DNA of 64,000 nt from Methanosarcina sp. MTP4 (GTDB lineage: Archaea > Halobacteriota > Methanosarcinia > Methanosarcinales > Methanosarcinaceae). The DNA lies in contig NZ_CP009505.1 in the NCBI RefSeq assembly GCF_000970045.1, forward strand, positions 1,922,001 to 1,986,000, written 5' to 3'. This document shows, piece after piece, positions 1-64,000 of the stretch. Within the stretch, counting starts at the first letter, position 1. The number at the start of each line of letters is the position of its first letter. The notes under the pieces were generated by a model. The model was not told the DNA's origin and did not search any database. It saw nothing but the letters and a program-made list of their open reading frames with translations. A program made the translations under genes and the position numbers.

Positions 1-67
1 ACCGATTCGTATCCTGAATCCTCAACTATATTTTACGAGTAATATTATTGGGAAAAACCGGGATTTG

Positions 68-3000
68 ATGATAAAACACAGACTGAGCCCTTCGCTAATA
101 GCCAGATTTTTTTACCACAACTGTGAGCGCTATCTCCGCTACAATTCGACACCCCTGCAGGAAAGGGCCCGATCCGGGATCCCGGAGGTCAGGCCGGACC
201 AGAGCCCGGCTACGAAAGCTCTTCTGGAGGCGGGGAACCGGTGGGAAGAGCTTGTGGTCCTTGAAAAACTGAAGGACAATTTACTGATCCCTGAAGGCGA
301 GGGGGCTCTTCATGAGAGGGCTCATTCCGTAAAGGAAAGCCTGGAAATTTTCAGGAGCTTGAAAAAAGGGGATGCAGTCTACCAGCCTACGCTTTTAGTC
401 CCGCCCCGGTTTTATCGGAAGTACAATTTATCCCCTGAGCTGTGCAGGTTTTCGGCTTGTAGGCCTGACCTGGTGCGGGTTGTTAAGAAGGAGCCGATGG
501 ACTCAAAGGACCCGACCAGCCCAGGCAAGCCAGGCGGGTCCGGTGAGCTCTGCCTCCAGGTAATCGATGTAAAAGCCAGTGACGAACTGAGTTCGAGCCA
601 CCGTATCCAGGCTACGTTATATGCCCTGATGCTCAGAGAGGTGCTGGAGGAAAACGGCATTGATATGCAGGTGGACATGGATCAGGCAGGCATCTGGCTT
701 TACGGGCAGGATGAGCCGGAACTTTTTAAGCTGAATTTCAATATCAGGATTATCGAGGAATTTTTGAGGTACCGCCTGCCAAAAATCCTTACAGAACCTC
801 TCGAAGATGTGCCCTGGCACGTTTATCACCGCTGCGAGTTATGCGATTTTTACAGGCACTGCAGGGAAGAGGCTGAAAAAAGCGGTTCAGTCTCCCTTAT
901 CCCTTACCTTTCGGTAAGCGGGAGGGAATATCTCCGGGAGGCGGAGTGGGACAGCAAGACGTCGATAAACACCCTGTCCGAACTGGAGGCTTTTCTTGAA
1001 GCCGGGGGAAGCGAGGGAAGCAAGGACACAAAAGGTGTCGAAGGTTCTGAAGGTGCCGAGGGAACCGGAAAGGTTGAAGAAATCCTGGACAGGTGCGGCT
1101 CTTTGCGTGGGAAAGGGGAGTTTTTGCGAAACACTCTCCGGGCTCTGAAGGAAAAGGAGGTCGTGCTTAACAGGGGAGTTTCCCTTCCGCTGCCTAAAAA
1201 TGAGGACGTAAGCCTTTTTCTCACCCTGCAGAGAGACCCGGTTTCGGGCAAGATTTACTCGGCGGGTTTTCGGCGCTTCAAGGGGAAAGCCGTTTACGGA
1301 AGTCCGGTAAACGAAAGGATTTATGTGGCGGAAAGCCCTGAAAAATGTGAAGAGATACAGCGGAGATTCCTGCTGGATTTATTTGACGAGCTGAAAATTC
1401 TGCATGATTATAACGAAGCTTATAATGAAGCCAACGGAGCCAACGGAGCCACCAGTAACGAATCCACTGGCAATGAAGCTAATAAAACTAATGAATCCAC
1501 TGCAAACGAACCCGCTGCCAACGAATCCTCTGAAGCTAATGAAACCCTGAAATGGAAGGAACAAAAGTCCCTGCAGACATACGTTTATGACAGCTACGAA
1601 GCCTCTTTGTTCAGGGAACTCCTCCGGGAAGCGGTAAAAATCCCGGAACTGGCACCGGTTGCCCTTGAACTCTTATTCTACTATCAGGACCCTTCGTTGT
1701 TCGGGGAAAAGCAGCACCCTTTTGCAAAAGTATCGTTCCCGCTTGTTGTGCTGACCGAGGAGATCCGGAAGCTGGTATGTTTGCCGATCCCCTTTTCCCT
1801 CCGGCTTCCCGAGGTGACGGAGGCTTTGCCGAAAGCCGATTTCGATTTTAAGCTTGACCCTGGGGACCTGTTCTGGTTCGAGCACGGCAATGCGCTTAAG
1901 AGTGACGCAATCTCGATGGCATGGGAGAGGAAGAAGGTTGAAGCGGCTGGCTGGATCGAAAAGGAACTTTCGATGCGGCTCCTTGCAGCGAGCAGCGTCC
2001 TTGACGGGCTCCGGGAAAAAACCCGGGACTCCCTGGTCAGGTGGCCTCCCAAATTCCGGATTCCTGCGTCCCGGAGGTACAACTACCCGGAAGTTTCCAG
2101 GATGGTTTTCATTACCCGCTATGAGTCTTACCTGAGGAACCAGGAGATCAGGGAGAGGCGAAGCCTTCCTTTTTCGGAAAGGGTGAAGGAAGGGATCAGT
2201 ATTCCTGTCCAGTACCTGGAACAGAACCTCTGGAAAGTCAACTGTGACCTGGACTCAAGCCTCTTCGAACAGAACGAAAACTTTGGCTACATCCTGGTCC
2301 CGAAGGGAGAAGCCGGGGAAAAAGCCCAGGTCAGCTTTGAAGATTACAGATACCGGACCAATCTGCGGAACCCCGGCAGGAGCAAAGTCTGCTTTGCAAT
2401 GGTCAACAAGAAGGTCGAAAACGAAAAAACCGGGAAGATAATGGGGTTTTTCCTTGAGGTCTATTATAATGAGGACCAGCTGGGTTTTTCTAAAGATAAA
2501 GAAATGTCAGTTTCTGATCCATCAGCCAACTCAGCACCCAAACCAGTGTCCAAACAGAGCTTTTTCAAGACCGGAGACGAGGCAGTCCTTCACCCGAGGT
2601 TCACGGACTTTTCCTCGGAACGGATAATTTCCCGGCTCACCGAGCTTGACGAGCAACTGGAACACGACTTTATCCGGCTTTTGAGGGACCCCCGGGGCTT
2701 TTCAATCCCCACCCGGGAAACCGACAGGGTCCGCACTGCTGCCCTGAAACATGCCCAAAACTCGGGCTTTACCCCGAGCCAGCAAAAAGCCTTCATCCAC
2801 ATGCTGGAAAAACGCCTGACCCTTATCTGGGGACCCCCTGGGACCGGAAAGACCCATTTCCTGGCAAAAGCCCTTCTGGACCTTGTCCGGGCAAAAATGG
2901 AAGCCGGGGAAACTATCCACGTTGGGATAACGGCATTTACCCACGCCGCAATCGAAAACCTGCTGCTGAGGGTCCGGGAATTCGCTGAGGAAGAGGGGCT

Positions 3001-4366
3001 TGTAGAGGGTTCCGGAGAAGGAGAAGAAGAAGGAGAAGGAGAAGGAGAAGGAGAAGGAGAAGGGAAGGGAATAGAAGAACGAAAAGGAAAAGGACTTGAG
3101 ATTTACAAATTGAAGGACATAAAGACCCAGAAAGCCCGGGAGGCTTTAAAAGTCCTCTCCGAGTACGATATCCAGGAAAAGAGCGCCTGTCCCTTCCTGG
3201 TCCTGGGGGGGACGGTCAACAGCTTCAACAAAATAAAACAGAAATGCGACCCCATTGACCTCCTCATAGTTGACGAAGCCTCCCAGATGAAGCCCTCAGA
3301 ACTGGCTCTTGGCATGTCTGTCCTGGACGAAGGAAAACGGCTCATCCTTGCAGGAGACGATTTGCAGCTCCCGCCCATCATAGCCGGCGACTACCCTGAG
3401 CCCGAAGACGGCTTACCCGGCCTGTACGACTCCATCTTCTCCTACCTCCGCCTCAGGGACAGCATCCCGGACCCCAGGTACACCTGCCAGCTCCTTGAAA
3501 ACTGGAGGATGAACGAGACGCTGTCCGGCTTTCCGGCAGCAGCCCTCTACGGCAAAGATTACAGGCCGGCAAACGAAGGGATCGCAAAGCAGAAGCTCAA
3601 ACTCCTGCCGCCGGGCTCGACAAAAGGTGTCGAGAAAACATCAGCAAAATCAGAATCAGAACAAAACCCGGAACCGGACTCCGCACCCAACTCCGCACCC
3701 GAATCCGAACCAGAGCCCGAATTCATAAATTGGGTCCTTGACCCTGAATACCCTTTAAGCGTGGTAATTCTTGAAAACACCCGGGCTTCGATAGAAAACG
3801 AGATCGAAGCCGAACTGGTCGCAAAACTCGCCGTATCCCTTCGGCAGACCCTGTCCAGGGATGAGCCCGGCACCCCTTACCCGGACTCCGGGGAAGGAGA
3901 CTCCGATTTTTGGAAACATGGCTTATTTATCGTAAGCCCCCACCGCGCCCAGATCCGCACGATCCGGGACCACCTCGGCAAATTGCGAAACTGGCAGCAC
4001 CGCCCCTTCGTGGACACGGTTGACAAGACCCAGGGGCAGGAAGCCGAAGCCGTGATAGTTAGCTACGGGGTCAGCGATATCGATACCGCAATGAACGAAG
4101 CCGAGTTCATCTACAGCCTGAACAGGCTGAACGTCTCGATAACCAGGGCAAAAGCAAAATGCGTGGTCTTCCTCCCGCGCCCCTTACTGGAACCTCCCCT
4201 TGACCTCCTGAAGAACGCCGGGGCGAGCAAAGGGCTCGGGCATATGCTTGAGCTTGTGGAGTTTTGCAGGGAGAGAGGGGAAGTGGAGGAGTTCGAGGTG
4301 GAACTTGAGCAGGGGGTTTGCAGGTTGACGGGGATAAGGGCGAAGGCTAACCGAATTGAGGATTAA
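68..4366 (+). CDS. RecB-like nuclease fused to DNA2/UPF1-type SF1 helicase (TM0106-like)
   Basis: A 1432-residue DNA-processing protein. The N-terminal third carries a PD-(D/E)XK-like motif (VIDVKASDE, about residue 165) and a cysteine cluster RCELCDFYRHC near 255, as in RecB-family/Cas4-like nucleases. The C-terminal third is a superfamily 1B helicase: Walker A GPPGTGKT near 922, DEAS Walker B near 1068, GDDLQLPP, and the late motifs DKTQGQEAE and NVSITRAK after 1315. Between them are low-complexity linkers (N/E/A/T-rich near 460-495, Glu-Gly run near 985, Pro-Glu-Ser near 1200) that probably vary in length among relatives. ATG 68 is preferred to TTG 65. The likely role is single-strand or branched DNA processing in repair or defence; no partner gene is adjacent. 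The family assignment is firm, the substrate unknown. Confidence 0.9.
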   Translation: MIKHRLSPSLIARFFYHNCERYLRYNSTPLQERARSGIPEVRPDQSPATKALLEAGNRWEELVVLEKLKDNLLIPEGEGALHERAHSVKESLEIFRSLKKGDAVYQPTLLVPPRFYRKYNLSPELCRFSACRPDLVRVVKKEPMDSKDPTSPGKPGGSGELCLQVIDVKASDELSSSHRIQATLYALMLREVLEENGIDMQVDMDQAGIWLYGQDEPELFKLNFNIRIIEEFLRYRLPKILTEPLEDVPWHVYHRCELCDFYRHCREEAEKSGSVSLIPYLSVSGREYLREAEWDSKTSINTLSELEAFLEAGGSEGSKDTKGVEGSEGAEGTGKVEEILDRCGSLRGKGEFLRNTLRALKEKEVVLNRGVSLPLPKNEDVSLFLTLQRDPVSGKIYSAGFRRFKGKAVYGSPVNERIYVAESPEKCEEIQRRFLLDLFDELKILHDYNEAYNEANGANGATSNESTGNEANKTNESTANEPAANESSEANETLKWKEQKSLQTYVYDSYEASLFRELLREAVKIPELAPVALELLFYYQDPSLFGEKQHPFAKVSFPLVVLTEEIRKLVCLPIPFSLRLPEVTEALPKADFDFKLDPGDLFWFEHGNALKSDAISMAWERKKVEAAGWIEKELSMRLLAASSVLDGLREKTRDSLVRWPPKFRIPASRRYNYPEVSRMVFITRYESYLRNQEIRERRSLPFSERVKEGISIPVQYLEQNLWKVNCDLDSSLFEQNENFGYILVPKGEAGEKAQVSFEDYRYRTNLRNPGRSKVCFAMVNKKVENEKTGKIMGFFLEVYYNEDQLGFSKDKEMSVSDPSANSAPKPVSKQSFFKTGDEAVLHPRFTDFSSERIISRLTELDEQLEHDFIRLLRDPRGFSIPTRETDRVRTAALKHAQNSGFTPSQQKAFIHMLEKRLTLIWGPPGTGKTHFLAKALLDLVRAKMEAGETIHVGITAFTHAAIENLLLRVREFAEEEGLVEGSGEGEEEGEGEGEGEGEGKGIEERKGKGLEIYKLKDIKTQKAREALKVLSEYDIQEKSACPFLVLGGTVNSFNKIKQKCDPIDLLIVDEASQMKPSELALGMSVLDEGKRLILAGDDLQLPPIIAGDYPEPEDGLPGLYDSIFSYLRLRDSIPDPRYTCQLLENWRMNETLSGFPAAALYGKDYRPANEGIAKQKLKLLPPGSTKGVEKTSAKSESEQNPEPDSAPNSAPESEPEPEFINWVLDPEYPLSVVILENTRASIENEIEAELVAKLAVSLRQTLSRDEPGTPYPDSGEGDSDFWKHGLFIVSPHRAQIRTIRDHLGKLRNWQHRPFVDTVDKTQGQEAEAVIVSYGVSDIDTAMNEAEFIYSLNRLNVSITRAKAKCVVFLPRPLLEPPLDLLKNAGASKGLGHMLELVEFCRERGEVEEFEVELEQGVCRLTGIRAKANRIED

Positions 4367-4377
4367 AATCAGTATTC

Positions 4378-4550
4378 TGGCCGCCAAAGTTTTATGACGA
4401 TTTTCTTCGGGGATGGGGGTGCTTTTTTGTTTTGCTTACTCAGAAACCGCGGCCCTCACGATTTCTTAGACCCGACATCAGCCACGCAAAGCGAAGCTTT
4501 GCGGCTTTTCCTGGAAAATGAAGTAAATGAAGAAGAAGACGAAAATTAAG
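4378..4550. repeat. Hairpin-bearing intergenic repeat, forward copy 1
   Basis: The segment matches 6808-6966 in layout: GGCCGCC start, a TTTTTTGTTTT run, ACTCAGAAACCGCGGCCCTCA, then a hairpin and CGGCTTTTCC. The hairpin is CGCAAAGC-GAA-GCTTTGCG (4485-4503). Its stem differs from the one at 6915-6934 although the flanks are shared. Confidence 0.7.
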
Positions 4551-4648
4551 AATTGTCACCGACTTCTACGGCAGAGGCGTATATATTGTACAGCTCCCAT
4601 ACTGTACATTATACGATCGGAAATCTTCAAAAATGCAGGACCGATGCC

Positions 4649-5317
4649 ATGAATACGAAAGAAACACCCCTTGACCTTAACCGGATCCGGCTCCTTATCG
4701 CAGAAAGAAAGGCTGAGATAAAAAGGGAATTCAATGCAGAAATCACAGACATTTTCGGTTCATACGCACGTGGGGAAGAAAAAGAGGGAAGCGATATTGA
4801 TGTCCTGGTGAGCTTAGGGGAAGGAGCAAGCCTTTTTGACCTTACAGGGCTTGAGTCCTATCTTGAGGAGCTGTTTGGAGTCCCGGTGGATGTTGTTTCG
4901 GAAAGGGGCATAAACCCGATAGTTAAGGCTGATATATTAAAGGGAGCTACCGGGGGCATAAAATCACCTCTGCTTTACCTGTGCGAGATGCTCAAAGCTT
5001 CCAGAAGTATAAAAGAGTTTACCGAATGGATGGACAGGGACACTTTTTTGGATGACAATCTAACAAAGGATGCAGTCGTACTCCAGCTGGAGATCATAGG
5101 TAAAGCCGCAAAATCCGTTTCTGCCGATATACGGTCAAAGGCTCCGGAAGTAGATTGGGAGGGTATGGCAGGAATGGGAGACCGCCTGAGATCCGCTTAT
5201 TTTGATGTGGATTATGACCATGTTTGGGATGCCGCAATAAACGATGCTCCGGTGCTTGAAAAAGCTGTTGAAAGGTCGATCAGGGAGCTGAATTTGGGTA
5301 ACTGTGAGGATTTTTAA
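4649..5317 (+). CDS. Fused MntA-like nucleotidyltransferase and HepT-like (DUF86) protein, HEPN site degenerate
   Basis: The 222-residue protein joins the two halves of an MNT-HEPN toxin-antitoxin pair in one chain. Residues 1-95 are a minimal nucleotidyltransferase with the signature GSYARGEEKEGSDIDVL (G37-S38, D49 and D51). Residues 105-222 match the HepT/DUF86 four-helix fold (LLYLCEMLKASRSI, AVVLQLEIIGKAAK, YFDVDYDHVW). The RNase motif RX4HXY of active HepT is not present: the aligned residues are G177 and S182, with only Y184 kept. In this family MntA adenylylates HepT next to that motif to silence it. A dead toxin domain fused to its antitoxin suggests an immunity or regulatory relic. 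ATG 4649 is chosen; the frame is open up to TTG 4553, but that part has no family resemblance. Confidence 0.8.
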   Translation: MNTKETPLDLNRIRLLIAERKAEIKREFNAEITDIFGSYARGEEKEGSDIDVLVSLGEGASLFDLTGLESYLEELFGVPVDVVSERGINPIVKADILKGATGGIKSPLLYLCEMLKASRSIKEFTEWMDRDTFLDDNLTKDAVVLQLEIIGKAAKSVSADIRSKAPEVDWEGMAGMGDRLRSAYFDVDYDHVWDAAINDAPVLEKAVERSIRELNLGNCEDF

Positions 5318-5788
5318 GATCGGCGGTAAAGATTTGATGGAAAGATTCGATGGTAAAGAGGCGTTTTCGTTCCAATCAAGAGGAAATATACAACTCTATT
5401 TTTATATTTAGCAGGTGGCAGGCGCATCCAAACCCCCCATAATATCGATACTGGGTATTATGCCATCTAGTAAATTGAAATAAAGGCAGGTTAGTTGAAT
5501 AAAAGTAAAGGCTAACAATGCCACTCTATTCTTTCAATCCTTTTTTCATAAATTCGGGAAAGGCCGTTTGCTGACGCAAACGGTGAGGACCCTGTTTTCC
5601 CGATACTGAGCAGCTAACCGGCGGACCGGAATCACCATTAAACCCGCCCAATAAACCAGGGTCTTTTCTCCTCTCGCCTTCTCTCCTCGCTCCCTCTTTA
5701 AACCCTGGTCCTCCGCATTACAGTCCGGTGCTTCTTCTTGATCTTATTCCTTATATAGAATTGAGTTTATAACCTATCATGAAACAAG
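5318..5788. other. Intergenic region with inverted-orientation hairpin and TATA-like box
   Basis: No gene is seen. A hairpin CCGTTTGC-TGAC-GCAAACGG lies at 5564-5583, preceded by GGGAAAGG. It is the reverse-orientation counterpart of the hairpin at 6915-6934. The 20-bp stretch ending in CTCTATTTTTATATTT near 5392-5411 recurs near 6185-6204. A TATA-like TTATATAG (5751-5758) sits about 30 bp before the next gene. Confidence 0.5.
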
Positions 5789-6052
5789 ATGAAAAAGCCT
5801 CGAAAAGTGAGTCATGAAAACAAGGTTTATCGAACCATACTGGATAAAGACTTAGTCTTCGAAACGTCTGAGAGCCTGCAGGTAAGTACAAAAATAAGTT
5901 ACACGAAAGGAGACGTCACTGATTACCTGCCCCCTGAGATCCGGGAATTGAAACTGAAAGTTCAGGCTTTTGAAAGCAGGAGAACCATTACCGAGGACTC
6001 CTTAGCCTCCTTCTGGGATAACGAATATGACGAAGCCTGGAACGAATGTTGA
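5789..6052 (+). CDS. Small uncharacterised protein, possibly antitoxin-like
   Basis: An 87-residue protein whose function I cannot name. It has a basic start (MKKPRKVSHENK), a middle predicted to form strands, and an acidic end ASFWDNEYDEAWNEC. That tail resembles the FWDNEEDE.WN ending seen on many short VapB-like antitoxins of archaea, but no toxin gene follows: the next sequence is the three-hairpin repeat beginning about 20 bp after the stop. The TATA-like box at 5751-5758 would place the transcript start only a few bases before ATG 5789, so it may be leaderless. It could be a solitary antitoxin or a relic whose partner was replaced by the repeat. Confidence 0.55.
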   Translation: MKKPRKVSHENKVYRTILDKDLVFETSESLQVSTKISYTKGDVTDYLPPEIRELKLKVQAFESRRTITEDSLASFWDNEYDEAWNEC

Positions 6053-6070
6053 ATCACCCGAGTTCCGCCT

Positions 6071-6178
6071 CCCGAGTTCCGCTTCGGGATCACAGAAAAT
6101 CGGAGATTTTCTGGGAGTTGCACTGCAAGTGCAACAGCACGGGGTCCTTTTCGCTCGCTGCGCTCCCTCAAGAGGACT
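6071..6178. repeat. Three-hairpin intergenic element, copy A
   Basis: Three hairpins follow one another: CCCGA..TCGGG (6071-6088), CAGAAAATC-GGA-GATTTTCTG (6093-6113) and GTTGCACT-GCA-AGTGCAAC (6117-6135). They are followed by a GCTCGCTGCGC segment and CTCAAGAGGA. The same arrangement occurs at 34439-34545, where the second stem has a base-pair swap on both arms. Confidence 0.8.
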
Positions 6179-6278
6179 TACTATAACTCTATTTTTATAT
6201 TTCCCCGGCGGCGGGCTCACCCACTCCCCCGCACAACCTTCAGTCCAGAAGCAGAATAGCTCTACGGAGCCGAAGTTT

Positions 6279-6617
6279 TTATTCTCCCTCGTCCTCATAA
6301 ACCCCGGTAAGCAATATCCTCTTCTCAAAACCGCCTCTCTCTTCCCTCTTCTTCTCCTGGATTTGCTCAACCCTTTCAAACCCTGTGACCCGGGAAAGCG
6401 CATCAACAACTTCCCTTATGTCCGCCAGCTCCTCAACACACGGCTCTTCCATGAACTCCAGGACTTCCTCATAGAGTTTTCTTATAAGATACTGCGGGTA
6501 TTCCTCATCCTCATCAAGAATTTCGCACTCCGGAACCCTGTTTGAGCTTCTTATGATTTCCGGGATTTTGTCGCGGACGAGCTTGTCATAGGATGTGTAG
6601 CTGGTTTTTTCGGTCAT
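6279..6617 (-). CDS. MazG-like/phosphoribosyl-ATP pyrophosphohydrolase-type protein
   Basis: A 112-residue all-alpha protein beginning TSYDKLVRDKIPEII, the hallmark of small MazG-like hydrolases that cut nucleoside triphosphates to monophosphate and pyrophosphate. The metal-binding carboxylates appear in LYEEVLEFME and ELADIREVVDAL (the EExxE...ExxD pattern). Start ATG 6617 is preferred over 6638 because GAAGGT lies seven bases before it. It stands alone between repeats and reads against its neighbours. House-cleaning of non-canonical nucleotides is likely; many such genes sit near defence loci. Confidence 0.8.
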   Translation of the reverse strand: MTEKTSYTSYDKLVRDKIPEIIRSSNRVPECEILDEDEEYPQYLIRKLYEEVLEFMEEPCVEELADIREVVDALSRVTGFERVEQIQEKKREERGGFEKRILLTGVYEDEGE

Positions 6618-6638
6618 TATGAAACCTTCTATTTCCAT

Positions 6639-7173
6639 TTCTTATCAATTGTTACCCAGTTTTTCAACTGTTTGTTTTTCAACTGTCTGTTAGAATCCGG
6701 TTATGTTCCGGTTTTATCCTGGTTTCTATTATCTATCAGAAGTACTTTGCTTTTAGCTTGCCAAATGGGGAGAAGATTGAGTTGGAGTAATGGTTTAAGT
6801 TAGTGTTATGGCCGCCCGGATTTTGGATGGGTTATTGGAAATAAGGTTGCATTTTTTTGTTTTACTGATTCTAAAGATGCGGCCCTCAGTGGTTGGGAGT
6901 TTTCGGCAGCAGTTCCGTTTGCGGTAGCAAACGGCTTTTCCTTGAATATAATGAAAAAGAAGAATTAGTAAATTGCACAGCAACAATGTTTTCTGACTGA
7001 ACTAATGTGTGAAGTTAAAAATCCGGCTTAAATTGGCCTATATGGGTATCATGACTCTCTTTTTATATTTTTTAGACTCTCTACCTGCAAGTGATCCTCA
7101 GCCGCTTTTTCAGTCTGAATGCTATATCGTGCAACCACATGCACTCACCTTATTTTGTAACAATCATTTAAAA
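6639..7173. repeat. Intergenic region with hairpin repeat, forward copy 2 (6808-6966)
   Basis: No gene is supported; short ORFs here are chance. The repeat at 6808-6966 pairs with 4378-4550: GGCCGCC, TTTTTTTGTTTTACTGATTC, GCGGCCCTCA, hairpin CCGTTTGC-GGTA-GCAAACGG (6915-6934), then CGGCTTTTCCTTG. The flank 6639-6807 shows only a short repeated TTTTTCAACTGT. Confidence 0.65.
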
Positions 7174-9969
7174 TCAGGGTTGTGGATAAGAACAATATTT
7201 TTCAATTATGTCTTCCACATCTGATGGATAATGTGAAATATCTTCATGCCATTTTCCAAATCCACCGTGATTATTTACCGCTTTAACCCATTCTTTTAAG
7301 AAAGCTCTCTTGGTTCTGCTCTGGTCATTATCTTGACCTTTAGTTTCAAGTATCAAAAATTCTCCATTTGCCAGCTTAATTATAAAATCTGGGTAGTATT
7401 TTCTGATAATTCCCTGGTAGTTATACGAGATGGTAAAACTGACATGATCATTTTTTACCCAAGAATCCACTGAAGGGTGTTTATCCAATGTGTAGGCTTC
7501 GGATGCTTCCCAGGTGCTATCCACGACAATAAGATTAATATGAGATTTTTCTGTGTGTTCACAAGGTTTAGTTGTATGCCATGTACGCATTTGGCCAGTT
7601 GACCTAATAGGGTTTTCTTTATCAAAAATAGGCACCAATTTTTCCGTATTTTCCGCACGAATTGCACTCCAAATATGTTGCACAATTTTGTTGGTATTTA
7701 TTGTGATCAAAACCCTTCTTTTCAATTCATTTTCCCTAAAGTAACGGCTACTAATCACTATTTTTTCGCTTTTAATAAAGTCACTTGTTATCTTTATTAG
7801 CTGGGCAAGGAAAAAATCCTTGTTCCCTTTCAAGCCACCTCGTTCACTATTGAATATTCTTTTTGCCGTTTCAAATATGATTGTCTGGGTTCGAAACTTA
7901 TCGGCTATTTCCTGTAAATCGATTTCAGACATTGCTGCAAGGCTAGGTTTACTTGCAATAATTGCAGCCATTTCAGCTTGGGTTATACTTTCATAAGGGT
8001 CCAGTACTATTGGAGTTACTTTCTCCATATCAAGTTCCAAAATTGGGCGATACACGTGGTCTATTCTGAGTACGTTTGGCCAAGAAATTTCATAGTTTTG
8101 CTTTTCTTTTACAGGCTCAATTGCTGTTCTTGGCTTTGTCGGTTTTGGAATCCCCTCGCCTCCTTCATGAGGAAGAAAAGTGAATGGTACTCCAAAAATG
8201 TTCACATAGTCAGGCTCAAAGAAACCGTCGTCATCTATCTCATAAGAAGTTCGCCTGAGACCTCTGCCTACAACCTGTTCACATAATAGCTGACTTGAAA
8301 AAGCACGTAAGCCCATGATATGAGTCACTGTTTTTGCGTCCCAGCCTTCAGAAAGCATACCAACCGATATTATGTTATGTATTTGTTCTCCTGGTTCCCC
8401 GATTTTTCCTATTGTATCTACTTTCAATCGTAGGAGCTCAGCTTGCTGCTGTTTAGTTAACTTGACCTCTTCATCATTTTTATCCGGATAAAAATCAAAG
8501 TTTTCTTCTTTACTTTCAGCTTCCTTCAAAACTTTACTATCAATCAAGAGTGTTTTTTCAGGGTCACACAGTTCAGGAATATGAATTTCATTATGGTCAA
8601 AAGCGTATTTGATTCTGGCAGAAGTTTCCGTTCGATTTGCAACAGTTATCATAACCGGAGGAACCTTATGACCCATTTCTCCCCACTGTTCTTTAGTTTT
8701 TAACCAGTCCTTGCCCAGAAGGTAATAGGCGTTAGTTACAAGATCGTGAAAAGGAGCCGTTTCTTCTTTTTTTGAGTTGAGATCATCTTTAACATTAGGA
8801 TCCGCATAGATGTGGTATAAACGGGATTTCAGCTCTTCAGTTTTTATGCTGTTATCCCGGATAACTACTCGCGGAGTTTTTACTAGTCCCGATTCTATTG
8901 CATCGTTTAAACCAAAATCACTTACAATCCATCCAAAAAGTGCTTCTTCAGACGCTTTTTTTCCCGATGGGGCAAAAGGAGTTGCTGAAAAGTCAAAACA
9001 ACGAAGGATGCCCCGCTTACGGTTGATTCTATCCAGCCCACCAATCCAAATTGTGCTCTCTTCGATATCTTCTTTTTTAACCCCTTTTACTTTGCTTTCA
9101 GCAGGAATACGCCATGCATGATGTGCTTCGTCATTTATGACAACAATATTTCGGGAATTTTTCAGTTCCCCAAGAACTTCTCGAACATAAGCTTCATCAC
9201 TTTTTGCCCCTCGCTTATCGACACTTTTCCTTTTTGCGATTCTTTCTTCGCTTTCCCAGGCAAGTTTGTGCCAGTTTATAATTTTGATTTTACCCTGCCT
9301 CAATTTCTCAATCAGACCTGAGGGGACAATGTTGAATTCTTCGTAATAGTTATTAGGTTCATTTGGATTGAGTACAGAAAGACGGCTCTTAACAGTTATG
9401 CCAGGAGCTACTACCAAGATATTTTTAGAAAATCTTGTATCCTTAGGGTTGGCTACTTTATTTAACACCTGCCAGGCAATGAGCATTGCCATCACCACAG
9501 TTTTTCCAGTGCCAGTAGCCATCTTGTTACACCAGCGAGAAAAGTCCCCACCATCCGAAGGGATTTTTATCCCTACTTTTTCTGAATCTGGAGCTTCAGT
9601 AAGCCAGATTAATGTTTTAATGGCTTCGAGCTGACAGAAGAAAAAAGGATTATGAATATGCTCTTCATGATCTTGCCAGTACCTCAACAGCCTTTTTGTT
9701 ACTCCGGTTACTCCAGGGTAATCGCTATTCTCCCAGGATTTCACCCTTTTACGTATTTCTTCAACGAGTTTTATCTTTACAAAAATTCCTGGATCATCGA
9801 AGGATTTACTTCCAGGAGTGGCTATTAGGTAACCAGCAGGTCTTCTACCATCTCTTTTCTCAAAAAGCCGTCTCTCACGGTCGTAAAACCAATGCTGCTT
9901 CGGCTCTTCAAAGGGACCATTTATAATGAGTTTGTCAATAACCTTTCTTCTTTCCATGACCGATTCCAC
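7174..9969 (-). CDS. Type III-like restriction subunit (SF2 helicase with C-terminal nuclease)
   Basis: The 931-residue restriction partner of the methyltransferase just upstream. Helicase motifs: MATGTGKTVV (Walker A, about residue 150), NDEAHHAW (DEAH-type box, about 278), FSATPF, and late motifs SEGWDAKTVTHIMG and QVVGRGLRR. The C-terminus has YYPDFII..LILETKG (near 875-895), a PD-(D/E)XK nuclease site. It reads from GTG 9969 (or ATG 9957) one base after the mod stop codon, so the two are one operon. It should translocate on DNA after recognising unmethylated sites and cut. Base composition is more AT-rich than the flanking housekeeping genes, in keeping with transfer. Confidence 0.9.
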   Translation of the reverse strand: MESVMERRKVIDKLIINGPFEEPKQHWFYDRERRLFEKRDGRRPAGYLIATPGSKSFDDPGIFVKIKLVEEIRKRVKSWENSDYPGVTGVTKRLLRYWQDHEEHIHNPFFFCQLEAIKTLIWLTEAPDSEKVGIKIPSDGGDFSRWCNKMATGTGKTVVMAMLIAWQVLNKVANPKDTRFSKNILVVAPGITVKSRLSVLNPNEPNNYYEEFNIVPSGLIEKLRQGKIKIINWHKLAWESEERIAKRKSVDKRGAKSDEAYVREVLGELKNSRNIVVINDEAHHAWRIPAESKVKGVKKEDIEESTIWIGGLDRINRKRGILRCFDFSATPFAPSGKKASEEALFGWIVSDFGLNDAIESGLVKTPRVVIRDNSIKTEELKSRLYHIYADPNVKDDLNSKKEETAPFHDLVTNAYYLLGKDWLKTKEQWGEMGHKVPPVMITVANRTETSARIKYAFDHNEIHIPELCDPEKTLLIDSKVLKEAESKEENFDFYPDKNDEEVKLTKQQQAELLRLKVDTIGKIGEPGEQIHNIISVGMLSEGWDAKTVTHIMGLRAFSSQLLCEQVVGRGLRRTSYEIDDDGFFEPDYVNIFGVPFTFLPHEGGEGIPKPTKPRTAIEPVKEKQNYEISWPNVLRIDHVYRPILELDMEKVTPIVLDPYESITQAEMAAIIASKPSLAAMSEIDLQEIADKFRTQTIIFETAKRIFNSERGGLKGNKDFFLAQLIKITSDFIKSEKIVISSRYFRENELKRRVLITINTNKIVQHIWSAIRAENTEKLVPIFDKENPIRSTGQMRTWHTTKPCEHTEKSHINLIVVDSTWEASEAYTLDKHPSVDSWVKNDHVSFTISYNYQGIIRKYYPDFIIKLANGEFLILETKGQDNDQSRTKRAFLKEWVKAVNNHGGFGKWHEDISHYPSDVEDIIEKYCSYPQP

Positions 9970-9970
9970 C

Positions 9971-12475
9971 TTACAGTTTAAGCACCCTCAAACTTTCGAT
10001 TCCACGGTCATCGATGATCTTCACTGCAATCTTTCCATTTCGACCTTTTTCGAAGGGTATTGATACAGTATCCCTGAATTTTTCTAATTTCTCAGTATCA
10101 ACCTCAGCTTTTAGGTTTTTGGCGAGCTTTGCCCATCCATCCTTTGCTCCTGCCATTGGTAAAAAGACCTGTGAAGGGAAAAGACTACGTTCATCATAAT
10201 CTGTATCCAGCATCCACATAGATATATTTCCTTTACCCCCACTTTCCACATCTCCAGTTTTGGGGTTGTAGTAATCAAAACCGAGAACTTCTACTTCGTA
10301 TTTTCCCGCCTCTTCCCCTTCGGAAATATACCGAAGCTTTACCTCTGGTTGGCCAATAAGCCAGAAACTTTCATTACCAGATCTCTTCTTCTTCAAATCT
10401 TCTGTAAAGAGGTCTGAATTCATCTGTGCCTTCAGGAGATACATTCCTGCAATTTCCGGATTCATTTCATCGATATCTTTTGCGGCTTCTTCTTCAAACT
10501 GGAAGGCACAGAAAAGAAGTATATCTGGCTCTAATGCTCTTGCCTCCTGCCAGGCATTTTCTACTGTGCGTTGCTCAAGAGGAGCATGTTCCGGACCGAA
10601 TACAATAAGCACCTTTTTCGGCTTCCCCTCTTTTGTTTCTCCCTCAGCCTGGATGTAGCGCGTACCCGAAAGTGGTTCAACTCTGGAAAACTTAATCATA
10701 TTCCCGCTTTTAGCTCTTATTCCCGTTCGAAGCAGTTCATCTCTCCATTCTTCCTGTCTTAATGTTTCACCTGAACGAGATATACTTACACCAAATCCAC
10801 TATTTTCTTGCTCTATTTCCTCTAAAGATTTGGCTGTTAGTGAAGGCACAGCTTCTACTGTGAAAGGGCCTGTAACACGGTTCTTCTTTTTGTCTATCAA
10901 AGGTAGATCGTAAAGAGTTTCCTCTTGGGCAGTTTCATTATTAGCGATGGATTTAAGTGTGATATGCGGAACAGTTTTGTATAAAAAACCACTACCCACA
11001 CCTTCGTCAGGATGAGCAAGTTGATAGTAATCAAAATTAGCTATCATTAACCTTTGCTTGGCAAGGGTAAGTGCAACACGAGATGTATCACATGTGATCC
11101 ATCGACGACCCCATTGTTCAGCTACATAGGCTGTGGTTCCAGATCCACAGGTGATATCGAGAACAAGATCTCCTGGGTCAGTACTCATTAAAAGACAGCG
11201 CTGAATAGTCTTATTTGTTGTCTGTACAACATAAATTTTCGGATCATTGAATCCACCGGATTGAGTATCCAACCATATATTATCCAATTTTCTTACTGGA
11301 AAGTTATCCCAATAGAGCTTATAAGCAATATTTTTACCCGATCTTAGAATTTTATTGGCTGAAGCAAGACGATTTAGACCTTCAACCGTAGTTTTCCAAT
11401 GGCAATTGGGATTTGGTACAAAAATATCTCCCTCAAATTTAAATTCCTGTGGGCTTTTTGATTTCCCATCAGACTGAAGTGGTCCATGTCGAAATATTCT
11501 AGCTTTTTTCGGTATTGGTTGTTCACGACGTCTTTCTTCTGGGGTCATTCGTCGAATTGATCCATTTTCTAACTCTATCCATACATAATTAGGATCATCA
11601 TATGGGGGTTCAGGCATATCAATGAATAGTGGTCTGTATTTCACTTTCAATTTATCCTTGGAATACCAAATAATATAGTCAGCTTTTGATGGAATATAAT
11701 TTGTTGAAAAACCACCTGTTTTCTGAAATGCGATCTGACCAACAAAATTATTCAGTCCAAAGACTTCATCCATCAATTCACGCACATGATGCACATTTTC
11801 ATCGGAAATCTGTACAAATACGCTACCGCTTTCATGCAGTAATTCCCTTGCCAACAGCAACCTATCTCGCATGTAAGTAAGATAAGAATGAATACCCAAC
11901 TCCCATGTGTCCCTAAAAGCTTTGATCATCTCAGGTTCGCTTGTTAAATCTTCATCTTTTCCGTCTTTAACATCTCTTTTGTTTACGAAAGGTTGGAAGT
12001 TAGATCCATATTTGATTCCATATGGAGGATCTATGTAAATCGTTTGGACCTGGCCACCCATACCCTCTTTTTCCAGCAAGGAGTTCATAACAAGCAAACT
12101 ATCGCCAGCTATCAAGCGATTTGTCCAGCCTTCTTTGTGTTTGTAAAATTCAATTGCTTCCCTTAGGGGTCTATCGTAAACATCAAAAAGTGAGGCTTGA
12201 ACCAACTTTTTTCCTTTTTTTGCAGATTCTACAATTGTTTTCGGATCGATTCTTTCATGTACGTGAAGTGAAACTGTAGGAACGTCAAAAGAAGTGTGTT
12301 CGGTCTTTCCTGCCCACTGAAGTTGAGGGTCAAGATGTGGGTCGTACTCATACTTTTTCATTTCACCGGTATCTGGATCGGTTTTTGGAGTAACTAACCC
12401 GACAGGAGGATTGTTTGCCCTTTCTTTACCCAGATGATCATATTGTTCAATGGATTTTTCTTCAGCTTTTGCCAC
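9971..12475 (-). CDS. Site-specific DNA methyltransferase, type III-like Mod subunit
   Basis: An 834-residue adenine-type DNA methyltransferase. The catalytic DPPY motif (IYIDPPYGIKYGSNF, about residue 148) precedes the AdoMet-binding motif DITCGSGTTAYVAEQWG (about 430), the beta-class order typical of Mod proteins. It gives self-protection and, in this family, the target specificity of the Res complex. GTG 12475 is chosen because AAGGTG lies seven bases upstream and a TATA-like AAATAAATC about 45 bases upstream. It is first in the operon with res. The middle region between the motifs presumably holds the target-recognition domain; the recognition sequence cannot be read from the sequence. 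Confidence 0.9.
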   Translation of the reverse strand: MAKAEEKSIEQYDHLGKERANNPPVGLVTPKTDPDTGEMKKYEYDPHLDPQLQWAGKTEHTSFDVPTVSLHVHERIDPKTIVESAKKGKKLVQASLFDVYDRPLREAIEFYKHKEGWTNRLIAGDSLLVMNSLLEKEGMGGQVQTIYIDPPYGIKYGSNFQPFVNKRDVKDGKDEDLTSEPEMIKAFRDTWELGIHSYLTYMRDRLLLARELLHESGSVFVQISDENVHHVRELMDEVFGLNNFVGQIAFQKTGGFSTNYIPSKADYIIWYSKDKLKVKYRPLFIDMPEPPYDDPNYVWIELENGSIRRMTPEERRREQPIPKKARIFRHGPLQSDGKSKSPQEFKFEGDIFVPNPNCHWKTTVEGLNRLASANKILRSGKNIAYKLYWDNFPVRKLDNIWLDTQSGGFNDPKIYVVQTTNKTIQRCLLMSTDPGDLVLDITCGSGTTAYVAEQWGRRWITCDTSRVALTLAKQRLMIANFDYYQLAHPDEGVGSGFLYKTVPHITLKSIANNETAQEETLYDLPLIDKKKNRVTGPFTVEAVPSLTAKSLEEIEQENSGFGVSISRSGETLRQEEWRDELLRTGIRAKSGNMIKFSRVEPLSGTRYIQAEGETKEGKPKKVLIVFGPEHAPLEQRTVENAWQEARALEPDILLFCAFQFEEEAAKDIDEMNPEIAGMYLLKAQMNSDLFTEDLKKKRSGNESFWLIGQPEVKLRYISEGEEAGKYEVEVLGFDYYNPKTGDVESGGKGNISMWMLDTDYDERSLFPSQVFLPMAGAKDGWAKLAKNLKAEVDTEKLEKFRDTVSIPFEKGRNGKIAVKIIDDRGIESLRVLKL

Positions 12476-12658
12476 GAAAACACCTTGCTGGAACTATTTT
12501 CGAACTTTTAGATTTATTTATGGTTACTGAACTTGTTAAATTATCATAAGCTTTCTGAATATATTGTACAAGATGATGTTTTAATTAATTAAGTTTTCTA
12601 GTATGTAGATAAGTAATAACTGAACAGTTCTTAATATTTTGAAAAAGGAAGGTATTTA

Positions 12659-12789
12659 GAACCTATCCGAAAAGTCAATAATGGCATGTTGTAGAAGTTG
12701 CAAGGAGTCATAAATCAAGTATCAGTTACATTGTGCATCTTGCCAATTGTAAAAGTTGTAGTAAATCAGAACACTTTTCGGATAGGCTC
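12659..12789. mobile_element. 131-bp MITE with 17-bp terminal inverted repeats and TTA duplication
   Basis: Ends GAACCTATCCGAAAAGT (12659-12675) and ACTTTTCGGATAGGCTC (12773-12789) are inverted repeats with one mismatch. TTA flanks both sides (12656-12658, 12790-12792). No coding capacity. The ends and 3-bp TNA-type target resemble IS5-family elements (inference). It lies in the 350-bp gap upstream of mod. Confidence 0.8.
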
Positions 12790-12935
12790 TTAGTATAAGT
12801 ACATATAACAAATTTAATAAAAATTTTGGCAAACAAATTCTATCGCAATAACCCAATACTCTTCACTACTCACTTTATGCGGGCTTGGATCAGAAAATGC
12901 AATTTTGTCATTTTGGGTTTTAAGAACGTTTTCCG

Positions 12936-13262
12936 GGGAAGTGAAAGAACAGTCCTCCAGCGAAATATAATAAAACAGTTTATACCTTCCGGAAGTAACA
13001 ATCACTCAGCCCTCCCCCCCGAATTCCTCCACGAACTCTCCACCCGCGGCTACTCCAATGAGCGAAACTTCTCCGAATACAAAAACAAACACAACTTAAA
13101 ACTGTCCGGTCCAACCCCGAACTACCTTTCAATCGACTTCTACTCCAGGCAGCCAAAAGAGCTGAGGGACAGGAATTGCTATGTGATCAGGACCGGAAAA
13201 GGCAACTTCGTCATTTTTGAGGAAAACAGGTATGGGTTTTTGGTTCAGGTTGTTGAAGAGGA
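12936..13262 (+). pseudogene. TATA-core plus N-terminal gene fragment, copy 1
   Basis: The unit starts with the core GGGGAAGTGAAAGA..GCGAAATATAATAAAACAG and continues into a coding-like stretch reading PPEFLHELSTRGYSNERNF...YLSIDFYSRQPKELRDRN...YVIRTGKGNFVIFEENR. That reading frame is kept in copies 1 and 2 but has no good start codon and breaks off after EENR. It looks like the first 70-75 residues of a protein I cannot name, cut off from its body. The longer ORF spanning 12826-13554 crosses into copy 2 in the wrong frame. Confidence 0.6.
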
Positions 13263-13645
13263 CGGTAGGTCGGGAAGTGAAAGAGCAGTCCCCCTGCGAA
13301 ATATAATTAAACAGTTATACCTTCCGGGAGTTACAATCACTCAGCCCTCCCCCCGAATTCCTCCACGAACTCTCCCCCCGCGGCTACTCCTCCGAACGAA
13401 ACTTCTCCGAATACAAAAGCAAATACAACTTGAAACTGTCCGGTTCAACCCCGAGCTACCTTTCAATCGACTTTTACTCCAGGCAGCCAAAAGAGCTGAG
13501 GGACAGGAATTGGTATGTGATCAGGACCGGAAAGGGCAACTTCGTTATTTTTGATGAGAACAGGTTCCGGAAGGCTGTCAGAGTGAGAGATCGAGGCTCA
13601 GGGTTCCGGGTTTTTCGAGGTTCTGGGTGTTGGAGAGGGCGGTAG
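13263..13645 (+). pseudogene. TATA-core plus N-terminal gene fragment, copy 2
   Basis: A near-identical second unit directly follows the first: core at 13263-13320, then the same coding-like segment (SSERNFSEYKSKYNLKLSG, IDFYSRQPKELRDRN, VIRTGKGNFVIFDENR). The frame runs on into SGFRVFRGSGCWRGR, which is the start of the next core, and ends at TAG 13643. Amino-acid-neutral differences from copy 1 suggest it was once under coding selection. Confidence 0.6.
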
Positions 13646-13705
13646 GCGGGGAAGTGATGGAGCAGCCGCCGGGAGAAATATAATAAAGGAGTTATGCATC
13701 TGGTT
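13640..13705 (+). promoter_or_regulatory. Orphan TATA-containing core, copy 3
   Basis: GGTAGGCGGGGAAGTG...GAGCAG..GGGAGAAATATAATAAAGGAG matches the head of the two preceding units, but the coding-like part is absent. An archaeal promoter role is inferred from AAATATAATAAA. It lies 280 bp upstream of the AlbA_2 gene; the 13706-13986 interval holds nothing else I can name. Confidence 0.5.
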
Positions 13706-13986
13706 ATTTTTGATTGCAGCAGCATCTATGTAAGATTCCCGACTATATTTCCCACAATAAAAATAATAAACATTGTAAACCACTAATCATACCGGAAAAA
13801 GCGGGAACTTGCTGCAATAAAGCTCCTGGAAGTCATGAAGTGGAGAATCCGGTACTTTCGTATTCAGGAAAAATTTGATTGAGGAGCTATCGGATAAGCT
13901 GCATCTTCTGCAGGTGAAATAGGAGGAACAATCCTGATAGGGGTTTATCGATACAAAACTGGCAATTCTGACCTAATGGAGGAAGA

Positions 13987-15489
13987 ATGACTCTCTCAAT
14001 TGCTCAACTGCTCTCCAGCCCTGAAGGCAAAACTCTGGAGTTCAAGCGGGACCTGTCCTCTCCCAGAAATATCCTTAAAACGCTGGTAGCTTTTGCTAAC
14101 AGTTCTGGAGGGCGTTTGTTCATCGGGGTGGAAGACGGGTCAGGAGAGGTTATTGGCGTTGAAAACCCCCTGGATGAGGAAGAGCGTTTGTGCAGCCAGA
14201 TCGCTGATGGGATTGAGCCGAGGCTGGTTCCCAATGTGGAGCTGATCGCTTTTGAGGATAAGACTTTGCTCGGGGTGGAGGTCTATCCCAGCGGCTCTCG
14301 CCCGCACTGGCTGAAGAAGGAAGGGCCGTCTGATGGGGTTTATGTGCGGCTGGGTTCCACCAACAGGAAGGCGGACAGGGAGCTTATTGCAGAAATCAGG
14401 CGGGGGGCTGAAGGAAAGTCCTTTGATGAACAGGTCCTTCCTGACCTGATTGTGGATGACCTGGATTTTGAAGCCGCAGTAGTTTGTTTCGAACGCCAGC
14501 GTAAGCTGGTAAAAAAAGACCTTGAATCCCTGCGCCTTGTCACCAAACACCAGGGGCACCTGGTCCCTACGGTTGGCGGGATGCTGCTGTTTGGAAAGAA
14601 AGAGGAAAAGGAAATGGTCTTTCCGGATGCCTGGGTCCAGTGTGGAAGGTTCATAGGGAAGGACAAAGCTGACATTTTCGACCATATTGAGATCCACGAG
14701 CACCTGCCGGTAGCGGTTGAACGGGTCATGGAGTTTCTCAAAAAGCACGCCATGCGAGGGGCGGATTTTTCCGAGCTCAGGAGGAGGGACATCTGGAATA
14801 TTCCCCTTCCAATCCTCCGGGAGGCTGTGGTAAATGCTTTTGTCCATGCGGATTATTCCCAGATGGGAGCTCCTATCAGGGTTGCCTTTTTTGATGACCG
14901 GATTGAGATAGAAAACCCGGGAATCCTGCTTCCGGGTCTGACGGTTGAGGATATGCTACAGGGCGTATCAAAGATACGCAATCGTGTTATTGCTCGTGTA
15001 TTCAGGGAACTGGACCTTATCGAGCAGTGGGGAAGCGGTGTCCGGCGCATGTTCAAAGAAGCAGAAGCACTTGGGCTTCCCGAACCGGAGATAGTTGAAG
15101 TGGGTATGCGAGTGAGGTTTATTGTCAATCTGGCGGAGTCCATTGAGGTTGAAACCACCGGCTCAGTTACAGATGAAGTTGAGTTACGGCCCGAGTTACG
15201 GCCCGAGTTACGGCCCGAGTTGCGGCCCGAGTTGCGGCCCGAGTCACCGCTTGCTGCTAAAGTGCTCGTTCTTTTAATGGAAAATGATGCTGGGAAGGCA
15301 GAACTAGCTTCTGGATTGGGGCACAAGACAGTATCAGGAGAGCTTAAAAAACAAATCAAGAACCTTCTGGAACTTGATTATATTGAAATGACAATCCCCG
15401 ACAAACCCCGCAGCAGCAAGCAGAAGTACCGACTGACAGCTAAAGGTAAAACATTCATAGTCAAAAGGGGTCAGGAAGATGTTGAATGA
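13987..15489 (+). CDS. AlbA_2 (Schlafen-like) and HATPase_c_4 regulator with winged-helix C-terminus
   Basis: A 500-residue protein of the family often annotated as putative transcriptional regulator or RecG-like. Residues 10-135 are the AlbA_2 nucleic-acid-binding domain (GKTLEFKRDLS, FANSSGGRLFIGVED). Residues 280-380 resemble the GHKL-type domain (LREAVVNAFVHADY, FDDRIEIENPG, RELDLIEQWGSGVRRM). A linker of five LRPE units (12-bp repeat, 15181-15243) leads to a winged helix ending SSKQKYRLTAKG. GGAGGAAGA precedes ATG 13987. It is the only intact copy in a region full of fragments of the same family. The cellular target is unknown. Confidence 0.85.
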   Translation: MTLSIAQLLSSPEGKTLEFKRDLSSPRNILKTLVAFANSSGGRLFIGVEDGSGEVIGVENPLDEEERLCSQIADGIEPRLVPNVELIAFEDKTLLGVEVYPSGSRPHWLKKEGPSDGVYVRLGSTNRKADRELIAEIRRGAEGKSFDEQVLPDLIVDDLDFEAAVVCFERQRKLVKKDLESLRLVTKHQGHLVPTVGGMLLFGKKEEKEMVFPDAWVQCGRFIGKDKADIFDHIEIHEHLPVAVERVMEFLKKHAMRGADFSELRRRDIWNIPLPILREAVVNAFVHADYSQMGAPIRVAFFDDRIEIENPGILLPGLTVEDMLQGVSKIRNRVIARVFRELDLIEQWGSGVRRMFKEAEALGLPEPEIVEVGMRVRFIVNLAESIEVETTGSVTDEVELRPELRPELRPELRPELRPESPLAAKVLVLLMENDAGKAELASGLGHKTVSGELKKQIKNLLELDYIEMTIPDKPRSSKQKYRLTAKGKTFIVKRGQEDVE

Positions 15490-15538
15490 GCATAGCGCTC
15501 TTCCCATCTTCAAGTTTCAAACAAGCTTTTCGCAAACC

Positions 15539-15740
15539 TTTTCAGACCACCTTTCTACGGCCCGAGTTACAGCCCGAGTTACAGGTTACGGATAAAGTGC
15601 TTATCTTCCAATGGAAAGTGATGCTGGAAAGGCCTAACTTGCTTCTGGATTAGGTCACAAGACGTATAAGAGAAGCTCCGGAAACAGATTGAGAGGTTTC
15701 TTGACTTTAGTTATGTTGAAATGATGATCCTGGAAATGCA
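15539..15740 (+). pseudogene. Degenerate C-terminal fragment of an AlbA_2-family paralogue
   Basis: Starting at 15555, CGGCCCGAGTTACAGCCCGAG repeats the linker of the upstream gene. The sequence then follows its winged-helix region with frameshifts and stops (AAAGTGCTTATCTTCCAATG, TTATGTTGAAATGATGATCC). It is immediately preceded by TTTCAGACCACCTTTCTAC (15540-15558), which belongs to the antisense strand of the linker at 19718-19736, so the left edge is a chimeric junction. Confidence 0.65.
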
Positions 15741-15764
15741 GATTAAGGGACAGAATGTCCATTT

Positions 15765-15875
15765 TACAAAGGGGACAAACGGGACACAATGGGGACATAA
15801 AGGGGACAAAAAAGACATAAAGACTTACTAAAGCCGCACTAAAGCCGCATAAGCCGCACTAAAGCCGCATTAAAT
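15765..15875 (+). repeat. Two further linker-type repeats (GGGACA and AAAGCCGCACT)
   Basis: A run of GGGACA-like units (15771-15812) is followed by AAAGCCGCACT/AAAGCCGCAT units (15831-15870). The second type recurs at 21015-21045. Both look like the variable linkers of AlbA_2-family genes, here without their proteins. Confidence 0.5.
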
Positions 15876-16147
15876 TCCTGCGTGAAGCGGTGATCAATGC
15901 CGTTGTCCATACCGATTACTCCCAGAAAGGAGCGCCCATAAGAGTCGCCTTTTTTGATGACCGCATTGAGATAGAGAAATCTGAAAGCAAACACAACTTA
16001 AAACTTCCCGGTTCCACTCCGGGCTGCCTTTCAATCGACTTCTGCTCCAGGCAGCCGAAAGAGCTGAGGGACAGGAATTGCTATGTGATCAGGACCGGGA
16101 AAGGCAATTTTGCTATTTTTAATAAAACAGGTTCCGGAAGGCTGTCA
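15876..16147 (+). pseudogene. Chimeric fragment: HATPase_c_4 piece joined to the N-terminal gene fragment
   Basis: The first half reads LREAVINAVVHTDYSQKG and APIRVAFFDDRIEIE, matching residues about 278-311 of the intact regulator. At about 15975 it switches to KHNLKLPGSTPGCLSIDF and VIRTGKGNFAIF of the N-terminal fragment family. The join is in frame, but the piece lacks a start and a domain end, so it is best read as a recombination product. Confidence 0.7.
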
Positions 16148-16204
16148 GAGTGAAAAAGCGAGGCAAAGAGTTCCGGGTTTTTCGAGGTTCTGGGTGTTTG
16201 AGAG

Positions 16205-16268
16205 GACGGTAGGCGGAGAAGTGAAGAGAGCAGCCCCGGGTAAATATAATAAAAAAATTATACACCGG
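16205..16268 (+). promoter_or_regulatory. Orphan TATA-containing core, copy 4
   Basis: GACGGTAGGCGGAGAAGTG..AGCAGCCCCGGGTAAATATAATAAAAAAATTATACACCGG repeats the shared core in two adjoining halves. It ends about 20 bp before the hicA stop codon on the opposite strand. Confidence 0.5.
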
Positions 16269-16287
16269 ACGACTTCTTGAAAATGAG

Positions 16288-16512
16288 TTAAAGTTGTTCC
16301 AGAAAATCTTCGAGGGTAACATCAGCCTGTTTGAGGATACTTTTCAGCGTGGATTTTTTGACAGGATCGTGCATAGGTACGGTTACCATATCTGCACCCC
16401 TTTGAAGCACGACATGGCTTCCTCTCTGCCTGACGACAACAAATCCCAACCTGCTCAGGGCTCTAATCACCTTTTTTCCGGAAAGGGAAGGAAGCTTAGG
16501 CAATTGGTACAT
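16288..16512 (-). CDS. hicA: HicA-family toxin (mRNA interferase)
   Basis: A 74-residue HicA protein: PSLSGKKVIRALSRLGF, VVVRQRGSHVVLQRG with the catalytic histidine in GSH, then TVPMHDPVKKSTLKSILKQA. HicA has a double-stranded-RNA-binding-like fold and cleaves mRNA. The gene overlaps the end of hicB by 17 bp and follows it, so antitoxin is made first and translation is probably coupled. Both genes look intact. The pair sits between broken gene fragments, where its addictive effect could help keep the locus. Confidence 0.92.
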   Translation of the reverse strand: MYQLPKLPSLSGKKVIRALSRLGFVVVRQRGSHVVLQRGADMVTVPMHDPVKKSTLKSILKQADVTLEDFLEQL

Positions 16513-16702
16513 CCACCTTTGTGACTTCTCCGAGTACCTGGGATTGTTCCCTCGTCACTTCAAGTACCAGCTGGATGGCTTCTTTTATGTTTTCAAGAGC
16601 CTCTTCTTTCGTGTCGCCCTCACTGATAGCAGCCGGCAGTTCCAGGCACTGGGCAGTATATCCCCCTTCCTCGGATTCCTCAAGCCTAACTGTAAATTGC
16701 AT
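16496..16702 (-). CDS. hicB: HicB-family antitoxin
   Basis: A 68-residue HicB antitoxin: FTVRLEESEEGGYTAQCLEL followed by GDTKEEALENIKEAIQLVLE, the partial RNase-H-like fold that plugs HicA. This short form lacks a C-terminal DNA-binding domain (no ribbon-helix-helix or HTH is visible), so autoregulation, if any, must use another factor. It starts at ATG 16702 with a TATA-like AATTACCAATTAGTAATTA palindrome-like AT-rich stretch just upstream (16702-16730). Confidence 0.92.
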   Translation of the reverse strand: MQFTVRLEESEEGGYTAQCLELPAAISEGDTKEEALENIKEAIQLVLEVTREQSQVLGEVTKVDVPIA

Positions 16703-16765
16703 AATTACTAATTGGTAATTTACTTATTAATACACTTCTCAGGCTTTGTTCTGATTTCCTGATTT

Positions 16766-16814
16766 GAGAAGGACAGCCCCCGGTTGAAATATAAAAATAC
16801 AGTTATGCATCCGG
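16766..16814 (+). promoter_or_regulatory. Orphan TATA-containing core, copy 5
   Basis: GAGAAGGACAGCCCCCGGTTGAAATATAAAAATACAGTTATGCATCCGG matches the core at 13640-13705, including the GTTATGCATC ending. It directly precedes a separate decayed reading frame. Confidence 0.5.
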
Positions 16815-17113
16815 CGGGTCATAACAGGCAGATAACAGGCAGGGTCAGTTCGGAAAGCGAGTGCCACATCGGGCCCAGGGGGAACAAAAACTCCGTTTTT
16901 GACGTGTACTTCAGGGACGAAAAGACGCAGGAACCTGTCAGGGTATTCACGTATGAAGGGATGGAAGAGTTGGACTATTCGATCTTTACGGAAAAATGCG
17001 TCTATTTCTTCGATGGGAAGAACTTTCCCGGGGGGGAGGCGGGCTGGACCTCGGCTGGCACAAAATCGCTTTTCCGGCGAGCAGGTTTCGGAAATATTCG
17101 GACAGGCGACTGA
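16794..17113 (+). pseudogene. Decayed small gene of unknown function
   Basis: The frame reads GRVSSESECHIGPRGNKNSV, VFDVYFRDEKTQEPVRVFTY and EKCVYFFDGKNFPGG, a compact beta-rich pattern. It then appears to shift frame near 17030 after a run of G, with GWHKIAFPASRF in another frame. I do not recognise the family. The product would start from the copy-5 core. Confidence 0.4.
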
Positions 17114-17264
17114 TTCCTGCTTATTTTTTGAAATTGGGGATGGTGGTTTACTTTGTCGTTTTTCCTGATTTTCAGTTTTATAGGGGTGGGGTCGTTTTGA
17201 ATGATGAGAGGGGGTTCAGGCCGGAGCATGTTTTTAAGATTGATCTGGGGAGGAGGGGGATGGG

Positions 17265-17328
17265 TGAGAAGTGTACGGGGGGAGTGTAGGGGAGCAGCCC
17301 ACCGGGAGAAATATAATAAAAAACTACG
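17265..17328 (+). promoter_or_regulatory. Orphan TATA-containing core, copy 6
   Basis: GAGAAGTGTACGGGG...GGGGAGCAGCCCACCGGGAGAAATATAATAAAAAACTACG. It matches copy 3 most closely and points toward the 3' end of the GNAT gene on the other strand. Confidence 0.5.
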
Positions 17329-17454
17329 TTTAAAGCCCCATAATCTCGGAATACAATAAATTTTTGACAAAGTGTTCGTTACCCTTAGCCTGATAAGTAT
17401 TCAGAAACTCCCTGATTATAGGATTCACGACAAAGATCTGGATAATCAGGACTT

Positions 17455-17994
17455 TTAATTTTCAGTCTCAGTATTCATTTCAGCAATTATCGGCTGCATG
17501 TTAAGATACATTGGAACGAATTCTCGGTTTTTGTATTTCTCTACAAGTTTGAATTCATTCAGTTGATAGAAGCCGATTGAATTTCTTTTGGAATCAACAA
17601 GAATATATCTGCACCCTATTATACTATCGCAAACAGATAATGTTTTACCTATGGCTGCAAGCAATAGGTATGTACCTATCCCTCTTCTTTCGAATCTGGA
17701 ATCTACCGAAAGTCTTGCAATTTTGACTCCAGGATACTTGCGGTATTCGTAATGTTCAAGTCCGTCTATTACAGCCTTAGCTTCGATTGTATCTGCTATA
17801 AGAGTAAAAAATCCTACCAGTTCGTTCTTCCAAAAGCACAAACTGGTCCTGCTTATCAAATTATTTTGATCATTAAAAGCATCATTTTTCAGAAAATCAT
17901 TCAATTCCCTGCTTAAACAGCTAAAAGAAGAAAGATTGTGGTTTTTATTAAGAGGGATTGTATGAAGTTCAGAGTCTGGAATTATGAAACTCAA
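17455..17994 (-). CDS. GNAT-family acetyltransferase, toxin-like
   Basis: A 179-residue GNAT protein: LNDFLKNDAFNDQN near the start, IARLSVDSRFERRGIGTYLL (the acetyl-CoA-binding R/QxxGxG/A loop) and a C-terminal IGFYQLNEFKLVEKY. The layout resembles the TacT/AtaT toxins, which acetylate the amino group of charged tRNAs. It starts at TTG 17994, two bases after the stop codon of the small upstream gene, as expected of a toxin translated with its antitoxin. Target tRNA cannot be told from sequence. Confidence 0.8.
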   Translation of the reverse strand: MSFIIPDSELHTIPLNKNHNLSSFSCLSRELNDFLKNDAFNDQNNLISRTSLCFWKNELVGFFTLIADTIEAKAVIDGLEHYEYRKYPGVKIARLSVDSRFERRGIGTYLLLAAIGKTLSVCDSIIGCRYILVDSKRNSIGFYQLNEFKLVEKYKNREFVPMYLNMQPIIAEMNTETEN

Positions 17995-17996
17995 GC

Positions 17997-18143
17997 TTAA
18001 AACCTGTTATTCTCATGTATTTTCTTTGCGCGCTTGAACATTCCCACCATTTTCTTTGAAACTACAGGATTTTTTTCGTTCCTGAAAAACTCCTTTGCAT
18101 CTTCTCCTTCAAGAACAAGACCAAGTTCTATAGGCTTTGCCAT
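17997..18143 (-). CDS. Putative antitoxin of the GNAT toxin
   Basis: A 48-residue protein, MAKPIELGLVLEGEDAKEFF followed by a basic helical end (KKMVGMFKRAKKIHEN). ATG 18143 is chosen because GAAGGAATTGACA gives a good ribosome site; the frame is open further upstream but that part is not protein-like. It lacks the ribbon-helix-helix DNA-binding domain usual in partners of TacT-type toxins. Pairing with the GNAT gene is inferred from the two-base spacing. Confidence 0.65.
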   Translation of the reverse strand: MAKPIELGLVLEGEDAKEFFRNEKNPVVSKKMVGMFKRAKKIHENNRF

Positions 18144-18291
18144 TGTCAATTCCTTCTTTTTTATTATCGAATAATTTATGCTAGCCTTATATATATTCTT
18201 ATTGCAGATGTAACCACCATTGCAAATAATGTAACATTTTGATTTCATTGCTGAGAATTACTCTACCTCTTCAACTGCCCGGTACTTCACA

Positions 18292-18915
18292 ATGGGGAGC
18301 TCATATCAGGTTGCCTTTTTTGATGACCGGATTGAAATAGAAAACCCGGGAATCCTGCTTCCGGGCCTGACGGTTGAGGATATGCTACAGGGCGTATCAA
18401 AGATACGCAATCGGGTTATTGCTCGTGTATTCAGGGAACTGGACCTTATCGAGCAGTGGGGAAGCGGTGTCCGGCGCATGTTCAAAGAAGCAGGAGCACT
18501 TGGGCTTCCCGAACCTGAGATAGTTGAAGTGGGTATGAGGGTGAGGTTCATTGTTCATCTGGCGGAGTCCATTGCAGTACAGCCTGAATCTAAAGAAATA
18601 AGAGGGATACTGGATATCACAGAGCACCAAGTCAGTGAACTTGGTGCCAGCACCGGCACTATGTTGGAGCTTCGCCGGCACCAAGCCGAAGTACTCAAAA
18701 AATGTAAAAATGAATGCTCTATTGTCGATCTGATGGAGGTCACTGAGAGGACAGACCGCAGCAAATTCAGAAAGCGTATACTAAGTCCTCTGCTTGATGC
18801 AGGTTTCATTGAAATGACAATCCCGGACAAACCCCGTAGCAGTAAGCAGAAATACCGCATGACGGCTAAAGGTGAGGCATTTTTAGCTAAAGAGGATCAG
18901 GGGGGCGTTGAATAA
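18292..18915 (+). pseudogene. 5'-truncated AlbA_2/HATPase_c_4 regulator paralogue
   Basis: Starting at the point equal to residue about 300 of the intact gene (QVAFFDDRIEIENPG), it runs to the C-terminal winged helix (SSKQKYRMTAKG). The sequence is almost identical to 14872-15135 up to VGMRVRFIV; the linker then differs (no LRPE units), reading RRHQAEVLKKCKNECSIVDL. The AlbA_2 domain is missing. The ATG at 18292 exists only because of a local change at the junction. Confidence 0.75.
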
Positions 18916-19057
18916 ACACAGCACTTCTTTCATATGTGGAGTAACTCTTTAGAGTGGATTCATGATGAAAATTGTCACCAGACCTACACTAGATAGGCAC
19001 AAGTTGGTGATTGGGATAAATGATTTTTTTGAAAGATTTGTGGGGGTTTAGAGAGTT

Positions 19058-19362
19058 GCTCAGCAAAATATAATAAAACAGTTATACCTCTTTGGAGTTA
19101 CAATCACTCAGCCCTCCCCCCTAATTCCTCCACGAACTCTCCACCCGCGGCTACTCCAATGAGCGAAACTTCTCCGAATACAAAAGCAAAAACAACTTGA
19201 AACTGTCCGGTCCAACCCCGGGCTGCCTTTCAATCGATTTCTACTCCAGGCAGCCAAAAGAGCTGAGGGACAGGAATTACTATGTGAGCAGGACCGGGAA
19301 AGGCAAGTTCGCTATTTTTGAGGAAAACAGGTTTGAGAGAGCTATTGAAGTCCGGGATTGAG
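19058..19362 (+). pseudogene. TATA-core plus N-terminal gene fragment, copy 7
   Basis: Core CAGCAAAATATAATAAAACAGTTATACC, then the same coding-like stretch (SETSPNTKAK in one frame; IDFYSRQPKELRDRN and GKGKFAIFEENR in the family frame). Near its start a GAA codon has become TAA, confirming that this copy is not expressed as the original protein. The interval 18916-19057 shows nothing further. Confidence 0.6.
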
Positions 19363-19397
19363 GCTTGAGGCTTGGGTTTTTGAGGTTTGGGTTTTGG

Positions 19398-19460
19398 GGG
19401 ACGGTACCCGGAGAAGTGGGGGAGCAGTCCGCAGGCGAAATATAATAAAACAGTTATACT
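19398..19460 (+). promoter_or_regulatory. Orphan TATA-containing core, copy 8
   Basis: GGGGACGGTACCCGGAGAAGTG..GGAGCAGTCCGCAGGCGAAATATAATAAAACAGTTATAC. It is the complete core, without the coding-like segment, facing the end of a truncated regulator on the other strand. Confidence 0.5.
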
Positions 19461-19508
19461 CAAACAGTCCCACAGGCAGTTTTCCCTACTTTACTCTTCT
19501 ATTACTTC

Positions 19509-19978
19509 TCAGTGTCCACCTCTAGCAGGTCCGACTCTTATGAGGAAACCTTTTTTCTTTAAGGTGTTCAGGTTCTTTTGGACTGCAGAGGGATTTATTC
19601 CAAGTTTTTCGGCAAGTTCTATTTTTGAAATTGCTGGATTTTTTTGTAGTAAGATCAGGATCTTGCGCTGGCTTTCATTGAGTTCAGACCACCTTTCAGA
19701 CCACCTTTCAGACCACCTTTCAGACCACCTTTCTACCTCCCTTTCTACCTCCCTTTCTACCTCCCTTTCTACCTCCCTTTCTACCTCCCTTTCTACCTCC
19801 CTTTCTACCTCCCTTTCTACCTCCCTTTCTACCTCCCTTTCTACCTCCCTTTCTACCTCCCTTTCTACCTCCCTTTCTACCTCCTTTTCTTCACTTTCTT
19901 CAAAGTACTTTCTCTTAAAAGTAACAATTAACTGGGTCCCGACTTCTTTAAAATCAGCTTCTGAACAGGTAAAGATTC
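19509..19978 (-). pseudogene. C-terminal remnant of an AlbA_2-family regulator with long EVER/WSER linker
   Basis: The homologous part begins ADFKEVGTQLIVTFKRKYF, the end of the HATPase_c_4 region. It passes through about a dozen EVER units and four WSER units (12-bp repeats, 19686-19890) and ends in a winged helix (LQKNPAISKIELAEKLGI, IRVGPARGGH). Upstream of about 19978 the frame continues only through an unrelated GACGCC-type repeat, so the N-terminal three quarters of the gene are missing. Confidence 0.75.
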
Positions 19979-20162
19979 CAAAGGCGCAAAAGACGCCAAA
20001 GACGCCACAAAGATGCCATAATCGCGCCAAAGGTATCATGACCAAAGACGTTAAATGATCATAATCAAGCCTAATGCGCCATAAAAAAAGATGTCATTAA
20101 AAGTCTCCAAAGACGCCACAAACGCGCCAGGGAACTTGACCTTATTGAGCAGTGGGGCAGTT
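19978..20162 (+). repeat. GACGCC-type linker repeats with a short RELDLIEQWG fragment
   Basis: Units of AAAGACGCCAC/GCGCCA recur between 19980 and 20130. At 20129-20159 GGGAACTTGACCTTATTGAG with CAGTGGGGCAG matches the codons for RELDLIEQWG of the intact regulator at about 15007-15040. Another join between a linker-type repeat and a piece of the ATPase domain. Confidence 0.55.
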
Positions 20163-20243
20163 GAGGAAAACATGCCCTGGAAAAACCTATTTTCGGGTAT
20201 CTTATTTCCAGCCTTTGCCCTGAAAAGTCAACCAGTGACATCT

Positions 20244-20543
20244 TTACATCATTTCTTTCTCTTTATTCAGTGCATCTATTTTTGCACTTATCTTATCCAT
20301 TTCCTGTTTGTACCTGGCTTTGATTTCTTTAACATCTTTGTAGATAAGCAGGCTTTCATCACTGATTCCTTCCATTGACTCTATATGTGCTACGAATTCA
20401 TCTCCACCTTCATCCAGTCTCGGTTCTACTTTCCGCCATTCCGCATACTTAATATCCAGCTCTTCTTTCCTTTTGTCTTCGAGCGTAAAAATCTCATCCC
20501 AGAAATCCATAATCTGGCTTTCGAGCTCTTCTTTTGTAGGCAT
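20244..20543 (-). CDS. Small coiled-coil protein of unknown function
   Basis: A 99-residue highly charged protein, MPTKEELESQIMDFWDEIF through KARYKQEMDKISAKIDALNK, predicted to be nearly all helix with two coiled-coil stretches. ATG 20543 follows GGGGGGAAGATA, a plausible ribosome site. I do not recognise a family. It lies next to a truncated frame on the same strand and might be part of a small accessory operon. Confidence 0.55.
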   Translation of the reverse strand: MPTKEELESQIMDFWDEIFTLEDKRKEELDIKYAEWRKVEPRLDEGGDEFVAHIESMEGISDESLLIYKDVKEIKARYKQEMDKISAKIDALNKEKEMM

Positions 20544-20588
20544 TATCTTCCCCCCTGTTCGTTAAACTATTTTATTAGAGCGTTCCTA

Positions 20589-20750
20589 TTAATTCCTTTC
20601 AGTAGCTTTTTTTTCTGTCAACTGCCAGGCCAGCTTCTTCAACCAGTGATCTAGGCCCTCATCGAGTATCTTGCACTCCCGGATTCTGTTGGGATTTTTA
20701 TGATTTACGAACAGCGGTTCTTTTTTGGAAAAATGCTGGCTAATAGCCAT
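20589..20750 (-). CDS. Small hypothetical protein, probably 5'-truncated by a repeat
   Basis: From ATG 20750 the frame reads MAISQHFSKKEPLFVNHKNP, RIRECKILDEGLDHWLKKLA. The frame stays open to 20858, but codons before about 20756 fall inside the palindromic repeat at 20751-20880. The natural N-terminus has therefore probably been replaced. No family recognised. Confidence 0.35.
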   Translation of the reverse strand: MAISQHFSKKEPLFVNHKNPNRIRECKILDEGLDHWLKKLAWQLTEKKATERN

Positions 20751-20880
20751 AACAACCTTATTAGCCTTATTTGGGTCGTTCTTGTACGGCCGTGAAGTCG
20801 GTCGGCCTTTCCCAAATGTAAATGAATAAAGAGTGAAATAAAAAGCAAAACTTGGCATTAAAGAGATGGTAAAAAATAAC
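20751..20880. repeat. Left half of the palindrome-ended element, copy IV
   Basis: AACCTTATTAGCCTTATTTG, GTCGTTCTTGTACGG, hairpin GGCCG..CGGCC (20788-20807), then CCTTTCCCAAATGTAAATGA and AGTGAAATAAAAAGCAAAAC. It aligns with the left parts of the elements at 48110, 49883 and 53366, but the stem sequence differs and the right end is absent. Confidence 0.7.
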
Positions 20881-20984
20881 TCAAAATCTGCATCAATTTA
20901 GACTTTCATTCAGGAACATGAGAGAGCAGAGGAAGATTTACTTACTACATTATAAACCCCGCATTCAAGCCATAATAACTCCTC

Positions 20985-21110
20985 ATTAATACCGCAAAAA
21001 CCGCACAAATTCCGCATTAAAGCCGCATAAGCCGCACTAAAGCTGCAAAAATGGATGCCGAACAAGTAACCGAACAAGTAACCGAACAAGTAACCGAACA
21101 AGTACGAAGA
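20985..21110 (+). pseudogene. Linker remnant with VTEQ repeats
   Basis: GCCGCATAAGCCGCACTAAA units (20990-21045) run into four GTAACCGAACAA units reading EQVTEQVTEQVTEQV (21057-21101). It looks like the linker of yet another AlbA_2-family gene with both flanking domains lost. Confidence 0.5.
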
Positions 21111-21209
21111 TTGCTCTTCTTTCATAACGTGGTATTCACAGCGTATTAGAGAATTATCCCCTCAGATACGAGTGATTCTGCTCATAAGCTTTGACATCCT
21201 ACTTGAAAA

Positions 21210-21330
21210 TATGCTAATCCAGATTAGCATAAAAACCAATAATATGCTAATCAGGATTAGCATAAATATCAAAAATATGCTAATCCTAACTAGCATAAAA
21301 GTCAATAATATGCTAATCAGGATTATCATA
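21210..21330 (+). promoter_or_regulatory. Four 22-bp palindromes at exact 33-bp spacing
   Basis: TATGCTAATC..GATTAGCATA-type palindromes start at 21210, 21243, 21276 and 21309. Each is 22 bp with an 11-bp AT-rich spacer. Copies 1 and 2 are the best; 3 and 4 carry one- to three-base changes on one arm. The last ends 75 bp before the ATPase start codon. Spacing of about three helical turns suggests an operator array bound on one DNA face (inference). Confidence 0.75.
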
Positions 21331-21405
21331 TAATGCAGAAATATGATATACCAGTTACACATATAATTCAGGTACACGAAAAACCTTGCTGGACAGAGGG
21401 ATAAA

Positions 21406-22653
21406 ATGTTAAACCTTGCAAAGTACAACTTCCACTGGAGAGAAAGCTTCTTTTATGGTTATGATAAGCGCCGAGACCTCTATTATGAATTGCTTAAATA
21501 CGTTGATGTCCGGCCTGCCGTGGGCGTGATAGGACTTCGCAGGACAGGGAAGACGGTGCTTTTGAAACAGCTCATAGATTACCTGATCGAAAAGGGGGTT
21601 GAGAGAGAAAAAATTCTCTATTTTTCCTTTGATGAAACCGTTTTCTCTCTGGAAGAGGTAATCAGTGAATTTCAGGCGCGGATAGGGGTCGAACTGGGAA
21701 AAGCCGGCAAAGTGTACATCTTTCTTGATGAAGTCCAGAAACTTGAAGGCTGGCAGGACCAGTTGAAGTATTATTATGACAGCTATCCGGAAATCAAGTT
21801 CTTTGTTTCAGGGTCTTCATCCCTATTTTTGAGAAAGAAAGCTGAAGAATCCCTTGCAGGCCGAATTTTCCTCTTCCAGATGCCGGTGCTTAGTTTCAGG
21901 GAATTTCTCCGCTTGAAAGGGGATGAAGAAATGGCTGAAAAACCTGAGCTATTTAAGGAGGCACTGAAAGAGCAGGTGCTCCTCTACGTCAGAAGACAGT
22001 TTCCGGAACTTGTAACGGCAGATGAAGCTTTTATCCATCTGTATGTGGAGTCCATCGTAAACAAGGCAGTCTATGACGATCTCCCTAAAATCTTCCCTAT
22101 AGAATATGAGGACCTGCTCAAACGCATACTCTACATTGTAGCCTCAAACCCTGGGATGATAACGGATTACGAGGGTCTTGCAAATGATCTTGGTATAAAT
22201 CGGATGACCCTTACAAAGTATATCTCCTACCTTGAGAGGGGCTTTCTCCTGCAAAAATGCTATAATTTTTCCAGAAACCTTCTAACAAGCGAAAAGAAGA
22301 CCAAGAGGCTTTATCTCACAAGCCCGAGCCTTGTCGTGGATCTCTGGGAAACCCCTGATTTCGGAAGGGTTGTCGAAAATCTCGTAATCAGCAGTTCACA
22401 GGCCAGGTTCTTCTGGAGGAACGGGCGGGATGAAGTAGACTGTGTGCTCGTCAAAAAGGGTAAGATCATCCCGATCGAGTGCAAATATAAAAACAATATC
22501 AGGGAAAGGGACCTCAGGGGGCTGCTCAAATTCCTGAATAAATTTGAAATTCCCGGGGCTTATGTCATCAGTGAAGACCTTGAAACCGAGAGAGTAATTG
22601 ACGGGAAAGAAATTATAATCATACCTCTCTGGAAATGGCTGCTTGAAAAATAA
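21406..22653 (+). CDS. AAA ATPase with C-terminal nuclease-like (DUF4143-type) domain
   Basis: A 415-residue ATPase: Walker A GLRRTGKTVLLKQL (about residue 43), Walker B IFLDEVQKLEGW (about 105), sensor FFVSGSSSLFL. A winged-helix-like middle (NDLGINRMTLTKYISYLERG) precedes a C-terminal restriction-enzyme-like core, EVDCVLVKKGKIIPIECKYK. Such proteins are abundant in archaea with no settled function; links to mobile elements or defence are often suspected. AGAGGGATAAA precedes ATG 21406. The stop codon TAA lies inside the target duplication of the downstream IS, so the protein end is unaffected by the insertion. Confidence 0.85.
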   Translation: MLNLAKYNFHWRESFFYGYDKRRDLYYELLKYVDVRPAVGVIGLRRTGKTVLLKQLIDYLIEKGVEREKILYFSFDETVFSLEEVISEFQARIGVELGKAGKVYIFLDEVQKLEGWQDQLKYYYDSYPEIKFFVSGSSSLFLRKKAEESLAGRIFLFQMPVLSFREFLRLKGDEEMAEKPELFKEALKEQVLLYVRRQFPELVTADEAFIHLYVESIVNKAVYDDLPKIFPIEYEDLLKRILYIVASNPGMITDYEGLANDLGINRMTLTKYISYLERGFLLQKCYNFSRNLLTSEKKTKRLYLTSPSLVVDLWETPDFGRVVENLVISSSQARFFWRNGRDEVDCVLVKKGKIIPIECKYKNNIRERDLRGLLKFLNKFEIPGAYVISEDLETERVIDGKEIIIIPLWKWLLEK

Positions 22654-22655
22654 AT

Positions 22656-24382
22656 GTAACAATTCACGTTTTAGAAGATTTCCAGATTAATTTTTAAACT
22701 TTGTTCAAAGGTCCGCAACTAAAAAATAATATTTTCAAAACATTTTTTTACTTTGAAAAATATATTAGCCATTCAATGAAGAACGTTCCTCAAGATGAAA
22801 CAAAAAACATGAAGGAACAAGTAAGTGATTTGGAACAAAAAATCACACAATTAAAGGAAGAACTCGAAAAAGAGCGTAACGAGAAGCAAAGCAGTTTGCA
22901 GCACGTAGAAAAGCTCAAAACAGAGAATGACAACCTCACAAAGCAAACTGAACGCTTCAAAGAGCGTGCAAAAAACCTCAGAAATGAAAATAAATATCTC
23001 AAAAAACAACTTGCTCAATTTTAGGGTTCTGCACCTGTTCTCGCATCATCTGACAAGACTTCTGAAGCAGGTGGTGTTCCATCATCTAAAACTTATTACC
23101 GGCGAAATAGACAGGAAGGGCCGAAAAAAGCCAGAGGTGGTCAGCCTGGACATGTTGGACACGGGCGAAAAACACCAATTCCCAACTCTCCTCCTATATA
23201 TATCAAAACGGAAGAATGTCCATGTTGCGGCACTCCTCTGGGCAAACCTGTTAAAGGTGCCAAAGAAACCCGTACCATCACTGAAATCCCAGTTCCAAAA
23301 CCTACTATCTTTGAAATTATTTATCAAAGATATTGGTGCAAAAAGTGCAAAAAGATGGTTCGTGGAGAAGTTTCATGGATACCACCAAACCAGGAGTTTG
23401 GACCTTCTATAGCTTCATGGGTTGCTTATCAGCGAATGTTAGGATTGAGTATAGAAAAGATTCAATCCAGCTTGTATGAGACATATAATATCAAGATTAG
23501 TAGAGCCACTGTGCTTAAACTGGAAAAATGGGTGGCAGATACACTTCAGGAAGACTATGAGAAACTCCATAAAGAAATAGTAAGATCAAAGGCTGTCAAT
23601 GGCGACGAAACGGGATTTAGGATAAACGGTAAGAATAGCTGGTTATGGGGTTTTACTTCTTTATTAGGTACTTACTATAAAGTTTCTCCAACTCGTGGTC
23701 ACATAGTACCGGAAAGAATACTTGAAGGATTTAAAGGTGTTCTGGGAAGAGATGCCTGGAAACCGTATGATGTAGTAAAATGTGCGGGACATCAGCTTGA
23801 CCTTCTTCATGTGAATAGGTGGTTGGAAAGAGCTGAAATTAAACACAAGATAGAACCTCGAAGTCTTTTAACATCCAAGCCTGCAAAAAGGACAAAACCT
23901 GGAAGACCACCTAAAAAGTTCATAGAATTCGTTGATGGTGTTCGATCAATTCTGAAAAGAGCAATTGAGTTCACGCAGAAAGATCCGCCTCCATCAATGG
24001 AAAAACGTAAAAATGCTTGTAAAGAGTTCCAAAAAGAGATGAAGGCTCTACTCAATAGACAATGGACTGATGTGGATGTCATCAGAATATCAAAAGAGCT
24101 TCGAAAGAGACAGTCCATGCTATTTACGTTCATGGAATTTGAGGGAGTACCCTGGCACAATAATGACGCAGAGCGTGCGATGCGTAAAGGAGTATTGCAT
24201 AGGAAAATTAGTGGTGGGAGAAGGACATGGTACGGTGCTGGAGTATTTGAAGTGCTTCTGAGTATTTATGAGACGTCAAAGATGAGGGGGAAAAGATTTA
24301 TGGAAATGTTGAAGGAAAAATTTGAGATACCTCCGAATGAAAGGAGTAGAAATACCTCAGCTTCTTAAACGTGAATTGTTAC
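22656..24382 (+). mobile_element. IS66-type insertion sequence, 1727 bp, complete
   Basis: The terminal inverted repeats GTAACAATTCACGTTTTAGA (left) and its counterpart TCTTAAACGTGAATTGTTAC (right) match at 19 of 20 positions. Both ends are flanked by an exact 8-bp duplication AAATAAAT (22648-22655 and 24383-24390), the target length of IS66. Only a transposase gene is present, as in the ISBst12 branch that lacks TnpA and TnpB. Confidence 0.93.
22776..24368 (+). CDS. IS66-family transposase with in-frame TAG (probable pyrrolysine at residue 83)
   Basis: A single frame of 530 codons from ATG 22776 to TAA 24368 broken only by TAG at 23022-23024. Before it: a leucine-zipper-like coiled coil (MKEQVSDLEQKITQLKEELE). 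After it: GRKTPIPNSPP, the zinc-binding CPCCG..CKKCKK, and the DDE core (NGDETGF near 276, WHNNDAERAMRKG near 460). The sequence between TAG and the next Met reads cleanly as IS66 transposase, so the codon is internal. Methanosarcina inserts pyrrolysine at some UAG codons and UAG-containing transposases are known there. A dead copy with one nonsense mutation is the alternative. Confidence 0.88.
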
Positions 24383-24500
24383 AAATAAATGAGCTGGCGT
24401 CAATTCTTGACGCCTCTTCATGATTTTACTTCTTGAAGTCGCTTCTTGGGCTCACTTTTTGACTTTTCTTCATCTCATCCACTGGCCTAAAAGTTAAAAA

Positions 24501-24531
24501 ATAAAGGGGGCGGAATGGCTAGCCCCTTTAT
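24501..24531 (-). terminator. Hairpin terminator of the hyuA-HDAC operon
   Basis: The stem ATAAAGGGG/CCCCTTTAT (9 bp) overlaps the stop codon of the deacetylase gene and is followed on the minus strand by TTTTTT. Confidence 0.65.
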
Positions 24532-26093
24532 AAAACGGTTTCCTGCCTTGTTTTCGGATTGTAGGTCTTATACACATCCGCTTTTTTGTCCTGCAGGTAG
24601 ACGTGGTCGTATTTAATGTCGTGGGTCCGGTTCCTGTAGGCTTCTATGGCTTCTTTGCGGCATTTTTCGCAGGCGTAGATCGGGATGGAGACACAGAAGA
24701 CCTTTTCCCCGCTGTAGCCGTGCTGGGCCTGGGAGTCGATGGTCATGTAGCCAAGGCAATCAGGACACATTCTTACGCTTTCTTCTTGAGACTCCTGGAT
24801 CATGTCGGTGTCGTAGAAGATGTTCTTTTTGCGCCTGTAGAAGTCACCGAGGCTGGCAACGGTTTCTTCGACCAGGAAGTCCCGGTTTTTCCAGTTTTCA
24901 AGCTGGACCCTGATGATTTCGTCAAGCGTCTGCCTGTCCCGCTTTGCCTGGACGAACATACCCGGCGTGTAGTCCGGTTCGCGGACGTGGGAATAGTCGA
25001 GCCCTGCCATGGCAAGGATGATGGCCGTATTTACGTAGGGGAGAGCTGTCTCGATTGCGTAGCCTCCTTCCAGGACCGCGATGTCCGGGGCGAGTTTCTC
25101 GTTCAGTTTCGCGTAGCCCTGGGCGGAAAAGCGCATGTTTGCCAGGGGATCGGTGTAGTGGTTGTCCTGGCCTGCGGAGTTGAGGATAAGCTCGGGTTTG
25201 AAGTCATCCAGGATCGGGAACACAAGGTTGTCCAGGATGTAGTGGATTCCCTCGTCAGGCGTGGCAGGGGGGAGCGGGATGTTGATTGTCCGGGCAAGGG
25301 CTTTTGGGCCTCCGAGTTCGTTCATGAAACCCGTACCCGGGAAAATGGTCCTCCCATCCTGGTGGAAAGAGATAAAAAGGACGTCCGGGTCATGGTAGAA
25401 GATCTCCTGGGTCCCGTCCCCGTGGTGGACGTCGGTGTCCACGATTGCGATTTTCCGTATCCCGTACTTTTTACGGAGGTACTCTACCAGGATTGCTTCG
25501 TTATTGATGTTGCAAAAACCCCGGTTCCCGTGGGAAACCCGCATGGCGTGGTGCCCTGGCGGCCTTGCCAGGGAAAAGGCGTTTTTCACCTCTCCTTTCA
25601 TGAGGGCGTCGGCAAGAACCAGGCTGCACCCGGCGGAGATCTGGTGCGGGACGGTTGCCTGGGCCTCGATATCCGGCACGCAGAAGTGGACACGCGCAAT
25701 GTCCTTGAAATCGGCAAGGCGGGGCTTGTATTCGGCGATCTGGGGCAGGTCCATAAGGCCTTCTTCGAAAATCTGGTCCCGCGTGTAGAGCAGGCGCTCT
25801 TCCCTTTCCGGGTGCGTCGGGGAAATTGCCCAGTCAAAGGCCGGGAAGAAGATAAGGCCGGTTTTTCCCTTTTTCGGCTGGAAGCGGCGGGCGGTTCTGA
25901 TATGGGATTCGGGCTTTTCCATGTTTATTCCTTCTTCTCCCTGTCCTTTTTCATTTATTACTTCCTGATCTTCGTCCCTACTGTCAATTTCTTCTTCTTC
26001 TTTTCTTGCTTCCACATCTTTCGCTTCCGCTTTATTTTCCTGCTCCGGGCTGCCTGTCAGGACATCCCTTATTTTTCCAAGGCCGAGCTTCAT
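24528..26093 (-). CDS. Histone-deacetylase-family amidohydrolase with C-terminal zinc ribbon
   Basis: A 521-residue class II HDAC/acetylpolyamine-amidohydrolase relative. The zinc and charge-relay residues are present: RPPGHHAM, DTDVHHGDGTQ, AGQDNH and LEGGY. An N-terminal acidic segment of about 70 residues (Glu/Lys-rich) precedes the catalytic domain. The last 80 residues contain CPDC and CEKC, probably a zinc ribbon not usual in the family. ATG 26093 overlaps the stop codon of the upstream gene as ATGA, so the two are co-translated. The substrate could be an acetylated protein or a small amide; the partnership favours a small amide, which is inference. Confidence 0.88.
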   Translation of the reverse strand: MKLGLGKIRDVLTGSPEQENKAEAKDVEARKEEEEIDSRDEDQEVINEKGQGEEGINMEKPESHIRTARRFQPKKGKTGLIFFPAFDWAISPTHPEREERLLYTRDQIFEEGLMDLPQIAEYKPRLADFKDIARVHFCVPDIEAQATVPHQISAGCSLVLADALMKGEVKNAFSLARPPGHHAMRVSHGNRGFCNINNEAILVEYLRKKYGIRKIAIVDTDVHHGDGTQEIFYHDPDVLFISFHQDGRTIFPGTGFMNELGGPKALARTINIPLPPATPDEGIHYILDNLVFPILDDFKPELILNSAGQDNHYTDPLANMRFSAQGYAKLNEKLAPDIAVLEGGYAIETALPYVNTAIILAMAGLDYSHVREPDYTPGMFVQAKRDRQTLDEIIRVQLENWKNRDFLVEETVASLGDFYRRKKNIFYDTDMIQESQEESVRMCPDCLGYMTIDSQAQHGYSGEKVFCVSIPIYACEKCRKEAIEAYRNRTHDIKYDHVYLQDKKADVYKTYNPKTRQETVL

Positions 26094-27811
26094 GCCTGTT
26101 CCTCCCGTTTCCATTCAGGGATCAGGCCTGCAGGGATCTGCATGCTCACGTCAAAAAGCCTGCCCACGGTTGCCCAGCCCCGAATCATGTTGAAAACCTC
26201 GCTCCGTGTGGTTTCGGCTTCCCCGGCGTACTCGGAAATCCCGAAGTGTTCAGCCCTTTTCCTGAGGAGTTCGGCGGCAAGGGCTTCGGCATCCTCGCTG
26301 CGCATCTTGTTTATGTTCTTGATCCCGGTAGTGTGGAGCTTGACGACGTCTCCGTCCTCGGCTACCGAGTACTCCTTCCGCTCGGTATCCACATGGAGGT
26401 TCAGGGTAAGGGTGGGCCTTGCAACGGCTGCTCCGATTGCGTTTCCTACTTCGGCATGGTTAGGGATTACGGGTTTGGCGTCCAGTTTTTCCGCAACCTT
26501 CGAAATCAGGCCCCTGGCTCCCCCTCCTATGCCAACGACGTTTCTCAGGTCTTCCCTTTTCTCCTGGAGGACTTCCCAGATGCGGTATGCTGGTTCCTGT
26601 TCCCATTCCAGGAACATCTCCTTCACCGCAGCAGCGATCATTTCCGTGGCCTTATCCACAATCAGCTCTGACACTTCGATTTCCGTTTTCCCAAGCTCAG
26701 AGGCAATTCCTGCAATCGCTTCCTTTGCAAGATTGAGGTCTCCTATGCTGCTGATGCCAAGCACCCGCAGGGCGTCAGTGGGCGTCGGTTCCGGGCCTCC
26801 CAGGCAGAATGCAGGACCTTTCCGGTCGGGGCCGACGCTTATTTTCTTTTCCCCGGAGTTTTCATTTTCGGATACAATGACCCTGACCATGCTGTCCCCA
26901 CCCACAGGGATCGAGCGGACGGCAAAAGCCCGGATGTGGGTCAAGAAACGGTCCAGTTTTGCACCCCTGGAAGCCATCAGGGGTTCCCCGGAAAGGATCA
27001 GGGCAAGGTCGGTGGTGGTGCCTCCAATGTCTACGACCACCGAACTCTCCCCATCGCGGGTCAGGGCAAGGGCCCCAATTGTGCTGGCAGCAGGCCCCGA
27101 GAAAATCGTTTCTACCGGGACTTCCGCGGACTTTTCAAGGGGAAGGGTCCCTCCGTCGGCTTTGAGGATATAGACCGGGGCTTCGATTTTCCTTTCCGAA
27201 AGCGCTTTTCGGATCTCCCCGACAAATTCCCGGTAGCGGTCCTTTACGGCCGTGGCAAGCATGGTGGTTGCAACCCGCCTTGGGAAGTTCAGCCTTCCCG
27301 CAGTCCTGTGCCCGAGTTCGATTTTTAGGCCAGGCACCGTTTCTTCCAGGATTCCTTTCACTCTCTTCTCATGAGCCGGGTTTCGCTGCCCGAACTTGGA
27401 AATAACCGCAGCCCTGGAAAAACCCTGCTCCTTAATGAGGGCAGCCGTTTCCCTGACCTCTTTTTCGTCCAGGTGCTGGATTTCCCTGCCCCGGTAGTCC
27501 ACCGCCCCTTTCAGGATGAAACTGTCCGGGAAATTGTAGCCTGCAGGGTTCATGCCCGGCCCCGGGACGAGCAGCAGGGCCACAGGGTCGGTTTTGCCTT
27601 CGGCAATGAGGTTTGTGATTACTGTTGTGCTGAAGACCACCCTTTCAAGCTGCCCGGGAGAAACTCCCTCGCTGACAGCGTCAAGGGCGGAGATTAACGA
27701 TTCAAGAAGGTTACGGGGCTCTGTCGGGACTTTAGCGGTACTGCGCACTTTTCCGTTTTCAATGAGCACAGCATCGGTTGTCGTGCCCCCTACATCAATT
27801 CCGATTAACAT
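26090..27811 (-). CDS. Hydantoinase/oxoprolinase-family (HyuA-like) ATPase
   Basis: A 573-residue protein with the family's two phosphate-binding loops, GIDVGGTTTDAVLI at the start and DIGGTTTDLALI near 265, plus RRVATTMLATAVKDRY and GGGARGLISKV. Members couple ATP hydrolysis to opening or closing of cyclic amides, or carboxylate ketones such as acetone or acetophenone. No HyuB-type subunit is present here; instead the next gene is the HDAC-like amidohydrolase with an ATGA overlap. Only the HyuA half and a variant C-terminal region are present, so the reaction is uncertain. Confidence 0.85.
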   Translation of the reverse strand: MLIGIDVGGTTTDAVLIENGKVRSTAKVPTEPRNLLESLISALDAVSEGVSPGQLERVVFSTTVITNLIAEGKTDPVALLLVPGPGMNPAGYNFPDSFILKGAVDYRGREIQHLDEKEVRETAALIKEQGFSRAAVISKFGQRNPAHEKRVKGILEETVPGLKIELGHRTAGRLNFPRRVATTMLATAVKDRYREFVGEIRKALSERKIEAPVYILKADGGTLPLEKSAEVPVETIFSGPAASTIGALALTRDGESSVVVDIGGTTTDLALILSGEPLMASRGAKLDRFLTHIRAFAVRSIPVGGDSMVRVIVSENENSGEKKISVGPDRKGPAFCLGGPEPTPTDALRVLGISSIGDLNLAKEAIAGIASELGKTEIEVSELIVDKATEMIAAAVKEMFLEWEQEPAYRIWEVLQEKREDLRNVVGIGGGARGLISKVAEKLDAKPVIPNHAEVGNAIGAAVARPTLTLNLHVDTERKEYSVAEDGDVVKLHTTGIKNINKMRSEDAEALAAELLRKRAEHFGISEYAGEAETTRSEVFNMIRGWATVGRLFDVSMQIPAGLIPEWKREEQA

Positions 27812-28081
27812 TCACGTTTCGCCTATCCTTGCCTTTCCGATTCATATGTAATTTAGTCATCAGTTCCGTATCATCCGTTTTTTAGCCAGTCTGAAAGAAT
27901 TAGGCTTACTATAGAAATAATTTGTGTGATGAACTTCCCCAGCCGCAAAACAGATGGTTTTTTTTCCAAAAGAATGCCGGGTGAAAATCCAGGTCCTCAA
28001 AAATCTAAGCTTTCAGGTGAAGGTTTCAGGGAGGGGCAGTTTTCTCCCTATCATCACAGAGCCCGGTTCGGTCCCGGGCGT
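27812..28081. other. Intergenic region between kinase and hyuA-like gene
   Basis: No gene is visible. Reading through the kinase stop TAG on the minus strand would give a further 22 codons, to TGA at about 28016. The stretch at 27830-27900 is AT-rich and probably carries the promoter of the hyuA-like gene. Confidence 0.35.
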
Positions 28082-30700
28082 CTACCCGATGTCCTTGAAC
28101 ATGATTTTAAAAGTGGAACCGGCACCGTTTTCAAGTTCGATGCTCCCTTCGATCTGGTCAACGAGAGCATTTACAAGTTGCAAGCCAAGGGAGGCGTTTT
28201 CTTTGAGGTCGATTCCTTCCGGAAGGCCTACCCCATTATCCGAATAAATAAGTGTATAAAGCTGCTCTTTTTCGGAAGCCCTGCCGTCCTTTTCAGAAAC
28301 CGAAACCCCGCACTCCCCCTCTTGTCCCGGAGCCGGCTCGCATTTGAGAGAAATCAGGATTTCTCCTTCCCTCTTCTCAGGGAAGGCATATTTCAGGGAA
28401 TTGGAGAAAAGTTCATTGAGGACTATACCCAGGGGGACAGCTGTGTCTATTCCCAGGTAAATATTTTCCATGTTCATGTGAAGTTGAATTTTCTTGTCTC
28501 CCACGCTGTATGACCTGAGAAGTTCCGTGCTTAATTTCCGGAGGTAATCCGCAAAATCAATGCTTTCCATATCTCCTGATTTATAAAGTTCCTCGTGGAT
28601 GAGGGACATGGAGATTACGCGGTTTTCACTTTCCTGGAAGGCCTTGACGACCTCTTCGTCTTTGAACTTATCTGCCTGGAGGTTGAGCAGGGAGGAAACA
28701 ACCTGGAGGTTGTTTTTTATCCGGTGGTGGATTTCCTTCATGCGGATTTTCTCTGCTGTTGCGAGGGCTTCCTCTGCAACTTTCCTCTCGGTAACATCGT
28801 AAATAGAACCCTGAATGAACATGATTTCCCCGGAGGGATCGCAAATACTGTGGACAATGTCGTGGACCCACCTGACCTCCCCGTCCTTTCGCAGGATCCG
28901 GTATTCGTGTTCAAGGATGCAGTCAGGATCGGATTCAATTTTTACCCTGCTTTCAAGGATCATCTGCCTGTCTTCCGGGTCAACGGATTCGAGCAATCTC
29001 ACTTTGCCTGAAAGAAAATCTTCCTCCCTGTACCCGCTGATTTCCTCCACGGCTCCATGTAAGAAGATGGGATCAAAATTCATATCAAGTCTGAAGGCTA
29101 TCCCCTTGAAGTTCTGTAAAAATGACCGGTAACGCTCTTCACTTTCTTTCAGTTTTTCCGAGGCAATTTTTACCCCGGTAACGTCTTTCATCACACCGAG
29201 AGCTCTGCAGACCTTTCCGTCCTCATCCCTCTGGTAGACCCCTTTGTTTTCCACGAAAAAGTAGCTCCCGTCCTTTCGCCGGAACCTGAACTCTTCATGG
29301 AACTTTTTCCCGCTTTTCCAGCATTTCCTTAGCTCTTTCTGCACTCTTCTGCGGTCTTCAGGGTGGATATGTTCCAGCCAGTCATAGAAATCAAAATCCT
29401 GGATTTCATTGTAGCTGTAACCCGTAAGCTCCTGGACCGCTCCCGCCCATTCGACAGTGCTGCTTCTCAGGTCCAGATCATAGATCAGCTGTCCTGTCTG
29501 TTCCGCAATAAGCCGGTACCTTTCCTCGCTCTTTTGTAAGTGTTCTTCGGTCCGCTTACGTCCGGTGATGTCCAGCATCACTCCCACAAGCCCTTCTACT
29601 GTCCCGGAAAGGTCCTTGTAAGTGGCTTTATTGAGGAAAAAGTCCCGCTCCACCCAGTCACTGCACATTACTTTTGATTCATAAAACTGGACTCCTCCCT
29701 TCCGCAACAGCTGACCGTCCATTTTTTTATAAACCGCTCCCAGTTCGACGGGAATTTTTTCTTTGAGTTCGTCTATCGAACGGCCGATAACTCTCTCCTT
29801 GGGGAGGTCCATAATCCTTCTGGCGAAAAGTTCGTTGCAGCCCCTGTAGATCCCTTCCGTGTCCTTGTAAAAAACAGGGGCAGGAATGGCATCAAGAAGG
29901 GTTTCCAGGAAATTTACTTTGTACCGGAGGGCTTCTTCCATTTCTTTCCGCTCAATGGTTTCCGAAATCAAAACCGAAACGGAATTAAGGAAGTATGTGT
30001 CCTCCTTTGTAAAATTCCTTTTTTTCTTGCTGTGAACCGATATTAACCCGAAAGGCTTTTCCCTGCTCCCGATCAGGACACTCATCCCACTGGCCTTTAA
30101 GCCTGCTTTCTTTTTAAGCATAGTCCCGACCTCCTCATTCCAGCTAACTCCGGCATCAAGGCGGAAGCTCCCATAGGGCAGGAGTTTCAGGATTTTGCAG
30201 TATTCGACCTCAAGGGTGGAGGCAACCAGGGCTGTGGTTTCTTTTATCATGTCTTCCAGGTCCGGGACCTTGAGAGCCAGTCCCCCCAACCTGGAAAGGG
30301 CTTCATGCTGCCTGTCTCGCATTCGCAGTTTTTCTTCCGTCTGCTTCAGGGAAGTGATATCTGACCCGTAGATAACTGCATACTTGCCTCCTGCCGGGGA
30401 GGTGAACGTGATTGAATATACTTTTTTTTCTGCTCGTAATTCCATTTTTTTCGGTTTCTTCTGGAATACCACATTTCGGACAATTTTCCCGATATCAGGA
30501 GGAAGTTTCTCTCCGGCACGGATATTCCAGAATTCGAGTAAAGTTTCACCTGTCCGGTTTGCATAGAGAACCGTTCCGTCGTTTCCGATCCTGAGAATAA
30601 GGTTAGGGCTGTTTGCAAGAAATTCTTCCATCCAGTTCTCTTCTTTTTCCACATTTTTTTTATCCGCAAAGTCTATACCAGACCCTCCCCTGTTTTGCAT
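28082..30700 (-). CDS. Cytosolic multi-PAS sensor histidine kinase (HisKA_2 type)
   Basis: An 872-residue kinase without membrane segments. Order by eye: PAS (about 25-120), GAF (about 130-265), PAS with its PAC (275-395), PAS (400-520), PAS (525-650), then HisKA_2 with the phospho-acceptor EIHHRIKNNLQVVSSLLNLQ (His near 657), and HATPase (VLNELFSNSLKYAFPEKREG, SDNGVGLPEGI, LGLQLV). No receiver domain or response regulator is next to it. The signal could be redox, light or a ligand; a cysteine in the GAF (VEYCKIL) might hold a cofactor, which is speculation. It ends in TAG, rare here. It diverges from the small gene at 31002. Confidence 0.88.
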   Translation of the reverse strand: MQNRGGSGIDFADKKNVEKEENWMEEFLANSPNLILRIGNDGTVLYANRTGETLLEFWNIRAGEKLPPDIGKIVRNVVFQKKPKKMELRAEKKVYSITFTSPAGGKYAVIYGSDITSLKQTEEKLRMRDRQHEALSRLGGLALKVPDLEDMIKETTALVASTLEVEYCKILKLLPYGSFRLDAGVSWNEEVGTMLKKKAGLKASGMSVLIGSREKPFGLISVHSKKKRNFTKEDTYFLNSVSVLISETIERKEMEEALRYKVNFLETLLDAIPAPVFYKDTEGIYRGCNELFARRIMDLPKERVIGRSIDELKEKIPVELGAVYKKMDGQLLRKGGVQFYESKVMCSDWVERDFFLNKATYKDLSGTVEGLVGVMLDITGRKRTEEHLQKSEERYRLIAEQTGQLIYDLDLRSSTVEWAGAVQELTGYSYNEIQDFDFYDWLEHIHPEDRRRVQKELRKCWKSGKKFHEEFRFRRKDGSYFFVENKGVYQRDEDGKVCRALGVMKDVTGVKIASEKLKESEERYRSFLQNFKGIAFRLDMNFDPIFLHGAVEEISGYREEDFLSGKVRLLESVDPEDRQMILESRVKIESDPDCILEHEYRILRKDGEVRWVHDIVHSICDPSGEIMFIQGSIYDVTERKVAEEALATAEKIRMKEIHHRIKNNLQVVSSLLNLQADKFKDEEVVKAFQESENRVISMSLIHEELYKSGDMESIDFADYLRKLSTELLRSYSVGDKKIQLHMNMENIYLGIDTAVPLGIVLNELFSNSLKYAFPEKREGEILISLKCEPAPGQEGECGVSVSEKDGRASEKEQLYTLIYSDNGVGLPEGIDLKENASLGLQLVNALVDQIEGSIELENGAGSTFKIMFKDIG

Positions 30701-30856
30701 TTATTTATATCTAATTTAATTATTTATTATTTGTTAACGGTGAATACTTTTCATCCCCGGAACTGTAGAACTCTCATCCAAAAATTACACCCCTATGTAT
30801 GTGAAAATACGAATATATAACTATAGTATCATTTTAAAAGTTATGATTCCGTGAAT

Positions 30857-30956
30857 TATATATAAAAAACCGGTATCATGGGGAATATAGTCTGAGAACT
30901 CCGGCGAGTAGCCGCCCGGTAAAATCCCCGGGACTTTCCTGCGAATTTCAGGAAAG
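30857..30956 (+). promoter_or_regulatory. TATA-like box and two-hairpin 5' leader of the small gene at 31002
   Basis: TTATATATAAAAAA (30857-30870) is a good archaeal TATA box. Downstream, CCCGG..CCGGG (30915-30932) and CTTTCCTG-CGAATTT-CAGGAAAG (30934-30956) form two stems ending 45 bases before the start codon. A regulatory RNA leader is possible. Confidence 0.5.
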
Positions 30957-31001
30957 GGTTCCGCATAAAGCTGTAAACGTTTTAAGGAAAAGGTGTCTGT
31001 C

Positions 31002-31187
31002 ATGGAAGATTTTAACCAGCTCAAAAGGAAACTCGACGATATGGAAAATTCCGAACTTGCCGAGTACGTCATGAAAAAATACCCTGAAAACCAGGAACTC
31101 TGGTACGGGTCCAAAAAGATTATAGTCAGGAGAGTCCTGAATTTCGAAAGAAACCTGATGAATGAAAAGGAAGCCACTGGTCAGTAA
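31002..31187 (+). CDS. Small charged protein of unknown function
   Basis: A 61-residue protein, MEDFNQLKRKLDDMENSELA, then EYVMKKYPENQELWYGSKKI and a basic helical end. ATG 31002 is chosen over GTG 30993 because AAGGAAAAGG lies just upstream. It follows a strong TATA box and a structured leader, which argues that it is a real, regulated gene. No family recognised; helical throughout. Confidence 0.65.
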   Translation: MEDFNQLKRKLDDMENSELAEYVMKKYPENQELWYGSKKIIVRRVLNFERNLMNEKEATGQ

Positions 31188-31296
31188 GCTACTCTCCACA
31201 AGCTTTCCTTATTTTTTGTTTTTTAGCTTCCTGTTTTTTGGTCTTTTCTTTAATTTCTGGCTTTCACATGGATTCAAACATCGTTTAAAGTTATCT

Positions 31297-31452
31297 TCAG
31301 AGCATCTTTTCGAACTTTTCCCTCGGAGCCCCACAGCGCGGGCATTTCCAGGACTTGGGAAGTTCCTTGAAAAGTGTTTCGGGGGATATGGATTGTGAGG
31401 AATCCCCACAGGTCGGGTTGTAGATGTACCCGCAGTTTAGGCATCTGTACAT
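31297..31452 (-). CDS. Rubredoxin
   Basis: A 51-residue rubredoxin: MYRCLNCGYIYNPTCGD at the start and SWKCPRCGAPREKFEKM at the end give the two CxxCG knuckles that bind one iron. ATG 31452 follows AAGGTGATCCAA. As an electron carrier it would serve oxygen or peroxide detoxification (rubrerythrin, flavoprotein A) elsewhere in the genome; no partner is adjacent. It is shorter than most ORF cut-offs and easily missed. Confidence 0.88.
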   Translation of the reverse strand: MYRCLNCGYIYNPTCGDSSQSISPETLFKELPKSWKCPRCGAPREKFEKML

Positions 31453-31479
31453 TTGGATCACCTTTTAAGTTTAAGTGGA

Positions 31480-31555
31480 CCTGATTTGCTTCTATAAGCC
31501 TGATTTGCTTCTATAAGCCTGATTTACTTCTATAAGCCTGATTTGCTTCTATAAA
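31480..31555. repeat. Four 19-bp tandem repeats
   Basis: CCTGATTTGCTTCTATAAG repeats four times (unit 3 has A for G; unit 4 ends TATAAA). The period and the TATAA..CCTGAT core match those of the array at 40624-40718. Confidence 0.85.
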
Positions 31556-31616
31556 CCTGATAGGTTTCAACGAGTATGAAACCCCATACTCCGGATCGGC
31601 TGTCCGTTCCCGACCC

Positions 31617-32867
31617 TCAGATCCAGCCCCGGAGCTGCATGGCTTCAACGACCCTGCCAACGGCAAGGGTGTAGGCCGCCTGGCGCATACCTATGTTGTT
31701 TCTTTTCGAGAAATCAAGCACCGAATGATAGGCTTTTTTCATTCTCCGGGCAAGCTTCTCCTGGACTTCTTCCTCGTCCCATTGCATACTGCACTGGTTC
31801 TGGACCATTTCGAAATAGGACACTGTTACCCCGCCCCCGTTGCAGAGGATGTCCGGGATTACGTGAACCTCTTTTGTTAAGAGGATGGGGTCGGCATCTT
31901 TGCTGGTGGGGCCGTTGGCAAGTTCGGCCAGGATTTTTGCTTTTACCCGGCCTGCGTTTTCTTCGGTTATAACGTTCTCGAGGGCTGCCGGGATAAGGAT
32001 GTCCACGTCCAGCTCCAGGAGTTCTTCGTTCGTGATGTTTGCAGTTCCCGGGTAGCCGAGCACCGAGCCTCTGGAAAGCTTGTGTCCGGAAACGTCTTCC
32101 GGGTCCAGCCCTTTTTCGGAGTAGATTCCGCCTTTGCTGTCACTGACCGCAACGACCCTGCAGCCGAAGAGCTTCTTGGCAAGATAAGCTGCGTGGTACC
32201 CGGCGTTCCCGAAACCCTGCACGGCAACTGTAGAGTCTTTTAGCTCCAGTCCCAGCTCTTCTGCAGCTTCCTTTATGGCATACCAGCCTCCCCGGGCTGT
32301 TGCATCGTACCTGCCTGCGGAACCTCCAAGGCTTGTTGGTTTTCCGGTAATGATCCCGAAGACGTTTTTCCCCGCAAGCTTCGAATACTCGTCCATCATC
32401 CAGGCCATGATCTGGGGGTTCGTGTAAACATCAGGGGCAGGCACGTCCCTATCCGGTCCGATTATCTGGTAGACCCCCCGGATATAAGCCCGGCTCAGGC
32501 GTTCAAGTTCCAGGTGGGACAGTTCTTTGGGGTTGCAGATGATCCCTCCCTTTGCTCCTCCCAGGGGCAGTTCATGCAGTGCACACTTCCAGGTCATGAG
32601 GGCTGCAAGGGCCCTGATCGTCTCGATGGTCTCTTCCGGGTGAAAGCGGATCCCCCCTTTGGTAGGCCCCAGAGCTTCGTTGTACTGGATCCGGAAACCC
32701 TTGAAAACCTTTATCGAACCGTCATCCATGTTGATCGGCAGGGAAACATAGAGTTCCCTCATGGGTATTTTCAGGAATTCTTCGATATCAGGAGTGAACT
32801 TGAGACCTTCGGCACAGGTGCATACATGGTCCTTCACGTCATTAAGAAGATTAGGATCCGAATTCAT
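31617..32867 (-). CDS. gdhA: Glutamate dehydrogenase (Glu/Leu/Phe/Val dehydrogenase family)
   Basis: A 416-residue enzyme that interconverts glutamate with 2-oxoglutarate and ammonia. Visible family motifs: [29 protein letters not shown] with the catalytic lysine, [11 protein letters not shown], and the dinucleotide-binding [20 protein letters not shown]. Length is normal for the archaeal hexameric type. ATG 32867 is preferred to GTG 32879, with GGGGGTAATT upstream. Acidic residue choices after the GFGNAG loop would set NAD or NADP use; I cannot decide. It stands alone. Confidence 0.93.
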
Positions 32868-33142
32868 AATTACCCCCACAGAAGAATGGGATTCCGGGCG
32901 TTAAATAGGTATTGGAACCACGGTCAAACCCCCGGTTCAATATCCTTTCCTGATTTTTTAGAATATGCAAAAATTTAGAATCAGCATTTTCTTTTTATAA
33001 GTTTATAGCAAATAGTAGACCGGGGATTAAGTATCTGTCTTGAAGGGATTAATTATCAGTTCCTGGGAACCAGCTGATAAGGATTTCCGGCGGCTGAACT
33101 GAAATTTACGGTGAATGAACTGAAATTTACGGGGGAGTAGCC

Positions 33143-34306
33143 ATTATAGAATTCGATTTACTGTCCGAGGCCTGCGTCCTTAAACATGACTGGCGCCTCT
33201 TTGACATTGAAAAGCAGCTGAATATCCTGCGTTACATAAACCCGGTGAATGGGGGCAGGGAAAGGGCAAAGTTCCTGAAGGCATACGCCGCTGGCAAATC
33301 CTACGACCCTGTCTTCGAATACGAGGAGCCGGGTCCGGAAGTTGGGGAGTTTTGCAGGAAAATGGGGCGGATAAGGGGTAAACTTGAAAACTGCAGGGCT
33401 TCTTTCTTTGCTCCCGTTTACATCGAAAAAATTGACAGGCTCCGGAAACTGGCTGAACTCCTGAAGCACAGGGATTCTCCCGCTTTCGGGCCTGAGCTTG
33501 TATCTTATTTCGGACCCCCCTCAGAAAAGGTCCTCCGGGAGGCTGGAAGAAATCTCAGGATGTTTCAGGTTGCGGACGAGCCTGAAAACCTGGGCCCGGC
33601 TGCGGTCCGCGGGATTTTTGAAAATGAACTCCGGGCTTACGGCCTGGAATGGGAAGTCAGGCCCTTCCTTGAAGGTGGGGCGAAGCTGGCTGTCAACTCC
33701 ACCCGGGGGGAAGTATACGTTGACCTTTCCGCCCGGTTTTCCGAAAATAGTATCAAACGCTACCTCTACCACGAAATCCGCACCCACGTTTTCAGGGCTG
33801 AAAACGGGAAAAGGCAGCCCCTTACAATTTTCCTCTCCGGTTTTCCGGGCTACAGTGAAACCGAAGAAGGGCTCGCCGTTTACAACGAATACGCAAACGG
33901 CCTCCTGGACCCTGAAACCCTCAAGAAATACAGCGCAAGGGTAATAGCAGCTTCAATGGTCCCTCATGCCTCCTTTTCCGAAATTTTCGAAGAAATGCTC
34001 CGGCACTTCCCCCCGGAAAAAGCCTACACGATTACCCAGCGGGTCAAAAGAGGAATGGTAGACACATCCCTTCCCGGAGGCTACACAAAAGACTACATCT
34101 ACCTGAGCGGCTTCCTGAAAGTCCGCGACTTCCTGCAAACCCGGCCCTCAAAATCCGCTGCCCTGAAAACTCTGTATTGCGGAAAAATCGGCCTCGAAAA
34201 CTTTGAAATGGCCCGGGACTTGCTCGAACGGGGTTTCCTGAAAATGCCGCGCTACCCTCCCGAAATGGAGCTTCCGGCTCAGGATGCAGTGATGAAAATG
34301 CGGTGA
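33143..34306 (+). CDS. DUF1704-type metallopeptidase-like protein, start codon unclear
   Basis: A protein of about 387 residues with the zinc site HEIRTHVF and YSETEEGLAVYNEYANG, the HExxTH and QEGLA-like motifs of DUF1704 (relatives include the MATCAP tubulin carboxypeptidases). The first ordinary start, GTG 33245, would cut off SEACVLKHDWRLFDIEKQ and LNILRYINPVN, which look like the family's N-terminus. The frame is open to a TGA at 33116. The only ribosome-site-like GGGGGAG (33131-33137) lies just before ATT 33143, which I have marked as a tentative start. Substrate in archaea is unknown. Confidence 0.75.
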   Translation: MIEFDLLSEACVLKHDWRLFDIEKQLNILRYINPVNGGRERAKFLKAYAAGKSYDPVFEYEEPGPEVGEFCRKMGRIRGKLENCRASFFAPVYIEKIDRLRKLAELLKHRDSPAFGPELVSYFGPPSEKVLREAGRNLRMFQVADEPENLGPAAVRGIFENELRAYGLEWEVRPFLEGGAKLAVNSTRGEVYVDLSARFSENSIKRYLYHEIRTHVFRAENGKRQPLTIFLSGFPGYSETEEGLAVYNEYANGLLDPETLKKYSARVIAASMVPHASFSEIFEEMLRHFPPEKAYTITQRVKRGMVDTSLPGGYTKDYIYLSGFLKVRDFLQTRPSKSAALKTLYCGKIGLENFEMARDLLERGFLKMPRYPPEMELPAQDAVMKMR

Positions 34307-34371
34307 TGAAAATGCAGTGATGAAAATGCAGTGATGTCATAAGTGCGAAAAATATATTCTTAGACCGACTC

Positions 34372-34430
34372 TCCTTTTCTCCTTACTTTTCAGAACCCCG
34401 GCCCCTCACCGGGCGCCGAAGGCGGCCGGC
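34372..34430. repeat. Hairpin-bearing repeat, forward copy 3
   Basis: TTACTTTTCAGAACCCCGGC with CCCTCA leads to the imperfect hairpin CCGGGCGCC-GAA-GGCGGCCGG (34409-34429) and CGGCTTTTCCC. The flanks match 4440-4510; the stem differs. It abuts the three-hairpin element. Confidence 0.6.
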
Positions 34431-34438
34431 TTTTCCCA

Positions 34439-34545
34439 CCCGAATTGCGCTTCGGGATCGCAGTAAATCGAAGATTTACTGGGAGTTGCACTGCAAGTGC
34501 AACAGCACGCGGTCCTTTTCGGTCGCTTCGCTCCCTCAAGAGGAT
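34439..34545. repeat. Three-hairpin intergenic element, copy B
   Basis: CCCGAA..TTCGGG (34439-34456), CAGTAAATC-GAA-GATTTACTG (34461-34481) and GTTGCACT-GCA-AGTGCAAC (34485-34503), then CTCAAGAGGA. Compared with 6071-6178 the second stem has T-A where copy A has A-T, changed on both arms. Confidence 0.8.
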
Positions 34546-34643
34546 TTAATAATCGGTTGAGGACGCATTCAGGCCGCTTTGGTTTTAAGAGATCGATCAA
34601 AAAAAAGGACACGTTTTGCCTTTTTATATTGGAATCCTTTTTT

Positions 34644-34857
34644 CAGTCATCGGGATGCACTTTTTAGTTATCATAATACCTTTCTTCAGTCATCGGGATG
34701 CACTTTTCAGTTATCAGAATACCTTTCTTCAGTCATCGGGATGCACTTTTCAGTTATCAGAATATACTTATCAGTCATCTGGATACACTTTTTAATTATT
34801 GAAATGTAGTTTTCAGTCATCTGGATGCACTTTTTGGTTATCACAATACACTTCAAA
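34644..34857. repeat. Minisatellite, five units of 42-43 bp
   Basis: CAGTCATCGGGATGCACTTT starts at 34644, 34687, 34730, 34772 and 34814. Each unit is itself two related halves of about 21 bp (CAGTCATC..GATGCACTTTT and CAGTTATC..AATACCTTTCTT). Confidence 0.85.
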
Positions 34858-34940
34858 ATTTACTTTATAGAATATTTAGCAAATTAATCGTAAGATTGCT
34901 TCTCCTGGTGAAAAATCTGTTTCTTTTCAATTATTTTCAA

Positions 34941-34969
34941 GGAAAGGCCGCTCGCCTGCGTCGAGCGTG
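34941..34969. repeat. Hairpin-bearing repeat, reverse copy
   Basis: AAGGAAAGGC then CGCTCG-CCTGCGT-CGAGCG (34949-34967). This is the reverse orientation of the CGGCTTTTCC-shoulder hairpins. The remaining sequence to 35055 shows nothing. Confidence 0.55.
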
Positions 34970-35055
34970 GGGTGGGCACGGGTTTGCCATCTAAACGGTT
35001 ACTCGGATTTTTAAGACCGATCCTTAAAATGGCTGTAGGTTGCAGGTCATTTTTT

Positions 35056-36354
35056 TCAAAAACAAGTCCTTAAAAAGGTCCCGAAGGCTTTCATCAGGCG
35101 CAGGGAATTGCCGGAGAGCATGAGCTTTTTCAGTACGACCGAGGGGTGGTCCATGTCCCCGTATTCCGTGATTGTCTCAAGGATTGAAGGGGTGTTCAGG
35201 GAAGCTATCAGTTCGTTCAGCTGCCTGTCTTCCAGTTTCCCTATGTGGTCATGGACTTTCATGCCGATTTCAAGTTCCTTTCCAGGCGTTTTTCGCCAGA
35301 GCCGGTCGTATTCGGAAAGCCTTCCTGAGCCGGTGTTTCCTTCAAGGGCGGCTTCGGCGGCGACTCTTCCTGCAATTTTGGCGGCAAGGGCTCCGGGATA
35401 GACTCCTCCCCCGGAGGTGGGTTTTGCCTGCCCGGCAGCGTCTCCTACCACAAGTACCCCGTCAGTTGATGTTTTTTCCGGGGGGCCGATGGGAATACCT
35501 CCCACCACGAAATCCAGCATGCCCCCTCCGTACCTGGCTTTTACGTGGGGATTAGAACTGAGGAACTTCTGCAGGCGGGAAACGGGTGTTTCACCCTGCC
35601 CCAGCATTTTGGGTTCCACGGCAAGCCCTATTCTCGAAACCTTTTCGTTCAGGGGCACGGTCCAGGCAAAAAAACCGGGGGCATGAGAGCCCGGGAAAAG
35701 TTCAACAAAAGCGCTGTCCTCGGAAGCATAGGGGGCTTCGACCTGGATCCCCGGCAGCACACGTTTTGGCATCCCCAGTCCCGCATACCGGGCTATCCGG
35801 CTTTTCACGCCGTCTGCTCCTATCACCACCCCCGCATTTATGACTTCGGGTTTGCCATTCCTGAGGACCTTTAGTTTTACAGGATGATCTTTTTTCCTGC
35901 CTTCTTTCCTGCCGTTTTCTTTTTTGTATTCATTTTCGGCTCTCAGGCCTGCTTTTTCGAGCCCTGAATGTTCAAGCCCCGCGTTTTCAAGCCCTACTGC
36001 CGTTGTCCTGAGGGAAAGCTCGACTCCCTCCTCGACTGCCAGGGTTGCCAGGGTGCGGTCGAAGTTTTTCCTGGAGACCACATAGGCTTTGGTCTGCTTC
36101 CCGTCGATTGGGAGGGACTGCCCGTCGGGAGCATGGACAAAAGCCCCCCGAATGGAATTGAACACGAACTCGTCCGAAGGCCTGAGCTCGCATTCCGCAA
36201 CCGCTCTTGTGCTAAGGAGCCCGGTACAGCCTACAGGCGAGCCTATTGATGCGTGTTCTTCCACAAGGAGGACTTTAGCCCCATGTATTGCTGCGTACCG
36301 GGCAGCGGTGGAACCCACCGGGCCGGCGCCCACGACGACTACATCGTAATTCAT
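35056..36354 (-). CDS. Geranylgeranyl reductase-family FAD oxidoreductase
   Basis: A 432-residue flavoprotein: MNYDVVVVGAGPVGSTAARY (FAD-binding GxGxxG), SPVGCTGLLS (the PxxYxWxFP-type family cysteine region), and GDAAGQAKPTSGGGVYPG (second FAD motif). In archaea relatives reduce the isoprenoid chains of membrane lipids or of quinone-like carriers. ATG 36354 is preferred, with GAAGGCCACAAA before it, over GTG 36402. An insert near 140-175 (NAGLEHSGLEKAGL, Lys-rich) looks like low-complexity expansion. Which isoprenoid substrate it reduces is unclear. Confidence 0.87.
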   Translation of the reverse strand: MNYDVVVVGAGPVGSTAARYAAIHGAKVLLVEEHASIGSPVGCTGLLSTRAVAECELRPSDEFVFNSIRGAFVHAPDGQSLPIDGKQTKAYVVSRKNFDRTLATLAVEEGVELSLRTTAVGLENAGLEHSGLEKAGLRAENEYKKENGRKEGRKKDHPVKLKVLRNGKPEVINAGVVIGADGVKSRIARYAGLGMPKRVLPGIQVEAPYASEDSAFVELFPGSHAPGFFAWTVPLNEKVSRIGLAVEPKMLGQGETPVSRLQKFLSSNPHVKARYGGGMLDFVVGGIPIGPPEKTSTDGVLVVGDAAGQAKPTSGGGVYPGALAAKIAGRVAAEAALEGNTGSGRLSEYDRLWRKTPGKELEIGMKVHDHIGKLEDRQLNELIASLNTPSILETITEYGDMDHPSVVLKKLMLSGNSLRLMKAFGTFLRTCF

Positions 36355-36574
36355 TTTGTGGCCTTCAAATAGTAGGATTAAAATTATTGAATTAATACAC
36401 AACTCTTAAAAAAATTGAAATTTGTGATGTTCAAGGATTCTGAAAGTATGAACAGGCTTATTTAGACATGTAATTTGGGATGCATTTTGCTGTAAAAACC
36501 CATAATTATCTGAATAACATTCTCTATTGTATCCAAATAGAATAGATATGCAAATAGGTTTTCTGCAGAGTATT

Positions 36575-37708
36575 TCAGGAATATAATAGTTTAAAAAATA
36601 GGTCATCTTCTTCAAACTCATAAAATTTTTCAGTTTGATAAATTTTATCCCAGTGTGAATGGCCTACTACCTTATCTTTAAAAATTACAAAATTCTCTCC
36701 TTCAATGCTGTATCTGCTTTTATATTTTATAGCATTAAAACCTAAATATATGGCACAATCTGCAATAAACCGAGTAAATATATACTCTGGTTTATCCCAA
36801 CCTTTGTTACTTGGCGAATTATATATTAATGAAGACGAAATGATTGATTTGTAAAGATCATTATCATATACATTACCAGTAATGTCTGTTAAATCCAATA
36901 TTTTGAGAGGTTGTGTGATCTTTAATTCCGCCATATAATATTTGGGATATTGTTTATTGCTTTTTACTTCTCTATCCTTATTGCCTTTTACTTCTCTATC
37001 CTTATTGCCTTTTACTTCTCTATCCTTATTGCCTTTTACTTCTCTATCCTTATTGCCTTTTACTTCTTTATAACTTAGTTTACTACGACTTGCAACATAT
37101 AGGTATCCATAGCCATTATGATTAAATCGTCCTTCACTTGCTTCCTTATCAGAAGGAGGACCCATTTTGGAAACACGTTCAGAGTAATCCATTTTATTAA
37201 ATTTATCTGGATTTTTAATGCATCTACATCGATATAGAATATCATTTATCGGTATTTTCTCAGTTTCTTCTGCAATATTCATAATAAGTTCATAAATTTG
37301 TTTACCAAATGGCTCTATAAGGACCAAAAATGGTGCTTTTTTTGCAGTATCAGCAATTTTTCTTATTTCATTAAAGTGTTCATTACTTTCAATTGAGAAC
37401 TCACAAGGCCAAATATAATCTTTTAGAGAACTACCACAATTCGGACACAATAGCCTTTTGGTGTGACTGGGGTCAAATTCATCTAATGCAATTTTATTAG
37501 TATTATAAAATCCAGTTACAATGTCGATTCCAGCCCAATCTTTCCTGAATTTTTCAATGCAGTTTTCACATAAATAAAAATTAGTGCCATAATCAGATTC
37601 TAACGTATCGTAAAAGAAATTTTTGAAATGTTCAAACGCTTGATCTTTATAGTACCCACTTTCAATTCGCAAGCACTCTTCATCAGAAATATCGTCAAAG
37701 TTATGCAT
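36575..37708 (-). CDS. RES-domain protein with N-terminal zinc-finger region and KGNKDREV repeats
   Basis: A 377-residue protein. The N-terminus has CENC..CPNC, likely zinc-binding, as in RES proteins with an accessory N-terminal domain. The RES domain follows: ILYRCRCI, MGPPSDKEASEGRFN, GYGYLYVASRS, YIFTRFIADCAI. RES toxins degrade NAD+. Between two RES blocks lies a five-fold 8-residue repeat (EVKGNKDR; 24-bp units, 36962-37065), an insertion absent from typical members. No Xre-type antitoxin adjoins it. The gene is much more AT-rich than its neighbours, suggesting transfer. Whether the repeat spoils or tunes activity is unknown. Confidence 0.8.
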   Translation of the reverse strand: MHNFDDISDEECLRIESGYYKDQAFEHFKNFFYDTLESDYGTNFYLCENCIEKFRKDWAGIDIVTGFYNTNKIALDEFDPSHTKRLLCPNCGSSLKDYIWPCEFSIESNEHFNEIRKIADTAKKAPFLVLIEPFGKQIYELIMNIAEETEKIPINDILYRCRCIKNPDKFNKMDYSERVSKMGPPSDKEASEGRFNHNGYGYLYVASRSKLSYKEVKGNKDREVKGNKDREVKGNKDREVKGNKDREVKSNKQYPKYYMAELKITQPLKILDLTDITGNVYDNDLYKSIISSSLIYNSPSNKGWDKPEYIFTRFIADCAIYLGFNAIKYKSRYSIEGENFVIFKDKVVGHSHWDKIYQTEKFYEFEEDDLFFKLLYS

Positions 37709-37970
37709 TTTATCTAATGAATAAATAAAAATATAAGTAGTTAAAACTTCTTGTTGGTAGTTAATATAGTCTTTAAAATAATAATAACAATAATAATAAT
37801 AATAATACTAATATCTTCTTCAGCAACATACTTGTGTATTTATCTTGTGAGCCCATTAAGAGATAGTTTGCATACTGCAGGTAATTTGATATACCGATAA
37901 ACATATCCTTCCTGAAAAACTGAACGATAACTTACTTAACCGTTTTCTTTGAATCAGACCAGTGCTTTCC
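37709..37970. other. Intergenic region with ATA-trinucleotide run
   Basis: An AT-rich spacer with an AATAATAATAATAATAATA run near 37778-37812. No gene seen. It probably holds both divergent promoters. Confidence 0.4.
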
Positions 37971-40277
37971 ATGCCGCAGAAAAAAGACAAGTTCCGATCT
38001 CCTCGCCCGAAAAGGCCGGGAAACGTTCCGGGAAATAAAAGTCCCCGGCCTCATGACAAGAAGACTAACAAAAATACTGACAAAAATACTGACAAGAAGG
38101 TTCAGGCTTCAAGGAAAAAAACCCCTAATAAATCCGGCAGTTCTTCTTTTAAAATGGAGCGCAGCCAGGAAAACAGGAACAGGCAGAAGGAGTCCTTGAC
38201 TCATAAGGGACCATCCGGGAAACCATCCGGAAAAAGCTCCGGCAGGCGTTTCGAGTACGAAAACGACAGCATTTTCTGGTGCAGGGAGTGCAACCTGCCT
38301 TTGATAGGGGAAGAGTGCGGGATTTGCGGCACGAAAGGTTTTCCAATAACCCTTTCCCAGCCGGCAGATGTCCGTTTCTGTTCCCCCTACGAACGGGAAG
38401 TCCTGGCAGAGCAGCTTGTTTCGGCTTTCGGCTGCGACCCCCTGGGGAACCGGATAATCCTCCTGAACAAAATCCCTGGTGAGGACAAGACCGATGAAAT
38501 CATCGTGGACGGGCTGCACTTTGGGGTGCTCCGCTTCGAGCTTTCGAAAATGGACTACGTGTTTGAGCCCTCCGTGGAAGGATCAAAGTTACTCCTGCAG
38601 CACGGAGCAGGACAAAAAGTCGAGCTGAAAAAGACGAAAAACAGGCATCTGAACGGAAAAAACGTGGACGCCGGGCAGGTGGAGTCTTTTTCCAGGGACA
38701 TAAGGGCAGGGGACTTCGTGCTCGTGACTGCGGGCAGCCTGAGCGGATACGGGATTTCTTACATCGACGGTTCGGAATTTGACTCTAAAAAAGATTCAGG
38801 CGAAAAAGTCCTCCGTGTAAGAAAAATCGACAGTTCGGAGGAGTTTCTTCATAAGAAAGTCCCTTCCATGGCCTCCTGCATCGAGGCGAACAAAAAACAT
38901 CTCCAGGCCCTCGGGAAAAATGCCATCAATGCCATCCGGGGAATTGCAAATCGGAATGAGTACAGGAAGCTGCCGGTTTACGTCTCCTTCAGCGGGGGAA
39001 AAGACAGCCTTGTGGTGCTTGACCTTACCCGGGCCGCTCTCAAGAAAAGAGAATTCAAGGCATTTTTCGTGAACACCGGGATCGAGTTTCCGGAAACGGT
39101 CGAGTTTGCCAGGGAGTATTGCCGGGAGCAGGGTGTGCCATATGAGGAGATGAATTCCGGGGATGCGTTCTGGGAGAATGTGGAGAGGTTCGGGCCCCCT
39201 GCAAAAGATTTCCGCTGGTGCTGCAAGGTCTGCAAGCTGGCATCCGCAGGGGATATTGAGGCAGGGAAAAATGGCCGCGGGAAGGGAACTGAAAGGGCCC
39301 TGTCCGGAAACGGACCCGGAGCATTCCTATACGAGGTCGGAATTGAAGCAGCTGCCCGCAAAGCCGGGCACAGCGCAGACGCCGTGGCATACCTGACAGT
39401 TGACGGGAAAAGGAAGCACGAGTCTTTTTCACGGGCAAAGATCGCAGCCAGTGAAACGAACCCCTTTGTCCCGAACCAGCTCAACATCTTCCCGATCCGG
39501 GACTGGAGGGCGCTTGAGGTCTGGCTTTATATCCACTGGCGGAAGCTGGCTTACAACCCCCTGTATGACCAGGGCTTTGAAAGGGTCGGCTGCTGGCTCT
39601 GCCCGTCGGCCCTTGCGGCTGAATACGCCAGGGTAAAGGAACTGCACCCTGAGATGCATGAGAGGTGGAACACTTTTCTCCTTGCCTGGGCAAAAAGCCT
39701 GGGGCTTTCGGAAAAATTCGTTGAGCACGGGTTCTGGCGCTGGAAAGAGCTGCCTCCCAAGATGCTGAAACTGGCCGAAGAGCTGGGAATTTCTGTCCTT
39801 CCGGAAGAAAATGCCGAAGCTTTTGAAATCGAGGTTGTTTCCGGGATTTCTCCCTGCAAAGCAGGGGGCTTTTCCGTGGAAGCCGGGGTAAAAGGGGTCA
39901 AGCTGAGGGAAGCTGCCGAATTTCTGAACGTGCTTGGCCCTGTGGTCCGGGCAGAAGAACTGGGCATGCTGCTCGTAAGAACCGGTTCCGGGACCGTGAA
40001 GTTCTTTTCGAACGGAAACCTGCTGGTAAGCTCGGACACAAAACCCAGGGCAGTTTCCCTTTTTAAGGAGACCGCAAAACAGTTCGCAAGGCTTTCCCGC
40101 TGTACCGGCTGCGGGATCTGTGAGAAAGCCTGCCCCGTGGGTGCGGTTGCTGTCAATGGGAACGAGGTACGTGTAAGTGAAGCCTGTATCAGGTGCGGCA
40201 AGTGCACGGAAGCCTGTGTGGTGACCAGGTATTTCGACAGGCTTTTCCCGGACTTCGATGAAAAATTAAAAATCTAA
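37971..40277 (+). CDS. PAPS-reductase-like PP-loop protein with zinc ribbon and two 4Fe-4S clusters
   Basis: A 768-residue modular protein. A basic, low-complexity start (about 90 residues) precedes a zinc ribbon CRECNLPL..CGICG (near 105) and a PUA-like segment. Then comes the PP-loop SFSGGKDSLVVLDL (near 340), CCKVCKLA, and GCWLCPSALAAEY (near 540). The C-terminus is a two-cluster ferredoxin, CTGCGICEKACPVGA and CIRCGKCTEAC. Annotated relatives are called phosphoadenosine phosphosulfate reductases, but the zinc ribbon and possible PUA domain point rather to a sulfur-transfer or RNA-thiolation role. ATG 37971 is chosen. No partner adjoins. Confidence 0.85.
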   Translation: MPQKKDKFRSPRPKRPGNVPGNKSPRPHDKKTNKNTDKNTDKKVQASRKKTPNKSGSSSFKMERSQENRNRQKESLTHKGPSGKPSGKSSGRRFEYENDSIFWCRECNLPLIGEECGICGTKGFPITLSQPADVRFCSPYEREVLAEQLVSAFGCDPLGNRIILLNKIPGEDKTDEIIVDGLHFGVLRFELSKMDYVFEPSVEGSKLLLQHGAGQKVELKKTKNRHLNGKNVDAGQVESFSRDIRAGDFVLVTAGSLSGYGISYIDGSEFDSKKDSGEKVLRVRKIDSSEEFLHKKVPSMASCIEANKKHLQALGKNAINAIRGIANRNEYRKLPVYVSFSGGKDSLVVLDLTRAALKKREFKAFFVNTGIEFPETVEFAREYCREQGVPYEEMNSGDAFWENVERFGPPAKDFRWCCKVCKLASAGDIEAGKNGRGKGTERALSGNGPGAFLYEVGIEAAARKAGHSADAVAYLTVDGKRKHESFSRAKIAASETNPFVPNQLNIFPIRDWRALEVWLYIHWRKLAYNPLYDQGFERVGCWLCPSALAAEYARVKELHPEMHERWNTFLLAWAKSLGLSEKFVEHGFWRWKELPPKMLKLAEELGISVLPEENAEAFEIEVVSGISPCKAGGFSVEAGVKGVKLREAAEFLNVLGPVVRAEELGMLLVRTGSGTVKFFSNGNLLVSSDTKPRAVSLFKETAKQFARLSRCTGCGICEKACPVGAVAVNGNEVRVSEACIRCGKCTEACVVTRYFDRLFPDFDEKLKI

Positions 40278-40500
40278 GAACGCTATATTAATACTGATCA
40301 AATACTGATTAAATACTGGTTATGAATCAGTGGGAATGCGGTAGAGGACTGGGCAGGTAGGAATACTGTTATATTTTTAAATAGGTTATAATTATATTTC
40401 TCCGATGACAGAGGCTTTAGGAGAAGTCGGTGTTTCAAAGCTGAATTACTGTACTATAGTCAAGGACCTAAATTCCTTCACCAATCTCAAGTTAAAGTTT
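40278..40500. other. Intergenic spacer
   Basis: No gene is supported. An ACTGAT-rich direct repeat (AATACTGATTAAATACTGG) lies at 40295-40320. Confidence 0.3.
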
Positions 40501-40580
40501 AACCACAGAAAGCACGGAAAACACGGAATAAAAGAAATAGGGGCACAATCCTTCCGTGCTTTCCGTGTCTTCCGTGGTTA
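40501..40580. repeat. CACGGAA inverted-repeat element, copy 1
   Basis: Left arm AACCACAGAAAGCACGGAAA and right arm TTTCCGTGTCTTCCGTGGTT are near-perfect inverted repeats separated by about 22 bp. Each arm is itself built of 8-10-bp CACGGAAA units. A related pair lies at 55740-55905. Confidence 0.75.
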
Positions 40581-40623
40581 TAATGTAAGTGTAAATATTT
40601 GCGTTCGGGACTATAATTGGATT

Positions 40624-40718
40624 CTCGTATAAATCCTGATAACTCGTATAAATCCTGATAACTCGTATAAATCCTGATAACTCGTATAAATCCTGATAAC
40701 TCGTATAAATCCTGGTAA
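40624..40718. repeat. Five 19-bp tandem repeats
   Basis: CTCGTATAAATCCTGATAA starts at 40624, 40643, 40662, 40681 and 40700, lying about 100 bp upstream of the AI-2E-type transporter gene. Confidence 0.88.
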
Positions 40719-40814
40719 ATTGAATTCTTGTATGAGTCTTCGTAAATAAAATTATCTTGCCGGAATGGAAAAAGTAAGCCTCTCCGGAAGAAAGTAATTA
40801 TCCTGGTAAAGAAA

Positions 40815-41933
40815 ATGAAGTTCAATCAACCCTATGACGGAGTTAGCCAGCTGATTGAAAGCCGCTGGAAGATCGCAGCGGCTCTGGTAATAGCTGTGCT
40901 TTTGTATTTCGCCTTTTTAATCATGATCCCTCTGGCAGACGGGGTCGTGCTGGGGCTTGTGTTTGCTTATATTGCCAGACCTATCCGCATGAAGTTCAAA
41001 AGGTATAAGAAATTAGGGTCGCTGGTCGCCAGTACCTGCATCTTCGTCCCCATCATATTCATTGTCGGAGCAGGTGTTGTTGAAATCCTGCACCAGATTT
41101 CCTGGGTCATTGACAACCAGACCGTGGTCATCGGCAGTATCTTTGATTTTGTGAGTGCTCTGGAAATCCCGGAGAGATACCTCGATCAGATTAATTCGGC
41201 TGTCTGGTCCCTTTTTTCCTCGCTTCTCCCTGCAATCGGGGGGATAGGAATTATTTCCTATGCCCAGAGCATAAGTTTGTTTGTCATAAATTTCATCGTT
41301 TCCATAATCCTCTGCTATTTTCTGCTTTCCGACGGGGACCGGCTTTACTGCGCCTTCCTTGCAGTCGTGCCTGAGGAATATCAGGGTACCGTAAATAGAT
41401 ATGCATCCCACCTGGACCTGATCCTGACCGGCGTCTTCATAGGAAACGCCTATGCAGCCCTGATTGTAAGTGTGACTTCCGTTGTGGTTTTCTACGCTTT
41501 CGGGCTTACCCATGTGCTTGCGCTTGCAACCCTTATCTTCATAGCATCGATAATTCCTCTCTTTGCCGGGTATATGGTACTCGTCCCCCTGACGGTGCTG
41601 CGCTACTTTGACCAGGGTTTCGAGAGTGCGCTCATCTTCTTCGTGGTTTCCTCTCTTGTCATCTACGGCCCCCCCGAACTGATCCTCCGCCCCTACCTGA
41701 CCAGTCTAAAGTCCAACATCCATCCCATGTTCCTGATGCTTGCTTTCCTGGGAGGGGCTTTTGTTGGCGGGGTTGCGGGCTTTTTTGCAGCTCCGATCCT
41801 GCTCGGAGCCCTGGTGGCGGCGTACAGGGTTTACCAGGAGACCATGCATCCCGAGCTTGTGGAAAAAGCCGACCCAAACCTCAAGAACCTGGGGTACAAC
41901 TGTAAGAAAGAGACATGTGAAGAGGCGCCGTAA
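40815..41933 (+). CDS. AI-2E family transporter (PF01594-type permease)
   Basis: A 372-residue membrane protein with about eight hydrophobic segments, for example AALVIAVLLYFAFLIMIPLA near the start and FINAS-like helices around 235-300. Conserved features include DGVVLGLVFAYIARPI and LILRPYLTSLKSNIHPM. Family members export or import diverse solutes, including sodium-proton exchange, so the AI-2 name should not be taken as function here. ATG 40815 follows GGTAAAGAAA. A perfect 12-bp hairpin lies 10 bp after the stop. Confidence 0.85.
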   Translation: MKFNQPYDGVSQLIESRWKIAAALVIAVLLYFAFLIMIPLADGVVLGLVFAYIARPIRMKFKRYKKLGSLVASTCIFVPIIFIVGAGVVEILHQISWVIDNQTVVIGSIFDFVSALEIPERYLDQINSAVWSLFSSLLPAIGGIGIISYAQSISLFVINFIVSIILCYFLLSDGDRLYCAFLAVVPEEYQGTVNRYASHLDLILTGVFIGNAYAALIVSVTSVVVFYAFGLTHVLALATLIFIASIIPLFAGYMVLVPLTVLRYFDQGFESALIFFVVSSLVIYGPPELILRPYLTSLKSNIHPMFLMLAFLGGAFVGGVAGFFAAPILLGALVAAYRVYQETMHPELVEKADPNLKNLGYNCKKETCEEAP

Positions 41934-41942
41934 CGAGTCCCG

Positions 41943-41976
41943 ATGCAGTAAAGAGTCTTTATTGTCTTTACTGCAT
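41943..41976 (+). terminator. Perfect 12-bp hairpin after the transporter gene
   Basis: ATGCAGTAAAGA (41943-41954) and TCTTTACTGCAT (41965-41976) pair fully around a 10-base loop, followed by TTACTGCCTTTTCC. Termination or mRNA-end protection is inferred. Confidence 0.6.
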
Positions 41977-42333
41977 TTACTGCCTTTTCCCTCTATTATG
42001 TTGCCCTGCATCGTTTTTCCTTTTCCTGCAAAAGGGAAAAAGCCTGGTAAAGAGGAGTTCAAAGGCAGGTATGACCTGTGTTTTCCTGGAAGATTGGCGC
42101 TTTAAGGGAATCCGGGAGTTACCTGAGATCCCGAAAGCTATCGGTATTCTCCCTGGCCGAGCCGGGATTCAATGATGCTACATGACATGGTTTTTGATGC
42201 TGGGCAATCCATCTTCATGAAGTTTAATTCAAAAAATTTAACGCCATTGAATATTTTCATACCTTTATAATATTCAGTAAAATTAAATCGTTTAAAGGGC
42301 GCATTGAATTTGAAGCGATTATGATATATATTT

Positions 42334-42385
42334 CTACGTACTTATAAAAAACGTAGATTGAGAGTTAAAGGGTTTCCTCTCAATC
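42334..42385 (+). other. Two abutting hairpins in the 990-bp gap upstream of thrS
   Basis: CTACGT..ACGTAG (42334-42356) shares its last base with GATTGAGAG..CTCTCAATC (42356-42385). A TATATATTT lies just before. It could be a small RNA or a terminal structure of a lost element. The remainder of 41977-42923 shows only a TATA-like TTTATAT (42747-42753) that may serve thrS. Short ORFs there look random. Confidence 0.4.
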
Positions 42386-42923
42386 TCATGGGTTGGATCA
42401 TTGGTAGGAGCCGGAAAGTGGGAACATCGGGCTCCTATCCACTACTATTCTAACAATTTTATCGTTGTCGTCCGGTTTTTTCTAACGTTTTTATTAAAAA
42501 TAAAGCTTGTGAGCGATCCTAAAAAAAATTTGAATTTTGTGGAGTTATGTCCCGCACTCATTTTTGGTCTCACAGCAATTCGATTTGATAAAATACCGCA
42601 ATCTATTCCGGTTCTGCTGTGTTCTCGGACCCGGGGTGTACTACGTAGCATCTCTTCTTCTGAAACATCAGCGGTTTTGAATTTTATCGGAATTTTGCCG
42701 GGACCTCTGTCTCTGTGAACGGAAATATACCGGTAAAAGGGATTGCTTTATATCACTGTACGCTGTTAGGACTGTCATATATTCTTACTTAATTTCCGGA
42801 AACCTGAACAGGCCCGCTGTGCAGGCCGCATGTCCCTAAAAGGCATGCAATCAAAAAATTAATCAACAAACCTAACTTTATCTGGAACTTGACTCCAGTG
42901 GTTCCGAGAGCACAGGTGATTCA

Positions 42924-44837
42924 ATGCAATTATTGCTTATTCATTCTGATTATATAGAATACGAAACCAAAAAACAGACTCCGGTAGCTGAAAAAATCGA
43001 AGACTCCTTAAAGTCCGGAAGGCTTGAAGAGGCCCTCACCGCGTTCATGGCTGTGGAGAGTGCAGACGAGACAAACCCTGAAGAAACAATCGGAAAGGCG
43101 GTCTCGGAAATCGAAAAGGTTGCATCCCAGGTCAAGACCGACCGGATCATGCTCTATCCTTACGCTCACTTAAGCTCGGACCTTTCTTCCCCGAAAGTGG
43201 CGGTTAAAGTCCTGAAAGGCATCGAAGCTGTCCTTTCCGCTAAGTATGAGGTCAAGCGCGCTCCCTTCGGCTGGTACAAGGCTTTCAAGATAAGCTGTAA
43301 GGGCCACCCCCTTTCGGAACTGTCCCGGACCATCCTTCCTGAAGGAGCAGCTCCGGCTGTTTGCGGGGAAAAGGTTGTTGTAGCTGAAGAAAAGGAAGAA
43401 GTAGTTTCCGAAGCCCTGAAAGCCGAAGACACCGCCAGGTCCTACTGGCGCATCCTGACCCCTGACGGGGAACTTCATGAGGTTGAAGGCTTTGACCTTT
43501 CTCCTTACCCGAAACTTCAGGATTTCGTGAATTATGAGATTTCTAAGAGCAGGGCAGTAAAGGAAGCCCCGCCCCATGTGGAACTCATGCGCAGGCTAGA
43601 ACTTGCCGACTACGAACCGGGGTCCGATTCCGGGAACATGCGCTATTATCCCAAGGGCAGGCTCATCAAGTCCCTGATGGAAAACTACGTGCTTGATGTC
43701 GCATCCGAATTCGGGGCAATGGAAGTGGAAACCCCCCTGATGTACGACATGAACCACCCGACCCTGAAAAAGTACCTGGACCGCTTCCCGGCAAGACAGT
43801 ACTCCATCGAGTCGGACAAGCGCCACATGTTCCTGCGTTTTGCAGCCTGCTTCGGGCAGTTCCTTATGAACCACGACATGACGATCTCTTACAAGAACCT
43901 CCCCCTGAAGATGATCGAAATGACCCGCTACAGTTTCAGGAAGGAACAGCGGGGAGAACTCGTGGGCCTCAGGAGGCTTCGGGCATTTACAATGCCGGAT
44001 ATGCACTCCCTTTGCCCGGACATGGACCAGGCCGTGGACCAGTTCATGCAGCAGTACAAGCTCTGCATAAGCGTCCTTGATAACATGGGTATCGATCTCG
44101 ATGACTACGAGGTTGCAATCCGCTTCACGAAAGACTTTTACGAGTCTAACAGGGACCTGGTTAACTCCATGGTAAAAACCGTGGACAAACCCGTGCTCGT
44201 GGAGATGTGGGACACCCGTTTCTTCTACTTCGTGCTCAAGTTCGAGTTCAATTTCGTAGACGCCCTTGCCAAGGCAAGTGCCCTTTCCACTGTCCAGATC
44301 GATGTGGAAAATGCCGAACGCTACGATATATCTTACATTTCTCCCGAAGGCAAGGCCGAAAGGCCCACCGTACTCCACTGCTCCCCCAGCGGGGCAATCG
44401 AGCGCTGCATCTACGCCCTCCTTGAAAAAGCCGCCATGGAAACCGAGAAAGGGAAAGTGCCCATGTTCCCGGTCTGGCTCTCCCCGACCCAGGTCAGGAT
44501 CATCACTATCTCCGAAAAACACATGGACTTTGCAGAAGAAGTTTCAAAGAAGTTGGGCTGCAGGGTAGATATTGACGACAGGGAACTTTCCATAGGGAAG
44601 AAAATCCGGGAAGCTGGCAGGGAATGGGTCCCCTATGTAGTGGTTATCGGGGATACGGAAGTCGAGGAAGGCACGATCAACGTGACCGTCCGGGAAGAGT
44701 CCGAACAAAAGAAGCCCATGAAAGTCCAGATGACCACGGAAGAACTCAAAGAAAGGATCAGGGCAGAAACCGCAGGCAAGCCGTACAAAGGGCTGCCGCT
44801 TGCAAAATACCTCTCGGAAAGGCCGAAGTTCCTTTAA
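42924..44837 (+). CDS. thrS: Threonyl-tRNA synthetase, archaeal type
   Basis: A 637-residue class II synthetase. Residues 1-145 form the archaeal editing domain ([14 protein letters not shown] start), which resembles D-aminoacyl-tRNA deacylase and removes mischarged serine. The catalytic core follows, with [40 protein letters not shown] (motif 2) and [18 protein letters not shown] (motif 3). The C-terminal anticodon-binding domain runs from [14 protein letters not shown]. Length is normal. ATG 42924 fits the family start. There is a leader of up to about 150 bases from the possible TATA box. Nothing odd was seen. Confidence 0.96.
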
Positions 44838-44952
44838 ACTTCCGGTTTTTTCCGTTTTTCCTTTATAGAGCCAGGGTTAAAAAGTCAGAATCCTTGCTCT
44901 TTCTTTAAGTTTTTCTTTGTAATCTGGAATAATTTATATATCTCTCCGATCA

Positions 44953-45374
44953 ATTAGTTGAATATCATTTGTAACTGAATCTTAGTTTAACTGAATCTTA
45001 GTTTAACTGAATATCATTTGTAACTGAATCTTAGTTTAACTGAATCTTAGTTTAACTGAATCTTAGTTTAACTGAATCTTAGTTTAACTGAATCTTAGTT
45101 TAACTGAATATCATTTGTAACGGAATCTTAGTTTAATTGAATATCATTTGTAACTGAATCTTAGTTTAACTGAATCTTAGTTTAACTGAATCTTAGTTTA
45201 ACTGAATCTTAGTCTAACTGAATCTTAGTCTAACTGAATCTTAGTCTAACTGAATCTTAGTTTAACTGAATCTTAGTTTAATTGAATCTTAGTTTAATTG
45301 AATCTTAGTTTAATTGAATCTTAGTTTAATTGAATCTTAGTTTAATTGAATCTTAGTTTAATTGAATCTTAGCT
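44953..45374. repeat. 16-17-bp minisatellite (about 26 units)
   Basis: AACTGAATCTTAGTTT repeats across about 420 bp. Variant units (AATATCATTTGT; TAGTCTAAC; TTTAATTG) occur in blocks, showing expansion of sub-groups. No reading frame spans it. Confidence 0.92.
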
Positions 45375-45533
45375 TACTTTTGGCGATAAACCCTTGATTG
45401 TACTTTCTGACTGGTATTGATAAGGGGCCAGACAGATTGTGGGATTATTTTTCAATATTTTTCGTTTGTGTGCGGTATTAATACCGTTTACCGGAAGGCT
45501 GCTTGATAGCCTTTGCATTGATTCCAGGAAAAT

Positions 45534-45642
45534 CCCAAAAGCATGATTCATTTAGAGAAGCGCAGGGACCCGGTGTACCGCAGTTACGAGGGGGACACAC
45601 GGACGCCCAAAAAGCATGCTTCATTAAGAGAAGCGCAGGGAC
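45534..45642 (+). repeat. 36-bp direct repeat just upstream of the helicase gene
   Basis: CCCAAAAGCATGATTCATTT with AGAGAAGCGCAGGGAC (45534-45569) recurs at 45606-45642 with few changes. The second copy ends 9 bp before the helicase start codon, so it forms the end of the 5' leader. Confidence 0.75.
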
Positions 45643-45651
45643 AGCGTAGAA

Positions 45652-47952
45652 ATGACAATTTCAGGTAAGGCCGTGGTCGGCATGGAAACCGTTGAACTGG
45701 AAACTTTAAGGAAAGATAAGCAGAGGATCTTTGAAGATATCCTGCAGTATTTCGAGACTCAGCAGAGGGGCTACATCAAGGTCCCCACGGGCTGGGGCAA
45801 GACCTTCCTCTCAAAGCACATAATGAAAAAATACTATGAGGAGGGAAAGCTCGTGCTTTTCCTGGTCTCGAAAAATAATCAGCTCCTGACCCAGACCTAT
45901 TATGACAGGAAAAAGGACCGTCCCCTTTTCCCGAACAGTGTTGTCCTTTCCTCGGCACACAAGACCGATCGAAAAGAGCTTCTGAATAAACTTAAAGAAT
46001 TCAAGGCAAGGGGAGAGAAAGGGAATGATAAAGGGGAGGGAAAAGGAAAACAGGTGAAAAGGGGTGAAGGAAGTGCTGAAGGTTTTGTGCTCTTCGCGTC
46101 CCTCCAGACCGTGCTCGGCAAACAAAGCGCGGAGCTCAAGGAGCTGCTTCTGGAATATGCCGATATTGCGATAGTGGACGAGATCCACAATTTCATCAAC
46201 AACCGGGGCAATGATTTCCTGAACACGTTTGGGGACCGGACCCGGATCCTGGGCATGACTGCGACCCCGTTCCAGGGGGTTGTGGGAAACGTCAAGTTCG
46301 TGGACGAGATTTCCGGGGATATGCGGGAGGTCTACGGGAAAAGTTTGCCTGAATGTATCCTGGACGAAGAACTGGCTAACCTGAAGTATACGATTGCCGA
46401 GAGCAGAGAAGACATCCTCGAGGTCTTTGACTTTGAAAAAGGCCTGGCAGAACTTGATCGGCAGGACCTTTTCCTGGACTGCAGCACCGCGGATAAAATT
46501 AAGAAAGTTATCCGGCGGACCGGGCTTGCCAAAGATGTGTACGAGTCCAAAATCCGGAGGGGAAATGCAAAGACCCTGGTCTTCTGCGCCCCGGTCCGGA
46601 AACAGGTCTACGGGGTTGGCAGTGAGGATGAGAAGATTAACGCCTTCCATGCCAAGCTCGCATCCGCAATCTTTAACGAGGAAATCGCCGCCGAAGAGTT
46701 CGAAAATGATCCGGACCCCGTACTTCCCATGAGTTTCGACAACTACGCAGCACCCGGGATTTTCAAAGATGCGGCTTTTATCTCTTCGGAACTCTCGAAG
46801 GATGAACAAAAAGCCCTCCTCGAAGCTTTCAGGGACCCGGAAAAGGCTCCTTTTATCCTCTGCACTGTTGGCATGTTGATTGAGGGCTTCGACTTCCCTG
46901 CCCTTGAAGCTCTTGTCCTCCTCAGGCCCACCCTGAGTATGCGCCTTTTCGAGCAGCAGCTCGGAAGGGTAACCCGTCTCTCCCCGGAAACGGGCAAAAA
47001 GAGGGGAAACATCTTCGAAATTGCCGATAACATCGATTCTCTCTACCAGCACTTCGGAGAAGGGGTTTTCGGAGGGGAGAAAGTTGAGCAGATCCAGATG
47101 CTCCAGCCTGAAATCCGCCTTGAGGAACTCTTCTCCGAAGGGGACGCCGCCAGGGCAATCAGAGAAGGGAGAATCGAGCTGAAAAAGATCGATTTCAGTG
47201 CCGGTAAAAAAGGTCCTGGCGGGGAAAAAGGCAGAGGAAAAGGAAGGGGAAAAGGGAGAGGCAGAGGAAAAACAGAAGGGCCGGAACCCGTGGAGGTCCC
47301 TGTGCGCCTCCCGCCAACAGCTCTTCGGGTCAGGTATTATTCTCGCCTGCTGGCCCTGACTGAGGAAAGGGATATCGGGGCTTTTGAACGGGAAAAGCGG
47401 GAACTCATGCGTGGAGCTCTCAGGTTCAGGCTCCGGGATGCCGGGGACGCCGAGGAACTTGTCGAACTTGTCGCTTCCGTCAACAAACTCAAGCGGGAAG
47501 CCTACGAAGACCGCCGCCTTAAAGACAGCTCAAGAAGGGTCAAACCAAAAGTCTTCGGGGAAGTGGAATGGCTCCTGAAACTCCAGGCCCTGAACTCCCT
47601 CAAATATTCCAGTAAACACCTTTCCTATCAGGAAAAAGGCAGGATCTTGAAAACTCTGGGCTTCGAACCCGATTTCAAGCGGATAGACAGTTTCCGGCTC
47701 AAATGCCTGAAAATCGGTTCCGCCCAGAAGACCCTCCCTGAACTCCTGAAAGTGCTTGGTTTCGTGCACCGCCTCTCCTCGGAAGAGACCTACCAGTTTC
47801 TGGACAAAAAGAAAAAAGAACAGTGGAAACGCGAATTCATGCCTGCGATCTACTGGGGCTTCTGCTTTGTTGAAGATTCCCCCGAACTCAAAGAGCTTTT
47901 CGAGTCCACCGAATGGGACCGCCGGGTCAAGAATATAATCCGGCAGAAATGA
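45652..47952 (+). CDS. SF2 DEAD/DEAH-type helicase
   Basis: A 766-residue helicase. N-terminal core: VPTGWGKTFLSKHI (Walker A near 45), DEIHNFINNRG (near 175), GMTATPFQG. C-terminal core: CTVGMLIEGFDFPALEALVL and EQQLGRVTRLSPETGKKRG. A Gly-Lys-Arg low-complexity linker (near 520-545) leads to a helical C-terminal part without a recognised domain, ending LFESTEWDRRVKNIIRQK. It resembles the helicase part of UvrB/ResIII-type proteins but has no nuclease motif. Start ATG 45652 or 45682. It stands alone; role unknown, with DNA repair or defence possible. Confidence 0.85.
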   Translation: MTISGKAVVGMETVELETLRKDKQRIFEDILQYFETQQRGYIKVPTGWGKTFLSKHIMKKYYEEGKLVLFLVSKNNQLLTQTYYDRKKDRPLFPNSVVLSSAHKTDRKELLNKLKEFKARGEKGNDKGEGKGKQVKRGEGSAEGFVLFASLQTVLGKQSAELKELLLEYADIAIVDEIHNFINNRGNDFLNTFGDRTRILGMTATPFQGVVGNVKFVDEISGDMREVYGKSLPECILDEELANLKYTIAESREDILEVFDFEKGLAELDRQDLFLDCSTADKIKKVIRRTGLAKDVYESKIRRGNAKTLVFCAPVRKQVYGVGSEDEKINAFHAKLASAIFNEEIAAEEFENDPDPVLPMSFDNYAAPGIFKDAAFISSELSKDEQKALLEAFRDPEKAPFILCTVGMLIEGFDFPALEALVLLRPTLSMRLFEQQLGRVTRLSPETGKKRGNIFEIADNIDSLYQHFGEGVFGGEKVEQIQMLQPEIRLEELFSEGDAARAIREGRIELKKIDFSAGKKGPGGEKGRGKGRGKGRGRGKTEGPEPVEVPVRLPPTALRVRYYSRLLALTEERDIGAFEREKRELMRGALRFRLRDAGDAEELVELVASVNKLKREAYEDRRLKDSSRRVKPKVFGEVEWLLKLQALNSLKYSSKHLSYQEKGRILKTLGFEPDFKRIDSFRLKCLKIGSAQKTLPELLKVLGFVHRLSSEETYQFLDKKKKEQWKREFMPAIYWGFCFVEDSPELKELFESTEWDRRVKNIIRQK

Positions 47953-48109
47953 AGGGCAGGGGACCTGCCCTGTACCTTCTTTTTGTATCAGGTTTTTTGC
48001 ACCAAGTTTTTGAATCATGATTTCTAAATCCGGAAATAGGCTCCTATATTTTGATCCAGAACTGTAGGGGAAACAGTCCGCATAATCGATGAACTCCCGA
48101 TCTGAAGCC
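47953..48109. other. Spacer downstream of the helicase gene
   Basis: No gene is supported between the helicase stop and the repeat. T-rich runs CTTCTTTTTGTATC and AGGTTTTTTGC follow the stop codon and may terminate transcription. Confidence 0.3.
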
Positions 48110-48395
48110 GATTTAACCTTATTTAGCCTCATTGAGTCGTCCTTGTCCGGACGCAGTCCGGCTTTTTCAAAATGTAAGATAAAAAGATAAGTAAAAAGCA
48201 AAAGCGCCATCAAGAGGGTTGAAGGCTGTTTTGCTCAATATTAAAAACATAATTAATATTAAAATTAAGATACAGTTCCTATCTTTTTTATCTTAATTTC
48301 TATTTCGGAGAGGGCCGCCAGGCAAGCTGGCGGAGGTTTTCGATTACTCCTCAGGACAGAACGGTTTATGGGGTCGAAGAAAGCATTTACTGCAA
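48110..48395. repeat. Palindrome-ended element, copy I
   Basis: The left end carries the hairpin CCGGAC-GCA-GTCCGG (48147-48161) followed by GGCTTTTTCAAAATG. The right end carries GGAGAGGGC before the hairpin CCGCCAG-GCAAG-CTGGCGG (48315-48333), then about 60 bp ending GGTTTATGGGGTCGAAGAAA. The two ends are inverted repeats of each other over about 35 bp. Homologues lie at 49883 and 53366, and a left half at 20751. Confidence 0.85.
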
Positions 48396-48641
48396 GTTAC
48401 TGGTTGCTATCCAAAATCTCCTCTTTGAACTCCTTAGCTCAGATCGTCTTTTGAATTAGTATTTTTTCTTAATATATACAAAATTCAAATGTATAGTTTG
48501 ATTGTCTGGCCATAAAAAGTAAGTAACATGCAGAAAATGTTTATACATTTTATTGTAATGTTATATGTAATAATTTGAAGTAAAATTTTACTTCTCTTCA
48601 TCCAGTATTTTTATTAATCTTTCAGTTATCGGAGGATCAAT

Positions 48642-49784
48642 ATGAGTCAAAAGCTGAAAATGTTCCAGATTTTTCTTGTTTTAATTCTGTTTTCGCAGTT
48701 ATCGAGTGTAGCAGCTGCAGCAGCACCTGCAGAACAATGGAACAGGTCTTTTGGCGGAGGTAGTGAAGATAATTTCAGATGTGTTGAACAGACTTCAGAT
48801 AGCGGGTACATAGCTGCTGGTTCAACATATTCATACGGTAAAGGGACAAAAGGCTATCCGGATGCCTGGCTTATCAAGGTTGACAATAAGGGGAATCTGC
48901 AGTGGAATAAAACTTTCGGGGGGACGTATTTTGATGAGGGGTACTTTACCCGGCAAACCTCAGATGGAGGTTATGTGTTATCGGGTTATACATTTCCTTC
49001 CGGCTATGCCGAGCCCTGGCTGGTCAGGACTGACAGGAACGGAAATGAGATGTGGAACAAGGTATCTGATGAAATCACTCACGAGATCTATCTCCAATAT
49101 ATGGCTGAACATACCTCTGATGGGGGATACATAATTGGAGATACGGTTATACATGAAATTGGAAGTAATTTTGGTTCTCTTCTAGTTGATTATGATATCA
49201 GGATAACTAAATATGATATAAACGGTAATCAGCAATGGAATAGCACCTTTGGCAAAAACCAGAGTCTTGAAACATTAAATCCTCTATTAAATTCTGTTAA
49301 GCAGACTTCTGATGGTGGATATGTAATTGCCAGCACAACCAGGTCAAATGAATCAAACAGTGATGATATCTGGCTCATCAAGATCGATGAATCCGGTCAG
49401 GAGCATTGGAATAAGACCTTCGGTAGCCCGAGGGATGATTTTGGCATCTCTATTTCAATGACTTCAGACAATGGTTATGTGTTGACGGGAAGATATGACG
49501 GTTCTGCTTTCATACTCAAAACGGACAGCGACGGTAATCAGGAATGGCTAAAAGAGTTTTCAAATTGTACGCTCTATTCCGTTCAACAGACTTCAGATGG
49601 TGGATATGTAGCTGCGGGCGTTAAAAATGAGAATGCATGGTTGGTTAAGCTGGCAGGTGATGGAAGGAATATTGAGAATGAAGAAACGTCAATTGAATAT
49701 AATGACATCTCTGACAGCGTTTTCAGCCAGATACTAAATTCCATCTACGGTATTTCCAGTGGGATTAATACATTCGGGATTTAA
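48642..49784 (+). CDS. Exported beta-propeller-like repeat protein
   Basis: A 380-residue protein with a signal peptide (FQIFLVLILFSQLSSVAAA). It then has seven or so repeats of about 45 residues built on the theme QTSDGGYIAAG, DAWLIKVDNKGN, QWNKTFGG. The repeats fit blades of a beta-propeller found in cell-surface or secreted archaeal proteins. There is no C-terminal anchor or sorting signal; the end is a plain hydrophilic tail, so it may be released or bind a partner. GGAGGATCAAT precedes ATG 48642. Palindrome-ended repeats flank the gene on both sides. Ligand unknown. Confidence 0.8.
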   Translation: MSQKLKMFQIFLVLILFSQLSSVAAAAAPAEQWNRSFGGGSEDNFRCVEQTSDSGYIAAGSTYSYGKGTKGYPDAWLIKVDNKGNLQWNKTFGGTYFDEGYFTRQTSDGGYVLSGYTFPSGYAEPWLVRTDRNGNEMWNKVSDEITHEIYLQYMAEHTSDGGYIIGDTVIHEIGSNFGSLLVDYDIRITKYDINGNQQWNSTFGKNQSLETLNPLLNSVKQTSDGGYVIASTTRSNESNSDDIWLIKIDESGQEHWNKTFGSPRDDFGISISMTSDNGYVLTGRYDGSAFILKTDSDGNQEWLKEFSNCTLYSVQQTSDGGYVAAGVKNENAWLVKLAGDGRNIENEETSIEYNDISDSVFSQILNSIYGISSGINTFGI

Positions 49785-49882
49785 TAAAGGGGGCTATTTC
49801 CCCTTCCACCTTTACTTGCAGATCTTAATTGATTACTACCTCCTGACACCTCCTGCAGAATTACTGAACTAAAGCCGGAACA
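49785..49882. other. Spacer after the propeller gene
   Basis: A short GC-poor spacer with TAATAAAGGGGG..TTTCCCCTT (stop codon region 49782-49806). GGGG and CCCC arms could form a weak terminator. Nothing else. Confidence 0.35.
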
Positions 49883-50150
49883 ACCGTATTAGCCTTCCCG
49901 CGTCGTTCTTGTCCCGGACGCAGTCCGGCTTTTTCCAAAATGAAAATTAAAAGATGAGTAGAAAGTAAAATTTGTAGGGGCGAACCCGAAGAGAGCTTTA
50001 ATAGATCTCAAAAACAGAATTAATATCTGAATGTAGTTATAATTCAATCTTTTTTATCTTAATTTCTTTTTGTGCAGGGCCGCCAGCCAGGCTGGAGGAG
50101 GATTCCATCTCTTCTCATGACCGAGCGGTTTTTGGGGTCAAAGAAAGCGT
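49883..50150. repeat. Palindrome-ended element, copy II
   Basis: Left hairpin CCGGAC-GCA-GTCCGG (49914-49928) followed by GGCTTTTTCCAAAATGAAAA. Right hairpin CCGCCAGCCAGGCTGGAGG (50080-50098), then CGGTTTTTGGGGTCAAAGAA. It lies between the convergent ends of the propeller gene and the NosD-like gene. Confidence 0.85.
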
Positions 50151-50250
50151 TATACTGGATAGAGTAGCAAAAATACGCTTTAAGAAAAGAGAAAAAGGAA
50201 AGAAAAAAAATCATAGAGGGGAAAAGATGACCCTCAATGACTATTTTGTT

Positions 50251-52980
50251 TCATTCTTTTCTTGCGAAGTAGAGAGCTCCCAGAAGACCTGAAAGCGCAA
50301 ATGCAATTTCAAATCCTGGTGTCTTCTGTTCCTCATCGTTTCTTTCTTCCCCGGAATCTTTTGGCACTTCAGAAGCAGGAGGCTCTTCGGATGCATCCGT
50401 TTCCCCGTCAGGAGTGAGCGTCCCCGAGCCAGGGGACTGCTCAGTTTCTTCAGGCTCCTGTGTCCCTGCTGTTTCTTCCTCTGTCACGGCGGGGATTATC
50501 CTGGCTTCTCCTGTCCCGCTGCCCCCTCTGTGATGTGTCGTACCATCAGGAACAGAGGATGGGAGTACAAGCGGGAGGAAATCGATATTATCCCCTGTTT
50601 CCGCGATGCTATATGGGGAATCAGAGATCCCGTCATTATTTTTATCGGTTGCACTTTCGGAAAAGCCCGTTCCTTCCGGACTTGCCCAGAAGTTTCCGCC
50701 AAGATATGGGCCGCCAATGGTGTTTAGGCCCGGGGCTTTTGTGGTATTCCAGCGGTTTCCGGTGTTTGTACCTTCAAAATAGGTGTTGTTTGTGTTGTTG
50801 AAGTAATTGTCGTAGATGAGGCTGTTGCTGGAAAAAGCCAGATATATTCCGTATTTGGAGTTATTACAGGCATTGCTACTGGAAAGCGTGTTCTTGCCGG
50901 AAAACGCCAGATAGATGCCGTATTCAGAGTTATTGCAGGCCTCGTTTCTGCAAACTATGTTGTTTCCGGACTGCACCAGCGCGATTCCATAGCTATTGTT
51001 ACAGGCTGTGTTGTTGGAAAGTGTATTGTTACCGGATTCGACCAGATTGACTCCGAAGGTGTTGTTGCAGGCTGTGTTGTTGGAAAGTGTATTGTTACCG
51101 GATTCAACCAGAATGACTCCGAAGGTGTTGTCGAGGGCTGTGTTGTTGGAAAGTGTGCTGTTGCCGGAAAAGTCCAGGTATATACCGTATTCAGAGTTAT
51201 TACAGGCTGTGTTGTTGGAAAGCGTGTTGTAGTTACTGGATAAAGCCAGATAGATTCCGTACTCAGAGTTATTGCAGGCCTCGTTCTTTTCCACCGTGTT
51301 ATTGCTGGACGAAGCCAGATATATGCCGCTCTCTGAATTATTATAGGCTGTATTCTCGGAAAGCGTGTTCCTGTCGGAAGATTCCAGCCAGATGCCGCTC
51401 TCAGAATTATTATCGGCTGTGTTTCCGGAAATTGTGTTGTTTCCGGACTGTTCCAGCCCGATTCCGTAGCTATTGTTGCAGGCTGTGTTGTTGGAAATTG
51501 TGTTGTTACCGGAATAAAATAGGGTTATGCCACCGAAGTTTTCAGAAAGTACGTTTTTCTCGAAAGTACAGTTCTTTGCACTTCTTAGATAGATTCCGGC
51601 ATAAGGATATTCAGCCCCTGTTATGTTAAAGCCGCATATCGTAACGGAATCGGCAGTTATGTTAAATACGGGCTTTCCGGCATCCGAAGCCTGAACCTCT
51701 GTAAGCCCGGACCCGCTTTCGGAGTGGATAACCAGGCTCTTTGTAACGTCCACATTTTCCCGGCATGTCCCCTCATCCACGAGAATGGTATGCCCTTCAA
51801 GAGTTCCGGTGTCATCAATGGCTGCCTGGATCGAAACAAATCTCTTCCCAGTGTTAATGTTTCGGACAGGATTATTCACGGTGACTATTATCAGGTCGCT
51901 TCCTGTTAGCCCGCCTTTGTCAGTCGCATTAGCACGGATGTAATAATCACGGCTGTCAACTTTTGTGCTGTCCCACTCCACGCTCCAGAGGTCGGAATCT
52001 CCCAAAAAGGTGCCTGTTTCAGCCTTTCCGATCTCATTCCAGCTCAGTCCGTCCGGGGAATATTCAAAGCTGCAAAAGTCCACGTCCCCGTCAACTGTTG
52101 TCGCGTTTACGTTTATTGTCCCCGATATAATGGACCCGTTTAAGGCTTCGTTGAGCTCGACGTCAGGAACCGAATTTTCCCCTACTATGAAATTCGAGGC
52201 CTGCAGGCAGAGAGGATAGAGATCCCTTTCTTCATACGAAGTGTCATTAATGCCGTCTCCGTTTGAATCAGTGCCGGTGTAACCGTCATAGTAGTTTCCA
52301 AGGTAGCCGTAATATTCCCTGCCGCCGTATGTATAACTCACGGGTTCCGGAGTATTCCATGTGATGTCCAGATTGCTGCCAAAAGAAAAGTCCTGACTGT
52401 TTCCTGTGAAATCATTCAGGTAAATATTTGCGCTCGAAGAATCCATAGAGATGCCCGTGATACAGGCAGAAACCCGGTTATTGGAAAGCGTGGCGCCTTC
52501 GGAAGAAATCAAGGAAATTCCACTTGTTAAATAGCCATTTCCATTATAACCCTCAATTTCATTATTTTCAATCGTACAGTTTGCTCCCTCTATTTTGATA
52601 CCTATGGAAGCACTGTTGCGCTTTATGGTAAATCCGCTAATACTTACCGAATTAGTCGGGCTTTTGATTGTAAATACGGGAAGACCTATCATGGGATTGT
52701 CACGGACTGTAACATCAGCATCCGCCCTGATTGCTAAATTCTTACTGATTTCAACACAATCGGTATAATCCCCGCTGTGTACAATAATTGTGTCCCCCTC
52801 CAACGCTCTGTCCACGGCATTCTGGATATCACGTACTGCACGCCCGTTGGGGTCGCTGCTGGGATAAACATGAATTTCTTCTGCCGCGGTGATCCCTGTG
52901 CATATTATAAGAACCGCTACAATTGCTGTCAGGCAAATTATTTTCCAGTTTCTTTTTCGGATTCTTCCCTTATTTTTCAT
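50251..52980 (-). CDS. NosD-like right-handed beta-helix surface protein with PGF-CTERM-type tail
   Basis: A 909-residue exported protein. Signal peptide IICLTAIVAVLIICTGITAA is followed by two beta-helix blocks separated by an Ig-like segment (near 270-370). The second block holds about 14 repeats of 23-24 residues (TLSNNTACNNSYGI-like). The tail is Thr/Glu/Ser-rich and ends in TPGFEIAFALSGLLGALYF with ARKE, the PGF-CTERM pattern that archaeosortase A cuts and links to lipid. It is therefore probably an S-layer-associated carbohydrate-binding or processing protein. The repeats differ by few bases and are probably prone to expansion. Confidence 0.88.
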   Translation of the reverse strand: MKNKGRIRKRNWKIICLTAIVAVLIICTGITAAEEIHVYPSSDPNGRAVRDIQNAVDRALEGDTIIVHSGDYTDCVEISKNLAIRADADVTVRDNPMIGLPVFTIKSPTNSVSISGFTIKRNSASIGIKIEGANCTIENNEIEGYNGNGYLTSGISLISSEGATLSNNRVSACITGISMDSSSANIYLNDFTGNSQDFSFGSNLDITWNTPEPVSYTYGGREYYGYLGNYYDGYTGTDSNGDGINDTSYEERDLYPLCLQASNFIVGENSVPDVELNEALNGSIISGTINVNATTVDGDVDFCSFEYSPDGLSWNEIGKAETGTFLGDSDLWSVEWDSTKVDSRDYYIRANATDKGGLTGSDLIIVTVNNPVRNINTGKRFVSIQAAIDDTGTLEGHTILVDEGTCRENVDVTKSLVIHSESGSGLTEVQASDAGKPVFNITADSVTICGFNITGAEYPYAGIYLRSAKNCTFEKNVLSENFGGITLFYSGNNTISNNTACNNSYGIGLEQSGNNTISGNTADNNSESGIWLESSDRNTLSENTAYNNSESGIYLASSSNNTVEKNEACNNSEYGIYLALSSNYNTLSNNTACNNSEYGIYLDFSGNSTLSNNTALDNTFGVILVESGNNTLSNNTACNNTFGVNLVESGNNTLSNNTACNNSYGIALVQSGNNIVCRNEACNNSEYGIYLAFSGKNTLSSSNACNNSKYGIYLAFSSNSLIYDNYFNNTNNTYFEGTNTGNRWNTTKAPGLNTIGGPYLGGNFWASPEGTGFSESATDKNNDGISDSPYSIAETGDNIDFLPLVLPSSVPDGTTHHRGGSGTGEARIIPAVTEEETAGTQEPEETEQSPGSGTLTPDGETDASEEPPASEVPKDSGEERNDEEQKTPGFEIAFALSGLLGALYFARKE

Positions 52981-53257
52981 AGGTATTCCTGCTGAAGTGT
53001 CTGCTTGTATTGTAAAAAGTGAATTAAATATCGATTTTCAATTTATTTTGAATTAAATATCGATTTTTATCTTTATTAATGTATTAAATAATAATGAATG
53101 TTCTTATATTTTAATCCACGTATAATTTGTAGGTTGTTTATTGGCAAAAAATCACTTGCGAGAGCCATAAACTACATTCATCGAAAATTCTTCAGTTTAA
53201 TTTTTAGGAAATTTGTACTACCTTTAAATCCTCAATATTTTTGGCCGAGTTTATTTC
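52981..53257 (-). promoter_or_regulatory. Upstream region of the NosD-like gene with 18-bp direct repeat
   Basis: GAATTAAATATCGATTTT occurs at 53021-53038 and 53050-53067, 29 bp apart, 40-90 bp upstream of the start codon on the other strand. Binding-site function is inferred. The rest of the interval shows no gene. Confidence 0.5.
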
Positions 53258-53366
53258 CTTCTATTCTGTCCTGAACTATTCTGTCCTGAACTATTCTGTT
53301 CTGGACTATTCTGTCCTGAACTATTCTGTTCTGGACTATTCTGTCCTGAACTATTCTGTTCTGGAC
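53258..53366. repeat. 15-bp tandem repeats abutting element III
   Basis: CTATTCTGTCCTGAA alternates with CTATTCTGTTCTGGA about seven times and leads directly into the left end of the palindrome-ended element. Confidence 0.8.
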
Positions 53367-53612
53367 TATTCTTCCCGGGTGCAGTCCGGCTTTCCTAAAT
53401 AAAGGTAAAGGGATAGGTAGAAAGTAAAAGCGACATGAGATATATAGAAAAACTTACTCAAAATTAAAAAAAGACTTAATATTTTTAGGTGTCATGTAAT
53501 TATAGATTTCCTTAATTTTTAATTTTCATTTTCGGAAAGGACTGCCAGGCAAGCTGGCGGAGGCTCTCATCTCTATTCAGCACGAAACGATTTTTTGGGG
53601 TCAAGGGAAGCA
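53366..53612. repeat. Palindrome-ended element, copy III
   Basis: Left hairpin CCGGGT-GCA-GTCCGG (53375-53389), with the changed bases keeping G-T pairs. Right shoulder TTCGGAAAGG and hairpin GCCAG-GCAAG-CTGGC (53544-53558), then ATTTTTTGGGGTCAAGGGAA. The interval 53613-53875 holds no gene; it is AT-rich and probably includes the symporter promoter. Confidence 0.85.
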
Positions 53613-53875
53613 GTTCCGTAGCCAAAATTTATTCTTTTTGTTATTTTTATTTTCTGAGTCCGTTTTTCCGGATCCTTTTGGTGAAGGTTTGTTTGCGTTT
53701 TCTCATCATAGTATTTATATTACTGTTTTTTACCAAAACTCCCTATGTATTTTTTATGAATTTATAATAATAAATAAGAAAGTAAATATAAGATCAAGCT
53801 AAATTTATAACAAAAGATTATAAAAATCTTCAATATTTTCTCAAATATCAACAGAACTTAGGTTACTGATTCTCC

Positions 53876-55435
53876 ATGCCTGACAAGAAGCACCACCATA
53901 TTCCCGATCCCATGGAAATTACCCACGAAATCGCCGAGGAAACGAAAGAAATAACTCATGAAATAGCCGAGGGGATTTCCCGTCTCTATTGCCCCCTGGA
54001 TTTTAATCACCCTCATTCTCTCAAGTATATGAGCCATCACCTCCATGAGCTTATGGAAAAGAGGCTCTGGCTCAAAATCCTGCTGGGTATGTTTCTGGGT
54101 GTGGCTGTGGGACTGCTACTTGGGCCCTTCGGAGGGTTTGTCGAGCCCGAAATGGCTGAGGTTATCGGGGAATGGATCGCCCTTCCGGGGTACATTTTCC
54201 TGGGCCTGCTGAAGATGATCGTGATCCCTCTTGTACTAGCTTCCATCATCCTGGGGGTCGCTTCGAGTGAGAGTATGGCAGATCTTAAGAAAACAGGCCT
54301 GTCAACTGCGCTTTACTTTATCGTGACCACGGCTATAGCGACCTGCATCGGGCTCGGGATGGCGCTTTTCATCAGGCCCGGACAGTACATAGGCGGGGAA
54401 CTGCTCCAGGCTGCGATGGAAGGAGAAGCTCCCTCAGTCGCGCAAGATATGGATTTTTCTTTATCTCTCGGGGACCTGCCTTCAAAGATCGGAGGGCTCC
54501 TCCCTTCCAACCCCCTGGACGCCATGGTGCAGGGGGAAATGTTACAGGTCGTGATCATTGCTATCATAGTTGGTGTGGCCCTTGTCTCCCTGAGCAGGCG
54601 GCAGGCTGTCCCCCTGATCCACCTCCTGAACTCCGTGCAGGCTATCTGCATGACCGTGGTGAAGTGGAGCATGGCCCTTGCTCCGGTTGCGGTTTTCGGG
54701 CTGCTTACCAAGTTTACCATCATGCTTGGGATAGATGCCCTGGTGGGCATGGCCGTCTACGTGGCAACAGTGCTGGCAAGCCTGGGGCTCCTGATGGGCA
54801 TGAACCTGATAATCATTTCCGTCCTGGCCAGGAAAAACCCCTTTGATTTCCTGAAAGCTGTCTGGGACGTCCTTCTCCTTGCCTTTTCCACCTCAAGTTC
54901 CGCTGCCGTTATGCCCGTTTCCATCAAGACCGCCGAAGAAAAGCTGGGGGTCAGGCCTTCAATTTCCCAGTTCGTAATCCCCCTGGGTGCTACCGTTAAC
55001 ATGAACGGGACCGCCCTTTACCAGGGCGTTGCAACGGTCTTCCTGGCAGAAGTCTTCGGAATCCACCTTGGGTTCGGGCAGCTCGTGCTCGTTATGGTCA
55101 TGGCCGTGGCAGCCGCAATTGGCACCCCCTCGATTCCCGGAGTAGGGATAGTTATCCTGGCGATGATCCTGAGCAGCGTGGGAATCCCTACCACCGGAAT
55201 AGCCCTCATCATGGGAGTAGACCGTATCCTGGACATGACCCGTACGTCCGTAAACGTTGCCGGGGACCTGGTAACCTGCACGGTAATGGACCGCTTTATC
55301 GGAGGTAAGGGCGGGAAAGGAGAAGGGCTCGAAGGAGCCGAGGGCACAGCATGTGTACTTGGAGACGGGGAGGACCCCAAATTCAAGAGGGGAAAACCGG
55401 AACCTGCAGGTGCGGGTGCTTCCGAAGAGGAGTGA
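53876..55435 (+). CDS. Dicarboxylate/amino acid:cation symporter (DAACS family)
   Basis: A 519-residue carrier related to GltP/DctA. The hallmark re-entrant loop and helix motifs are visible: AFSTSSSAAVMPVSI, IPLGATVNMNGTALYQG and SIPGVGIVILAMIL. About eight transmembrane helices span residues 65-470. Unusual parts: a 60-residue hydrophilic, His-rich N-terminus with an imperfect repeat (EITHEIAEETKEITHEIAEG) and a Gly/Glu-rich C-terminus. It should take up glutamate, aspartate or C4 acids with sodium or protons. No operon partner. The start ATG 53876 is poorly supported by a ribosome site; a later Met could be used. Confidence 0.9.
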   Translation: MPDKKHHHIPDPMEITHEIAEETKEITHEIAEGISRLYCPLDFNHPHSLKYMSHHLHELMEKRLWLKILLGMFLGVAVGLLLGPFGGFVEPEMAEVIGEWIALPGYIFLGLLKMIVIPLVLASIILGVASSESMADLKKTGLSTALYFIVTTAIATCIGLGMALFIRPGQYIGGELLQAAMEGEAPSVAQDMDFSLSLGDLPSKIGGLLPSNPLDAMVQGEMLQVVIIAIIVGVALVSLSRRQAVPLIHLLNSVQAICMTVVKWSMALAPVAVFGLLTKFTIMLGIDALVGMAVYVATVLASLGLLMGMNLIIISVLARKNPFDFLKAVWDVLLLAFSTSSSAAVMPVSIKTAEEKLGVRPSISQFVIPLGATVNMNGTALYQGVATVFLAEVFGIHLGFGQLVLVMVMAVAAAIGTPSIPGVGIVILAMILSSVGIPTTGIALIMGVDRILDMTRTSVNVAGDLVTCTVMDRFIGGKGGKGEGLEGAEGTACVLGDGEDPKFKRGKPEPAGAGASEEE

Positions 55436-55507
55436 TAGAGAAGTAGAGAAGTAACTTGAAGAGAAGTGAAAGAGAAGTAGAGAAGTAACTTGAAGAGAAG
55501 TGAAAGC
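55436..55507. repeat. Two 34-bp direct repeats after the symporter gene
   Basis: AGAGAAGTAGAGAAGTAACTT with GAAGAGAAGTGAA occurs twice in a row, right after the stop codon. Confidence 0.8.
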
Positions 55508-55613
55508 GATCTGAGCCTTCATAAGCACTAAGCGGCCTATCAGGTGCCTTTATTTCCCTTATTCCTATTTTTTGAACTCAGATATAGAAGGGCTACTGAC
55601 CGTGGAAGCACTA

Positions 55614-55969
55614 CTAACCATGGAAGTAATGCTAAGGAATGATGAAAATATAACTTCAGATTTTCGTATCGGGAATTGCTCTATACTCATATAGGTTGTG
55701 TTTTTGTTGGTGGAGACGTTTGGTGTGTGCATTCAAACCAAGGAAATACACGGAAAAGCACGGAAAAAGATCGGTTGGAAGACGGTAATTAAGGTTGATC
55801 TGGCGTTTTGTTCACAATGGGTTTTGAATCGATTATTTAAAGTCCCGGAGTACTCACCGGCCGTCAGGCCGGTTTCCGTGTCCTTACGTGTCTTCCGTGG
55901 TTAAGGAATTGTAAACAAAAATACTTGATATCATATTTGACTTATCCCTAACCATGGAAGTAATGCTAA
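55614..55969. repeat. CACGGAA inverted-repeat element, copy 2, between 22-bp direct repeats
   Basis: Direct repeats CTAACCATGGAAGTAATGCT plus AA lie at 55614-55635 and 55948-55969. Between them, ACACGGAAAAGCACGGAAAA (from 55748) and CGTGTCCTTACGTGTCTTCC (to 55899) form the diverged inverted arms. A hairpin ACCGGCC-GTCA-GGCCGGT (55856-55873) with a following TTCC lies inside. No real gene is present between 55508 and 56312. Confidence 0.6.
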
Positions 55970-56312
55970 CTGCGGAAGCCCCGGAGAAAGTCTTCAGATC
56001 ATTTTTTTGGATAATTGTCCGGCACTCTCCTGAAGTTTCAAAAAAAGCAGGGTGGAATGTGTTCAACTTCTAGAAAAAGTATTTTAATTTTTTTCTAAAA
56101 GATATTTTTACCTTTTAATAAAAATCTTTATATTCATTGAGTTTGTATATTTCAGTGTCCAATATATAATTATTTTAAATTAAGAATCCCCTGAATCCCA
56201 GGGATACCCGAAGGCTCAAAATCCGCACCATTGCGTTTCGGGCTAAAAAATGGTGCAATTGCGATGAACAATCCCGACACCGGGAAAATGCTTGGCGAAG
56301 CATACAGGGCCT

Positions 56313-56366
56313 GTCCGTAAAAGCTGAAAATTTCAGAAAGCACACCATTCTGAGGCTTTTTCGGAC
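56313..56366 (-). terminator. Inverted repeat directly after the AOR stop codon
   Basis: GTCCGTAAAAGC (56313-56324) and GCTTTTTCGGAC (56355-56366) pair at 11 of 12 positions. A CTGAAAATTTCAG palindrome lies between. The right arm touches the AOR stop codon. Another hairpin ATGCTT-GGCG-AAGCAT lies at 56288-56303. Confidence 0.55.
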
Positions 56367-58127
56367 TTAAAGCCCCCTTTTTCTTATATATAATTCGAGA
56401 GCTTTTCTTACTCTTTCCTCCTCAAGAATCCCTGTGGTCGAGGCGGTTTCAAAGAACCTTTTTGGCAGGGTCAGGTTTTCGAACTTGAACCCAAATTTTT
56501 TCTTAAGTTCGTATTTTTTCCTGAAAATCTCCTTTCCAAGTTCTGTCAGCGCTTCCGGGCTTCTGTCGATATCCAGGGTTGCAAGGGCTTCGGATACCAC
56601 TTCCGGGGTGTAGACTCCCCGTGCAAATAAGCAGATGGTGAGGGCATTGAGCATGCAGCGCAGGTCGTCTTCTTTGATCACCAGGTCGACGATTTCTTCG
56701 TCCGAGAGGTCTTTGTTAAAGGCTTTCTGGTCTGCGGAGTAACCTGCGTTATCCACATGGGAATGGCGGGTGCCCATGGACAGCCCAACGATGTTTCCTA
56801 CCCCTGTGTGGTATCCGGGGATTTCCAGGCCCCCGAGCTGTATGGCAAAATCCTCTCCCCCGTATTTTTTTGAGGCAAAGACCACCCCTTTTGCCAGACT
56901 CGAATAAAATTCGTTCGGGGCCTGGACGGTCAACTCTATTGCCCGCATATAGGTCCTGTGGTCGCCCCATTTCAGTTCAAGTCCCAGGGTTTCTTTGGTC
57001 GAGATCGTCCCAAGAGCCTGTATTTCGGTCGCCCAGGCAAGTATGACTCCCATGCTTATGACGTCCACACCCACCTTCTCGCAGGTGTCGATCAGGTCAA
57101 GCACAGCTTCGGGATTTGAGATGCCAAGGTTTGAGCCTACTGAATAGATCAGCTCGTAATCGTAAGAAATGTTCAGGGTTTCATACTCGTGGGACTTGGA
57201 GAAGGGCCGCTTGAGCATTGCTATGTGGATGCAGCCGATGGGGCAGCCCGCGCAGGAGACGCGGCGGATCAGGTAGTTGTCCGCAAAATGCTCCCCTGAA
57301 ATCGTTTCCGCACCTTCGAAAGAACTCTCCTGCAGATTCTTTGTGGGAAGCCCCTTCAATTCGTTCAGGACAAGGATGTTTTCGCTTGTGCCGAGGTTGT
57401 GGTACTTTTCCATCAGGCCTGTTTTTACAATCGTTTCATAGAGCACCTTATACATCTTCCGGTAGTCCTTATGCTGTGGACTCCGGATTTCCTGATCGCC
57501 TGAAATGACAATCGCTTTCAGTTTCTTTGCCCCGAGCACGGCTCCGAGCCCCAGGCGCCCGAAGTGCCTATAGGTGTCCACGTTCACGCTTGCAAAGCTT
57601 ACCTTTCTCTCGCCTGCAACCCCGATCCTTATGATGCTCCGCCTGCCTGCCCCTTTCTCTACCCGGCGGAGAATTTTCCCTATATCGGTAGTTGAGGAAA
57701 GCCCCCAGATTGAGGAGGCGTCCTTAAAAGTTATCTCACCATTGTGGATCGCAACATAAACCGGATACTCCGACGCACCCTTGATGACAATGGTTTCATA
57801 CCCGGCAAAACGCAAGGACATTGCCAGGTGCCCGCCTGCATAGGATTCCCCCAGTTCCCCGTTCAGGGGGGAGCGGAACATAGCAACGGTTTTCGTGCAG
57901 GTGGGATAGACCCCTGAAAGGGGGCCCGTGCTCAGGATTACGGGCATATCGGGATCAAGAGGGCCTGTACCTTCCTTATATTCTTCGAGCATGAGTTCGG
58001 TGGCCACCCCTACACCTCCCAGGTACTTTTCATAGAGGTCCTTCCGTTCCACGATATCATAGGTCTTGTTGCTCAGGTCCAGGTAGAGTATGCTGGTCAG
58101 GCCGGGAATTACGCTTGAACAGGGCAT
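56367..58127 (-). CDS. Aldehyde:ferredoxin oxidoreductase (tungsten-pterin AOR family)
   Basis: A 586-residue AOR-family enzyme. The 4Fe-4S ligands CAGCPIGC (near 297-304) and a distal cysteine in DDLRCMLNALTICLF (near 495-505) are in place. Pterin-binding features GLGAVLGAKKLKAIVISG and GHLAMSLRFAGY are present. It should oxidise aldehydes to acids, or run in reverse, with ferredoxin, using a tungsten or molybdenum bis-pterin. It lies 37 bp downstream of a four-cluster ferredoxin gene on the same strand, its likely electron partner. The spacer holds a 15-bp direct repeat around GGAGTTGAGAAAT. Natural aldehyde unknown. Confidence 0.93.
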   Translation of the reverse strand: MPCSSVIPGLTSILYLDLSNKTYDIVERKDLYEKYLGGVGVATELMLEEYKEGTGPLDPDMPVILSTGPLSGVYPTCTKTVAMFRSPLNGELGESYAGGHLAMSLRFAGYETIVIKGASEYPVYVAIHNGEITFKDASSIWGLSSTTDIGKILRRVEKGAGRRSIIRIGVAGERKVSFASVNVDTYRHFGRLGLGAVLGAKKLKAIVISGDQEIRSPQHKDYRKMYKVLYETIVKTGLMEKYHNLGTSENILVLNELKGLPTKNLQESSFEGAETISGEHFADNYLIRRVSCAGCPIGCIHIAMLKRPFSKSHEYETLNISYDYELIYSVGSNLGISNPEAVLDLIDTCEKVGVDVISMGVILAWATEIQALGTISTKETLGLELKWGDHRTYMRAIELTVQAPNEFYSSLAKGVVFASKKYGGEDFAIQLGGLEIPGYHTGVGNIVGLSMGTRHSHVDNAGYSADQKAFNKDLSDEEIVDLVIKEDDLRCMLNALTICLFARGVYTPEVVSEALATLDIDRSPEALTELGKEIFRKKYELKKKFGFKFENLTLPKRFFETASTTGILEEERVRKALELYIRKRGL

Positions 58128-58164
58128 TATTTCTCAACTCCGGGTTTTATACTTGAACCATGCA

Positions 58165-58683
58165 TCATTTCTCAACTCCGGATTCTGTCTTTTCCGGGGA
58201 AGCCGTTTCCTGCTGCGGTTCCGGCAAAACTTCCTGGCTTTCTTTAGCCTCAGTATCCGTAATTTTCGGTTCTCCGCTTTCTTCCACTTCTACCATTTCC
58301 AGCACGTCATGGGGGCAAAACTTCGTGCAGACCCCGCAGTGCCTGCATATGACCGCTTTCTTTCCCGAGTCAAGGTGGATTGCCCCTACCAGGCAGGCAT
58401 CCATACAGTTCCCGCAGCCGTTACAAAGCTCCTTATGGACTATTACACCCCCACCTTTGCGTTTGGTCAGTGCTCCCTGAGGACAGACTTTTGCGCAGGG
58501 GGGGTCAATGCAGGCATGACAGACTATGGAAACATAGGCGCTTTCTATCCCCCCACTTGTCTGGATGTCAATGCAGCTGTTTTTCAGAGAAATCGTATCG
58601 TACCATGTCCGTGCGCACGCCAGCATGCAGGAATAACACCCGATGCAGCGGGCCTGGTTTGCAACCTTGAGCCTTTTTGCCAT
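58165..58683 (-). CDS. Four-cluster ferredoxin-like electron-transfer protein (HycB/DMSO-reductase B type)
   Basis: A 172-residue polyferredoxin with four cysteine groups: CIGCYSCMLAC, CHACIDPPCAKVCP, CNGCGNCMDAC and CRHCGVCTKFCP, enough for four 4Fe-4S clusters. This is the arrangement of the B subunits that pass electrons from molybdenum or tungsten enzymes. The C-terminal 40 residues are Glu/Pro/Ser-rich and probably flexible. It is the first gene of a pair with AOR. It has no twin-arginine or Sec signal, so the pair acts in the cytoplasm. Confidence 0.9.
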   Translation of the reverse strand: MAKRLKVANQARCIGCYSCMLACARTWYDTISLKNSCIDIQTSGGIESAYVSIVCHACIDPPCAKVCPQGALTKRKGGGVIVHKELCNGCGNCMDACLVGAIHLDSGKKAVICRHCGVCTKFCPHDVLEMVEVEESGEPKITDTEAKESQEVLPEPQQETASPEKTESGVEK

Positions 58684-58973
58684 TAGTTCCCGCTCCAGTT
58701 CCCCTATAAAGGAAAGTTCCCCTATGAAGGAAAATATGTGCCCTCGGTTTATATATTATGGCATTGGACTGGTCCGGGATTTTCTGGAGTTACATCCAAA
58801 AAAAGTGGGGGAGTAACAATCCCTATATAAAAATGTTTTGCTAAAATGAACCCTCACTTGAATGTAAATCGAAATGTTTTTATTTGCATATCGCGTAACT
58901 AGGATAGTGGATTCCGGTTTGTTAAATGAGTTATAAGTAGTTATCGGAGATATTCTGATAAGGGAGGTTCCCT
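58684..58973. other. Divergent promoter region
   Basis: CCCCTATAAAGGAAAGTTCC with CCCTATGAAGGAA (58702-58732) is an imperfect direct repeat next to the ferredoxin start codon. TTATATATTATGG (58751-58763) is a TATA-like box for one or both directions. Confidence 0.4.
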
Positions 58974-59090
58974 ATGCAGCAGAACAAAATGATGCAGCAC
59001 GACAAAATGATGCAGCAAAACAGGGTGATAATCGGTACTTTCGGTGTACTGTTCACTCTGGTAGCGCTAATCGGATTGTACTGGGTATGA
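58974..59090 (+). CDS. 38-residue single-span membrane protein
   Basis: MQQNKMMQHDKMMQQNR is followed by one hydrophobic helix, VIIGTFGVLFTLVALIGLYW. AGGGAGGT sits five bases before ATG 58974, one of the strongest ribosome sites in the window, and a hairpin follows the stop. The N-terminus is a three-fold Gln/Met/Lys repeat. Short Met-rich sequences of this kind can bind soft metals such as copper, but that is speculation. Not a recognised family. Confidence 0.7.
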   Translation: MQQNKMMQHDKMMQQNRVIIGTFGVLFTLVALIGLYWV

Positions 59091-59093
59091 CCC

Positions 59094-59108
59094 TGAACCC
59101 TGCGGGTT
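59094..59108 (+). terminator. Small hairpin after the miniprotein gene
   Basis: GAACCC-TGC-GGGTTC starts four bases after the stop codon; no T-run follows, so it may stabilise the transcript end. Confidence 0.4.
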
Positions 59109-59494
59109 CGGGTAAGGAGGCACCGGAGAAAGCAAAACTCAATTTTTTGAGAAATTGGAATACTGCTCCCCGATGCATGCCTTTCCAGGTTTCCATGAAG
59201 CGCAGATGCTGATAGAAAATCCGATTTGACACGGAACCGGGTATTTTCTTTGCGGTTCCAGTCAGTTACTTAATGTTTACCCTGTACACGGTATCAGGTA
59301 AGCCCAGGGTTCCCGGGCTTTCTCGAGATCTCGTACTAAAAAAGCTGTACAGGATTTCCGGCTTGAAGTTGGGCCCGTCAGAGGACGTTGTTGAAAAATG
59401 GCCCAGGCTCCAGGTAGCGGAACAGGAGTTGGCGTACACGTCATACCAGGTTCGGAAAAAAGCCCCGAGAAGAAGATGTTGTGGAAAAAGGGGC
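59109..59494. other. Region next to the TnpB right end, with a diverged internal repeat
   Basis: No supported gene. GAGGACGTTGTTGAAAAATG (59381-59400) resembles GAAGATGTTGTGGAAAAAGG (59474-59493), the sequence that would act as guide/target of the adjacent element. Frames through this stretch look like decayed coding sequence. Confidence 0.35.
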
Positions 59495-59590
59495 GTGAAC
59501 TACCCCTCCCTGCCTCCTTCGGAGCCGAGGAAGGGGCTTCCTTCGAGTACTCGAATCATCCAGGTATCGGCTCTAAGAACTCGATACCCA
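59495..59590 (-). ncRNA. Putative omega-RNA scaffold/right end of the TnpB element
   Basis: After the tnpB stop the minus strand reads TTCGAGTACTCGAA (a palindrome), GGAAGCCCCTTCCTCGGCTC with CGAAGGAGG, and ends GGGAGGGGTAGTTCAC at 59495. Such a stem-rich end closing in TAGTTCAC is typical of IS605/IS1341 right ends, from which the guide extends (here into 59494 downward). Length of the RNA into the coding region is not determinable. Confidence 0.55.
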
Positions 59591-60806
59591 TCATCAAGCC
59601 TGTTTGTCGAAGATTATCGGCAAAGAACCGATAGCCTGTCCACAAGGCATTCTGTGATAGGAAACGTTCAATGATGTTGATAGCACTGTTTTTATCCCTG
59701 TCTATGACGTTTCCACAATCACAAGACATAGTTCGCTGATATAGTGGCATATCATGCCGTTTTTTGCAAACGTAACATTCTTTTGACGTATAACTTTCAT
59801 CGATTTTTATTACTTTCTTACCTACTTTTTTTGCTTTGTAGGTCAAAAATCCGATGAAGCGAGAAATGAAACCCTGATTCTGAGTAGACCTGTTGAGTCC
59901 TTTTTTCCGCTTTCCTTTCAGCTTTTTTGACTTAGCCATTTTCTTGACTTTCAGATCCCCTACTATGATGGTGTTAGCCTTCGTGTTTTTAACCATCTTT
60001 AGGGAGAGTTTGTGCTGATAATCCTTATTCTGGTTAGATCTTTTTCTCTCCATTTTTTTGACGTTGCTATTGAACCTCTGCCATCTTCTGCTATTCTTCT
60101 TGCAGTGATCTCTCCTGGATTTCAGAGTATCAATTTTTTTGTTCCAGTACTTATCAGGTCTTGCGGTTTTTGCTTCGAAAAACTTTCCGTAAGAGTTGAC
60201 AGCAGTTACCATTTTCGTAACCCCTGCATCAATCGCCTGATACAGACCGTTATCATGGTACTGAACTTCCGGTTCGTAGTCATAGGTAACTGAGATAAAC
60301 CAGTCTCCTCTGGCTTTATAGGGGTCACTGTTGTAGATATCTACCTGTTTGACTTTCCTTTTTTCGAACCCCCTATCAATCTCAAAAGACAGAGGAACTT
60401 CGTTGACCTTATGGGAAAAAGAAACGTTTCCGTCCCCGAACTTGAAACCACTCTGGTTGTATACTATTGTGAAAAAGTAGTTTTTTCCCCTGTGTTTTGG
60501 TGGTCTTGCACCTGTATCCCCGTTTTTTCGAAGGGCAAAAAATGATTTGTAGTTAGCGTCAAGCTTTTTGAGAACTCCCTGCAACACTTTGGAATAGACC
60601 ATTTTGTACTGAGGAAACTTTTCTTTTATCTCGGGTAGCTTGTTTTGTTGTTCCACATACCTGACACGCCTGTTCTCGTTTTTCCACGCTTCCTGTCTTT
60701 CGGTCAGAGCAAAATTATAGGTCAACCTACAGAGGTTAGATGTGGTCCAGAGAACATCGACCTGTTCTTCTGTAGGATGAATTTTGATCTTTTCAGTTAG
60801 TTGCAT
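59556..60806 (-). CDS. tnpB: TnpB (IS200/IS605 OrfB family) RNA-guided nuclease with variant RuvC-II site
   Basis: A 416-residue TnpB. RuvC-I aspartate is D193 (QAIDAGVTKMV). At RuvC-II the usual E-D-L is replaced by G283-D284-L285 (IIVGDLKVKKM). A glutamate at E337 (KIDESYTSKECYVC) could take its place, as in the GDL/DExxTSK form common among archaeal TnpB. RuvC-III is NVIDRDKNSAINI (D369 or D371). The zinc ribbon is CYVC..CDCG. The N-terminal WED/REC region is complete. There is no tnpA, so the element needs a helper or is fixed. The product may cut guide-matched DNA or be nuclease-dead. Confidence 0.92.
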   Translation of the reverse strand: MQLTEKIKIHPTEEQVDVLWTTSNLCRLTYNFALTERQEAWKNENRRVRYVEQQNKLPEIKEKFPQYKMVYSKVLQGVLKKLDANYKSFFALRKNGDTGARPPKHRGKNYFFTIVYNQSGFKFGDGNVSFSHKVNEVPLSFEIDRGFEKRKVKQVDIYNSDPYKARGDWFISVTYDYEPEVQYHDNGLYQAIDAGVTKMVTAVNSYGKFFEAKTARPDKYWNKKIDTLKSRRDHCKKNSRRWQRFNSNVKKMERKRSNQNKDYQHKLSLKMVKNTKANTIIVGDLKVKKMAKSKKLKGKRKKGLNRSTQNQGFISRFIGFLTYKAKKVGKKVIKIDESYTSKECYVCKKRHDMPLYQRTMSCDCGNVIDRDKNSAINIIERFLSQNALWTGYRFFADNLRQTGLMMGIEFLEPIPG

Positions 60807-61020
60807 GGGACATTTTGAATATGTCAGTTTGCATATATATATGAGTCTTTGAACAATTTGTAAAAAGTTATTTTATTGTAGTTCCGGGAAGTGGACGGCT
60901 TTCATCCCCCACCTGTCGGCCTACGGCCTCCGAGGAAGGAGACTTCCCGCCTGCAAAGTTAAAAACCTGGGTAAAGTCATACGGACGGGACGCGCAGGAA
61001 GTGTGAACCTGCAAGAGTAA
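60807..61020. other. Probable left-end region of the TnpB element
   Basis: Upstream of tnpB lies a TATATATAT box (60831-60842) and a GC-rich hairpin cluster (GTCGGCCTACGGCC, CTCCGAGGAAGGAG; 60915-60945). Subterminal hairpins are expected at an IS200/IS605 end, but I could not set an exact boundary. Confidence 0.35.
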
Positions 61021-61240
61021 TCGTTGAAAAGGTCCTGGCTGTGGGGATCGCGAAAAAGGAATTCCGAATTCCTCCGGTTCAGGATCACTTATTCAAACTT
61101 AAACATTTTAACCTCTTTTCTATTGCTATTTGGCTCCTTTTTTTTTGTGTGCAACCCTCACAAAAACAGAAGCGGTCTTGAATTGAAACTTGTCTTATCC
61201 ACGAGAAATGGTGAAGAACCATATTCATCTTTTATTGCTA

Positions 61241-61570
61241 TCTTCACTTTTCATTTCTTCTTGTTACCTTCACTTTTCATTTCTTCTTGTTACCTTCACT
61301 TTTCATTTCTTTTTGTTACCTTCACTTTTCATTTCTTCTTGTTACCTTCACTTTTCATTTCTTCTTGTTACCTTCACTTTTCATTTCTTCTTGTTACCTT
61401 CACTTTTCATTTCTTCTTGTTACCTTCACTTTTCATTTCTTCTTGTTACCTTCACTTTTCATTTCTTCTTGTTACCTTCTGTCTTCATTTCTTCTTGTTA
61501 CCTTCTGTCTTCATTTCTTCTTGTTACCTTCTGTCTTCATTTTTTCATTCTATCTTATCTTCATTTTTAA
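61241..61570. repeat. 26-bp minisatellite (about 12 units)
   Basis: CTTCACTTTTCATTTCTTCT with TGTTAC repeats with few changes. The last units read CTGTCTTCATTTCTTCTTG. Open frames through it (for example 61024-61620) arise only because 26-bp units cycle through the frames without a stop. Confidence 0.93.
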
Positions 61571-61640
61571 CTTCCGTTATTTCCGATTACCTTCCCGTAT
61601 TTATAGCAAAACGTCCATAGTATCAACCGGGTGGAGGAAA

Positions 61641-61778
61641 ATGAATAAATGTGAACGTTGTGGAAAGGAGACGGATAACTTTGTTAAGATAAAAGGGAGG
61701 AAGCTCTGCATGGAATGCGCCGTGGAAGAGCAAAAAGATATGAGCCTGGACAGTCCTGGCTACATTACCTGCATCTGA
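61641..61778 (+). CDS. 45-residue zinc-ribbon miniprotein
   Basis: MNKCERCGKETDNFVKIKGR then KLCMECAVEEQ: two CxxC knuckles for one zinc. GGTGGAGGAAA lies directly before ATG 61641. The remaining 15 residues are polar. Small zinc-ribbon proteins of this type are frequent in methanogens; function unknown. It begins about 70 bp after the minisatellite, whose expansion would sit in its promoter or leader. Confidence 0.75.
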   Translation: MNKCERCGKETDNFVKIKGRKLCMECAVEEQKDMSLDSPGYITCI

Positions 61779-62015
61779 ACCTGTAATAAAAAGGCATTTT
61801 TGGGGAAGTATAATACCCTTTCTAAAGAAATTATATATAATGTAACTTTTAACATATGCTGTGATTAAGGCGCTTTACTACAGTTGCATAACATAATTTT
61901 TATCTTTTATGCGTTCCACTGTAGGTGGAATTGTGTTGTGAATTGAGATTGCCAAATGTATAAGGTGCGGTGAAGAAGAGCTTGATTCACAGAAAAAATA
62001 GAGGTAGTTCAGGGA
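61779..62015. other. Spacer with promoter-like sequence
   Basis: AAATTATATATAATG (61828-61842) is a TATA-like palindrome. Nothing else was recognised. Confidence 0.35.
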
Positions 62016-63470
62016 ATGAAAAAATACGATGTAATTGTTGTCGGGGCGGGTGTCAGCGGGCTCCTGGCTGCGCTTACGCTTTCCAAGCACGGGAAAAAGG
62101 TACTGGTCCTCGAGAAAAACAGGAACATTGGGGGAAACTGTAACAGCTATATGGTAGATGGCTTCCAGGTGGATACCGGAGCCCATGCCATAACCCATCT
62201 CCATGAGGGGCCCCTCAGGAGACTCATGGACAACTACTTTGACTACCTGCCGGTTTTCGAAGACTACGGGCACTACTATGTTCGGACAGAAAACTCCTTT
62301 ACCAAAGTCCCTTCAAACCTGAAGGATTTCGTTACTTTCGACGTACTCCCGAGAAAGGACAGGCTCATGCTTTCCCAGGCGATTACGAAAGCCCTGACCC
62401 TTTCAACTTTCGGGGTTGACCTTTCGGGGCAGTCCGTGTATGATTACCTGCCAAGGACCCTTTCCAAAGATACCTGTGATTTCGTGGACACTATTTCGGG
62501 CTTCCTTTCCGGCAGGTCCATGAAAGAGACATCAGCTTACCGGATCCTTACAGGCAGCAGTTTTGTGAGGGACAGCATAACCCAGGAACAATTCGGTGAA
62601 ATGATCGGGAGAATGGAACCCAGAAAAAGGCAGTCCACAGAGTCCATTCTGGCTTCCCTGCTTCCCCTGAACCTGCACTCTTCCCTCCAGGCCCGGATGA
62701 ACAGGGTTTCCCAGCCCTTCACGTCCCTGGAAAGGCTTGCCACTAACAGGGTTAACTATTCCCAGGGCTATCCCAGGAAGGGCCTTAAATCCCTCCTTAA
62801 CGCCATAATCTATTCCCTCCCGGACCTGGTAGAAATCAAGACCGAGTGTGAGGTAACAGGCATCCAGGTGCAGGATGGTAAGGTTGCAGGCGTTGAAGCC
62901 GATGAAGCCTACTCCGCAGAAATTGTCATCTATACCGGATTTTCAACCGACCTCCCGAACCTAATGAGGGATCTGCCTTCGGATTACCTGGAAAACCTGA
63001 AGGGGATCGTCCACACCAAAAGCCTCACAATCTGGCTGGGTCTGCAAAAAAACCTTCCAGAGTTTAACTATATCGGTTCCGAGATCTGGTTCAAGGACTT
63101 TGCTTACTGGGCCATGCCTACCAGCAACTATGACCCTTCCCTTGCCCCGAAGGACAGGCAGCTCGTGGGCTTTTCCTTTGTAATCGACGAACACAGAAGT
63201 GAGAAACACGAGGTCAGGAAGGCCTATGATACGATTTATCGGGCTCTTCCGAACATCGAGCAGCAAATAGTGATGAAGCATGAGCAGATAATGATCCCCG
63301 AAAAAGCCGCAGTTACTATTGACGGAAAATTCGCGGACATTCGTACTCCTGTAAAGAACCTCTACATTGCTGGTACGGATACCGATAAGCGCAGTATGGG
63401 GATCACCAGAGCCTCCTATTCGATAATTGAACTCCTGAAAATCCTGAATGATGATGGGATACTTCACTGA
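62016..63470 (+). CDS. Phytoene desaturase/CrtI-like FAD oxidoreductase
   Basis: A 484-residue flavoprotein: KYDVIVVGAGVSGLLAALTL and VLEKNRNIGGNC (FAD-binding) at the start, and NLYIAGTDTDKRSMGITRAS at the end. That layout fits the NAD(P)/FAD family that includes phytoene desaturases, prolycopene isomerases and all-trans-retinol saturases. In an archaeon without carotenoid genes nearby, the substrate may be another isoprenoid. ATG 62016 has GGTAGTTCAGGGA upstream. It stands alone in this window, though a Rieske-type gene follows on the same strand after 290 bp. Confidence 0.85.
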   Translation: MKKYDVIVVGAGVSGLLAALTLSKHGKKVLVLEKNRNIGGNCNSYMVDGFQVDTGAHAITHLHEGPLRRLMDNYFDYLPVFEDYGHYYVRTENSFTKVPSNLKDFVTFDVLPRKDRLMLSQAITKALTLSTFGVDLSGQSVYDYLPRTLSKDTCDFVDTISGFLSGRSMKETSAYRILTGSSFVRDSITQEQFGEMIGRMEPRKRQSTESILASLLPLNLHSSLQARMNRVSQPFTSLERLATNRVNYSQGYPRKGLKSLLNAIIYSLPDLVEIKTECEVTGIQVQDGKVAGVEADEAYSAEIVIYTGFSTDLPNLMRDLPSDYLENLKGIVHTKSLTIWLGLQKNLPEFNYIGSEIWFKDFAYWAMPTSNYDPSLAPKDRQLVGFSFVIDEHRSEKHEVRKAYDTIYRALPNIEQQIVMKHEQIMIPEKAAVTIDGKFADIRTPVKNLYIAGTDTDKRSMGITRASYSIIELLKILNDDGILH

Positions 63471-63489
63471 TACGGAGCTTTTCTACATC

Positions 63490-63650
63490 ATCTTTTTTAG
63501 TTTTCTTTTTTAGTTTTCTTTTTTAGTTTTCTTTTTTAGTTTTCTTTTTTAGTTTCCTTTTTTAGTTTCCTTTTTCAGTCTCTTTATTCAGCCTCTTTAT
63601 TCAGTCTCCTTTTTCAATCTCCTTTTTCATCATCTCTCATTTTCCGCAAC
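63490..63650. repeat. 13-bp T-rich tandem repeats
   Basis: TTTTCTTTTTTAG repeats about six times (63500-63575) and then shifts to a TTTATTCAGYCTC-like unit. It sits right after the oxidoreductase gene and may also act as a terminator. Confidence 0.8.
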
Positions 63651-63760
63651 CTTTATTTCAGCTTGAGCTTTTCCCTTCTCCGGCAAAAGCTTATATCGGG
63701 CTCCCCGGCTAATAATAAGCAGGGAATAAAATCCCGGAAAGGGTTGAAGGTGTGTGGTAA

Positions 63761-64000
63761 ATGGTATCTGATAAGACATCAGGAAAAATCTCCGGAACCA
63801 GTGGTACATCCGGTTTTGAGCCTCCCTGGCATTATGCGGCTGAGGAAAGCGGATTGAAAGAAGGAATTCTCCATCTTGTGGAACTTGAAGGAAAAGGTAT
63901 ACTCTTCATTAAAATAGAGGGCAAAATTTACGCATTTTTAAATACCTGTCCCCATGCACACTGTCCGCTGGACAGGGGCGTGCTCGAAGATCATGAACTT
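63761..64000 (+). CDS. Rieske-type 2Fe-2S protein, cut by the window end
   Basis: The first 80 residues: a Ser/Gly/Thr-rich start, then WHYAAEESGLKEGILHLVEL, GKIYAFLNTCPHAHCPLDRG. The CPHAHC segment supplies the Cys-x-His of a Rieske cluster (first ligand pair); the second pair lies beyond the window. It is likely a small ferredoxin of the NirD/bphF class rather than a cytochrome-bc Rieske, as no membrane anchor precedes it. Confidence 0.75.
   Translation, partial: MVSDKTSGKISGTSGTSGFEPPWHYAAEESGLKEGILHLVELEGKGILFIKIEGKIYAFLNTCPHAHCPLDRGVLEDHEL

What the first reader, a model, noticed from the sequence alone, without database searches (positions are those of the whole stretch)
21210..21405. 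Operator-like array of four palindromes at 33-bp period before the AAA ATPase
TATGCTAATC-GATTAGCATA palindromes begin exactly 33 bp apart (about three helical turns). Such phased dyads are rare in archaeal promoters and suggest cooperative binding of a dimeric protein, possibly autoregulation or a partition/centromere-like site.
Basis: partly seen in the sequence, partly recalled or inferred. Interest (0 to 1): 0.6.

Follow-up and report, generated by a model that had tools for sequence, protein, structure and literature searches.

The report
Self-read operator array of an ATPase
Upstream of a widespread but uncharacterised candidate antiviral ATPase sits a row of evenly spaced DNA palindromes, and comparison across archaea and bacteria suggests that each such ATPase reads its own private version of them with its own DNA-binding helix, probably to control its own gene.

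Summary
Four 22-bp palindromes start at 21210, 21243, 21276 and 21309, and a degenerate fifth follows at 21342, all 33 bp apart. They lie before an AAA_14/DUF4143 ATPase (PADLOC candidate PDC-S01).

The array belongs to a family-wide feature. Of 143 upstream regions of such genes from Methanosarcinales-order genomes, 76 score z>3 for paired palindromes, and 71 of those have a lag of 32 or 33 bp (24-45 allowed). Downstream controls give 11 of 141, 3 at those lags. The layout recurs in DPANN, Thermoplasmata, haloarchaea and a Bacteroidota subfamily, but not in another Bacteroidota DUF4143 subfamily (0 of 29 at 32/33).

Spacing is kept but palindrome sequence differs from gene to gene. The strongest protein/half-site covariation is residue 266 with half-site position 8. 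Residue 266 is the first residue of the modelled winged-helix recognition helix. Arg266 goes with C8 (16 of 16 cluster representatives, 10 of 39 others); Gln266 with A8 (9 of 9, 11 of 46 others). In Bacteroidota hold-outs Arg266 goes with C8 in 7 of 8.

Best reading: the ATPase binds its own phased array and regulates its own promoter. Binding, cooperativity and repression are inferred. I found no report of this in the papers searched.

The parts
21210..21231 (.). palindrome 1, TATGCTAATC CA GATTAGCATA
21243..21264 (.). palindrome 2, TATGCTAATC AG GATTAGCATA
21276..21297 (.). palindrome 3, imperfect (2 mismatches)
21309..21330 (.). palindrome 4, imperfect (1 mismatch)
21342..21363 (.). degenerate fifth palindrome in exact 33-bp register; outer TATG...CATA kept
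   Evidence: sequence; counted as a copy (L017, 5 copies)
21406..22653 (+). ATPase gene, 415 aa: AAA_14 domain (residues 36-168) and DUF4143 (224-361); PADLOC PDC-S01
22168..22191 (+). first helix of the predicted winged-helix HTH (residues 255-262)
   Evidence: AlphaFold2 model, mean pLDDT 93.8
22201..22239 (+). predicted recognition helix (residues 266-278); Arg266 and Met267 are its first two residues and covary with half-site positions 8 and 6
22375..22485 (+). PD-(D/E)XK-like signature: Glu324, Asp345, Glu358-x-Lys360
   Evidence: Glu324, Asp345, Glu358 invariant and Lys360 nearly invariant in 42 sequences; the assignment to this superfamily is from passages of PMC12988326

Best explanation
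The array is the private operator of the ATPase gene that follows it. The ATPase carries a winged-helix DNA-binding segment inside its DUF4143 region. Two protomers read the two arms of each 22-bp palindrome: Arg266 contacts the G opposite C8, and residue 267 reads position 6. Successive palindromes 33 bp (about three helical turns) apart place bound dimers on one face of the DNA, so that they can contact each other through the AAA/STAND-like modules and shut or tune the gene's own promoter. Shown here: the array, its conservation as an architecture across archaea and some bacteria, its gene-specific arm sequence, and covariation of the arms with the recognition helix. Inferred: physical binding, cooperativity, repression rather than activation, and the role of ATP.
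For: (1) Array upstream of the gene and, with up to 2 mismatches, only one other lone site in the genome. (2) Orthologues at 64-68% identity keep spacing and palindromicity but change the arms symmetrically (TATGCTAATC to TATGGGAATC). (3) 76 of 143 upstream regions of family genes score z>3, and 71 of those have lag 32 or 33 out of 22 lags allowed, against 11 of 141 downstream regions (3 at 32/33) and 14 of 146 other-ORF upstreams (4 at 32/33, namely L018, L083, L128 and L131, loci where the ATPase's own array had scored). (4) In a wider set 58 of 80 score z>3, 56 at 32/33; some of these genes repeat the first set. (5) Half-site positions 5-8 are well defined within a gene (mean 1.16-1.29 bits) but nearly random between genes (0.08-0.22 bits). 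(6) Among 415 protein columns x 11 half-site positions the strongest signal is residue 266 x position 8 (z 8.5), the second residue 267 x position 6 (z 6.1) (107 genes, effective number 52). (7) Arg266-C8 16 of 16 vs 10 of 39 (p 1.8e-7); Gln266-A8 9 of 9 vs 11 of 46 (p 2.6e-5). (8) Hold-out: Arg266 with even palindromes and z>3, C8 in 4 of 5 and in 7 of 8 Bacteroidota genes. (9) The model puts the recognition helix at 266-278. (10) Within ten genomes no two different paralogues with a detected array share a consensus half-site.
Against: No experiment. 67 of 143 family upstreams do not score z>3, and 29 tested Bacteroidota DUF4143 genes of another subfamily have none at 32/33, so it is not universal. 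The earlier whole-segment Mantel test did not single out the helix. In the 68-representative permutation test only the 266 x 8 pair exceeds the 95% level (1 of 300 permutations reached it); the 267 x 6 and 278 x 9 pairs do not. Shuffling representatives does not fully remove phylogeny. Two hold-out Arg266 genes with even palindromes and z>3 break the C8 rule (L329; L376). In the window the array ends 42 bp (or 75 bp, without the fifth copy) before the ATG and no TATA box was mapped.
Confidence: 0.8

Rival explanations
1. The array is bound by the ATPase but as a docking or silencing platform, not mainly as an operator: the ATPase/nuclease is parked on its own DNA in an inactive assembly and released when infection disturbs it.
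For: Same covariation evidence; STAND-like fold neighbours include CED-4 and plant resistosomes; PADLOC PDC-S01, an unvalidated defence candidate; 2 to 5 copies in nearly all genes, 7 in one, more than a simple operator needs.
Against: The array is at the promoter in most genes: median 3 bp from last detected palindrome to the first in-frame start. No evidence of any second state.
Confidence: 0.2
2. Another regulator (for example the nearby winged-helix protein at 19509-20045) binds the array and controls the ATPase.
For: A winged-helix protein is encoded 1.4 kb upstream.
Against: Paralogous ATPases in one genome have arrays of different sequence, which would need a different dedicated regulator each; the arms covary with the ATPase's own helix.
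Confidence: 0.06
3. Partition or centromere-like site.
For: Phased iterated dyads resemble such sites in general (recalled).
Against: The gene lies in a chromosome-sized 4.2-Mb contig; no ParA/ParB among eight proteins scanned; the Walker A is GLRRTGKT, not the deviant ParA type (recalled criterion); many different arrays per genome.
Confidence: 0.03
4. Structural RNA or mobile-element ends rather than protein sites.
For: Palindromes could form hairpins; a relative (G002) lacks the gene but keeps a remnant array.
Against: Arms vary freely with gene but follow the protein's recognition helix, and spacing is fixed at 32-33 bp, which neither hairpins nor transposon ends require.
Confidence: 0.03

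Closest known systems
PDC-S01 (PADLOC phage defence candidate; AAA_14 + DUF4143 / PD-(D/E)XK)
   Same: The window protein matches its models (E 9.6e-64); ATPase plus PD-(D/E)XK as described in passages of PMC12988326.
   Different: Passages read describe no operator, palindrome or DNA-reading helix (0 occurrences of 'palindrom' or 'inverted repeat' in that paper). Defence activity of this protein was not tested.
STAND / archaeal Walker-type ATPases (Paby2304 2qen, SSO1545 2fna, CED-4, plant NLRs)
   Same: AAA core followed by winged helix; VIA Z 16.6 with rmsd 4.5 over 270 residues (2qen), 16.1 with 4.2 over 268 (2fna), 15.8 with 5.0 over 285 (CED-4, 4m9s).
   Different: Here the winged helix appears to read a specific palindrome; the C-terminal domain is PD-(D/E)XK-like.
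Cdc6/Orc1 initiators on origin repeats
   Same: Top Foldseek hit 2qby, E 1.9e-8, AAA + winged helix bound to origin DNA.
   Different: Sequence identity 16%, TM-score about 0.3; here a private site set per paralogue placed at its own promoter, not an origin.
Autorepressors with phased operators (e.g. phage and toxin-antitoxin repressors; recalled, no call)
   Same: Self-operator, dimeric sites, helical phasing.

Membership tests
PDC-S01 (PADLOC candidate defence family) | profile match over the whole protein | tested here: met
   PDLC04787 E 9.6e-64, residues 22-414
PDC-S01 (PADLOC candidate defence family) | anti-phage activity | not testable with these tools
   PMC12988326 passages: experimental validation pending for most PDCs
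PDC-S01 (PADLOC candidate defence family) | PD-(D/E)XK-like C-terminal motif | tested here: met
   Glu324, Asp345, Glu358 invariant, Lys360 nearly invariant in 42 sequences; motif only, the fold of this domain was not compared on its own
winged-helix autoregulator with own operator | sites upstream of own gene, conserved in orthologues | tested here: met
winged-helix autoregulator with own operator | recognition-helix residues determine site sequence | tested here: met
   statistical covariation only
winged-helix autoregulator with own operator | protein binds the site and changes transcription | not testable with these tools
   needs gel shift/footprint and reporter
ParABS partition system | ParA-type ATPase and ParB next to the site | tested here: not met
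   Pfam scan of 8 proteins of the stretch: AAA_14/DUF4143, HTH, transposase, others; no ParA/ParB
Cdc6/Orc1 initiator | same fold | tested here: inconclusive
   shared AAA + winged helix only, TM-score about 0.3, 2qby_B Z 13.4 at rmsd 10.3

The most novel reading that the evidence does not exclude
One of the most abundant uncharacterised defence candidates of prokaryotes is a STAND-like sensor ATPase/nuclease that is kept on its own gene by a private, phased DNA address read through an amino-acid/base code. The address is part of the immune mechanism (parking, sensing or releasing the enzyme), and paralogues in one cell are kept apart by diverged addresses.
Probability: 0.22. Interest if true: 0.9.

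Novelty: new variant of a known kind. Interest (0 to 1): 0.76.

Why it matters
PDC-S01 is reported as the fourth most common defence system across prokaryotes (9,986 in Archaea, 29,494 in Bacteria; [quoted passage not shown] A self-read operator gives a concrete molecular handle on it: a defined DNA ligand for each protein, two specificity residues to mutate, and a prediction about expression. The residue-base pairs (Arg266-C8, Gln266-A8, Gln/Asn267-A6, Lys267-C6) form a small recognition code that can be tested directly and could turn many orphan paralogues into orthogonal DNA-binding modules.

Tried and rejected
Whole-segment Mantel test (57 non-redundant genes, 1,596 pairs): half-site similarity follows overall identity only above 60%, and the best windows (181-201) were not the helix; inconclusive, replaced by column-by-position mutual information. 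Viral origin: no relative found in viral contigs by a close-relative scan; 19 matches in phage records, all under 60% identity. Solved structures by sequence: only 6 hits with E 0.77-0.97, none a relative. NCBIfam: no match. Own-genome search for the L107 array used a pattern with wrong spacing and says nothing. Search for the L072 palindrome: its own site plus one other at 1811311, about 0.4 kb from another DUF4143 match, not followed. TATA-like motifs in the last linker, 35 of 104 vs 7 of 62 other linkers, are suggestive only. Literature: DUF4143 occurs in 1 paper, COG1373 in 7, PF13173/PF13635 in 1, PDC-S01 in 3; also searches. I read the passages found in PMC12988326, PMC13356809, PMC4406477 (plus its section 7) and PMC3861447; the rest only as listings.

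Rows dropped or repeated before counts. One search used 141 loci and 145 ORFs; one search tested 143. One locus (L065) enters twice. Near-identical orthologues (L017-L019) are all counted there. Several loci are the same genes as earlier loci (e.g. L203 = L019, L204 = L048, L206 = L020, L208 = L051, L212 = L025). One search skipped 9 of 89 ORFs. For one search, 7 loci were re-centred by hand from the linker to the repeat palindrome (L048, L020, L022, L023, L204, L206, L207), and 6 loci repeating earlier genes were removed. One search used 107 of 108 even-palindrome genes (those with at least 2 copies); the 27 odd palindromes were left out. Not all matches listed were fetched (100 regions, of which 3 are context). 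and one search list more matches than the 30 loci each that were scanned.

Full report
What is there. Four 22-bp palindromes lie at 21210, 21243, 21276 and 21309 with 11-bp linkers, so exactly 33 bp apart. A pattern search finds only these four in the window with up to 3 mismatches, against 0.01 expected, and one further lone site in the 4.21-Mb genome with up to 2 mismatches. A fifth, degenerate copy follows in register at 21342-21363. The next gene, 21406-22653, is a 415-aa ATPase with Pfam AAA_14 and DUF4143. It matches PADLOC's phage defence candidate PDC-S01.

Orthologues. Two same-genus genomes carry the gene at 99% and 97% identity with the array before it. A more distant one, at 81%, has TATGTTAATC-type palindromes. 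Orthologues at 64-68% identity from other genera and families have the same layout directly before the start codon, but the arms read TATGGGAATC...GATACCCATA: the change is symmetric in both arms. One same-genus genome (G002) lacks a close ATPase copy and keeps only a remnant of about one and a half palindromes beside the same histone-deacetylase-like neighbour gene (the deacetylase name is recalled from the protein sequence, not from a call).

Family-wide architecture. I collected 145 family ORFs from 141 loci, the window's genome and order-level relatives (regions), and scored the upstream 220 bp of 143 for two palindromes at any lag from 24 to 45, against 60 dinucleotide shuffles each. 76 of 143 gave z>3; their lags were 33 (48), 32 (23) and five others. 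Regardless of z, 106 of 143 had their best lag at 32 or 33. Controls from the same loci: 220 bp downstream of the same genes, 11 of 141 with z>3, 3 at lag 33; upstreams of other ORFs, 14 of 146, 4 at 32/33. Those four are L018, L083 and L131 (lag 33) and L128 (lag 32), loci where the ATPase's own array was found, so they are most likely the same arrays seen from a divergent ORF.

Breadth. A scan of named genomes gave 80 loci from DPANN lineages, Thermoplasmata, Hydrothermarchaeum, Nitrospirae, Actinobacteria, Spirochaetes, Bacteroidetes and others. Of 80 testable upstreams 58 had z>3: lag 33 in 53, 32 in 3, other in 2. Plasmid and phylum loci gave 16 of 38 with z>3, 14 at 32/33, including Segatella copri, Parabacteroides and two haloarchaea; some of these repeat genes of the first set. 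In Bacteroidota the subfamily close to the Parabacteroides protein gave 13 of 24 with z>3, 12 at 32/33, while the best DUF4143 hits of the same phylum gave 1 of 29, none of the z>3 at 32/33. The array therefore marks one branch of the family and is not a side effect of the method.

Who reads the palindromes. Within a gene, half-site positions 5-8 are well defined (mean information 1.16-1.29 bits, from few copies), yet between 108 genes they carry only 0.08-0.22 bits. For 107 genes with even palindromes (effective number 52) I computed mutual information between every protein column and every half-site position. The highest corrected score of all was residue 266 with position 8 (z 8.5), the second residue 267 with position 6 (z 6.1). 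The AlphaFold2 model (mean pLDDT 93.8) has helices at 255-262 and 266-278 and a strand at 282-287: a winged helix whose recognition helix begins at residue 266. The covariation step used no information on where that helix lies.

The code. With one representative per 62%-identity cluster (55), Arg266 goes with C8 in 16 of 16 (10 of 39 without Arg), Gln266 with A8 in 9 of 9 (11 of 46), Gln267 with A6 in 8 of 8 (9 of 47), Asn267 with A6 in 5 of 5 (12 of 50), Lys267 with C6 in 3 of 4 (3 of 51), Arg267 with T6 in 14 of 16 (10 of 39). At 45% clustering Arg266-C8 remains 9 of 9 vs 9 of 26 (p 7e-4), while Gln266-A8 falls to 2 of 2 vs 8 of 33 and is not significant. Arg-guanine (opposite C8) and Gln-adenine are the usual side-chain contacts (recalled). 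Shuffling half-sites among 68 representatives reached the top score in 1 of 300 runs; the other pairs were below the 95% level.

Hold-out. In 59 new genes, 26 had z>3, 24 at 32/33. Of five with Arg266 and an even palindrome at z>3, four have C8; L329 does not. Among weaker ones (z 1-3), three of four do. In Bacteroidota, Arg266 genes with even palindromes and z>3 have C8 in seven of eight (L364, L368, L370, L372, L373, L375, L382 yes; L376 no; L368 and L370 are near-identical). Genes with odd-width palindromes were not scored for the rule.

Mechanism. Distinct paralogues in one genome have distinct half-sites: in 10 genomes none of 76 pairs exceeded similarity 0.6, although the one duplicated locus (L065) shows that this cut is strict. 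The site set of the window's gene occurs nowhere else in its genome as an array. The last palindrome typically ends a few bases before the start (median 3, n=97), and the last linker holds a TATA-like motif more often than the others (35 of 104 vs 7 of 62). I conclude that the ATPase binds its own array through its winged helix, with dimers three turns apart, and controls its own promoter, most simply by repression. Binding, oligomerisation and the direction of regulation are inferred.

Relation to known things. Fold matches are STAND-like and origin-binding ATPases: Paby2304 2qen (Z 16.6, rmsd 4.5, 270 residues), SSO1545 2fna (Z 16.1, 4.2, 268), CED-4 (Z 15.8, 5.0, 285), Cdc6/Orc1 on DNA 2qby (Foldseek E 1.9e-8, TM about 0.3). 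The C-terminal part was barely tested by those matches; its PD-(D/E)XK nature rests on conserved residues and on PMC12988326. PDC-S01 is a named candidate defence family, so the protein is a member by profile; the array and code are what is new. A Thermus DUF4143 gene, TT_P0211, rose 6.6-fold with plasmid in an Argonaute-proficient strain (PMC4406477, section 7), a hint of regulated expression, without known link to an array.

Noticed in passing
window 19509-20045 (-): Winged-helix (HTH_24/MarR-like) protein with a long tandem EVER/WSER repeat N-terminal to the HTH.
   Followed up: no
window 22701-24368 (+): A coiled-coil ORF and an IS66-type transposase lie between the ATPase and the deacetylase-like gene; in G001 and G003 the ATPase end and that gene lie close together, so this looks like an insertion in the window's lineage.
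   Followed up: partly
L007 / G002:C40:24431: Remnant of about one and a half palindromes without the ATPase, next to the same deacetylase-like gene: an array left behind after gene loss.
   Followed up: partly
L004 1501-1520 (G000:C1:1442457) and G003:C135:9171: A lone near-matching palindrome in two genomes; in L004 it lies between two ORFs; possible second target.
   Followed up: no
window 21058-21104: Three to four tandem copies of a 12-bp unit (CCGAACAAGTAA) upstream of the array.
   Followed up: no
L200 (Methanomethylovorans plasmid pMETHO01): A family ATPase with a 32-bp array lies about 2 kb from a viperin-family antiviral gene.
   Followed up: no
G056, G030, G052: Genomes with 25 to 32 family ATPase matches each, a striking lineage-specific expansion.
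   Followed up: partly

Follow-up and report, generated by a model that had tools for sequence, protein, structure and literature searches.

Two-hairpin repeats in Methanosarcina sp. MTP4 are very probably old cores of a gene-less MITE family

The genome of Methanosarcina sp. MTP4, a single contig of 4.21 Mb, contains a stretch of 64,000 nucleotides, here called the window, in which three related copies of a two-hairpin unit and one left half lie on the plus strand, raising the question of what these repeats are and how they came to be there. A sequence-only reading had described units of ~250 to 280 bp bounded by two opposed hairpin ends, serving either as non-autonomous mobile units or as paired-end regulatory RNAs. 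Our analysis indicates that they are very probably the old cores of a gene-less MITE family, whose fuller copies elsewhere show target duplications and empty sites. The copies and their parts are as follows.

48091-48392, + strand: copy 1, putative MITE-family core (left hairpin, AT-rich interior, right hairpin, tail); 73% identity to copy 2; orthologues in G001, G002 and G003
48147-48161, + strand: copy 1 left hairpin CCGGAC-gca-GTCCGG, then CTTTTTC
48312-48336, + strand: copy 1 right hairpin block GGGCCGCCAGGCAAGCTGGCGGAGG; exact match to the consensus, near-invariant in 17 copies
48360-48384, + strand: copy 1 right tail AACGGTTTATGGGGTCGAAGAAAGC
49858-50157, + strand: copy 2, putative MITE-family core; similarity and matches to left and right models; tail remnant alone at the G001 and G003 site
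49914-49928, + strand: copy 2 left hairpin CCGGAC-gca-GTCCGG, then CTTTTTCC
50077-50101, + strand: copy 2 right hairpin block, 3 mismatches to the consensus
50124-50147, + strand: copy 2 right tail GCGGTTTTTGGGGTCAAAGAAAGC; diverged version retained in G001 and G003
53373-53615, + strand: copy 3, putative MITE-family core with a 15-bp minisatellite in place of the left outer part; similarity and right-model match; complete in G001
53375-53389, + strand: copy 3 left hairpin (CCGG..CCGG), then CTTTCC
53539-53563, + strand: copy 3 right hairpin block, 2 mismatches to the consensus
53586-53611, + strand: copy 3 right tail AACGATTTTTTGGGGTCAAGGGAAGC
20754-20850, + strand: left half copy, hairpin at 20787-20804; left-model match of 103 bits

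The window copies follow a shared plan, namely a left hairpin with GGCTTTTTCC, an AT-rich interior, a right hairpin CCGCCAG-N5-CTGGCGG and a common tail. As the sequence-only reading held, the three copies and the left half are real, and so is the tail beyond the right hairpin. Similarity among them is far beyond chance: copy 1 matches copy 2 at 73% identity over 309 bp (E 5e-47) and copy 3 at 69% over 252 bp (E 8e-27), and the half copy aligns at 76% over 98 bp (E 2e-11). In profile searches copy 1 scores 92 bits for its left and 111 bits for its right part, and no right module was found within 1 kb of the half copy. The ~35-bp inverted repeats claimed for the ends are weak in these copies, amounting to one 53-bp inverted match (74%, E 0.003). 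Genes near the copies encode a helicase (45652-47952), a protein without a Pfam match (48642-49784, between copies 1 and 2), for which "exported" was the earlier label, a PGF-CTERM-anchored NosD/beta-helix protein (50251-52980, minus strand) and a sodium:dicarboxylate symporter (53876-55435). The minisatellite, of TATTCTGTCCTGAAC type, occupies 53265-53372, directly adjoining copy 3; it is expanded in MTP4, and the corresponding site in G001 has one or two units.

Four units were originally reported; they exist, but the family is far larger. Searches with left and right profiles gave strong matches to ~26 left modules and as many right modules in the MTP4 genome, with a same-strand right module just downstream of 16 of the 26 left modules; copy 3 and two weak copies add to these pairs, and left-only and right-only copies also occur. 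Two left-only copies, at window positions 20754-20850 and at MTP4 C1:202817-202959, have a distinct outer arm (TTCCTTTTTTGGAAAATGCTAGCTAATAGCC) in common and perhaps form a further subfamily. At another locus (L084, MTP4 C1:3164128-3164400) the right tail forms a tandem array with units of ~65 to 75 bp (GCTGGCGG...GAAAAACGGTTTG..GGGTCAACGGAAGTGCTTCTC).

The family extends beyond this genome. In the three closest relatives, G001 to G003, which belong to the same genus, the right module occurs 18 to 33 times per genome at E 0.001 and 16 to 30 times under stricter filters. The stricter search also found 23 right modules in G033, of a second genus, and one or two in four other genomes of that genus, and none in genomes sampled from 12 further genera. 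Matching right modules in named Methanosarcina loci suggest that this second genus is Methanosarcina. In the more distant Methanosarcina species, the helicase that neighbors copy 1 is 67 to 76% identical. Five Methanosarcina loci (L216, L223, L221, L225 and L215) have the family 3' of the orthologue of this helicase, in opposite orientation, and the family is absent downstream of the orthologue in L218. Either an insertion hot spot or an ancient insertion that was later inverted would account for these helicase-side copies.

Are the hairpins the ends of the unit, as the sequence-only reading supposed? Comparison of a full-length copy in G003 (L159) with the MTP4 copy at 1749.4 kb, which are 83 to 84% identical over ~545 bp, shows that they are not, as the similarity runs past the hairpins and stops at unrelated flanks, placing the hairpins inside the element. 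The hairpins are thus present but internal in the better-preserved copies, with the true ends ~100 bp further out. From left to right, fuller copies consist of a terminal repeat, a left outer arm, the left hairpin with a T-run, an interior that is first purine rich and then pyrimidine rich, the invariant right hairpin, a right outer arm and a terminal repeat. The terminal inverted repeats are ~30 bp long and imperfect, reading GGTCGTCCTGCATTATTCGGTTGATATTTTT on the left and near GGTGCTCCCTCATTAATCGGTTGATGTTGTT on the right (reverse complement), and the left and right ends agree at 18 to 21 of 31 positions in five copies. Fuller copies measure 373 to 545 bp, contain no transposase gene and are too short for one; a shorter subfamily of 373 to 478 bp starts with GATAGTCCTGC, and core subgroups have little in common beyond ~15 bp outside the hairpin neighborhood.

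One of these copies houses a second repeat (CCACGGAAGACACGGAAAGCACGGAAGG, ~144 bp), nested at MTP4 C1:1749793-1749937 (L038/L075) between apparent TA duplications and missing there in G001 and G003. It has dozens of similar places in the three relatives and a near-exact copy of its core in the window at ~40503-40577, and looks like an IS630-type MITE.

Target duplications were sought at such ends across all the loci analyzed, and nine end pairs were found. An exact 8-bp direct repeat lies just outside the ends in five of them (TAAAATTT, TTATTTTT, TATCTTTT, CATTTTTT and AAAATCAA); among the other four, two that are mutually orthologous match at 7 of 8 positions and two are decayed. None of the nine has an exact duplication of 6, 7, 9 or 10 bp, and when flanks were re-paired between copies, the observed agreement was reached in 0 of 20,000 trials. 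Empty sites, the other proposed check, were found as well. A 450-bp element in G003 (C55) is flanked by two CATTTTTT, and at the matching flank in MTP4, G001 and G002 there is one CATTTTTT and no element, a clean empty site. Likewise, the 409-bp MTP4 copy at 1258 kb is missing at the corresponding place in G001, where the two genomes also differ by one 16-bp unit of a local tandem repeat. For the MTP4 copy at 2273 kb and the copy at G003:C143, the two flanks fall on different stretches or the right one is absent.

The family has therefore dispersed as discrete units, with exact 8-bp duplications and with empty sites in sister species, and the duplications and empty sites together identify it as a MITE. 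Terminal inverted repeats, a duplication of fixed length, empty sites, small size, lack of a transposase gene and multiple copies are all found in the fuller copies. The idea of a non-autonomous mobile unit is thereby borne out for the family, but not demonstrated for the window copies themselves, at which neither outer inverted repeats nor target duplications are visible. The best reading of them is as relics of the MITE family, old and no longer mobile, with their own insertion suggested by the homology of their cores.

The history of the window copies is consistent with great age. Conserved synteny, proposed as an argument against mobility, holds for copy 1, which is at the same site in MTP4, G001, G002 and G003, but copies 2 and 3 vary between species. 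At the copy 2 site in G001 and G003, the hairpins and interior are gone and the tail is retained (AACAATTTTTGGGGTTGAAGAAAGC). This remnant makes deletion or recombination a more likely source of the difference than a recent, MTP4-specific insertion of copy 2. G002 has a single element in place of copy 1, gene 48642-49784 and copy 2, a state that would be explained either by recombination between copies or by its predating the duplication. For copy 3, G001 has the whole unit, and in G002 and G003 the left half is missing.

It is quite possible, if somewhat short of probable, that the cluster arose by local duplication or recombination of a gene-plus-repeat block and not by separate insertions, an account that is compatible with the MITE family. 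Copies 1 to 3 share a single orientation and span no more than 5.5 kb, the gene that separates copies 1 and 2 is missing from G002, where there is one element, and an extra right-half copy adjoins copy 1 in G001. However, the copies differ from one another by 27 to 33%, like unlinked members of the family, and local duplication would explain the cluster alone and not the genome-wide family.

A functional role for the hairpins is a separate matter. Pairing of the left hairpin is seen in almost every one of 37 copies, with a mean of -11.4 kcal/mol versus -6.8 for shuffled sequence, although its stem takes several unrelated sequences (GGAAGCC/GGCTTCC, GGTCACC/GGTGACC, GGGCGCC/GGCGGCC and CCGGAC/GTCCGG). 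These values come from folding of single copies, which replaced both RNAalifold, which found four pairs alone as MAFFT misaligned the variable stem, and a strict regular-expression survey of left stems, which returned too few copies for covariation. The right hairpin is near-invariant across 17 copies. Taken whole, a full-length copy forms a fold-back structure (z -3.4), as MITEs are expected to do.

Nearly all copies lie between genes. Of the 30 with two identified neighbors, 15 are flanked by convergent genes, compared with ~22% of gene pairs in a small background of 50 to 64 pairs (p ~0.001). This bias fits a preference for T-rich targets at gene ends and a terminator-like role equally well. 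Such a role for the copies is possible, and in its strongest form the hairpin pair would be a functional RNA or bidirectional transcription terminator under selection, in which the left hairpin and T-run end the upstream transcript and the right hairpin serves the opposite strand, the mobile element having merely spread the pair. Retained pairing with changing stem sequence, the near-invariant right hairpin and the preference for convergent genes speak for it. We nevertheless consider this unlikely, as copy 3 lies between divergent genes, copy 2 was lost in two relatives, no T-run follows the right hairpin on the minus strand, and a T-rich insertion preference alone gives the same convergent bias. 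Further results count against it: despite retention of the left hairpin across copies, the folded copy 2 core is no more stable than its shuffled versions (z = 0.23), and nothing in the window matches an Rfam family above the gathering score. The folding result also gives no support to the paired-end regulatory RNA proposed at the outset.

A more speculative variant, which we regard as a shade less probable still, is that the element carries its own terminator pair, one on each side, making insertion at gene ends harmless or useful. Its core would then outlast the transposon, and hosts among the Methanosarcinaceae would retain it as a 3'-end RNA structure or as a portable terminator working in both directions. 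Sites that are filled in some of the four species and empty in others offer a clean comparative system in which to ask whether mobile hairpins are co-opted as gene-end signals.

Although two opposed hairpins, an intergenic location and many copies recall REP/BIME- or REPIN-like palindrome pairs, which a Y1 (IS200/IS605-type) transposase mobilizes and which leave no target duplication, this identity is very improbable and we set it aside, since the better-preserved copies end in outer terminal inverted repeats and are flanked by exact 8-bp target duplications, IS200/IS605 transposition is not known to duplicate its target, and a separate mechanism would be needed for the core.

If the family is a MITE, what moved it? 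Two-frame IS1-like elements (Pfam DDE_Tnp_IS1) are present in G002 (L237 and L238), and L237 (G002:C23) has an exact 8-bp target duplication, TATTTTTT. Compared in register, its two ends match the consensus end of the MITE at 22 of 31 and 19 of 31 positions, as good a match being reached in 0 and 30 of 200,000 shuffles. Two other IS1-like elements, L235 and L236, were rejected as relatives because their ends (13/31 and 9/31) are no closer than chance. An IS1-like transposase acting in trans is the likely mobilizer, to judge from ends that are significantly alike but not close; no transposase with near-identical ends was found. The MTP4 genome yields no Pfam IS1 match; in place of an autonomous partner, what was seen there is an IS1-like stretch that is degraded (76%) and a lone end remnant. 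The remnant, at MTP4 C1:3151549-3151590 (L063), is an IS1-like right end that is 86% identical to L237 and lies just after the right-module copy at 3151 kb.

We therefore favor, on this comparative evidence, a scheme in which an IS1-like transposase would act in trans on the MITE ends, and the unit would insert at T-rich or A-rich intergenic targets, usually where neighboring genes converge. Once the unit is in place, its outer repeats would decay and the hairpin core persist. The window copies would be such cores, copy 1 ancient and copies 2 and 3 reshaped by deletion and by recombination with neighboring copies. The family would add to methanogens, across Methanosarcina and a sister genus, a MITE with target duplications and empty sites, and reading it in this way accounts for a set of intergenic repeats that might have been taken for regulatory RNAs. 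No description of it appeared in the literature searched, whose scope left most subscription papers and repeat databases such as ISfinder outside, and an earlier description is possible.

How does the family compare with known systems? The IS1 family (Pfam PF03400; here L237, G002:C23) resembles it in the 8-bp T-rich duplication and in similar ends. Unlike the MITE, the IS1-like element has a pair of transposase reading frames across ~1.17 kb (taken from L238, a near-identical copy), and its interior showed no resemblance to the MITE. REP/BIME and REPIN sequences are likewise opposed palindromes in intergenic DNA; the present family is set apart from them by its outer inverted repeats and by target duplications of 8 bp. 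Pneumococcal SPRITE, BOX and RUP repeats, likened here by description (PMC10969869), are intergenic mobile repeats with terminator-like hairpins, in a different organism and with a different architecture. MITEs are reported to span 50 to 500 bp, a limit that one subfamily here marginally exceeds, and in archaea are known from Sulfolobus, Halobacterium, Haloquadratum, Desulfurococcus and "several other archaeal genomes" (PMC10969869), a review of prokaryotic MITEs whose text does not contain the word Methanosarcina. The closest counterparts are Type II prokaryotic MITEs, such as QMITE1/2 of Coxiella and Chunjie of Geobacter (PMC10969869), which are also small and gene-less, with inverted repeats and duplications, and which occur in tens of copies, mostly intergenic and many truncated, with IS resemblance confined to the ends. 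The present family is distinguished from these by its two internal hairpins, one with a variable yet pairing stem, and by ends related to an archaeal IS1-like element.
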